A DNA stretch of 33,479 nt from Actinomycetes bacterium (GTDB lineage: Bacteria; Actinomycetota; Acidimicrobiia; Acidimicrobiales; RAAP-2): positions 1 to 33,479 of the forward strand of contig JAJYPY010000012.1 in assembly GCA_021794995.1 (NCBI GenBank), in the 5' to 3' direction. Below, in pieces: positions 1 to 33,479 of this stretch. The notes below the pieces were generated by a model, which did no database searches, had not been told where the DNA came from, and saw nothing but the letters and a program-made list of their open reading frames with translations. Position 1 is the stretch's first letter; the number at the start of each line of letters is the position of its first letter. The position numbers were made by a program, and so were the translations under genes.

Positions 1-618
1 GAGGCGCCCGAGCCGACCCTCCGGCGGCTGGTCGCGTCCGAGCGCGTGCTCCAGATGATCCTCTTGCTCACCGTCGCCGCCAACCTCGGGTCCGGTGGCA
101 TGGGGGAGGTCGCCCTTCCCGCGCTCGCCCACGGGCCCTTCCACGCCGGTGCGACCGGCTACGGGGCCCTGATCGCGGGGCTCGGCGGTGGCGCACTCTG
201 TGGCACGCTCGTGGCGGCGCAGGCTCGCAGGGCCCGCAGGCCCGCCGTCGTCGCCTCGCTCGCCTTCCTGGCGGCGGCCGCGTGCCTGTCCGCCGTCCCC
301 TATCTCGGCGGGGCCGTCGCTGCGGGCGTGGCGCTCGGAGGGTTTGGCGCGTGGAGCGGCTTTGCGAACGTCCTCACCCTCACCGCCTTCCAGCGCTGGG
401 CGCCTCCGTCCCTCCTGGGGCGGCTGATGGGCGTCGTGATGATCGGCTCCTTCGGGATCTTCCCGGTGTCGGTGCTCCTGGGCGGTGTCGTCGTCCACGA
501 CGTGGGCCCCGCGCCCTTCTTCCCTCTCACCGCCGGCATCCTCGCTGCGGCGGTCCTCGGAGGGCTCACGCAGAAGAGCTGGCGCACGTTCGGGATGACG
601 GCCGTCGCAGGCGAGTGA
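1..618 (+). CDS. MFS-type transporter, C-terminal part (5' truncated by window)
   Basis: Frame open from base 1 (EAPEPTLRRLVASERV...) through the 46..618 ORF; repeated hydrophobic Gly/Ala-rich TM segments typical of MFS. Confidence 0.75.
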   Translation, partial: EAPEPTLRRLVASERVLQMILLLTVAANLGSGGMGEVALPALAHGPFHAGATGYGALIAGLGGGALCGTLVAAQARRARRPAVVASLAFLAAAACLSAVPYLGGAVAAGVALGGFGAWSGFANVLTLTAFQRWAPPSLLGRLMGVVMIGSFGIFPVSVLLGGVVVHDVGPAPFFPLTAGILAAAVLGGLTQKSWRTFGMTAVAGE

Positions 619-665
619 GCGATGGTGGGCACGCACGGCACGCCGCACCCGGGCCGGGGCGACCG

Positions 666-1544
666 TCAGTAGCCGAAGCGGTCGAGCGCGTCCGGGCGCT
701 GCTGCCAGTGCTTCTCCACGCGCACGTGCAGGTCGAGGTAGGCGCCGGGCGGCAGCTGCGTGCGCACCGCGATGCCGACCTCCTTCAGCACCTCGCCGCC
801 CCGACCGATCACGATGCCCTTCTGCGACTCCCGCTCGACGACGATCTCACAGCGGATGTGGGGCCAGTCCCACTCCGTGACCCGGCACGCGATCGAGTGC
901 GGCAGCTCGTCCCGGGCCCTGCGCAGCAGCTGCTCGCGCACGAGCTCGGCCACGCGCAGGGCCTCGGGCGTATCGGTCACCATCTCCTCGGGGTAGTACG
1001 CAGGACCCTCGGGCACGCGTGCCGCGATTTCGTCGACGAGTGGCCCGACCCCCTCCCCCGTCAACGCGGAGACGGGGAAGTACTCGGCGGACGGGGCGCC
1101 GCCCAGCTCGTCGATGGCGGCCGAGGCGGTGACGAGTCGCTCGAGCACCTCTGCGGACCGTGCCCTGTCCACCTTGTTCACCGCGACGAGCAGGCCTGCG
1201 CCCGCGGGTCCGACCGAGCTGAGGGCGCGCTCGAGCACCATGCGGTCGCCGGGGCCGATCGCCGCGGTGGCGTCGAGGACCGCGACGGCGACGTCCACGT
1301 CGGCGAGCGACGCGTCGGCGGTGCCCACGAGGCGCTCGCCGAGGGCGGTGCGCGGACGGTGCAGGCCGGGCGTGTCGACGAGCACGATCTGCGCGTCGGA
1401 CCGGTGGATGATGCCGCGCACCGAATGGCGCGTCGTGTTCGGGCGCGCCGAGGTGATCGAGACCTTCGTGCCGACCATCCGGTTGACGAGGGAGGACTTC
1501 CCGACGTTCGGGCGGCCGACGACGGTGGCGAACCCCGTCCTCAT
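666..1544 (-). CDS. era: GTPase Era
   Basis: MRTGFATVVGRPNVGKSSLVNRMVGTKVSITSARPNTTRHSVRG (P-loop), DTPGLH, NKVD and C-terminal KH region (IVIGRGGEVLKEVG); ORF track start is over-extended. Confidence 0.95.
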   Translation of the reverse strand: MRTGFATVVGRPNVGKSSLVNRMVGTKVSITSARPNTTRHSVRGIIHRSDAQIVLVDTPGLHRPRTALGERLVGTADASLADVDVAVAVLDATAAIGPGDRMVLERALSSVGPAGAGLLVAVNKVDRARSAEVLERLVTASAAIDELGGAPSAEYFPVSALTGEGVGPLVDEIAARVPEGPAYYPEEMVTDTPEALRVAELVREQLLRRARDELPHSIACRVTEWDWPHIRCEIVVERESQKGIVIGRGGEVLKEVGIAVRTQLPPGAYLDLHVRVEKHWQQRPDALDRFGY

Positions 1545-1546
1545 CG

Positions 1547-2869
1547 TCACTCCCCGCCGTCCCCCGCGACGTGCAGGGGCGCCGTGCGCTCGATGCGCAC
1601 GCGGCTGACGCGGCGTCCCTGCACGTGCTCGGCCACGAGGCGGACGCCGTCGATCTCCACCGACTCCCCCTCGGCCGGCACGTGCCCGCTCACCGCCAGC
1701 ATGAGGCCCCCGACGGTGTCCCACCCCTCCTGGGGGAGCGCGGTGCCGAGGAGATCGTCGACGTCGTCGATCGCCATCCGGCCCGTCACGACGACGGTGC
1801 CGTCGGCGAGCCTCTCGACGACCGGCTCTTCCACGTCGTACTCGTCGACGATCTCGCCGACCAGCTCTTCGATGAGGTCCTCGAGGGTGACGAGACCCAC
1901 GGTGCTGCCGTACTCGTCGACCACGATCGACATGTGGAACTTGGCGTCCTGCATCTCGCGCAGCAGCGCCGTGAGCCGCTTGGTCTCGGGCACGAAGTGC
2001 GGGGGACGCACGTGCGCGCGCACGAGGTCGCCCCCACGCCCGTCGTGCTCCGCGCGCATCAGGTCCTTGGCGTAGGCGACTCCGACGACGTCGTCGATGT
2101 CGCCCTGGTGGACCGGAACCCGGCTGCGGCCGGCTGCGAGCACCTGCTCGAGGGCGTCGTGGACGCTCACGGAGGCGTCCAGCGTGAGCATGTCGAGCCG
2201 CGGCACCATGACCTCGCGGACCACGGCGTCGCCGAAGTCGATGATCGAGTGGATGAACGTGCGCTCCTGGAGCTCGATCACGTCTTCTGCCTGGGCGACG
2301 TCGGCCATGGCGAGCAGCTCGGACTGGGTCACCCGCGGCGGGGACACGCTGGCAGACGCGTGGCGCCCGATGAGGAGGTTCGCGAGCCCGATGAGCACGG
2401 CCGAGATCGCGCGCACGGGCGGCAAGCGCACCAGCGCAGCCACGATCGGCGCGGTGAAGAGCGCGGCGCGCTCGGGATTGTGCACGGCCCAGTTCTTCGG
2501 CACGGCTTCGAAGATCACGAAGATCACCACGATTTCGAACACGGTGCCGACCACCACGCCCCAGGCGCCGAGCCACGCCGAGGAGAGCACGCCGACGAGC
2601 GTCGCGGACACCAGCTGGCAGATGAGGACGAGCAGCAGGACGGGATTCAAGAACTGCTCGGGGTGCTCCACGAGGCGGACCAGCTGGCGCGCACCGCGGC
2701 GGTGCTCGTCGAGGAGCGCCTTCGCCTTGACCCGGCTGGTGCGCACGAGGCTCGTCTCCGCGAGCGCGAAGAGACCCGACGCGGCCAGCAGGGCGACGAT
2801 GACGACGATGAGCGCCCAGTCGGTGGAGCGGAAGCCCGCGCTCGCGACGATGGGCGCCGTCGCGGTCAC
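1547..2869 (-). CDS. CNNM/HlyC-CorC family protein with CBS pair and transporter-associated domain
   Basis: N-terminal TM domain, VMVPRLDM...VPVHQGDIDDVVGVAYAKDL, MSIVVDEYGSTVGLVTLEDLIEELVGEI. Confidence 0.92.
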   Translation of the reverse strand: MTATAPIVASAGFRSTDWALIVVIVALLAASGLFALAETSLVRTSRVKAKALLDEHRRGARQLVRLVEHPEQFLNPVLLLVLICQLVSATLVGVLSSAWLGAWGVVVGTVFEIVVIFVIFEAVPKNWAVHNPERAALFTAPIVAALVRLPPVRAISAVLIGLANLLIGRHASASVSPPRVTQSELLAMADVAQAEDVIELQERTFIHSIIDFGDAVVREVMVPRLDMLTLDASVSVHDALEQVLAAGRSRVPVHQGDIDDVVGVAYAKDLMRAEHDGRGGDLVRAHVRPPHFVPETKRLTALLREMQDAKFHMSIVVDEYGSTVGLVTLEDLIEELVGEIVDEYDVEEPVVERLADGTVVVTGRMAIDDVDDLLGTALPQEGWDTVGGLMLAVSGHVPAEGESVEIDGVRLVAEHVQGRRVSRVRIERTAPLHVAGDGGE

Positions 2870-3375
2870 GGAGAACCGGCGCCCTTGTGGTGGCGGGCCA
2901 GGAGCTCGCGCTCGAGCCCTTCCATCGCCTCGGCCTCACGCACTGTCTCGTGGTCCATGCCGAGCAGGTGCAGCAGCCCGTGGACGACGAGGAGCGCGAG
3001 CTCGTCGTCGACGCTCACCTCGTGGGCGCTCGCGTTGCGCGCGGCGACGGCGGGGCAGATCACGACGTCGCCGAGGAGCATGGGGGGATCGTCGCCCGGA
3101 TAGGCCCCAGGACCGCTCCCGCCCGAGTCCGGCGAGCGCCCACCGGGGAGCGGGTCGTCTTCGATCGGGAACGCGAGCACGTCGGTGGGGCCGTCGCGTC
3201 CGAGGAACTGCGCGTGGAGCGCGGCGATCGCCTGCTCGTCCACGAAGAGCAGCGACACCTCCACCTCGCCATGCACCCGGCGGTCCTCGAGCACCGCACG
3301 CGCGAGCCGGGCCCAGCGATCGAGGTCGACCGCACGGTCCGCCTGCTCGTCGGCGGCATAGACGTCAACCGTCAT
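2866..3375 (-). CDS. ybeY: Endoribonuclease YbeY
   Basis: HGLLHLLGMDHE zinc motif, TDVLAFPIEDD; between phoH and CorC/era as usual; start MTVDVYAADEQ. Confidence 0.95.
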   Translation of the reverse strand: MTVDVYAADEQADRAVDLDRWARLARAVLEDRRVHGEVEVSLLFVDEQAIAALHAQFLGRDGPTDVLAFPIEDDPLPGGRSPDSGGSGPGAYPGDDPPMLLGDVVICPAVAARNASAHEVSVDDELALLVVHGLLHLLGMDHETVREAEAMEGLERELLARHHKGAGSP

Positions 3376-4390
3376 CGCCGCCGTGCTCGGCCTCCTCGTA
3401 CGCCCGGATGATGTCCGCCACGATCTGGTGGCGAACGACGTCACGCCGGCTGAGATGGATGAACTCGAGGCCGGGAACCTCTCCCAGGACGTCTTCGAGA
3501 CCGACGAGGCCGGATCGGCCGCCCGCGACGTCGATCTGGGTCACGTCGCCGGTGACGACGCACTTGGAGCCGAAGCCGATACGGGTGAGGAACATCTTCA
3601 TCTGCTCCGGCGTGGTGTTCTGCGCTTCGTCCAAGATGATGAACGAGTTGTTGAGCGTACGACCACGCATGAAGGCGAGCGGCGCGACCTCGATCGAGCC
3701 CCGATCGAGCAGGCGCTGCGCCCCGTCGGGCTCCAAGAGGTCGTACAGCGCGTCGTAGAGCGGGCGAAGGTAGGGGTCCACCTTTGCCATGAGGTCGCCG
3801 GGGAGGAAGCCGAGCCGCTCGCCCGCTTCGACGGCCGGGCGGGTGAGGATGATGCGGTTCACGACGCGCGTCTGGAGCGCCTGCACGGCGAGCGCCACGG
3901 CGAGATACGACTTGCCGGTGCCCGCGGGCCCGATGGCGAACGTCACCGTGTTGGCGCCGATGGCGTCGGTGTAGCGCTTCTGGCCCGCCGTGTACGGCCG
4001 GATGGAGCGACCCCGAGCGCCGCGCAGGACCTCTGCGTTCAAGACCTCCGAGGGGCGGACGTCCTCGCGCACCATGTCGATGGTGCGCCGCACCTTCGCC
4101 GCGTCCAACCCCTGCCCGGACTCGAGCACGAGCACCAGCTCTTCGAACAGCCGGGAGAGCCGTTCGGCCTCGGGCCCGTCGACGGCGATGCGGTTGCCCT
4201 GCACCGCGATGCGGTCCTCGGGGAAGGAATGCTCGACGAGCCGGAGGAGCTCGTCGTGCGGTCCGAGCAGGCTCGCCATGAGATGCGTGTTCGGCACCAT
4301 CGTCTCGGTGCGCGAGAGGGCGGCGTCTCCGTCGGGCGTCTCACTGCGAGGCGTACCGGTCGCGCCGTCGACGCGGTCTGCAGTCGTCAT
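3365..4390 (-). CDS. PhoH family ATPase
   Basis: IGPAGTGKSYLAVALAVQAL, RPAVEAGERLGFLPGDL, FIILDEAQNTTPEQMKMFLTRIGFGSKCVVTGD. Confidence 0.95.
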   Translation of the reverse strand: MTTADRVDGATGTPRSETPDGDAALSRTETMVPNTHLMASLLGPHDELLRLVEHSFPEDRIAVQGNRIAVDGPEAERLSRLFEELVLVLESGQGLDAAKVRRTIDMVREDVRPSEVLNAEVLRGARGRSIRPYTAGQKRYTDAIGANTVTFAIGPAGTGKSYLAVALAVQALQTRVVNRIILTRPAVEAGERLGFLPGDLMAKVDPYLRPLYDALYDLLEPDGAQRLLDRGSIEVAPLAFMRGRTLNNSFIILDEAQNTTPEQMKMFLTRIGFGSKCVVTGDVTQIDVAGGRSGLVGLEDVLGEVPGLEFIHLSRRDVVRHQIVADIIRAYEEAEHGGDDG

Positions 4391-4743
4391 CCGGGCGGCC
4401 ACGTCATCGGCCGGCCGCCGAGCACGTGGAGGTGGAGGTGAGGCACCGAATTCTGCGCGTCCTTCCCCACGTTGAAGACGAGTCGGTACCCGCGCTCGTC
4501 ACCGTCGATCCCCTCTTGGGCGGCGATGCTGCGCGCGGCTCCGAACATGGCGACAAGGTCGCCGGCGTGGTCCTCGCCGAGCGCGCCGGCGTGGTCGATG
4601 TGGCGACGGGGAACCACGAGGACGTGCACGGGTGCCTGGGGCGCGATGTCCCGGAAGGCGACCGTGCGCTCGGTCGTGTGCACGATGTCGGCGGGGACGT
4701 CCCCGGCGACGATCGCGCAGAACAGACAGCTGGGCGTGCTCAG
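4387..4743 (-). CDS. HIT domain protein
   Basis: CLFCAIVAGDVPADIVHTTERTVAFRDIAPQAPVHVLVVPRRH...HLHLHVLGGR; start uncertain: CTG at 4743 gives MSTPSCLFC, or GTG at 4812. Confidence 0.9.
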   Translation of the reverse strand: MSTPSCLFCAIVAGDVPADIVHTTERTVAFRDIAPQAPVHVLVVPRRHIDHAGALGEDHAGDLVAMFGAARSIAAQEGIDGDERGYRLVFNVGKDAQNSVPHLHLHVLGGRPMTWPPG

Positions 4744-4979
4744 GATTCCCGCCCGTCGATCGAGCGCCGGGGCGGCAAGAGGTGGTCGAGGTCTCCGGGG
4801 GCGATGCGGCACGACTCGATGAACCGGTCGACGTCCTCCTCTTTCACGCGGATCACGCGTCCGAACTTATATGCCGCGAGCTCCCCGTCGTCGATGAATC
4901 GGTAGAGGCTGCGCAGCGTCACACCGAGCCGTGCGGACGCATCCTTGGTGCTCAGCCAGCGCACCTGTTCCGCCATCAT
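4740..4979 (-). CDS. Small helix-turn-helix (excisionase/MerR-like) DNA-binding protein
   Basis: MMAEQVRWLSTKDASARLGVTLRSLYRFIDDGELAAYKFGRVIRVKEEDVDRFIE; winged HTH excisionase-family pattern. Confidence 0.85.
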   Translation of the reverse strand: MMAEQVRWLSTKDASARLGVTLRSLYRFIDDGELAAYKFGRVIRVKEEDVDRFIESCRIAPGDLDHLLPPRRSIDGRES

Positions 4980-5013
4980 CTGCATGCTCCCACCGCCGCG
5001 TGCCATCGGGCAC

Positions 5014-5703
5014 TCACCGTCCGATCCGCCCCACCGTACCGGCGCGTCGCGCGCCGAGGAGCACGCCTGCGGCAAGCGCCGCGGTCTCCGCCCGCAGCAC
5101 GTGGGCCCCGAGTCCGACGATCGGCCAGCCGAGCGCCAGCTCCTCGGGGGCCCAGCCGCCCTCGGGCCCCACCGCAATGCCCGTGACACCGGGGTCGAGC
5201 GGGGGACCCCCGGGCTCGGCCAGGGCGACGCCGGGTCCCCCGAGCGCGTCCAGGCCCACGACACCGGACACCTCGGGCACCCAGACCCTGCGCGACTGCG
5301 CCGCGGCCTCGCGGGTGACCCGGCGGAGGCGCTGGAGGATGCTCGTCGCCCGGGAGGCTTCCCAGCGCACCACCGAGCGCGCGGTCGACAGCACCACGAT
5401 GCGGTCGACGCCGACCTCGGTCAGCTTCTGGACGACCCACTCGGGACGCTCCGCCCGGACCGGGGCGAACGCGACGGTGAGCAGCGGCCGTGGCGCCGGC
5501 TCGGCGTGGACGGGGCCGTCGGGCACCAGCGCGCCACCTGGTCCGTAGCGGCACGCGGTCCACCGGCCACAACCGTCGCTCGCGACCACGACCTCACCGG
5601 GACGGAGCCGGAGGACGCGCCCGAGGTGGTGGGCATCGCTCCTGGAGAGGGCCGGCGCGGCGGGATCCTCGACGAACACCTGTGCCGCGGCGTGCCGGCG
5701 CAG
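5014..5703 (-). CDS. rsmE: 16S rRNA (uracil1498-N3)-methyltransferase RsmE
   Basis: RRHAAAQVFVEDPAAP...HHLGRVLRLRPGEVV...GPEGGWAPEEL...GAHVLRAETAALAA; start likely CTG 5703 (or GTG 5679). Confidence 0.92.
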   Translation of the reverse strand: MRRHAAAQVFVEDPAAPALSRSDAHHLGRVLRLRPGEVVVASDGCGRWTACRYGPGGALVPDGPVHAEPAPRPLLTVAFAPVRAERPEWVVQKLTEVGVDRIVVLSTARSVVRWEASRATSILQRLRRVTREAAAQSRRVWVPEVSGVVGLDALGGPGVALAEPGGPPLDPGVTGIAVGPEGGWAPEELALGWPIVGLGAHVLRAETAALAAGVLLGARRAGTVGRIGR

Positions 5704-5728
5704 GGACGCGCCCCCCGCGCCGCCTGGG

Positions 5729-6874
5729 TCAGCCGAGCGCGGAGCGGATCCGGGAGAGGACACCGTCGTGCCCGTGCACCTCCTCGCCCCGTTCGGCGGC
5801 CAGCTCGGCGAGGAGCTCGCGCTGGCGAGGGGTGAGATCGGTCGGCGTGTCCACGGCGAGGTGCACGTACAGGTCGCCCCTCCCGCGGCCGCGCAGGTGG
5901 GGCACCCCGAGACCGCGCAGTCGCACGGTCGTACCGTTCTGGGTGCCCGCGGGCACGACCACCTGGCGCGCCTCGTCGAGGGTCTCGACGTCGACGGCGC
6001 TGCCGAGCGCAGCCTGGGCCACGCCGACATGGAGCGTGGTGTGCAGGTCGTCGCCGACGCGCTCGAACCGCTCGTCCCCGGCGACCGCCAGGTGGACGAA
6101 GAGCGACCCGTTCGGACCTCCCCGCGGGCCGGCCGGGCCCCTTCCGGCGAGCCGCAGCGTCGAGCCGTCGTCGACGCCGGCGGGGACCTCGACGGTGAGC
6201 TCCCGGTCCTCCATGCGCCTGCCTTCGCCGCGACAGCCCGGGCACGGATCGGCGATCACCTGACCGAGCCCCTGGCAGCGCGCGCAGGCAACCGAGGTCA
6301 CCACCTGACCCAACAGGGACTGGCGGATCCGTCGGAGCTCGCCGCTCCCCTGGCACTCCGGGCAGGTCGCCGGCTCGGTCCCCTGGCGCGTCCCCCTGCC
6401 CCCGCATGTCTCGCAGGTCACCGGGAGGCGCACCGACAGCTGCTTTTGCGCGCCGAAGACCGCCTCTGCGAACTCCAGGTGCAAGGTGACCTCGGCGTCG
6501 GACCCCGGCTGGGGTCCACGCCGGCGCCCGCGCCCCGGGGAGCCGGACATCGAGCCGAAGAACGCCTCGAAGAGGTCCGACAGCCCACCGTCGAAACCGA
6601 AGCCCATCCCTCCCGCGCCCGCGCCGGGGGCCCCGCCACCGAAGCTCGAGGGGCCGTAGCGGTCGTAGCGGGCGCGGCGCTCCGGGTCGCGCAGGACCTC
6701 GTACGCGAAGGACACCTCCTTGAACTTCGCCTCCGCCTGGGCATCGCCCCCGTTCGCATCGGGATGCAGCTCCCGGGCGCGGCGCCGGTACGCCCGCTTG
6801 ATCTCGTCGTCGGTGGCGTCGGGGCGGACGCCGAGCAATTCGTAGAGGTCCCCCATCGCCTCAGCCCCTGCCAT
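5729..6874 (-). CDS. dnaJ: Chaperone protein DnaJ
   Basis: J domain YELLGVRPDATDDEIKRAYRRRARELHPDAN (HPD), four CxxCxGxG repeats, C-terminal substrate domain. Confidence 0.96.
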   Translation of the reverse strand: MAGAEAMGDLYELLGVRPDATDDEIKRAYRRRARELHPDANGGDAQAEAKFKEVSFAYEVLRDPERRARYDRYGPSSFGGGAPGAGAGGMGFGFDGGLSDLFEAFFGSMSGSPGRGRRRGPQPGSDAEVTLHLEFAEAVFGAQKQLSVRLPVTCETCGGRGTRQGTEPATCPECQGSGELRRIRQSLLGQVVTSVACARCQGLGQVIADPCPGCRGEGRRMEDRELTVEVPAGVDDGSTLRLAGRGPAGPRGGPNGSLFVHLAVAGDERFERVGDDLHTTLHVGVAQAALGSAVDVETLDEARQVVVPAGTQNGTTVRLRGLGVPHLRGRGRGDLYVHLAVDTPTDLTPRQRELLAELAAERGEEVHGHDGVLSRIRSALG

Positions 6875-7940
6875 GGGCTCTCCTCCTCGCTCCGGAGGGC
6901 ACAGGGGCACCGTGCGCGGGATCGAGCGAGCCGCCCAGGCGCTGGCCGAGCCGCTCACCGACGGCACGGGCCGCGGCGAGCGCCTGCGGATAATTCATGC
7001 GGGTGGGCCCGAGCAGGCCGACCGCCCCGGCATTCTGCCCGTCCACCGAGACCGGGGCGACGACGACCGCACACGACGAGAGCGGCTCGTAGCCGTGCTC
7101 GGCACCGATGGCGACCGAGAGCCCGCGCTCGAGGACGTCGCGGAGCAACGACACGACGACGAGCTGCTGCTCGAGCGTGGACAGCACCGCGCGCACCGTC
7201 TCCACCGCGTCAAACGCCGACGCGAGCCGCGAGGGACCGCCCACGAAGACGCGGTCGTGCGCCTCGGCGGCAACCTCCGCCATCGCCGCGCGGGCGAGGG
7301 CCACGACGCAGTCGACGGCCGGATCCCCGCTCGAGGCGGACACGGACGCCGCGCCGAGCGGGAGCGACTGGGCGGCGGCCTGGAGCCGGGCACTGGCGGC
7401 CGCAAGGACCTCGTCGGTGACGTCCTCTGCGAGGTCCATGGTCCGCTTCTCGACGGCCCCGTCTGCGAGCACCACCACCAAGAGCGCGAGGCGAGGCCCG
7501 AGGCCGACGACCTGGACCGAGCGCACCGGAGCCGACTCGTGGCCCGGCGGCAGCACGACCGACGCGTACGACGTCAGGTCGGACAAGAGTCCCGAGGTGC
7601 GCTCGAGCATCTCTTCCATCTCGCCATGCACCTGCTCGAAGAACCTCGACACCTTCTGACGCTGGGCCGGCCCGAGCACCCCCGGCTCGGCGAGCTGGTC
7701 GACGAAGAAGCGGTATCCCTTGTCGGTCGGGATCCGCCCGGCGCTCGTGTGGGGCTGGGAGAGGTAGCCCTCTCGTTCGAGCGCGACCATCTCGGAGCGG
7801 ATGGTCGCCGAGGACACGTTGATCCCGGCCGCGCGGGCCACGTGGTGGGACCCCACCGGCTGGGCACTCCCGATGTACTCGGTGACCACGGCTTCGAGGA
7901 TCGCGGCCTTGCGCGGGTCGAGGTCCTGCGTGTCGGGCAT
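6861..7940 (-). CDS. hrcA: Heat-inducible transcription repressor HrcA
   Basis: MPDTQDLDPRKAAILEAVVTEYIGSAQPVGSHHVAR...SSATIRSEMVALEREGYLSQPHTSAGRIPTDKGYRFFVD; next to dnaJ; CIRCE upstream. Confidence 0.97.
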   Translation of the reverse strand: MPDTQDLDPRKAAILEAVVTEYIGSAQPVGSHHVARAAGINVSSATIRSEMVALEREGYLSQPHTSAGRIPTDKGYRFFVDQLAEPGVLGPAQRQKVSRFFEQVHGEMEEMLERTSGLLSDLTSYASVVLPPGHESAPVRSVQVVGLGPRLALLVVVLADGAVEKRTMDLAEDVTDEVLAAASARLQAAAQSLPLGAASVSASSGDPAVDCVVALARAAMAEVAAEAHDRVFVGGPSRLASAFDAVETVRAVLSTLEQQLVVVSLLRDVLERGLSVAIGAEHGYEPLSSCAVVVAPVSVDGQNAGAVGLLGPTRMNYPQALAAARAVGERLGQRLGGSLDPAHGAPVPSGARRRAHGRG

Positions 7941-7975
7941 GGTGGCTCTCCGTTGACGGCGTCTGCGTGCCAGCT

Positions 7976-8004
7976 CCTGGCACTCGATTCTACCGAGTGC
8001 CAGG
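7976..8004 (-). promoter_or_regulatory. CIRCE operator (HrcA binding site)
   Basis: CCTGGCACTC-GATTCTACC-GAGTGCCAGG: 9-nt arms CTGGCACTC/GAGTGCCAG with exact N9 spacer, matching CIRCE TTAGCACTC-N9-GAGTGCTAA; 35 bp upstream of hrcA start. Confidence 0.95.
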
Positions 8005-8056
8005 GGCGGAGGGGTGCTGCCGCCCGCGCCGGGCCCGGCGCAGGGGGCGGCGCCCA

Positions 8057-9874
8057 TCAATCCTCGAGTCGCAGCGCCGAGATGAAGGCCTCTTGGGGGA
8101 CCTCCACGCGTCCGATGCTCTTCATGCGCTTCTTCCCCTCCTTCTGGCGCTCGAGGAGCTTGCGCTTGCGGGTGATGTCGCCGCCATAGCACTTGGCCAG
8201 CACGTCCTTGCGCCTGGCCTTCACCGTCTCCCTCGCCACCACCCGCCCCCCGACGGCAGCCTGGATCGGGACGTCGAAGAGCTGGCGAGGGATGAGCTCG
8301 CGCAGCTTCTCGGCCATCCTTCGGCCGTAGACGTCGGCTTGGGACCGGTGCACGATCGTCGAGAAGGCGTCCACGGGGACGTGGTTGATGAGCAGGTCGA
8401 CGCGCGCCAGGTTCGCCGTCGCGTACCCGGACGGCTCGTAATCCAGGCTCGCGTAGCCCTTCGTGCGGCTCTTCAGCTGATCGAAGAAGTCCACCACCAC
8501 CTCGGCGAGCGGGATCGTGTAGACGAGCTCCATGCGCTCGGGAGACAGGTACTCCATCCGCTGCATGTCGGCACGCCGGCTCTGGCACAGCTCCATCACC
8601 GTGCCCGTGTACTCCGACGGGGTCAGGATCGTGGCGGTGAGGAGCGGCTCGTCGACGTGGTCGATCCTGCTCGCGTCGGGAAGGTCGGTCGGGTTGTCCA
8701 CTTCGACCACGATCCCGTCGGTGAGGTACGCGCGGTACTCGACCGACGGCGCCGTGGCGATCAGCGACAGGTCGAACTCGCGCTCGAGGCGCTCGCGGAT
8801 GATCTCCATGTGCAAGAGGCCGAGGAAGCCGCAGCGGAACCCGAAGCCGAGCGCATGCGAGGACTCGGGCTCGTAGGTGAAGCTCGCGTCGTTCAACTTG
8901 AGCTTGTCGAGGGCGTCGCGCAGCTCGGGGAGCTCGTCGCCGTCGATGGGGTACAGACCGCAGAAGACCATCGGCTTGGGATCGCGATAACCGGCGAGCG
9001 GCTCGCCGGCCGGGGCGGACGCGTCGGTGACGGTCTCTCCGGAGCGGGCCTCGCCGACGTTCTTGATCCCTGCGATCAAGTACCCGACCTCACCGGGACC
9101 GAGCTCGTCCGCCTTCGTCGGGTCGGGAGCTCGCACGCCGATCTCCTCGACGTCATGGACGGCACCCGCCTGCATGAAGCGCAGGCGGCTGCGCGTCCCG
9201 AGCACGCCGTCGACGACCCGCACCGAGGAGACGACCCCCCGGTACTGGTCGTAGGCAGAGTCGAAGATGAGGGCGCGCAGCGGGGCGGAGCGGTCGCCCC
9301 TGGGCGCAGGGATCCGCTCGACGATCGCGTCCAGCAGCTCGGCCACGCCCTCCCCCGTCTTGGCCGAGATCCTGAGGATCTCGCCGGCCCCGATGCCGAG
9401 GACCTGCTCGATCTCCTTCGCACAGCGGTCGGGGTCGGCGGCGGGCAGGTCGATCTTGTTGAGGACCGCCACGATCTCGAGGTCGTGCTCGATCGCCTGG
9501 TAGCCGTTGGCGAGCGTCTGTGCCTGGATCCCCTGGGACGCGTCCACGAGGAGCACGGCTCCCTCACAGGCCGCGAGGGAGCGGCTCACCTCGTAGCCGA
9601 AGTCCACGTGGCCCGGCGTGTCGATCAGGTGCAGGATGTGGTCCCGATAGACGACGCGGACGTTCTGCGCCTTGATCGTGATGCCGCGCTCACGCTCGAT
9701 GTCCATCGAGTCGAGGTACTGCTCGCGCATGAGACGCGGGTCGACGGCCCCGGTGAGCTCGAGGATGCGATCCGAGAGCGTCGACTTGCCGTGGTCGACG
9801 TGACTGATGATCGAGAAGTTGCGGATGCGGTCGCTCGGCACCTTGCCTGGTGCCGGCACGCCAGAAGCTGACAC
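8057..9874 (-). CDS. lepA: Elongation factor 4 (LepA)
   Basis: [26 protein letters not shown]...[31 protein letters not shown] start ([15 protein letters not shown]). Confidence 0.97.
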
Positions 9875-10039
9875 GGTTCGTCGATCGTAGTGGGGTCCGG
9901 CGAAGCCCCCGTCGACGGGGCACATGGGTGCCGGCTGCTACCATGGCCGTTCGCCGCGACTCGGGCCGGCCCGAGGCCGCGACCGCGCCCCGCCCTCCCG
10001 GGCCGGTGGCACCCGAGCGCAGATCCCGAGGAACGCACC

Positions 10040-10303
10040 GTGGCCAACATCAAGAGCCAGATCAAACGCAACCGGCAGAACGAGCGCCGGCGCCTTCGCA
10101 ACAAGGCCGTCCGCTCCGAGATCCGCACCCGCAGCAAGACGGCGGTGGCAGCCGCCGAGGCCGGCGCCGAGAGCGCGCTCGAGGCGCTCCGCTCGGCGGT
10201 GAAGCGCATCGACAAGGCCGCCGCGCAGGGCGTCATCCACAAGAACCAGGCGGCCAACCGCAAGTCGCGCTTGATGCGGAGGATCGCCAAGATCTCCTCG
10301 TAG
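10040..10303 (+). CDS. rpsT: 30S ribosomal protein S20
   Basis: GTG start; VANIKSQIKRNRQNERRRLRNKAVRSEIRT...AQGVIHKNQAANRKSRLMRRIAKISS. Confidence 0.96.
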   Translation: MANIKSQIKRNRQNERRRLRNKAVRSEIRTRSKTAVAAAEAGAESALEALRSAVKRIDKAAAQGVIHKNQAANRKSRLMRRIAKISS

Positions 10304-10316
10304 CGCCGCCCCCGGC

Positions 10317-10360
10317 TGCGCTCAGCGCCGTGGCCGGGTGCGCTCAGCGCCGTGGCCGGG
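10317..10360. repeat. Perfect 22-bp tandem duplication (x2)
   Basis: TGCGCTCAGCGCCGTGGCCGGG twice in tandem; spans the holA stop codon (10344-10346). Confidence 0.95.
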
Positions 10361-11399
10361 TGCCCCTCGCCTGCGTGCGCGCCGGGCTCGGCGTCGCCGA
10401 ACGGCTGCGGGTGAGGCGAGCGAGCCGAGCCACGAGGATCTCGAGCACCAGTTCGGGCGGCAGTGCGGTCCGGCCCTTCACGTCGAGGTCGGCATCCGCC
10501 ACGAGCGTGATGGCCTGCCCGATTCGCTCGCTGCCGAGCGCCCGGGAGCGCTCGAGCGCCTTCTTGGCCACGAAGCTGCTCTTCACTCCGAGGAGCGCTG
10601 CCGCATCGTCGGGGGTCGCCACACCGGCGCCATCGAGTCGCAGCATGGAGGAGAAGTGGCCGTGCAGCGTCGCCACCACCGCCGGACCCGCCCTCCCGCC
10701 CGCCGACATGAGCCGGTGGAGCGCCCGGAGGGCGCCCGGGGCGTCACCGGCGTCGATCGCATCGGTGAGCTCCCACGGCGGCACCGCCCCCGCCTCACCG
10801 AGGAAGGGCTGAAGCCCGTCGACGCCGACGGTCGCGCCCGTCCCGTAGGCGGCAGCCAGCGAATCGAGCATGCCCGCCAGCCGGCCGAGGTCCTCGCCGA
10901 GGTGCTCCTCGAGCCGGCGTGCAGCGTGCGGGTCGAGGCGGACCGGCGCATGGCGGAGCTGGTCCGCCATCCATCGGCCGCGGTCGCGTCCCCGCCCAGC
11001 TGCGGCCTCGACCACCTCGCCTCGTGCCGCGAGCACCTTGGCCAGGACGGGCCGGAGGGTGCCGCCTCCCGAGACGAGCACGAGGTGCACGGATTCGAGC
11101 GGATGCTCGATCGTCTCGGCGAGGCGGGCGGCGGCGGCCTGATCGAGCCGCCCCGCATCGCGGACGACGACGACGCGACGGTCGACGAGGAACGGGGGCG
11201 TGGTGCACGCGTCGACGATCGCCCCGACGTCCACATCCTCTGCTGCGCCGTGCTCTTCGACCACCAACGCGGGGTCCAGGTCGCCGACCAAGCGGCCGAT
11301 GAGCGCGCGTGCCGCCTGTGCGACGAGCCCGGGGTCGTCACCGCGCACGAGGTGGGCGGTGCGCGCGGACGGTGCGGCACGGGGCGCCGGCGCGCTCAT
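10344..11399 (-). CDS. holA: DNA polymerase III subunit delta
   Basis: AHLVRGDDPGLVAQAARALIGRL...VDRRVVVVRDAGRL...ALGSERIGQAITLVADADLDVKGRTALPPELVLEILVARLARL; convergent to rpsT. Confidence 0.92.
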   Translation of the reverse strand: MSAPAPRAAPSARTAHLVRGDDPGLVAQAARALIGRLVGDLDPALVVEEHGAAEDVDVGAIVDACTTPPFLVDRRVVVVRDAGRLDQAAAARLAETIEHPLESVHLVLVSGGGTLRPVLAKVLAARGEVVEAAAGRGRDRGRWMADQLRHAPVRLDPHAARRLEEHLGEDLGRLAGMLDSLAAAYGTGATVGVDGLQPFLGEAGAVPPWELTDAIDAGDAPGALRALHRLMSAGGRAGPAVVATLHGHFSSMLRLDGAGVATPDDAAALLGVKSSFVAKKALERSRALGSERIGQAITLVADADLDVKGRTALPPELVLEILVARLARLTRSRSATPSPARTQARGTRPRR

Positions 11400-12292
11400 G
11401 GCACGCGCCGGGCGAGGACCGGTCCCGGGTCTCGCGCGCAGATGAGTGCGGCCATCGTGTCCCGGACGCGGACCGTTCCGGCGACGTCGTGCACCCGGAG
11501 GATCCGGCAGCCGCGCGCGATGCCGAGCGCTGCCGCGCAGAGCGACGCCTCACGGCGCTCGTGCAGCTCGAGGCCGAAGCGCGCACCGAGGAACGTCTTG
11601 TTGGAGGCCGACAGCAAGAGCGCGTGCCCGAGCCCGGCCAGGACGTCCGAGGCGCGCAGCAGCTGGAGGGATTGCTCCGCCGTCTTGCCCAGATCCAGCC
11701 CGGCGTCGAGCACGACCCGCTCGGCAGGGATGCCGGCTGCCCGGGCGCGCCTCGCACGATCCGCCAGGAACCCGGCGACGGTCGCCACCACGTCGGCGTA
11801 CGCCGGCTCCGGGTCTGCGACACGGGGCGCGAGCCGGATGTGCGTCGCGACGACGGTCGCACCCGCACGCGCGGCCACCGAGAGGTAGTCCGGATCGGCA
11901 AACCCGCTGATGTCGTTGCCGACGACCGCGCCGGCATCGAAGGAGGCGCGTGCCACGGTGGCGCGCCACGTGTCGACCGAGACCGGCACGTCGAAGCGGG
12001 CGGTGAGCTTCTCGACCACCGGGACGACCCGGTCGAGCTCCTCGGTCACGGTCACCTCAGGGCCGGGCCCTGCCTTCACCCCTCCCACGTCGAGCAGGTC
12101 CGCCCCTTCGTCGACGATGCGTTCGGCACGCCGCAGCAGCGCGTCGAGCTCGTAGGTCGCGCCGCGGTCGTAGAACGAGTCCGGCGTCCTGTTCAAGATG
12201 CCCATCACGAGTGCCCGGTGGCGTACGTCGTAGCAGCGTCGTCCGAGAGCAAGCTGTGGGACGGAGCGGCCGATGTGGTCACTGCTGCGCAC
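11396..12292 (-). CDS. folP2: Dihydropteroate synthase-like protein, FolP2 subgroup
   Basis: MGILNRTPDSFYDRGATY...DVGGVKAGPGPEV...SVDTWRATVARASFDAGAVVGNDISG...SNKTFLG...RVHDVAGT; GTG start near 12292. Confidence 0.88.
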   Translation of the reverse strand: MRSSDHIGRSVPQLALGRRCYDVRHRALVMGILNRTPDSFYDRGATYELDALLRRAERIVDEGADLLDVGGVKAGPGPEVTVTEELDRVVPVVEKLTARFDVPVSVDTWRATVARASFDAGAVVGNDISGFADPDYLSVAARAGATVVATHIRLAPRVADPEPAYADVVATVAGFLADRARRARAAGIPAERVVLDAGLDLGKTAEQSLQLLRASDVLAGLGHALLLSASNKTFLGARFGLELHERREASLCAAALGIARGCRILRVHDVAGTVRVRDTMAALICARDPGPVLARRVP

Positions 12293-12300
12293 GGAGGCGA

Positions 12301-12318
12301 CGCTACCGAACGGTAGCG
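12301..12318. promoter_or_regulatory. Perfect inverted repeat, possible operator
   Basis: CGCTACCG-AA-CGGTAGCG, just upstream of the folP2-like start. Confidence 0.45.
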
Positions 12319-12337
12319 ACCGGGTCCCGAGCCTGGT

Positions 12338-12380
12338 GGGCGGTGCTGCCGGCGTGCGGCGGGCGGTGCTGCCGGCGTGC
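12338..12380. repeat. 20-bp direct repeat x2 (3-bp spacer)
   Basis: GGGCGGTGCTGCCGGCGTGC at 12338-12357 and 12361-12380. Confidence 0.9.
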
Positions 12381-12392
12381 ACACGTTGCCAC

Positions 12393-12421
12393 TTGCAACG
12401 CCGCTTTCAGAGGAGTATGGT
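12393..12421 (+). promoter_or_regulatory. Candidate promoter for the riboswitch transcript
   Basis: TTGCAA (12393-12398), 17-bp spacer, TATGGT (12416-12421); about 20 nt upstream of GEMM P1. Confidence 0.6.
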
Positions 12422-12442
12422 GTCATGCACTCGGTGCGCTGG

Positions 12443-12535
12443 TGCAGGCGCCGACGAAAAGGCAAACCCTCCGCGAGGGGGGGACGCAAAGTCACGGAGC
12501 TCGCTGAGCTGGCCGGGCCGCCGAATCGGCTGCAG
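12443..12535 (+). ncRNA. Cyclic di-GMP-I (GEMM-I) riboswitch aptamer
   Basis: GCCGACGAAAAGGCAAACCCTCCGCGAGGGGGGGACGCAAAGTCACGGAGCTCGCTGAGCTGGCCGGGCCGCCGAATCGGC; hallmarks GGCAAACC...GGGACGCAAAG, GNRA (GCGA) tetraloop, P1 GCCGA/TCGGC extended by TGCAG/CTGCA. Confidence 0.92.
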
Positions 12536-12600
12536 CACGCATGCCGCCCTTCCGGTATCTCCCGGGTCGCTCCCAGAGCTGAAGAGGGGGAGTGCATCGC

Positions 12601-12720
12601 ATGGGAGAGCCGAAGCCGCACGTCGTGCGGCGAGCGCGACCGCTCCGGCTCCTGGCAGCCGACCTGCGCGCCGTGGCGCGCGCACCGGGCGCCGCCGCAC
12701 TCCCCACGAGATCGCCTTAG
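12601..12720 (+). CDS. 39-codon ORF downstream of the riboswitch
   Basis: ATG with strong SD (GAGGGGGAG, ~8 nt upstream): MGEPKPHVVRRARPLRLLAADLRAVARAPGAAALPTRSP*; stop TAG overlaps the convergent gene's stop. Confidence 0.5.
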   Translation: MGEPKPHVVRRARPLRLLAADLRAVARAPGAAALPTRSP

Positions 12721-13829
12721 GGAATGGGGAGCCGAGCGGCGGAGCCCCCCGCCCCCCGCCAGGGGGCTCCGCCGCCACCGGCTGTCCGGCCCGGCAGCTC
12801 CGCGAGCGCCTGGCGCAGGAGCTCGTCGATGTCCCGCCGGTCACCCGGCTCCGCCACGACGTGCGAGGTGCGGACGGGCGAGAGCCAGTCGAGCGCCGAC
12901 CGCACGACCGCACCCAACCGCTCTTCGAGCGCGCCGGCCCGCATGCCCGCGGGAAACAGCAGCACCGCCACGGCGAACAGGTCACGATCGACGCGCGCGA
13001 GCGGATCGGAGCACCGCAGCTGCGTGGCCAACGCGCGTGCTGCAGCGGGGGCTGTGCGTTCGTCCGGGATCTCCACGAGGACCAGGGCGAGCGCACCCGA
13101 CGCGCGCGCCTCACTCGACAGGAGACGCCCGGCCCTGCTGAAGAACTGGGCGAGACTCGCCAGCCCCGTCAGCGGATCCGACGCCGCCCACCACGTGTGG
13201 GGGCTGTCGATCCCCGCCTCTCCTGCACGTCCGGCATCGGGCTCGGCCGAGTCCCGAGCGCTCGTCTCCGCGCCGCTCGTGCGGGCGGCGTCTTGAGACG
13301 CTCTGTCATCGTCGACGGGCACAGGTTGCAGCCGGGGTCCGAAGAGCGACACCGCCTGGTGGACCGGGGCAGGCGCTGTGTCCTCTGCCGCAGAGGTGGC
13401 CGACGGCGGGCCCGCGTCGGGAGCGATCTCCAGTTCTTTCATCGCGCCGACGTGGCGGGAGAGCCGCTGCGCCAACCACTCCAGAAGCTCGAGGTGCTGG
13501 GGTTCGAACTGGCGATCCGCCTCCCCGACGACCCCGACAAGACTGCGGTCCCCGCATGCAGGCACCGGCGCGACGGCGAGCGTCAGCGGCTCGCCCATCT
13601 GCACACGGCGCACGAAGACGCTGGCATAGCGCACTTCGGGGTCGATCGACGCCTGACGGACCAGCTCGGCGAGGGCCTCACACGACAGGCCGCCTGCTGA
13701 CCCGGCCGGCGGCACGGTGAACATCTCGAGCTCGTCTCCGTCGGCGATGGACGCGAACGCAAGCGCCGAGGCGCATTCGCTGCGGGCCACCCGCAGCAGG
13801 TTCTCGATTGCAGAATTGCTCACGTGCAC
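12717..13829 (-). CDS. GAF-like / degenerate GGDEF domain protein with retained I-site
   Basis: DPLTGLASLAQFF...RCSDPLARVDRDLFAVAVLLFPAG: GGDEF replaced by DRDLF, RxxD five residues upstream; GTG start. Confidence 0.82.
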   Translation of the reverse strand: MHVSNSAIENLLRVARSECASALAFASIADGDELEMFTVPPAGSAGGLSCEALAELVRQASIDPEVRYASVFVRRVQMGEPLTLAVAPVPACGDRSLVGVVGEADRQFEPQHLELLEWLAQRLSRHVGAMKELEIAPDAGPPSATSAAEDTAPAPVHQAVSLFGPRLQPVPVDDDRASQDAARTSGAETSARDSAEPDAGRAGEAGIDSPHTWWAASDPLTGLASLAQFFSRAGRLLSSEARASGALALVLVEIPDERTAPAAARALATQLRCSDPLARVDRDLFAVAVLLFPAGMRAGALEERLGAVVRSALDWLSPVRTSHVVAEPGDRRDIDELLRQALAELPGRTAGGGGAPWRGAGGSAARLPIP

Positions 13830-13847
13830 GAATTGCCGCCGATCTCC

Positions 13848-15236
13848 TCAGGTCGTCCCACGTCTCGCGACTGCACGGTCGCGCTTGTGGCGGTACATCG
13901 CGCGATCCGCCTTGGCGAGCAGCGCGTCGGGCCCGACATCGCCCTTGTCCGTGCTCACCCAGCCGATCGACGCGCCGACGTCGAATGCTTGCCCCCGGAC
14001 CCTGAACGGCGCGGAGAGCACCTTGCGCAGCCGCGACACCACGAGATCGCCATCGGGGAGCCTCTCGGCGGTCGCGTGCGCGATGACGAATTCGTCGCCT
14101 CCGAGTCGGGCCACGACGTCGTCACTGCGCACCGCGCCGCGCAGGCGTCGCGCGACCGCCCCGAGGACCTCGTCACCCATGTCGTGCCCGTAGTCGTCAT
14201 TGATGTGCTTGAAGTCGTCGAGGTCCATGTAGACGAGCGCAACCGAACCGCCGCGCCGTCCCAGCCCCTGGAGCATCCGTCGCAGCTCTTCGAGCAACAG
14301 GTAGCGATTGGCCAGGCCGGTGAGCGGGTCGTACAGCGCGTAGTGCGTGAGGCGCTGCTGCTCGATCCACTCTGCGGTCGTGTCTCGCATGACCACCAGC
14401 ACTCCCATCTGGTCCCCGATGCGAAACGGGCGTGCGGATGCGGCGACGTGACGCTGGCCCGCCCCGTGCTCCCCCACGGTGAGATGCGCCACGCACGCGT
14501 CGCCGTCGCGAAGCGTGAGCACGGCGGGGTGGTGGTCGTGGGCGAGCACGTGGCCGTCCTCGGTGCGCAGGGCCGTGGCCATCGGCAGCGGCGAGCCGAC
14601 GAGGGTCCGGTCGGGAGGCAGTCCGTGCAGGGCATCGGCTGCCCGATTGGCGAGCACCACGGTGCCCGACGCGTCGAGGCACATCACGCCATCGTCCAGA
14701 TGGGCGATCAGCTCGGTGGCGTCGATCGCGACGGCAGCGACCGCCCCGTTGGTGGCCACGGGGACCCCGCCGTCGTCTGCACCTCCTGTGTGCACCACGT
14801 GCGACGGGCGGCCGCCCGGTGCGGGCGAACCGTGCGGGAGGATCCGGGCGACCGCTGCCGCAATGCGTTCGAGGCCGGCGCGCTGGTGGTCGTCGGGCTC
14901 GGGCAGCCACGTGTCGACCACGCCGAGGAGGCCGAGCTGGGCGCTCCCTGCCCGCACCGGGACGACGACGCACGCCAAGGAGCGATCGGCCGACCCTGCC
15001 TCTGTCGACACCTCCGCGTTCCAAAAGAGCGCGTTGCCATGCGCTGCAGGATGGGCGAGGCAGCTGCGGGCGAGCGCTTCGATCCGCTCCACAGCGTCTT
15101 CGGGCGCCATGGCGTCCGCGGTCACGCGGTGCACGACACCTGTCATGCTCACGGCAAACGCCCCGAGTCCGAGGCACAGATCGAGCGCGGTCCGGAGCGC
15201 CTCGTCGACAGACTCGCCCACCTCACCCTCCGCCAT
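13848..15236 (-). CDS. GAF/PAS-GGDEF diguanylate cyclase
   Basis: YDPLTGLANRYLLLEELRRM...VALVYMDLDDFKHINDDYGHDMGDEVL...RSDDVVARLGGDEFVIAHA; PAS-like LIAHLDDGVMCLDASGTVVLANRAADAL. Confidence 0.93.
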   Translation of the reverse strand: MAEGEVGESVDEALRTALDLCLGLGAFAVSMTGVVHRVTADAMAPEDAVERIEALARSCLAHPAAHGNALFWNAEVSTEAGSADRSLACVVVPVRAGSAQLGLLGVVDTWLPEPDDHQRAGLERIAAAVARILPHGSPAPGGRPSHVVHTGGADDGGVPVATNGAVAAVAIDATELIAHLDDGVMCLDASGTVVLANRAADALHGLPPDRTLVGSPLPMATALRTEDGHVLAHDHHPAVLTLRDGDACVAHLTVGEHGAGQRHVAASARPFRIGDQMGVLVVMRDTTAEWIEQQRLTHYALYDPLTGLANRYLLLEELRRMLQGLGRRGGSVALVYMDLDDFKHINDDYGHDMGDEVLGAVARRLRGAVRSDDVVARLGGDEFVIAHATAERLPDGDLVVSRLRKVLSAPFRVRGQAFDVGASIGWVSTDKGDVGPDALLAKADRAMYRHKRDRAVARRGTT

Positions 15237-15434
15237 TGTTGCAACCGTAGTCGTGGCGATGGGGGGGCATCGAGGACGGCCGGACGCGTGCGGTGCGGGG
15301 CGTGCGAGGCCGCCGCACGGTGCGTCGGCGTCGCATGAAGGTCCACTTCTGCACCAACCCCGTGCCGTAGGATCGATGCCGAGGCGGCAGTGCGCAGCTG
15401 CGTACCAAGGGGATGATCGAGCGGGCACTGCAGC

Positions 15435-17021
15435 ATGCATCCCACGATCCGGAAGGGAAGCGTAGTGGTCGACAGGTCGTGCACGGCCGACGAGGAGATC
15501 TCCGCGGTCGCAAACGTGCTCCTTCAGGCGACCGGCGGCGTGGCCTGGGCGTACCAGGCCCTCGAGCACGTCGCGTCGCGCCATGGCCTCTCCGGGGCGT
15601 GGCTCGTCCTGCACCCAGAGCCCGGCGGCACCCAGCTCTTCTCCCTCCACCCAGACGCGGAGCCGTCCGCTGCGGCGGCGCAGCTCGTGCGACGGCCCGT
15701 CGGCGTCTACGGCGAGCCTGACGTCATCGACCCCGCCACGAGCACCGCAGTCGGCATGTTGTGCGACGCTGCCTTCCGCACGCACGCATCCGCCATGCGC
15801 GCGGCACTCGACACGACGGGGCTCGCCAGCAGCACCGTGATCGATGCGGCGCTCGCCCGGGCGACGGCGTGCGCCGCACGGTACGGATGGTCGTCGACCG
15901 CGGTGCTGCTCACGACGACGGGAGAAGGCGCGCCCGACGAGCGATGGGCGGCGCTCGCCGGGGCGCTGCGCCAGGCGCTGCGGTCGGGCGACGAGTGCGG
16001 CGTCGCGGGCTCCGGCACCGCCATCGCCATCTTGGGGAATGCCGGCCCCGACGCGGTCCGCCCGTTCATCGGGAGGGTCCGTGCCGCGTTGAACGCCGCA
16101 GGCTGGGAAGGAGCGGACCTCCACTGCGCCACGGCCAGCACGCCTCAAGAGACGGTCGACCCGGTGGAGCTCCGGCGACTGGCGGGCGAGCGGCTGGCAC
16201 AGATCGACGCCGTGGCCACGGGCACGAGCACGAGCACGAGCACGAGCGGAGTGTCGGGGTCGACACTCGAGCTCGAGCTTCGCCTCGTCCCCGGCGTCGT
16301 GTGCGTCGCCATGGGCTCCGACGCGCCAGGAGGGACCGTCACCATCGTCTGCACGTCGCAGAGCGATGCGCTCCACGACGAGTTGAACCGGCGCGTCCGT
16401 GCGCACCTCTCGGACGTTCCCCTGCGCGTCGTCGCGCTGAGCGACCATGGGCGCCCGCCGCACACCGCTGGACACGCCACCGACACCGCGCCGTCCGTCC
16501 GGAACACACGCACGTCACTAGGGAACGGGCACGGGCACGGGAACGGGCACAGTCACAGCGCGGCGCGCGCGGAGATGGCCGGAACCCGGCTGCTGTCGGC
16601 AACGGCACCAGGCGCACCGAGCGGCGCCACCGCAGCGGGGGGCACGTCACGGGTGACCCTGGTGGACGCGTCGTTCGACCCCGCGCGCGGCATCAGCCAG
16701 GTGTCGCTCGCATACGGGGCCGCACGAGGCACCGGGCGTGCTCCCGCGGGTCCGCTGGCCGGCGGTGCGCAAGCGACGCTGACGGCGCTCGGCGCCCTCG
16801 GAATGGACGTCCCCTTCTACCTCGTCTCCGCCGAACGCATGCAGGGCGTCCCGGGCGACGCGGTCGTCGTCGTGCTCGCCCCCCGAGAAGCGTCGTGCAC
16901 ATCGCACGGCACCGCGGAGCGCATCGGCGTCGCGACCGGCGCGCGCGACGTCGACGCCGCGTCCCGGGCGACGCTCGGCGCACTGAACCGCTTCCTTTCG
17001 AGAGGCGTGACCGCTTCGTGA
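15435..17021 (+). CDS. Uncharacterised protein with apparent degenerate GGDEF-like domain and SSR-encoded linkers
   Basis: Long ORF; RSGDECGVAGSGTAIAIL aligns with I-site/GGDEF register; TGTSTSTSTSG and GNGHGHGNGHSHS linkers; stop overlaps next start (GTGA). Confidence 0.75.
   Translation: MHPTIRKGSVVVDRSCTADEEISAVANVLLQATGGVAWAYQALEHVASRHGLSGAWLVLHPEPGGTQLFSLHPDAEPSAAAAQLVRRPVGVYGEPDVIDPATSTAVGMLCDAAFRTHASAMRAALDTTGLASSTVIDAALARATACAARYGWSSTAVLLTTTGEGAPDERWAALAGALRQALRSGDECGVAGSGTAIAILGNAGPDAVRPFIGRVRAALNAAGWEGADLHCATASTPQETVDPVELRRLAGERLAQIDAVATGTSTSTSTSGVSGSTLELELRLVPGVVCVAMGSDAPGGTVTIVCTSQSDALHDELNRRVRAHLSDVPLRVVALSDHGRPPHTAGHATDTAPSVRNTRTSLGNGHGHGNGHSHSAARAEMAGTRLLSATAPGAPSGATAAGGTSRVTLVDASFDPARGISQVSLAYGAARGTGRAPAGPLAGGAQATLTALGALGMDVPFYLVSAERMQGVPGDAVVVVLAPREASCTSHGTAERIGVATGARDVDAASRATLGALNRFLSRGVTAS
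16222..16245 (+). repeat. Hexanucleotide tandem repeat (GCACGA)4 inside a CDS
   Basis: GCACGA x4 encoding (Thr-Ser)n. Confidence 0.9.
16521..16550 (+). repeat. Imperfect hexanucleotide repeat (GGGAAC/GGGCAC) inside a CDS
   Basis: GGGAACGGGCACGGGCACGGGAACGGGCAC encoding GNGHGHGNGH. Confidence 0.85.
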
Positions 17022-19975
17022 CGCCATACCGGTACGGCGCCTCGTTCGTCGACCCGACGACCGGGCTCCGGTTCGAGATGCACCACCCGGCGAGTCGCCC
17101 CGATCGGTGGAGCGCGTACCTCGACGGCGCCGCCCGGGAATACGAGCGCTACGGGATCGGCGGGCTCGTCGACCTCCCCGAGCTGGAGCGCGGAGAGGGC
17201 GTCTCCTTGTTCTTCGTCGGCGTGGACGCCGACGACCGCGTCGTCGCGGGCCTCCGCTGCCACGGGCCGCTCGACGACGCGGCTGCGTCCGCAGCGCTCG
17301 CCGAGATGGCGGCATCTCCCGAGTGGCGCGACCACCAAGAGGCCGTGGCATCCATCTCGCCGTACGGGGTCGTGGAGATGAAAGGTGCCTGGCGTTCGAG
17401 GAGCGGCAACGGCAACCACGCGGTGACCGGGCCGATGGTGCGGTGCTGCGTGCACGCGATCGAGTGGCTCGGTGCCGAGGTGCTCCTCGCGGCGGTGGCG
17501 GATCGAATGGAGCCGATCCTCGCGAGCGTGGGCGGGATCATGATGGGCAACGAGGCGTCGCCCTACCCGACCGAGCGGTACAGGACGATCCTGACCGGGA
17601 TCCGCCGCGCCCGCTACCGCGAGCTGATCGACGACGAGCAGGCGAAACTCCTGCGCGAGGACGCCGAGCAGCTGAGGCGCCCGCCCGAGAACCAGGTCAC
17701 AACGGGGTGGCGGCCCGTCCTGTTGCACGCGGAACGCCGGGCGCACCGTCAGATCATCTCGAACCTGCGCGCCGACCCCGGCATCCACGTGATCGACGTC
17801 GCCGAGCGCCAGCGCGCGGAGCTGGTGGACCTGCTGCCCGTACCCGAGCAGGAGCTGGTGGACGAGCCCCCGGTCCATGTGTACTTCCCGTGGCGCAGGA
17901 CGGTCGTACGCATGCTCGGGCCGCGCGCGTTCTCGGCCGTGCGGCTCGACCGCAACCGCAATCGCATCACGCGCGCCGAACAGGATCGGCTGCGTCACCA
18001 GCGGGTGGGCATCGTCGGCCTCAGCGCAGGGCACGCGGCCGCGGCGGCCATCGCGCTCGAGGGCCTGTGCGGGGAGCTCAAGCTCGCCGACTTCGACGAG
18101 GTCGCGCTCACCAACCTGAACCGCCTGCCGGCGTCTGTCCTCGACATCGGTGTCAACAAGGCGGTGGTTGCGGCTCGCCGGGTGGCCGAGATCGACCCGT
18201 ACCTGTCTGTCGACGTGCTCAGCTCGGGACTCGACGCCGGCAACGTCGACGATTTCGTGGCCGGCCTCGACGTGCTCGTCGAAGAGTGCGACGACATCGC
18301 GATGAAGGTGCTCGTGCGCGAGGTGGCGCGTCGCCAGCACGTCGCGGTCGTCATGGAGACGAGCGACCGTGGCATGCTCGACGTCGAGCGGTTCGACCAG
18401 GAGCCGGATCGTCCCGTGCTCCACGGGCTCCTCGGGGACGTGCGGGCATCGTCGCTCGCGTCGCTGTCAACGACCGAGAAGATCCCCCACGTGCTCGCCA
18501 TCGTGGACGCGCCGAAGGCGTCTGCCCGTGGCGCTGCCTCCCTCGCGGAGATCGGCCGCACCCTGTCCACGTGGCCCCAGCTCGGGTCGGACGTCTCGCT
18601 CGGTGGTGCGACGATCGCGGCGACCGTGCGCCGGCTCGGTCTCGGCGAGCCCGTGCCGTCGGGGCGCGTTCGTATCGACCTCGAGACGATCGTCTCCTCC
18701 CTCGAGACACCTGTACCGCACGACAGCGACCCCGACGGCGGGCACGCGAGCCCGCGCGTGGTCGTCGGCGCCGCACCTGCGGCCGCGTCGTCCGTCCCGC
18801 CCGACCGCGAGCTCGCGATCGTCCACGCGGCCGCGATGGCCCCGTCATGCGGGAACGGACAGCCGTGGCGGTTCGAGCTCAGCAGCCGCGAGCTCGCCAT
18901 CGAGCTCGACAGGTCGAAGGGCTGCGGCACCATGGACGTCCGATCCCGCGCGAGCTACGTGGGGATCGGGGCCGCCCTCTTCAATGCGCGGGTCGCGGCG
19001 GCCGCGGGCTCACGCCTCGGGCCGACCGAGCTTTTCCCCGAGGGTCCGAACTCCGACGTCGTCGCGACGCTGGCGCTGGAGCGCTCGGCGGACGCGGAGC
19101 TCGCGGCGCTCTACGCCCCCATGCTCGAACGCTGCTCGAACCGCCGCCTCGGCACCCCCACGCCGCTCGACGTGGACGTCGTGGCCCGGCTCACCCGGGC
19201 GGCGTCGGAGGAGGGGGGCACGCTGCACCTCGTCACGGACCGCCAGCGCATGTTCGAGTGCGCGGACATCCTCGGCGCGACCGAGCGGGTCCGTTTCTTG
19301 ACGCCGGCGCTGCGCGAGGAGACCGTGCGGGAGCTGCGCTGGCCCGGCGACGACGTGCGCTCCGGGATCGACGTCGCGACGTTGGAGCTTTCCGGATCCG
19401 ACACCGGCGCGCTCGCGCTGCTGCGACGCGGAGACGCCATGGAGCTGCTCGAGCGCTGGGACGCAGGCGACGGGCTCGGCGACTACCTGAAAGGAGCCGT
19501 CCGCTCCAGCTCGGCACTCGCCTACGTCACCGTCGAGAGCAGCAGTCCCGCGTCGTACGTCACTGGCGGCATGGCCCTCGAGCGCGTCTGGATCGAGGCG
19601 CAGCGCGCAGGGCTCGCCGTCCAGGCCATCGGTCCGGCCTTCCTCTACGCCGTCCAGCAGGGAGATTACGACGCGCTCGTCGGCCCCCGGTGGTCCCCCA
19701 CCCTGCGGGAGCTCGCCGAACGCTTCCGCCGCGTCGTCGGCCTGGCGACGCGGACAGTCGGCGTGCTCGTCTTGCGACTCAGCCACGCCCCGCCGCCGAT
19801 GGTGCGCAGCGCGCGGCTCCCGCTCGACAGCATGCTCCGGCGTCGCGGCACCACGACATCTGGCGCAGCGCGACGTCTCCACGCGCACGAGGCGCCACGA
19901 GTCGGCGTCCCCCGCTCCCGCACGATCCAGGCCGGAGGGGGGGAGGAAGCAGACATCTGGCCTGATCAGGTGTAG
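17018..19975 (+). CDS. Rv1355c/MoeY-like fusion: N-terminal domain + ThiF/E1-like + nitroreductase-like
   Basis: HQRVGIVGLSAGHAAAAAIALEGLCGELKLADFDEVALTNLNR (ThiF/E1 Rossmann); AIVHAAAMAPSCGNGQPWRFELSSRELAIELDRSK (nitroreductase-like); GTG start in GTGA overlap with upstream gene. Confidence 0.88.
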   Translation: MTPYRYGASFVDPTTGLRFEMHHPASRPDRWSAYLDGAAREYERYGIGGLVDLPELERGEGVSLFFVGVDADDRVVAGLRCHGPLDDAAASAALAEMAASPEWRDHQEAVASISPYGVVEMKGAWRSRSGNGNHAVTGPMVRCCVHAIEWLGAEVLLAAVADRMEPILASVGGIMMGNEASPYPTERYRTILTGIRRARYRELIDDEQAKLLREDAEQLRRPPENQVTTGWRPVLLHAERRAHRQIISNLRADPGIHVIDVAERQRAELVDLLPVPEQELVDEPPVHVYFPWRRTVVRMLGPRAFSAVRLDRNRNRITRAEQDRLRHQRVGIVGLSAGHAAAAAIALEGLCGELKLADFDEVALTNLNRLPASVLDIGVNKAVVAARRVAEIDPYLSVDVLSSGLDAGNVDDFVAGLDVLVEECDDIAMKVLVREVARRQHVAVVMETSDRGMLDVERFDQEPDRPVLHGLLGDVRASSLASLSTTEKIPHVLAIVDAPKASARGAASLAEIGRTLSTWPQLGSDVSLGGATIAATVRRLGLGEPVPSGRVRIDLETIVSSLETPVPHDSDPDGGHASPRVVVGAAPAAASSVPPDRELAIVHAAAMAPSCGNGQPWRFELSSRELAIELDRSKGCGTMDVRSRASYVGIGAALFNARVAAAAGSRLGPTELFPEGPNSDVVATLALERSADAELAALYAPMLERCSNRRLGTPTPLDVDVVARLTRAASEEGGTLHLVTDRQRMFECADILGATERVRFLTPALREETVRELRWPGDDVRSGIDVATLELSGSDTGALALLRRGDAMELLERWDAGDGLGDYLKGAVRSSSALAYVTVESSSPASYVTGGMALERVWIEAQRAGLAVQAIGPAFLYAVQQGDYDALVGPRWSPTLRELAERFRRVVGLATRTVGVLVLRLSHAPPPMVRSARLPLDSMLRRRGTTTSGAARRLHAHEAPRVGVPRSRTIQAGGGEEADIWPDQV

Positions 19976-19978
19976 TAT
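19961..19978 (+). promoter_or_regulatory. Palindrome plus -10-like box before the GGDEF-EAL gene
   Basis: CCTGATCAGG perfect palindrome (19961-19970) followed by TAGTAT (19973-19978), about 36 nt before ATG 20014. Confidence 0.4.
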
Positions 19979-20013
19979 CTCCCCGGCATCGGTGTCGGAT
20001 CGGGAGCTCGGGG

Positions 20014-22335
20014 ATGGGGACGATGAGCGCGAAGCTACCCATCGGTGATGGCCGCGTCAGCGACGACAACCTGAGCGAGCTGCTGGCTGGCGCGATGCGC
20101 CTGCTGAAGGGTTCCGTCGCTGCCGAGTTCATCCCCGCCTCGTCGATGCACAGCCCGGTCGTCCTGGCGAACCTCACACATGCCAGTCTGGCGGCCTCCT
20201 TGCACACGGTCGCCGCCGCGCGGCTCGCAAGCGGCGGTCCGTGGGGAGAGGTTGCCGCGGATTCGTGGACGGCGTGGATCGAGCCTTCGATGGTCGCAAC
20301 CTCGTCCACCGGGGCTCCAAGCGAGGATACGGAAGAGCCCGCGGAGCTCGCCGGCGTCCTCGCCGTCGCCTTCAGCGACCTGACGTCCATCGGCGGCGAA
20401 GACGCGAAGACGCTGGAGCTGTTCGCGCGCCTGTGCGGGGCGGCCACGCTGCCCAGGGACCCGACAGGCGCGCTGGCGTCGCAGCGCCGTCTCGACGACC
20501 TGGTCTCGACGATCAGCGAGCGGCTGATGTCGACGACGGTCCCCACGCTGCAATCGGCGCTCGACTGGGCCGTCGAGACGCTGGCGCAGTTCCTGGGTGC
20601 CGATGTGGCGTTCCTCCGCCGCAACGACCACGCGCTCGGGATGAGCGTCCTCATGTCGTTCTATCCGCCGCGCGGGATCCCGCTCGAAGAGGACCCGCTC
20701 GGCATCGTGCCGTTCGACGCCGACCCGATCTTCGCCGCGACGAAGGACCTCAAGGTCCCCCTCATCGTCCGCAACGCAGCGGACACCGACGAGCGCTACC
20801 GCCAACGCGTGCGGGACGCCGCCGGTGCCGACGATTTCACGGGGGCTGGGGTACCCCTCGTGCTCGGCGACACCACGGTGGGCGTCTTGGCGTTCGTCTA
20901 CCTCTCGAAGTACACGTGGACCCAACAAGAAGTGAACGCGCTGCGGGCGATGGCCGCGCTGCTCGTCCAGCTCCTCCAGCGGGTCGACGCCGAAGAACGG
21001 CTCCGGCGCAACGCGCTGACCGACGACCTCACCGGCCTGCCCAACCGCCGCGCGCTGCTCGAGGAGGTGAGCAAGCGACACCTCGCGGGCACAGTGCCGC
21101 TCGCCCTGTTGTTCATCGACCTGGACCGGTTCAAGGTGATGAACGACCATCTCGGCCATGGAGCGGGCGACAAGGTGCTGCAGGTCATCGCCGACAGGAT
21201 CCGCACGTCGCTCCGGCCGGCCGACTTCGCCGCACGGCTGGGCGGCGACGAGTTCGTCGTCGTGCTGCACGACGCCGACGGGGGCCTTGCGGCCGTGGCC
21301 GCGGCCAACCGCCTCCTGGACCTGATCGTCTTGCCGATCGAAGTCCGAGGGCAGCGGGTCGCGCACACCGGAAGTGTCGGGATCGCGCTCTCCGAGAGCT
21401 CCACGACGACCGGCGAGGAGTTGCTCGGACAGGCCGACATCGCCCTGTACGCGGCCAAGTCTCGGGGCCGGAACCGCACCGTGGTGTTCGACCACGAGCT
21501 CGAAGGCCGCGTCGCCCAGCGCTCGAGCACCGAGCTCCTCCTGCGCCAGGCCCTCGCCGAGAACGAATTGCGCGTGCTGTACCAACCTGAATTCGACCTG
21601 CGCGACGGGCGGCTGCTGGCGGTGGAGGCGCTCGTCCGTTGGTACCGGCCGGGCAAGGGCCTCGTGGAGGCCAGCCAGTTCGTGCCGGTGGCAGAAGAGA
21701 CCCACCTCATCACCGACATCGACCGCTGGGTGCTCGACGAGGCCTGCGGGCAGCTCGCCGCGTGGCGCCGCAAGTACGGTGACATCAATCTCGTCATGCG
21801 GGTCAACGTCTCGCCCGCCCAGCTCGCGATCGCCGGGCTCGTCGGATCCGTCGGGGACTGCCTGCGCAGGTCCGGGTTGCCTCCCGGGCGGTTGTGCCTG
21901 GAGATCACCGAGCAGGCCGTCATCGAGGACGTCGAGCAGGCGGTCCGCGTGCTCCAAGACATCCGCTCGATGGGGGTGAAGCTCGCCATCGACGATTTCG
22001 GCACCGGCTTCAGTTCGATGAGCCAGCTGAAGAACCTGCCCGTCGACGTCCTCAAGATCGACAGAGTCTTCGTCGACCACATCTCGAGCGACCCGACCGA
22101 TCAAGCGATCGTGGACACGATCGTGCGGCTCGCCCGGGCGTTCAAGCTCGACGTCGTCGGCGAAGGTGTCGAGACGATGGACGATCTGGAGACCCTCGTG
22201 AGGCTCGGCTGTGTGCGTGCCCAGGGGTTCCTCCTGTCGCACCCCATCCCGGCCGACCAGGTGGAGCCGCTCATCGAGCGGGGGGGCACCGATCTCACCA
22301 AGCTGCCTGCCACGGTGGCACCCGCCCGCCGCTAG
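20014..22335 (+). CDS. GAF-GGDEF-EAL bifunctional c-di-GMP enzyme (Rv1354c-like)
   Basis: TDDLTGLPNRRALLEE...RPADFAARLGGDEFVVVLHD (GGDEF, I-site RPAD); LLAVEALVRW (EAL), DDFGTGFSSMSQLKNLPVDVLKIDRVFV. Confidence 0.96.
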   Translation: MGTMSAKLPIGDGRVSDDNLSELLAGAMRLLKGSVAAEFIPASSMHSPVVLANLTHASLAASLHTVAAARLASGGPWGEVAADSWTAWIEPSMVATSSTGAPSEDTEEPAELAGVLAVAFSDLTSIGGEDAKTLELFARLCGAATLPRDPTGALASQRRLDDLVSTISERLMSTTVPTLQSALDWAVETLAQFLGADVAFLRRNDHALGMSVLMSFYPPRGIPLEEDPLGIVPFDADPIFAATKDLKVPLIVRNAADTDERYRQRVRDAAGADDFTGAGVPLVLGDTTVGVLAFVYLSKYTWTQQEVNALRAMAALLVQLLQRVDAEERLRRNALTDDLTGLPNRRALLEEVSKRHLAGTVPLALLFIDLDRFKVMNDHLGHGAGDKVLQVIADRIRTSLRPADFAARLGGDEFVVVLHDADGGLAAVAAANRLLDLIVLPIEVRGQRVAHTGSVGIALSESSTTTGEELLGQADIALYAAKSRGRNRTVVFDHELEGRVAQRSSTELLLRQALAENELRVLYQPEFDLRDGRLLAVEALVRWYRPGKGLVEASQFVPVAEETHLITDIDRWVLDEACGQLAAWRRKYGDINLVMRVNVSPAQLAIAGLVGSVGDCLRRSGLPPGRLCLEITEQAVIEDVEQAVRVLQDIRSMGVKLAIDDFGTGFSSMSQLKNLPVDVLKIDRVFVDHISSDPTDQAIVDTIVRLARAFKLDVVGEGVETMDDLETLVRLGCVRAQGFLLSHPIPADQVEPLIERGGTDLTKLPATVAPARR

Positions 22336-22355
22336 CGGCACGCCGCTCGGCGGCT

Positions 22356-22394
22356 GACGAACCGTTCAGACGAACCGTTCAGACGAACCGTTCA
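22356..22394. repeat. 13-bp tandem repeat x3
   Basis: GACGAACCGTTCA three times; right copy contains the stop (22392-22394) of the thioredoxin gene. Confidence 0.97.
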
Positions 22395-23096
22395 GAACAG
22401 GCGGCTGGCGAGGGCCCGCCGGTACTCGGCGCTGCGTGGATCGTCGGCGCCCAGGGTCTCGAGCAGGTCGACGTACTCCTGGCGGGCTCCCTCGTCGTCG
22501 CGCACCCGGTCGAGCAGGGCGTCCAGCATCGCGGCGACGTCGTGGTCCGCAGGCACACCCCGGGCCGCGAGCCGGGCTTCGGCCGCCAGCGCACGGACAT
22601 CGGCCGTCTCGGGCACGCGCGCCAAGAGCTCCAGCGCTTCGTCCGGCTCGCCGCGATCGACGAGCAGTCGGGCCAACCCGACGACGGCAGCAGGGTGGTC
22701 ACGCTGGAGCTCGAGCGCCTTTCGCAGCGACGCTTCGTCTCCCGCTGCCACGAGGAGGTCGACCTCGCTTGGCGCGGCGACCAGCTTGGCGACGAATTCC
22801 TGCACCTGCGCCTGGGGCACCGCACCGATGAAGCCGTCGACGACCTGGCCGTCGCGAAGGGCGAAGACCGCGGGGATCGACTGCACCCGGAACATCGCAG
22901 CCACCTGCGGGTTCTCGTCGACGTTCACCTTGGCGAGCTCGACGGCGCCGTTCGTCGCGGCGACGGTCCCTTCGAGCATCGGTCCGAGGGTGCGGCACGG
23001 CCCACACCACGGCGCCCAGAGATCCACGACGACCGGGACGGTCTTGGAGCGGTCGAGCACCTGCTCTTGGAACGTGGCGTCGGTGACGTCTGCCAT
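22392..23096 (-). CDS. Thioredoxin-TPR protein (YbbN/CnoX-like)
   Basis: VVVDLWAPWCGPCRTLGPMLE (WCGPC), KVNVDENPQVAAMFRVQSIPAVFALRDGQVVDGFIG, then TPR-like C-terminus. Confidence 0.92.
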   Translation of the reverse strand: MADVTDATFQEQVLDRSKTVPVVVDLWAPWCGPCRTLGPMLEGTVAATNGAVELAKVNVDENPQVAAMFRVQSIPAVFALRDGQVVDGFIGAVPQAQVQEFVAKLVAAPSEVDLLVAAGDEASLRKALELQRDHPAAVVGLARLLVDRGEPDEALELLARVPETADVRALAAEARLAARGVPADHDVAAMLDALLDRVRDDEGARQEYVDLLETLGADDPRSAEYRRALASRLF

Positions 23097-23180
23097 GCCG
23101 AGGACCCTACCCGCTCGGCGCCGCGGACTCGCCAGCGGCGGCGCCGGGCATCCGGGCCGGGGAGCGGTAGCGTCGCGGTG

Positions 23181-24242
23181 ATGGACCTGGTTGCCGACCA
23201 CCCGGCTCCCATCGGGATCCGCAGCGACGCGGTGGCGGCATGGTTCTCTACCCACCTCCCCGACGCCCGGCCGCCGCTGCGGTTCTCGCTCGTTGCCGGG
23301 GGCCGTTCGAACCTGACGTACCGCGTGGACGACCGCGACGGCCATGCGTACGCCCTGCGCCGGCCGCCCGTCAGCCACGTGCTCCCGACGGCGCACGACA
23401 TGGGGCGCGAGCACCGGATCCTGCGCGCGCTCGCGCCCACCGCCGTTCCGGTGCCGGTGCCACTCGGTCTGTGCGAGGACCCCGAGGTGACCGGGGCCCC
23501 CTTCTACGTGATGTCGTTCGTCGACGGCCTCGTCCTGCGCGACGCTTCGAGCGCGGATCGCCAGCTCGGCGACCTCGCCGCGCGCCGGGAGGCGGGGCTG
23601 CACCTCGCGGACACGCTCGCGGCGCTGCACGCACTCGACGTCGACGGCGTCGGCCTCGGAGACCTCGCCACGCGCGAGGACTACGTGCATCGCCAGCTCC
23701 GCAGGTGGACGGCACAGTTCACCCAGACGTCGCAGGTCGGGGCGGTGGCGCCCGAGGCGGTCCACGCGGTGGGTGCCGCACTCGCGGCCCGGGTCCCCCC
23801 GCAGCGGCGGGCGACCATCGTCCACGGCGACTTCAGACTCGACAACGCGGTGGTACGCCCCGACGGCACCGTCGCCGCGGTGCTCGACTGGGAGCTGTGC
23901 ACGCTCGGGGACCCGATGGCCGACGTCGGGACGTTCCTCGCCTACTGGGCACTGCCCGCCGACGGCGAGCCGATTCTCGGACGCGTCCCCGCGAGCGCCC
24001 TGCCGGGATTCCCCACCTCGGACGAGCTGCTCGAGCGCTACGCCCGCATCTCGGGGGCCGACGTCTCCGAGATCGCGTTCTTCATGGCCTTCGGGTACTG
24101 GCGGCTGGCGTGCATCCTCCAAGGCGTCTACGAACGCTACGTGGGGGGTGCCACCGCCGGCGACCCCGACGGTGTCGAGCACTTCCCGACGACGGTGGCG
24201 CGGTTGGCCCAGCTGGCGGCCACTACCCTCGGTGACTCGTGA
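23181..24242 (+). CDS. Phosphotransferase (APH/ACAD10-like) family protein
   Basis: AGGRSNLTYRVDDRDG, IVHGDFRLDNAVVRPDGTVAAVLDWELCTLGDPMADVG. Confidence 0.92.
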   Translation: MDLVADHPAPIGIRSDAVAAWFSTHLPDARPPLRFSLVAGGRSNLTYRVDDRDGHAYALRRPPVSHVLPTAHDMGREHRILRALAPTAVPVPVPLGLCEDPEVTGAPFYVMSFVDGLVLRDASSADRQLGDLAARREAGLHLADTLAALHALDVDGVGLGDLATREDYVHRQLRRWTAQFTQTSQVGAVAPEAVHAVGAALAARVPPQRRATIVHGDFRLDNAVVRPDGTVAAVLDWELCTLGDPMADVGTFLAYWALPADGEPILGRVPASALPGFPTSDELLERYARISGADVSEIAFFMAFGYWRLACILQGVYERYVGGATAGDPDGVEHFPTTVARLAQLAATTLGDS

Positions 24243-25111
24243 GCGAGCTCTTCGAAGTACACACCTCGCCCGTGCTGGACGCGCCGGTGCTGGTGGTCGC
24301 GATGGAGGGGTGGGTGGATGCGGGTCTGGGCGCAGCGAACGCCGTGGCCTCGCTCACCGAGCGCCCCCCGTCGACGGAGCTTCTCACCTTCGACGCGGAC
24401 CACTTCTTGGACCTGCGGGCTCGGCGGCCGATCGTGCGCATCGTCGACGGCGTGACCACCGAGCTGCAGTGGCCCCGCACGCAGATCCGCCACGGGCGTG
24501 ACCAAGCCGGGGCCGACGTGCTCTTCCTCGTCGGGCCCGAGCCCGATTACCACTGGCACGAGTTCGTCGACACGGTCGTGGGGCTCGCCCTTCGCCACGG
24601 GGTGCGGCTGGTCGTCGGGCTCGGCGCCTTCCCGGCACCCGCACCCCATACCCGCCCGGTCCGGCTGGCGGCGACCGCTCCGCAGAGCTCGGCAGAGCTC
24701 GTGGCCCGGGTCGGCGTGGTCCAAGGCGAGCTCGAAGTTCCCGCCGGCGTCCTCTCCGCCCTCGAGCTCGGGCTGGGCGCGGCTGCGGTCCCGACGGTCA
24801 GCCTGTGGGCTCGCGTCCCCCATTACGTCTCGGCGATGCCGTTCCCGATGGCGAGCGCGGCGCTCGTGGAAGGTCTCGCGGCGATCTCGGGACTCGTCCT
24901 CGACGCGACCTCGCTACACGCCGCCGGCGATCGGGCGCGCAGTCAAGTCGACGACCTGATCGCGAGCAATCCCGAGCACGTGGCCATGGTCGCCAAGCTC
25001 GAAGAGGCGATCGACGCCTCCGAGGGAAACCCGCTGGGACTCGAAGAGGTCCCGTCGGCGGACGAGCTGGCAGCCGAGCTGGAGCGCTTCCTTCGCGGTG
25101 AGGAGCACTGA
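24239..25111 (+). CDS. PAC2 family protein (proteasome assembly chaperone-like)
   Basis: APVLVVAMEGWVDAGLGAANAVASL...ILVGPEPDYHWHEF-type motifs; GTG start overlapping previous stop. Confidence 0.85.
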   Translation: MSELFEVHTSPVLDAPVLVVAMEGWVDAGLGAANAVASLTERPPSTELLTFDADHFLDLRARRPIVRIVDGVTTELQWPRTQIRHGRDQAGADVLFLVGPEPDYHWHEFVDTVVGLALRHGVRLVVGLGAFPAPAPHTRPVRLAATAPQSSAELVARVGVVQGELEVPAGVLSALELGLGAAAVPTVSLWARVPHYVSAMPFPMASAALVEGLAAISGLVLDATSLHAAGDRARSQVDDLIASNPEHVAMVAKLEEAIDASEGNPLGLEEVPSADELAAELERFLRGEEH

Positions 25112-25113
25112 GC

Positions 25114-26115
25114 ATGAAGATCGACGGCACGATCGGGTTCGACCCGACCGGCATCTCCGCGGCCGCCCGGCGGCTCGAAGCGGCCGGGTACGACGGGGTC
25201 TGGGCACCTGAGACCGGCCGCGATCCCTTCTTGCCATTGGCGATCGCGGCGGAGGCGACCGAGCGGATCGAGCTGGCCACGGGCATCGCCGTGGCATTCG
25301 CCCGCAATCCCATGACCCTCGCGATGGCGTCGAACGACCTGCACCAGCTGTCCAAGGGGCGCTTCATCTTGGGGCTCGGGTCCCAGATCAAGCCCCACAT
25401 CACCAAGCGGTTCTCCATGCCGTGGTCCCACCCGGCACCGAGGATGCGCGAGCTCATCCTCGCGATCCGCGCGATCTGGAAGTCCTGGGAGACGGGCGGC
25501 GCACTGGACTTTCGCGGCGACTTCTACACCCACACGCTCATGACCCCGTTCTTCAACCCGGGGCCCAACCCCTACGGGAATCCCAAGATCCTGCTCGCCG
25601 CCGTCGGGGAGCACATGGCCGAGGTGGCAGGCGAAGCGGGTGACGGCCTCCTGGTCCACCCCTTCACGACGGCGCGCTACCTGCGCGAGATCAGCCTCCC
25701 CGCGCTCGAGCGCGGCGCGGCGAGGGCGGGCAAGACGCGCGGCGACCTCACGGTCGCGCTCCCCGGCTTCGTGGTGACCGGGGCAACGGAGCACGAGATG
25801 GTGGCCCACGCCAAGGCGGCAAAGGCGCAGCTTGCGTTCTACGGGTCCACGCCCGCGTACCGCCCTGTGCTCGAGCTCCACGGGTGGGGAGAGCTCCAGA
25901 GCGAGCTCCACGCCCGCTCCAAGCGCGGGGAGTGGGAGGAGATGGGTGAGCTCGTCGACGACGAGGTGCTCGAGGCGTTCGCCGTCGTCGCCCCGCCCGA
26001 GCGCGTGGCGACGGCCGTGCTCGAGCGCTTCAGCGGGCTGGTCGACCGATTCAGCTTCTACGCCGCGCTCCCCGCTCCCGACATGGCCGAGGTGATCGCC
26101 ACCTTCACGAGATGA
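25114..26115 (+). CDS. LLM-class (probably F420-dependent) oxidoreductase
   Basis: AARRLEAAGYDGVWAPETGRDPFLPLAIAAEATERIELATGIAVAFARNPMTLA...SKGRFILGLGSQ. Confidence 0.9.
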   Translation: MKIDGTIGFDPTGISAAARRLEAAGYDGVWAPETGRDPFLPLAIAAEATERIELATGIAVAFARNPMTLAMASNDLHQLSKGRFILGLGSQIKPHITKRFSMPWSHPAPRMRELILAIRAIWKSWETGGALDFRGDFYTHTLMTPFFNPGPNPYGNPKILLAAVGEHMAEVAGEAGDGLLVHPFTTARYLREISLPALERGAARAGKTRGDLTVALPGFVVTGATEHEMVAHAKAAKAQLAFYGSTPAYRPVLELHGWGELQSELHARSKRGEWEEMGELVDDEVLEAFAVVAPPERVATAVLERFSGLVDRFSFYAALPAPDMAEVIATFTR

Positions 26116-28588
26116 CGACGTTCACGAGGCGAGGCGCGCGTACCACGACACGTGCGGGCTCGGTTCCACCGAGCACGCCGGCGATCCGGGGTGAGGCAAG
26201 GGCTGCGGACCGTGCCTCCTCCTCGCCGATGGTGGAGGAGACTTGGAGGCGATCCCTCACCTTGCCGTTCACCTGAACCACCATCGTCACGGTCTCCTCG
26301 GCCACGAGCTCAGGGTCGAACGTCGGCCAGGGACGGGCGTGCAAGCGGTCTGGGTGGCGCCGCTCCCACAGCTCGGCGGTCACGTGGGGGGCCATGGGCG
26401 CAAGGAGGTGCAGCAGCGCGTCGACGCCGTCGTTGAGCACGTCTGCATGGGGATCGTCGCGGGCGTAGCGCTGCAGCACGTTCACCTGCTCCATGCAGTG
26501 CGCCACGGCCGTGTTGTACGACCATCGGTCGATGTCCGAAGTGACCCGTGCGATCGTGCGGTGCGTGGCCCGGCGGACCGCGAGGTCAGCCGGGGTGAGG
26601 TCGCCCGTGCGAACTTGCGAGCCAGACGTCCCGGTCCCGTCGGCGAGGCGCCAGAGCCTCTCGAGGAAGCGGCCGCATCCGTCGATGACCTCGTCGGTCT
26701 GGTCCGTCCAGTCGAAGTCGTCGGTCGGGGGACCGACGAAGAGGTGGAACAACCGCAGCGCATCGGCACCCACCGTCTCGTAATAGCGAGCAGGAGCGAT
26801 AAGGTTCCCCTTGGACTTCGACATCTTCGATCCGTCCATGCGGATCATCCCCTGGGTGAACAGGCGCCGGAACGGCTCGCGCGAAAGATCGGGGGGTGCC
26901 AGGCCCACGTCGATGAGGGCCCGCGTGAAGAACCGCGCGTACATGAGATGCAAGATCGCGTGCTCGATCCCGCCGATGTACTGGTCGACGGGCATCCAGT
27001 GCACCACCGCGCGCGGGTCGAACGGCTGTTCGGCGTCGAACGGATCGCAGAAACGCAGGAAGTACCAGCTCGAGTCCACGAAGGTGTCCATCGTGTCGGT
27101 CTCGCGTTCCGCCGGGCCGCCGCAGATCGGGCACGTCGTACGCAAGAATCCCTCGTGGTGCGCGAGCGGCGACTGGCCGGTGGGAAGGAACTCCACGTCG
27201 TCGGGGGCCAGCACGGGAAGCTCATGTTCGGGCACCGGGACAGGCCCGTGCGCCGGGCAGTGGACCACCGGGATCGGGCAGCCCCAGAACCGCTGGCGCG
27301 AGACGAGCCAATCGCGCAGGCGGTAGTTGACCTTGCGCCGGCCGCGGCCCTCGCGCTCGAGGAACTCGATCGCGCGCTGCTTGGCCTCGACGACGCCGAG
27401 CCCGTCGAGGAAGCCGCTGTTGATCTTCACCCCGTCGCCGCTGTACGCCTCGCCGCCCTGCTCGTCCCACCCCGCCGGAGGCGAGACGGTGCGCACGATC
27501 GGGAGCCCGTAGAGCGTGGCGAACACCCAGTCACGCTGGTCCTCTGCAGGCACGGCCATGATCGCCCCGGTGCCGTAGCCCATGAGCACGTAATCGGCGA
27601 CGTAGAGGGGGACCGGCTGCCCGTTGAAGGGGTTGACCACGTGGCTCCCGGTGAACGCCCCGCGCTTTTCGAGCGCCGGGCCGGCCTCCGTCGAGGCCAT
27701 CCGCTCGATCTCTGACTCCCCGGCCACCCGGGTGCGCAGATCGTCGACTGCCGCACGGCACGCGTCGGTCGTGACCACGTCGACGAGCGGGTGATCAGGA
27801 GCCATGACGGCGTAGGTCATGCCGAAGGTCGTGTCCGGGCGCGTCGTGAAGACCGTGAGGGTGAGATCAGGATGTCCCACCACCTCGAGGTCGATCTCGG
27901 CCCCTTCTGACCGCCCGATCCAATTCCGCTGCATGACCTTCACGCGCTCGGGCCACTCCAAGTCGTCGAGCGAGGCGAGGAGCTCGTCGGCGTAGGAGGT
28001 GATGCGAAAGAACCACTGCTCGAGATCCCGGACGACCACGACGTCGCCGGACCGCTCACAGGTCCCGTCGGCGAGGACCTGCTCGTTGGCGAGGACCGTC
28101 TGGCACCCCGGGCACCAGTTGACCGGTGCGTGCGCGCGATAGGCGAGACCCGCCTCCAAGAGGCGCAGGAAGATCAGCTGGGTCCAGTGGATGTAGCTCG
28201 GGTCGTGACTGCGGACCTCGCGGCGCCAGTCGTAGACGGCGCCGAGACGGACGAGTGACTCCTTCAGCTCCGCGATCCGCGCGTCGGTGAAGGTGCGGGG
28301 ATGGGTGCCCGTGCGGATCGCCGCGTTCTCCGCGGGCAGCCCGAAGGAGTCGAAGCCGAGCGGGGAGAGCACGGCGTTACCCCGCATCGTCTGGTAGCGC
28401 ACGACGAGATCGCCGAACGTGTAGTTCCGCACGTGGCCCTGGTGGGCCGGTCCCGAGGGGTAGGGGTACATGCACAGCGCGTAGAACGGCGGGCGCGGGT
28501 CGTCGTTGTCGACCTCGTAGGTCCCCTCGTCCCGCCATCGAGCCTGCCACTTCTGCTCGATGGCGCCCACGTCATAGGCGCGCGCCAT
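26105..28588 (-). CDS. leuS: Leucyl-tRNA synthetase
   Basis: MYPYPSGPAHQGHVRNYTFGDLVVRY (HIGH-type), DGSKMSKSKGN (KMSKS), editing domain; start MARAYDVGAIEQKWQ. Confidence 0.97.
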   Translation of the reverse strand: MARAYDVGAIEQKWQARWRDEGTYEVDNDDPRPPFYALCMYPYPSGPAHQGHVRNYTFGDLVVRYQTMRGNAVLSPLGFDSFGLPAENAAIRTGTHPRTFTDARIAELKESLVRLGAVYDWRREVRSHDPSYIHWTQLIFLRLLEAGLAYRAHAPVNWCPGCQTVLANEQVLADGTCERSGDVVVVRDLEQWFFRITSYADELLASLDDLEWPERVKVMQRNWIGRSEGAEIDLEVVGHPDLTLTVFTTRPDTTFGMTYAVMAPDHPLVDVVTTDACRAAVDDLRTRVAGESEIERMASTEAGPALEKRGAFTGSHVVNPFNGQPVPLYVADYVLMGYGTGAIMAVPAEDQRDWVFATLYGLPIVRTVSPPAGWDEQGGEAYSGDGVKINSGFLDGLGVVEAKQRAIEFLEREGRGRRKVNYRLRDWLVSRQRFWGCPIPVVHCPAHGPVPVPEHELPVLAPDDVEFLPTGQSPLAHHEGFLRTTCPICGGPAERETDTMDTFVDSSWYFLRFCDPFDAEQPFDPRAVVHWMPVDQYIGGIEHAILHLMYARFFTRALIDVGLAPPDLSREPFRRLFTQGMIRMDGSKMSKSKGNLIAPARYYETVGADALRLFHLFVGPPTDDFDWTDQTDEVIDGCGRFLERLWRLADGTGTSGSQVRTGDLTPADLAVRRATHRTIARVTSDIDRWSYNTAVAHCMEQVNVLQRYARDDPHADVLNDGVDALLHLLAPMAPHVTAELWERRHPDRLHARPWPTFDPELVAEETVTMVVQVNGKVRDRLQVSSTIGEEEARSAALASPRIAGVLGGTEPARVVVRAPRLVNVVIS

Positions 28589-28677
28589 GGCCGGCGATGC
28601 TACCGCCGGGCGACGGGGGTCCCTCGCCCGCAGCATTGGCCTGCGTTGGCGGCTGGTAACCTGAGCGCTCGCATCCC

Positions 28678-28751
28678 GGGGGCGTAGCTCAGTTGGTAGA
28701 GCGCTTGACTGGCAGTCAAGAGGTTCGTGGGTTCAAGTCCCATCGCCTCCA
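28678..28751 (+). tRNA. tRNA-Ala (anticodon GGC)
   Basis: Cloverleaf: acceptor GGGGGCG/CGCCTCC with G3:U70, D arm GCTC..GAGC, anticodon arm CTTGA-CTGGCAG-TCAAG, T arm GTGGG-TTCAAGT-CCCAT; CCA not encoded. Confidence 0.95.
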
Positions 28752-28785
28752 CTCAACAGTCCAGGTCAGAGGCTTGCAGAGCCGA

Positions 28786-28828
28786 TGACAAGCGGTGACA
28801 TCGGGGAGCTTGTCACCCATTTGTCACC
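28786..28828. repeat. Cluster of four TGACA/TGTCA half-sites (two per orientation)
   Basis: TGACA at 28786 and 28796; TGTCA at 28811 and 28822; includes inverted pair GGTGACA...TGTCACC. Confidence 0.7.
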
Positions 28829-28888
28829 GGAAGTCGGAGGGCGTGGGATGAAGCACCGGGAAGCTTGGGGCCGGGTAGGGTTGACAGC

Positions 28889-29128
28889 ATGACGATGAAG
28901 CGAGGACCCCTACCGGCCGCGGCCCGGCATCGAGGGGTGCTTGGGTCGGTGTTGGACGGCTTTGACGCGTTGTCCCTCGGACCGAGTCGGCCGTTGGAAG
29001 ACGCTAAGTCGACCCGGGAGCCGGTGGCGTACCGTGTCGCCGCGGCGTGGAGTGAGGTCGGGCGCGTTCTGACGCAGGCGGCGGAGAACCTGGAACAGCT
29101 GATCTCAGCGTCCCGTGAGCGCGTCTGA
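28889..29128 (+). CDS. Hypothetical 79-aa protein
   Basis: MTMKRGPLPAAARHRGVLGSVLDGFDALS...; -10-like TAGGGT 7 nt before ATG; overlaps next ORF by 14 nt. Confidence 0.6.
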   Translation: MTMKRGPLPAAARHRGVLGSVLDGFDALSLGPSRPLEDAKSTREPVAYRVAAAWSEVGRVLTQAAENLEQLISASRERV

Positions 29129-29555
29129 CTCAGAATCTGTCGATGTTCCCGAGGATGGCAGCGGGGGGCCTCTACCGATGTCTCCCGGGCGCCCGGGCAA
29201 TGAGCCGAGTGTCCAGCAGCTCTCCTTCGGTGCCGCGTGGCAGGCGCCATTACCGCCGCCCAACGCATTTGCTGAGTACGATCGGATCTTGCCGGGTGCG
29301 TCCGAACGTATCCTCCGCATGGCGGAGAAGGACCTGGACGGCAAACTGGAGCAGGACCGCAAGGTCACGGACGCGATTATTGGGCAGTCCAAGACCGGAC
29401 TTTGGCTCGCTGGCGGACTGGCCGGCGGTTCGTTGGCCGCGTCGATCGGGTTTTTGGCCGTTGGCGACGACATCGCTGGTGGCATCCTGCTCGGAATGCC
29501 CATCGTCTTGCTGGTGCGATCGTTCCTTCAGCGTTCATCACGCGGGGACAGCTGA
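29115..29555 (+). CDS. DUF2335-like predicted membrane protein
   Basis: PPPNAFAEYDRILPGASERILRMAEKDLDGKLEQDRK followed by two C-terminal TM segments; GTG start. Confidence 0.75.
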   Translation: MSASDSESVDVPEDGSGGPLPMSPGRPGNEPSVQQLSFGAAWQAPLPPPNAFAEYDRILPGASERILRMAEKDLDGKLEQDRKVTDAIIGQSKTGLWLAGGLAGGSLAASIGFLAVGDDIAGGILLGMPIVLLVRSFLQRSSRGDS

Positions 29556-29562
29556 CCGCGCC

Positions 29563-30729
29563 CTACCCCAGCAGACTCGCGCTGAGGGCCGCGCCCGCCT
29601 CTTCCGCCATCCCCGGCATGACGTGCGCGTAGATCCCAAGCGTGATCGTAGGTGACGCGTGGCCGAGCAACTCGGAGACCACCTTCACGGGGACGCCGGA
29701 TGCGAGCATCAAGGACGCCGCAGTGTGACGCGTGTCGTGCAGCCTGATCCTCGGCAGCCCGAGCGCCGTCACCTTCGCGGCGAACCACTCCGACAGGGTG
29801 TCCGGGTGGTGGGGGGTCCCAAGCTCGTCGGAGAAGAGCCAGCCGCCCGTCCCGTAGGCGCTCCCGGCTGCCAGCTTCTCTTGGGCTTGGCGGGACTTGT
29901 GCGCCCGGAGGAGCGCCACGAGCTGTCCGTCGAGGGGGACGCTGCGCCGTCCGGCCGCCGTCTTCGGAGAGGACTCGACTGCCTTCCCGTCCACCACCAC
30001 GCGGGTCTTGCGGATGCGCACCGTTGCCCCGTCGAGGTCGACGTCATCCCAACGTAGGCCAGCCACTTCGCCACGTCGGAGCCCGCGGGTGAGGAGCATC
30101 GCCCAGCACCACGCGAGCCGGTCATCACGGGTCGCCGCGAGGAACGCCCGGGCGTCATCGGTAGACCATGCATGCATCGCGTCCGCGCTGGTGCCGCGGG
30201 GACGCTTGACGCCGGCGATCGGGTTGCGGCCGACGAGGCCGTTCTCCGTCGCCCACTGGGTCGCGGCCTTGAGGACGCCAACCGCGAGCTGCGCCGAGCG
30301 AGGCGAAAGGCCACTGCGGCCCGCGGCACTCTTCGTGGTGCGCAGGGTCTCCACCATCTTCGTGACGTCCTTCGGCGTCAGAGCGGGGACCCGCACGGCA
30401 CCGAGGTTCGGTACGATCCACGAGTCGACCACGTTGCGGTATTGATCGAGGGTCGCGGGGCGGAGTTCACGGGACCGCTGCGCGGGGAGCCAGTGCTCCT
30501 CGAGGAGCTGTTTGACCGTGAGCGCGGTGTCCTTCCGCCAAGAGCCATCCTGCACCGAGCCGACGATCGAGTTGAGGTACTCGCGTGCACTGTCGCCCTT
30601 CGGCGGCCGGGCGGGCTCCTTGCGGACGAAGCCGCCTCGGGAGTGTTGGACGCGCTTCCCAGTGGCCGGGTCCACAGTCGACCAGTACGCCGTCCACGTG
30701 CTGCCACGCTGCCTTATGAATCCCATCAC
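29563..30729 (-). CDS. int: Tyrosine recombinase/integrase
   Basis: Arg TRGLRRGEVAGLRWDDVDLD, HDTRHTAASLMLASG, LGHASPTITLGIYAHV (R...HxxR...Y); N-terminal SAM-like core-binding domain. Confidence 0.96.
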   Translation of the reverse strand: MMGFIRQRGSTWTAYWSTVDPATGKRVQHSRGGFVRKEPARPPKGDSAREYLNSIVGSVQDGSWRKDTALTVKQLLEEHWLPAQRSRELRPATLDQYRNVVDSWIVPNLGAVRVPALTPKDVTKMVETLRTTKSAAGRSGLSPRSAQLAVGVLKAATQWATENGLVGRNPIAGVKRPRGTSADAMHAWSTDDARAFLAATRDDRLAWCWAMLLTRGLRRGEVAGLRWDDVDLDGATVRIRKTRVVVDGKAVESSPKTAAGRRSVPLDGQLVALLRAHKSRQAQEKLAAGSAYGTGGWLFSDELGTPHHPDTLSEWFAAKVTALGLPRIRLHDTRHTAASLMLASGVPVKVVSELLGHASPTITLGIYAHVMPGMAEEAGAALSASLLG

Positions 30730-31250
30730 TTGCTCGTCCTCCTGTTACTCGCGGCGTCCAACTCGTGTCGAGCGGCGTCCAACTCGTGCCGGATCCGTTC
30801 AACTTCCTGCTTCCTCTCTTTGCTCAACTTGGCGAGTGTCGCCGCCTCCGCGTCGAGCACCGCTGCTTCGTGCAGAAGTAAGTCGAGGCGCCTGTTCAAC
30901 GCCTTGACTTCACTCCGCTGCCCGGTGTCGATAAGGGAGTCGACATCGCCGCGGCCGATCGTCCATTCCGACGTCACGGAGATGGCATTTCGCGCGCGTG
31001 TCTGATGCCGGAAGTTCGCACGCAAGAGGCGACGGAGGCCGACGTCGAACACGTGGGCAAGGCCGAGCAACTCCTCGATTGAGACCGAGCGCTGACGGCG
31101 CCCCTCCACCTCCGTGACCGTCATTCGTGACCACCGGAATCCCAGTGACGCCATCTCGGCCGCCAGCTGCTCCTGGGACCATCCGCGATCCTCACGCAAC
31201 TCCCGGACCGCACGGGCGATCTCGGCTCCCAGAGTCTCGATCTTCGCCAT
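30726..31250 (-). CDS. XRE-family HTH regulator with coiled-coil C-terminus
   Basis: AVRELREDRGWSQEQLAAEMASLGFRWSRMTVTEVEGRRQRSVSIEELLGLAHVF; stop overlaps int start (GTGATG). Confidence 0.9.
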   Translation of the reverse strand: MAKIETLGAEIARAVRELREDRGWSQEQLAAEMASLGFRWSRMTVTEVEGRRQRSVSIEELLGLAHVFDVGLRRLLRANFRHQTRARNAISVTSEWTIGRGDVDSLIDTGQRSEVKALNRRLDLLLHEAAVLDAEAATLAKLSKERKQEVERIRHELDAARHELDAASNRRTSK

Positions 31251-31308
31251 GTAGGACAATGCTACACGACCATGCCGCGAATGTCAACCGGGACGTAGTA
31301 GGATGTAG
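31250..31308. promoter_or_regulatory. Divergent promoter/operator between XRE-int and the excisionase-like gene
   Basis: Minus strand TTGACA (31282-31287)-17 bp-TAGCAT (31259-31264), ATG 8 nt after -10; inverted half-sites TGTAG (31250-31254)/CTACA (31262-31266) and another TGTAG at 31304-31308. Confidence 0.7.
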
Positions 31309-31336
31309 CAACACCACTGAGTAGGAGGGTGAAACA

Positions 31337-31525
31337 GTGCCGACCATACCCGACACGCCCACCACCACCGTGAAGGTCGCCGCCGAGGTCCTCGGGGTCG
31401 CCGAGTGGTCGCTCTACAACGCCATCCGGGAGGGAACGGCGCCCTTTCCCGTCGTGCGCGTGGGGCGCCGCCTCGTCGTGCCGACGGCGCCCCTACGGCG
31501 TCTCCTCGGCGTTGCCGAAGCGTGA
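31337..31525 (+). CDS. Excisionase-like HTH protein
   Basis: TVKVAAEVLGVAEWSLYNAIREGTAPFPVVRVGRRLVVPTAPLRRLLG; GTG start with GGAGGG SD. Confidence 0.85.
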   Translation: MPTIPDTPTTTVKVAAEVLGVAEWSLYNAIREGTAPFPVVRVGRRLVVPTAPLRRLLGVAEA

Positions 31526-31612
31526 GGACCGCTGAGTCTCGCTGCCCCGCAGGGTGCCCGGCTCGTAGGAACGGGAGGCGGGAGGGGGACAGGCGGGGGC
31601 CAAGGTGACTGA

Positions 31613-32524
31613 ATGAGTGCCGAGCGCACCTGCCATCTGTGCGGCCGCCCGTCGGCCAAGAAGACCGTCTGCGGCAGCTGCAAAGAGGCTGCTGAGGTCT
31701 TCGGGGAGGCCGCGGTCGCCGAGGCGGCACGCTGGTGGAAGAAAGCGCCCCGGGGCCTGAGAGGTTCGCACAGCAAGCGCCGGGTGAAGACGATCTCGGT
31801 GCACGCCTTCGAGGACGGGGAAACACCCTTCGAGGCCGCACTGCGCGCCACGGTCGACGTGCTGCGGGCAGACGACCACCGGGGAACCGACGGTCCTCCA
31901 GTGGCCAGCGAAGCCCGCGACGGGACATCGGGCGGAGTATTTCAGGGGGGTCCGCGTCGCTTCGAGCGCACCGCCCGGTGGATTGATTGGACGTCCCCCG
32001 CAGAGCGCGGGTGGGACGAACCAGCCGACCCGCTGGCCGCCGCCCGGCGGAAGGTGCGGCGTGAGATCGCCCGAGTGCGGGCCGCTCTCGAGTCCGAGCC
32101 CGAGCGATCCGAATCCCAGGCGCACAGGGAGGCCCGCTTCGCTGCATTGCACGAGCAGCTTGCCACCCTGGGGGCCCTGGCCCAACAGCTGGTGCGAGCG
32201 CGGCAAGCGTCCGAGGACGACCCCAACTTGGGCAGCTATGCGCGGGGCGAGATCTCCTGGACCGAACTCCAGCGCCGCCTAGGTCCGGCGTGGTCGCCTC
32301 GTGCGGCCGGAGCAGTTGAGCAGGATGCGCCCCCGTCCGCACAAGAACCCGCACTCCGCGAGTGCGCTAACCCCGACTGCCAGAAGCCGACCCGTGTGTT
32401 GCGCAAGAACTTGTGCACATCGTGTTACAAGTTCCAGAGGCGAACCGGCCGCCTCCCTGACGCCGATGTCGTCCGCGCCCGCCGCTGGTCGCGGGATGCA
32501 CCGATCGCTCGTGATCTGCTCTGA
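31613..32524 (+). CDS. Hypothetical protein with N- and C-terminal Cys-rich (zinc-ribbon-like) motifs
   Basis: CHLCGRPSAKKTVCGSC and CANPDCQKPTRVLRKNLCTSCYKFQRRTGRLP; coiled-coil-like middle. Confidence 0.75.
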   Translation: MSAERTCHLCGRPSAKKTVCGSCKEAAEVFGEAAVAEAARWWKKAPRGLRGSHSKRRVKTISVHAFEDGETPFEAALRATVDVLRADDHRGTDGPPVASEARDGTSGGVFQGGPRRFERTARWIDWTSPAERGWDEPADPLAAARRKVRREIARVRAALESEPERSESQAHREARFAALHEQLATLGALAQQLVRARQASEDDPNLGSYARGEISWTELQRRLGPAWSPRAAGAVEQDAPPSAQEPALRECANPDCQKPTRVLRKNLCTSCYKFQRRTGRLPDADVVRARRWSRDAPIARDLL

Positions 32525-32534
32525 AAGGACGCGC

Positions 32535-32807
32535 ATGACGAAGAAGAAAATCCGGGCCACGCTCCTCGACGTGCTGGGGCCCGACCACGAAAGTGTTCGG
32601 AGCCTGTACGCCGAGATGCGGAACTTCGAGCTGCTCCGACGCTCGCCGGGCGAGGTCGAACGGCGCGCTCGTCGCAAGAGTGAGCGTCACGTCTCGAGGG
32701 AGCTGTGCGACGGCGCGCCGCTGCCAGTCGCGCTCCGCCATGGTCACCAGCACTATGGCCTTCGCGGCGGCCGGCTCTCCTTCGCTGACTGGTTGGCGCG
32801 GCGATGA
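32535..32807 (+). CDS. Hypothetical 90-aa protein
   Basis: MTKKKIRATLLDVLGPDHESVRSLYAEMRNFELL...; SD-like AAAGGA; 4-nt overlap with next ORF. Confidence 0.6.
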   Translation: MTKKKIRATLLDVLGPDHESVRSLYAEMRNFELLRRSPGEVERRARRKSERHVSRELCDGAPLPVALRHGHQHYGLRGGRLSFADWLARR

Positions 32808-33007
32808 CGCCGGACGAGGCCCGCGAGCAGGCACGCGAACTGCTCCGCGCGGTGGCGGCTGCCAGCGCGGCGGTCGCGCTCGGCGAACTCGACGTGTCCA
32901 CCGCCGTGCTCGGTCGCATCTGCTCCGCGGTCGATCTCGCTCATCAGCTCGCCGCCGCCGCGAGCGAGTGGACAATCCGCGAGCCCGTCGTCGTCCCTGC
33001 CCGCTGA
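32804..33007 (+). CDS. Hypothetical 67-aa protein
   Basis: MTPDEAREQARELLRAVAAASAAVALGELDVSTAVLGRICSAVDLAHQL; ATGA overlap with preceding ORF. Confidence 0.6.
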   Translation: MTPDEAREQARELLRAVAAASAAVALGELDVSTAVLGRICSAVDLAHQLAAAASEWTIREPVVVPAR

Positions 33008-33026
33008 GCCGAGGAGGTGGCGCGCC

Positions 33027-33479
33027 GTGATCGTCCGCACGCCCAACCGCGAGCGCTTCGTCATCATCGACAAGCGCGCCCTCGAAGATGACCGCTTGTC
33101 ATGGCGCGCCCGGGGCCTGCTCGCGTACTTGCTCAGCAAGCCGGACTATTGGGAGGTCATGGTCGGCCACCTCGTCAAGTCGGCGCCGACAGGTCGGACG
33201 ATCGTCCGCTCTACGCTCAAGGAACTCGAGGAGTTCGGCTACATCGTCCGCGCCGACCAGTCGCACCGCGGTGACGGCACCTTCGACGCCCCGGACATCC
33301 AAGTCCTCGAATATCCACAGCTCTCGCAGTTTTCGCAGGTCAGCACCGAGGGCGATATGCGGACACGGTGCGAGCAGGACATATCGGGTGTTTTCCCAGG
33401 TCACAACCGGGGGCGGTTTACCGCTGACGGTCGAACCGTCGACGGTGAATCGCCCCTAAGTAAAGAACAACCTTCAGTG
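33027..33479 (+). CDS. HTH/replication-initiation-type element protein (3' truncated by window)
   Basis: GTG start with GAGGAGGTGG SD: VIVRTPNRERFVIIDKRALEDDRLSWRARGLLAYLLSKPDYWEVMVGHLVKSAPTGRTIVRSTLKELEEFGYI; open to window end; not fully in the ORF track because of the GTG start. Confidence 0.75.
   Translation, partial: MIVRTPNRERFVIIDKRALEDDRLSWRARGLLAYLLSKPDYWEVMVGHLVKSAPTGRTIVRSTLKELEEFGYIVRADQSHRGDGTFDAPDIQVLEYPQLSQFSQVSTEGDMRTRCEQDISGVFPGHNRGRFTADGRTVDGESPLSKEQPSV

Follow-up and report, generated by a model that had tools for sequence, protein, structure and literature searches.

The gene at positions 17018-19975 (+ strand) of the window, the whole analysed stretch of 33,479 nucleotides, is best explained as coding for an N-acyl-oxazolone synthase contained in one polypeptide, probably of the tryptazolone type and acting inside a c-di-GMP signalling module; we consider this reading likely. 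The gene, referred to here as trzAS, begins with GTG and encodes a protein of 985 aa in which an N-acyltransferase, a ThiF-type cyclase and an FMN oxidase are fused. Its reading frame is open throughout, and a single copy is present in its own genome (2.64 Mb, 231 contigs). The GTG start was accepted because the gene overlaps the upstream gene by 4 nt (GTGA/ATGA), and an overlap of the (A/G)TGA form recurs in 9 of the 12 relatives checked. The named records closest to it are MAGs labelled Acidimicrobiales/Acidimicrobiaceae and 'Actinomycetes', and the window therefore probably belongs to Acidimicrobiia; the closest relative shares 72% identity over the core. The final ~40 aa (19853-19975) are unconserved in relatives and resemble read-through low-complexity sequence.

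This kind of enzyme has been known since 2025, when Kleetz et al. (December 2025; PMC12856293) described TrzA (Rv1356c), which N-acylates tryptophan, and TrzS (Rv1355c), in which a ThiF domain cyclises N-acyl-tryptophan with ATP and a nitroreductase-type domain carries out desaturation with FMN and O2, the end product of both proteins being an N-acyl tryptazolone. In TrzS, the D217A exchange abolished product formation, and R540A impaired the desaturation, causing the cyclised intermediate to build up (PMC12856293). By its sequence, the window protein belongs to the Rv1355c/TrzS family. The NCBIfam model 'Rv1355c family protein' (NF005901) matches aa 226-940 with 889.9 bits against a cut-off of 476 (E=1e-267), and the fusion of a ThiF domain to an Acg-like FMN oxidase domain, by which membership of this family was judged, is found in the protein. 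Pfam places ThiF at aa 311-446 (17948-18355, + strand; 7e-22) and gives a weak nitroreductase match; the Acg/nitroreductase-type FMN oxidase domain covers aa ~591-940 (18788-19837, + strand). A full-length model built from 54 sequences reached a pLDDT of 88.7, with a disordered linker at aa 567-587. In the Foldseek search with this model, the M. smegmatis Acg homologue 2ymv came first (5.8e-12), followed by AclA (9egb) and by E. coli ThiF (1zfn) and MoeB; 2ymv and 1zfn are also the structures used by the authors of the TrzS study (PMC12856293). All three residues that were mutated in TrzS (PMC12856293) appear to be conserved. The column of window D425, which aligns with TrzS D217, holds D in all 35 aligned sequences. 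In one homologue (L132) an R follows that D at +323 and a Q at +434, the distances at which R540 and Q651 follow D217 in TrzS(Msmeg), and these two residues of L132 align to R759 and Q869 of the window protein; this mapping was made by spacing through L132, without the M. smegmatis sequence.

The N-terminal part of the protein (aa 1-225; 17018-17692, + strand) carries a predicted FeeM/TrzA-like N-acyltransferase domain. Searches of this region against Pfam, NCBIfam and PDB sequences gave no usable match, even with a profile of 58 sequences, and the domain was identified by structure comparison alone. The AlphaFold2 model of aa 1-225, built from the 58 sequences, had a mean pLDDT of 93.4, and its best Foldseek match in the PDB was the N-acyl amino acid synthase FeeM (2g0b, E 8.5e-8), with the AHL synthases BjaI and TofI ranking lower. 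The likeness to FeeM is one of fold, at 11-14% identity, and, unlike FeeM, the window domain is fused to a cyclase and a desaturase. The domain would be expected, from its modelled fold, to transfer acyl groups to amino acids. In Rhodococcus maanshanensis (L112) and in three Phytoactinopolyspora (L115, L117, L118), the same N-terminal sequence forms a gene of its own that immediately precedes trzS, and in all four loci trzS is followed by GGDEF-EAL, which matches the locus-number order Rv1356c-Rv1355c-Rv1354c. Because the FeeM-fold N-terminus stands elsewhere as a separate gene upstream of trzS, the window protein is a TrzA-TrzS fusion, and its N-terminus is the partner N-acyltransferase TrzA. 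The fused state was found in 77 of the 77 Acidimicrobiia-type loci counted, including L109, which one reading showed as split (a probable frameshift) and the profile scan as fused. Only two changes are needed to account for the fused and split states on a quick tree of 87 cores. The fusion itself was not found in the literature searched.

Rv1355c has been annotated as MoeY, as cited in the first-pass annotation, and the ThiF-fold domain at aa 311-446 would agree with a MoeY/MoeB-type molybdopterin or a ThiF-type sulphur-carrier adenylyltransferase. This role was rejected, and we regard it as extremely improbable. The NCBIfam equivalogs remain far under their cut-offs on the 985-aa protein (MoeB 60.5 of 266 and 50.6 of 376.55; ThiF 67 of 159), no zinc CxxC pairs were found in the whole 985 aa, and no ThiS/MoaD gene is present on the contig of the window, the four ThiS-family genes of the genome being located on other contigs. 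The acyltransferase fusion and the published TrzS activity (PMC12856293) also speak against it. The first-pass annotation had itself doubted the molybdopterin label, and this doubt was borne out, together with its remarks on an atypical glycine motif (VGLSAGHAAA is present in the ThiF-domain protein) and on an acyltransferase-like N-terminus, which structure prediction of the domains, as proposed there, identified as FeeM-like. Its description of an E1-like/flavoenzyme of unknown substrate has become out of date, since Rv1355c is TrzS and acts on N-acyl-tryptophan (PMC12856293). The TrzA-TrzS fusion and the gene at 15435-17021, described below, had escaped it.

In the proposed reaction sequence, the FeeM-like domain would first acylate the amine of an aromatic amino acid, most likely tryptophan, with a short chain taken from acyl-CoA. 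The ThiF domain would then adenylate the carboxylate with ATP and close the five-membered oxazolone ring, and with such an adenylation neither a protein carrier nor a zinc CxxC would be needed. Finally, the FMN domain would desaturate the product using O2. These steps were shown biochemically for mycobacterial TrzA/TrzS; for the window protein they are suggested by analogy, through family, fold and residues, and tryptophan as the substrate and an oxazolone as the product of this very protein are presumed on the same grounds. TrzA and TrzS (Rv1356c and Rv1355c; PMC12856293) and the window share the family, the three activities as judged from domain content, and the gene order followed by a GAF-GGDEF-EAL gene. 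The window differs in having one fused polypeptide and two additional genes, one a divergent GGDEF gene and the other the coupled gene with a degenerate GGDEF. The uncharacterised NCBIfam model PRK14852 (NF011425, 989 positions, hypothetical protein) resembles the window protein in length and may share its layout, with the oxidase region at a near-equal offset (protein 599-782, model 617-801), but its score of 100.8 bits lies far under the cut-off of 1337. Literature searches on AclA (9egb) and on an acyl amino acid synthase with GGDEF returned nothing relevant.

Alternatively, the synthase could convert tyrosine, phenylalanine or another amino acid into an oxazolone or a dehydro-N-acyl amino acid that serves as a membrane or stress lipid, with c-di-GMP controlling its production and the product being no signal. 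We consider this possible, though rather doubtful. The related TyzACB (Rv2336-Rv2338c) and OxzAB (Pseudoalteromonas rubra) pathways, which are specific for tyrosine and phenylalanine and yield tyrazolones (PMC10404671), likewise combine an N-acyltransferase, a ThiF cyclase and an FMN oxidase to form acyl-oxazolones, and stieleriacine-type clusters with ThiF and nitroreductase genes give dehydrotyrosines (PMC12479983). The coupled degenerate-GGDEF protein would also fit a control of the synthase by c-di-GMP. The TyzACB and OxzAB systems consist of two or three separate proteins and fall into another ThiF cluster (PMC12856293). Against the alternative, the window sequence falls in the Rv1355c/TrzS family, with other models far under their cut-offs, and the GAF or membrane sensor domain of the c-di-GMP partner suggests that the partner receives an input.

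The trzAS gene is embedded in a set of c-di-GMP genes. On the + strand, the 528-aa gene at 15435-17021 overlaps trzAS by 4 nt (GTGA), and trzAS is followed after 38 nt by a gene for a GAF-GGDEF-EAL protein (20014-22335; 773 aa) in which the GGDEF, RxxD and EAL motifs are intact. This is the counterpart of the bifunctional Rv1354c (MtbDGC; PMC2994820), which it resembles in domain order and in its place beside trzS and from which it differs in length (773 aa against 623 aa), the N-terminus in the window being longer. On the - strand, a divergent GAF-PAS-GGDEF diguanylate cyclase gene lies at about 13848-15236 (462 aa from the probable true start). A larger ORF of 875 aa (13848-16475, - strand) was rejected as a candidate for this GGDEF gene; its N-terminal ~413 residues are probably antisense of the + strand gene 15435-17021. 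The 985-aa fusion thus really lies between c-di-GMP genes, as had been claimed at first pass. Its own genome contains only 5 GGDEF domains in 2.64 Mb, which corresponds to a chance expectation of 0.015 per 8-kb stretch, and two of them flank trzAS. The adjoining rv1354c and rv1357c genes for c-di-GMP turnover in M. tuberculosis have already been pointed out (PMC12856293).

Comparative genomics strongly supports a link between trzS and a c-di-GMP module. When the count is restricted to loci flanked by at least 4 kb on each side, a GGDEF domain was present within 4 kb in 46/46 Acidimicrobiia-type loci, 4/4 other named loci, 7/8 loci of the phylum sample and 25/25 trzS loci of the second family (Mycobacteriales-type). 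Among the genomes with known GGDEF counts, 31 of 32 have a GGDEF domain within 4 kb, and 0.52 would be expected by chance. In seven genomes (G134, G331, G350, G377, G381, G398, G410) the neighbour is the sole GGDEF gene. Of 61 relatives, the 19 that have the N-terminal region of the GAF-GGDEF-EAL protein are precisely those with full-length trzS, and in the second family this region was found in 35/51 genomes with trzS versus 4/70 others, these four carrying the GAF-GGDEF-EAL gene without trzS. The co-occurrence analysis, named beforehand as a possible refutation of the conserved c-di-GMP link, therefore ran in favour of the association. The breadth of this link was not found in the literature searched.

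Related genomes share ancestry, so these counts are non-independent and the Fisher values overstate independence. Most loci do come from related genomes, and the c-di-GMP neighbourhood might be an inherited gene order devoid of functional meaning, an explanation to which three plasmid copies of trzS lacking a c-di-GMP neighbour would also lend some weight. Because of the shared ancestry behind the counts, more weight rests on the synteny control and on the partner swaps. Only close kin retain the remaining flanking genes (LepA, APH, PAC2, luciferase-like, LeuRS and others), which were found in 0/63 other Acidimicrobiia-type loci and 0-3/37 further out. Moreover, the kind of partner differs between groups: in one group the GGDEF partner has 4-7 predicted membrane segments where others have the GAF domain, and the partner type switches at least 4 times on the tree of cores. 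Taken with the joint presence and absence of trzS and the GAF-GGDEF-EAL gene and with the genomes in which the neighbour is the only GGDEF gene, this makes a merely inherited order very unlikely.

The three exceptional copies are located on mycobacterial plasmids (L169-L171), where trzA and GGDEF are both absent within 5 kb. On these plasmids, from Mycolicibacterium sp. TY66, M. dioxanotrophicus and M. fortuitum, the surroundings of trzS are conserved and include cytochrome P450, TetR and dienelactone hydrolase genes. Both trzA and GGDEF are present with the Rhodococcus plasmid copies, and at L122 GGDEF-EAL lies 6.3 kb off, beside trzA. ThiF-only relatives in the second family (L151-L161) adjoin a gene for GGDEF or GGDEF-EAL and, in many cases, one that is TrzA-like; no FMN oxidase was found within about 9 kb of them, apart from a weak partial match in L158, and these TrzS-like ThiF proteins, having no fused FMN oxidase, may represent a cyclase-only variant. 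On a plasmid of Streptomyces sp. NBC_01431 (L174), a TrzS-like ThiF domain occurs in a 622-aa protein, the gene of which is directly followed by one for a beta-ketoacyl-ACP synthase III.

The degenerate-GGDEF gene overlapping trzAS (15435-17021, + strand) is newly recognised. A Pfam search of its 528-aa product matched no model; the protein carries a degenerate GGDEF motif (GSGTA), an RxGD I-site and a C-terminal domain. Homologues are present in 12/13 close kin and in 54/63 other Acidimicrobiia-type loci. In the wider clade the counterpart consists of two adjacent genes, usually downstream of GAF-GGDEF-EAL, of which one encodes a GGDEF protein, in most cases with the motif intact, and the other a protein of ~200 aa that belongs to no family. 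In the clade of the window the two are fused and placed upstream of trzAS, and the GGDEF motif has been lost, whereas every aligned homologue retains the RxGD I-site. Such loss of the active site together with retention of the I-site characterises c-di-GMP receptors of the degenerate-GGDEF type, PelD and PopA among them. Because its GGDEF motif is degenerate while the RxGD I-site is conserved, the 528-aa protein is a candidate c-di-GMP receptor of the PelD/PopA-like kind. Its C-terminal ~125 aa (16632-17018) are conserved and belong to no Pfam family, and they correspond to the separate ~200-aa gene of other Acidimicrobiia-type loci.

In the proposed module, the adjoining GAF-GGDEF-EAL protein probably detects the product, or a cue related to it, by its GAF domain and sets the level of c-di-GMP, which the coupled protein with the degenerate GGDEF may in turn read back at the synthase. 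The GAF domain as sensor, the feedback via the upstream protein, and the direction and ligand of the signalling are suggested by this arrangement. More tentatively, N-acyl oxazolones might be intracellular or cell-to-cell signals of Actinomycetota, with synthase and receptor as neighbours, the oxazolone or its N-acyl precursor being sensed by the GAF or the multi-pass membrane domain and passed on to c-di-GMP. If true, an acyltransferase of the AHL-synthase fold would feed c-di-GMP directly, the degenerate-GGDEF protein would close a feedback loop on the synthase, and the signal reading would extend to the Rv1354c-Rv1356c cluster. It is rare for the synthase to be found without an adjoining c-di-GMP gene, and this holds across actinobacterial groups in which the sensors differ in kind. 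The physiological role of acyl-oxazolones, described as a major unresolved question (PMC12856293), hence becomes a specific one, namely whether the product alters the activity of the neighbour. For the GAF domain of Rv1354c, to which no ligand was found assigned in the literature searched, the reading also suggests one, and the natural three-domain fusion offers a single-protein system in which the chemistry can be studied. Further downstream in the window, a phage-type integrase gene (29563-30729, - strand) lies near the leucyl-tRNA synthetase gene (26105-28636) and may belong to a small mobile element.
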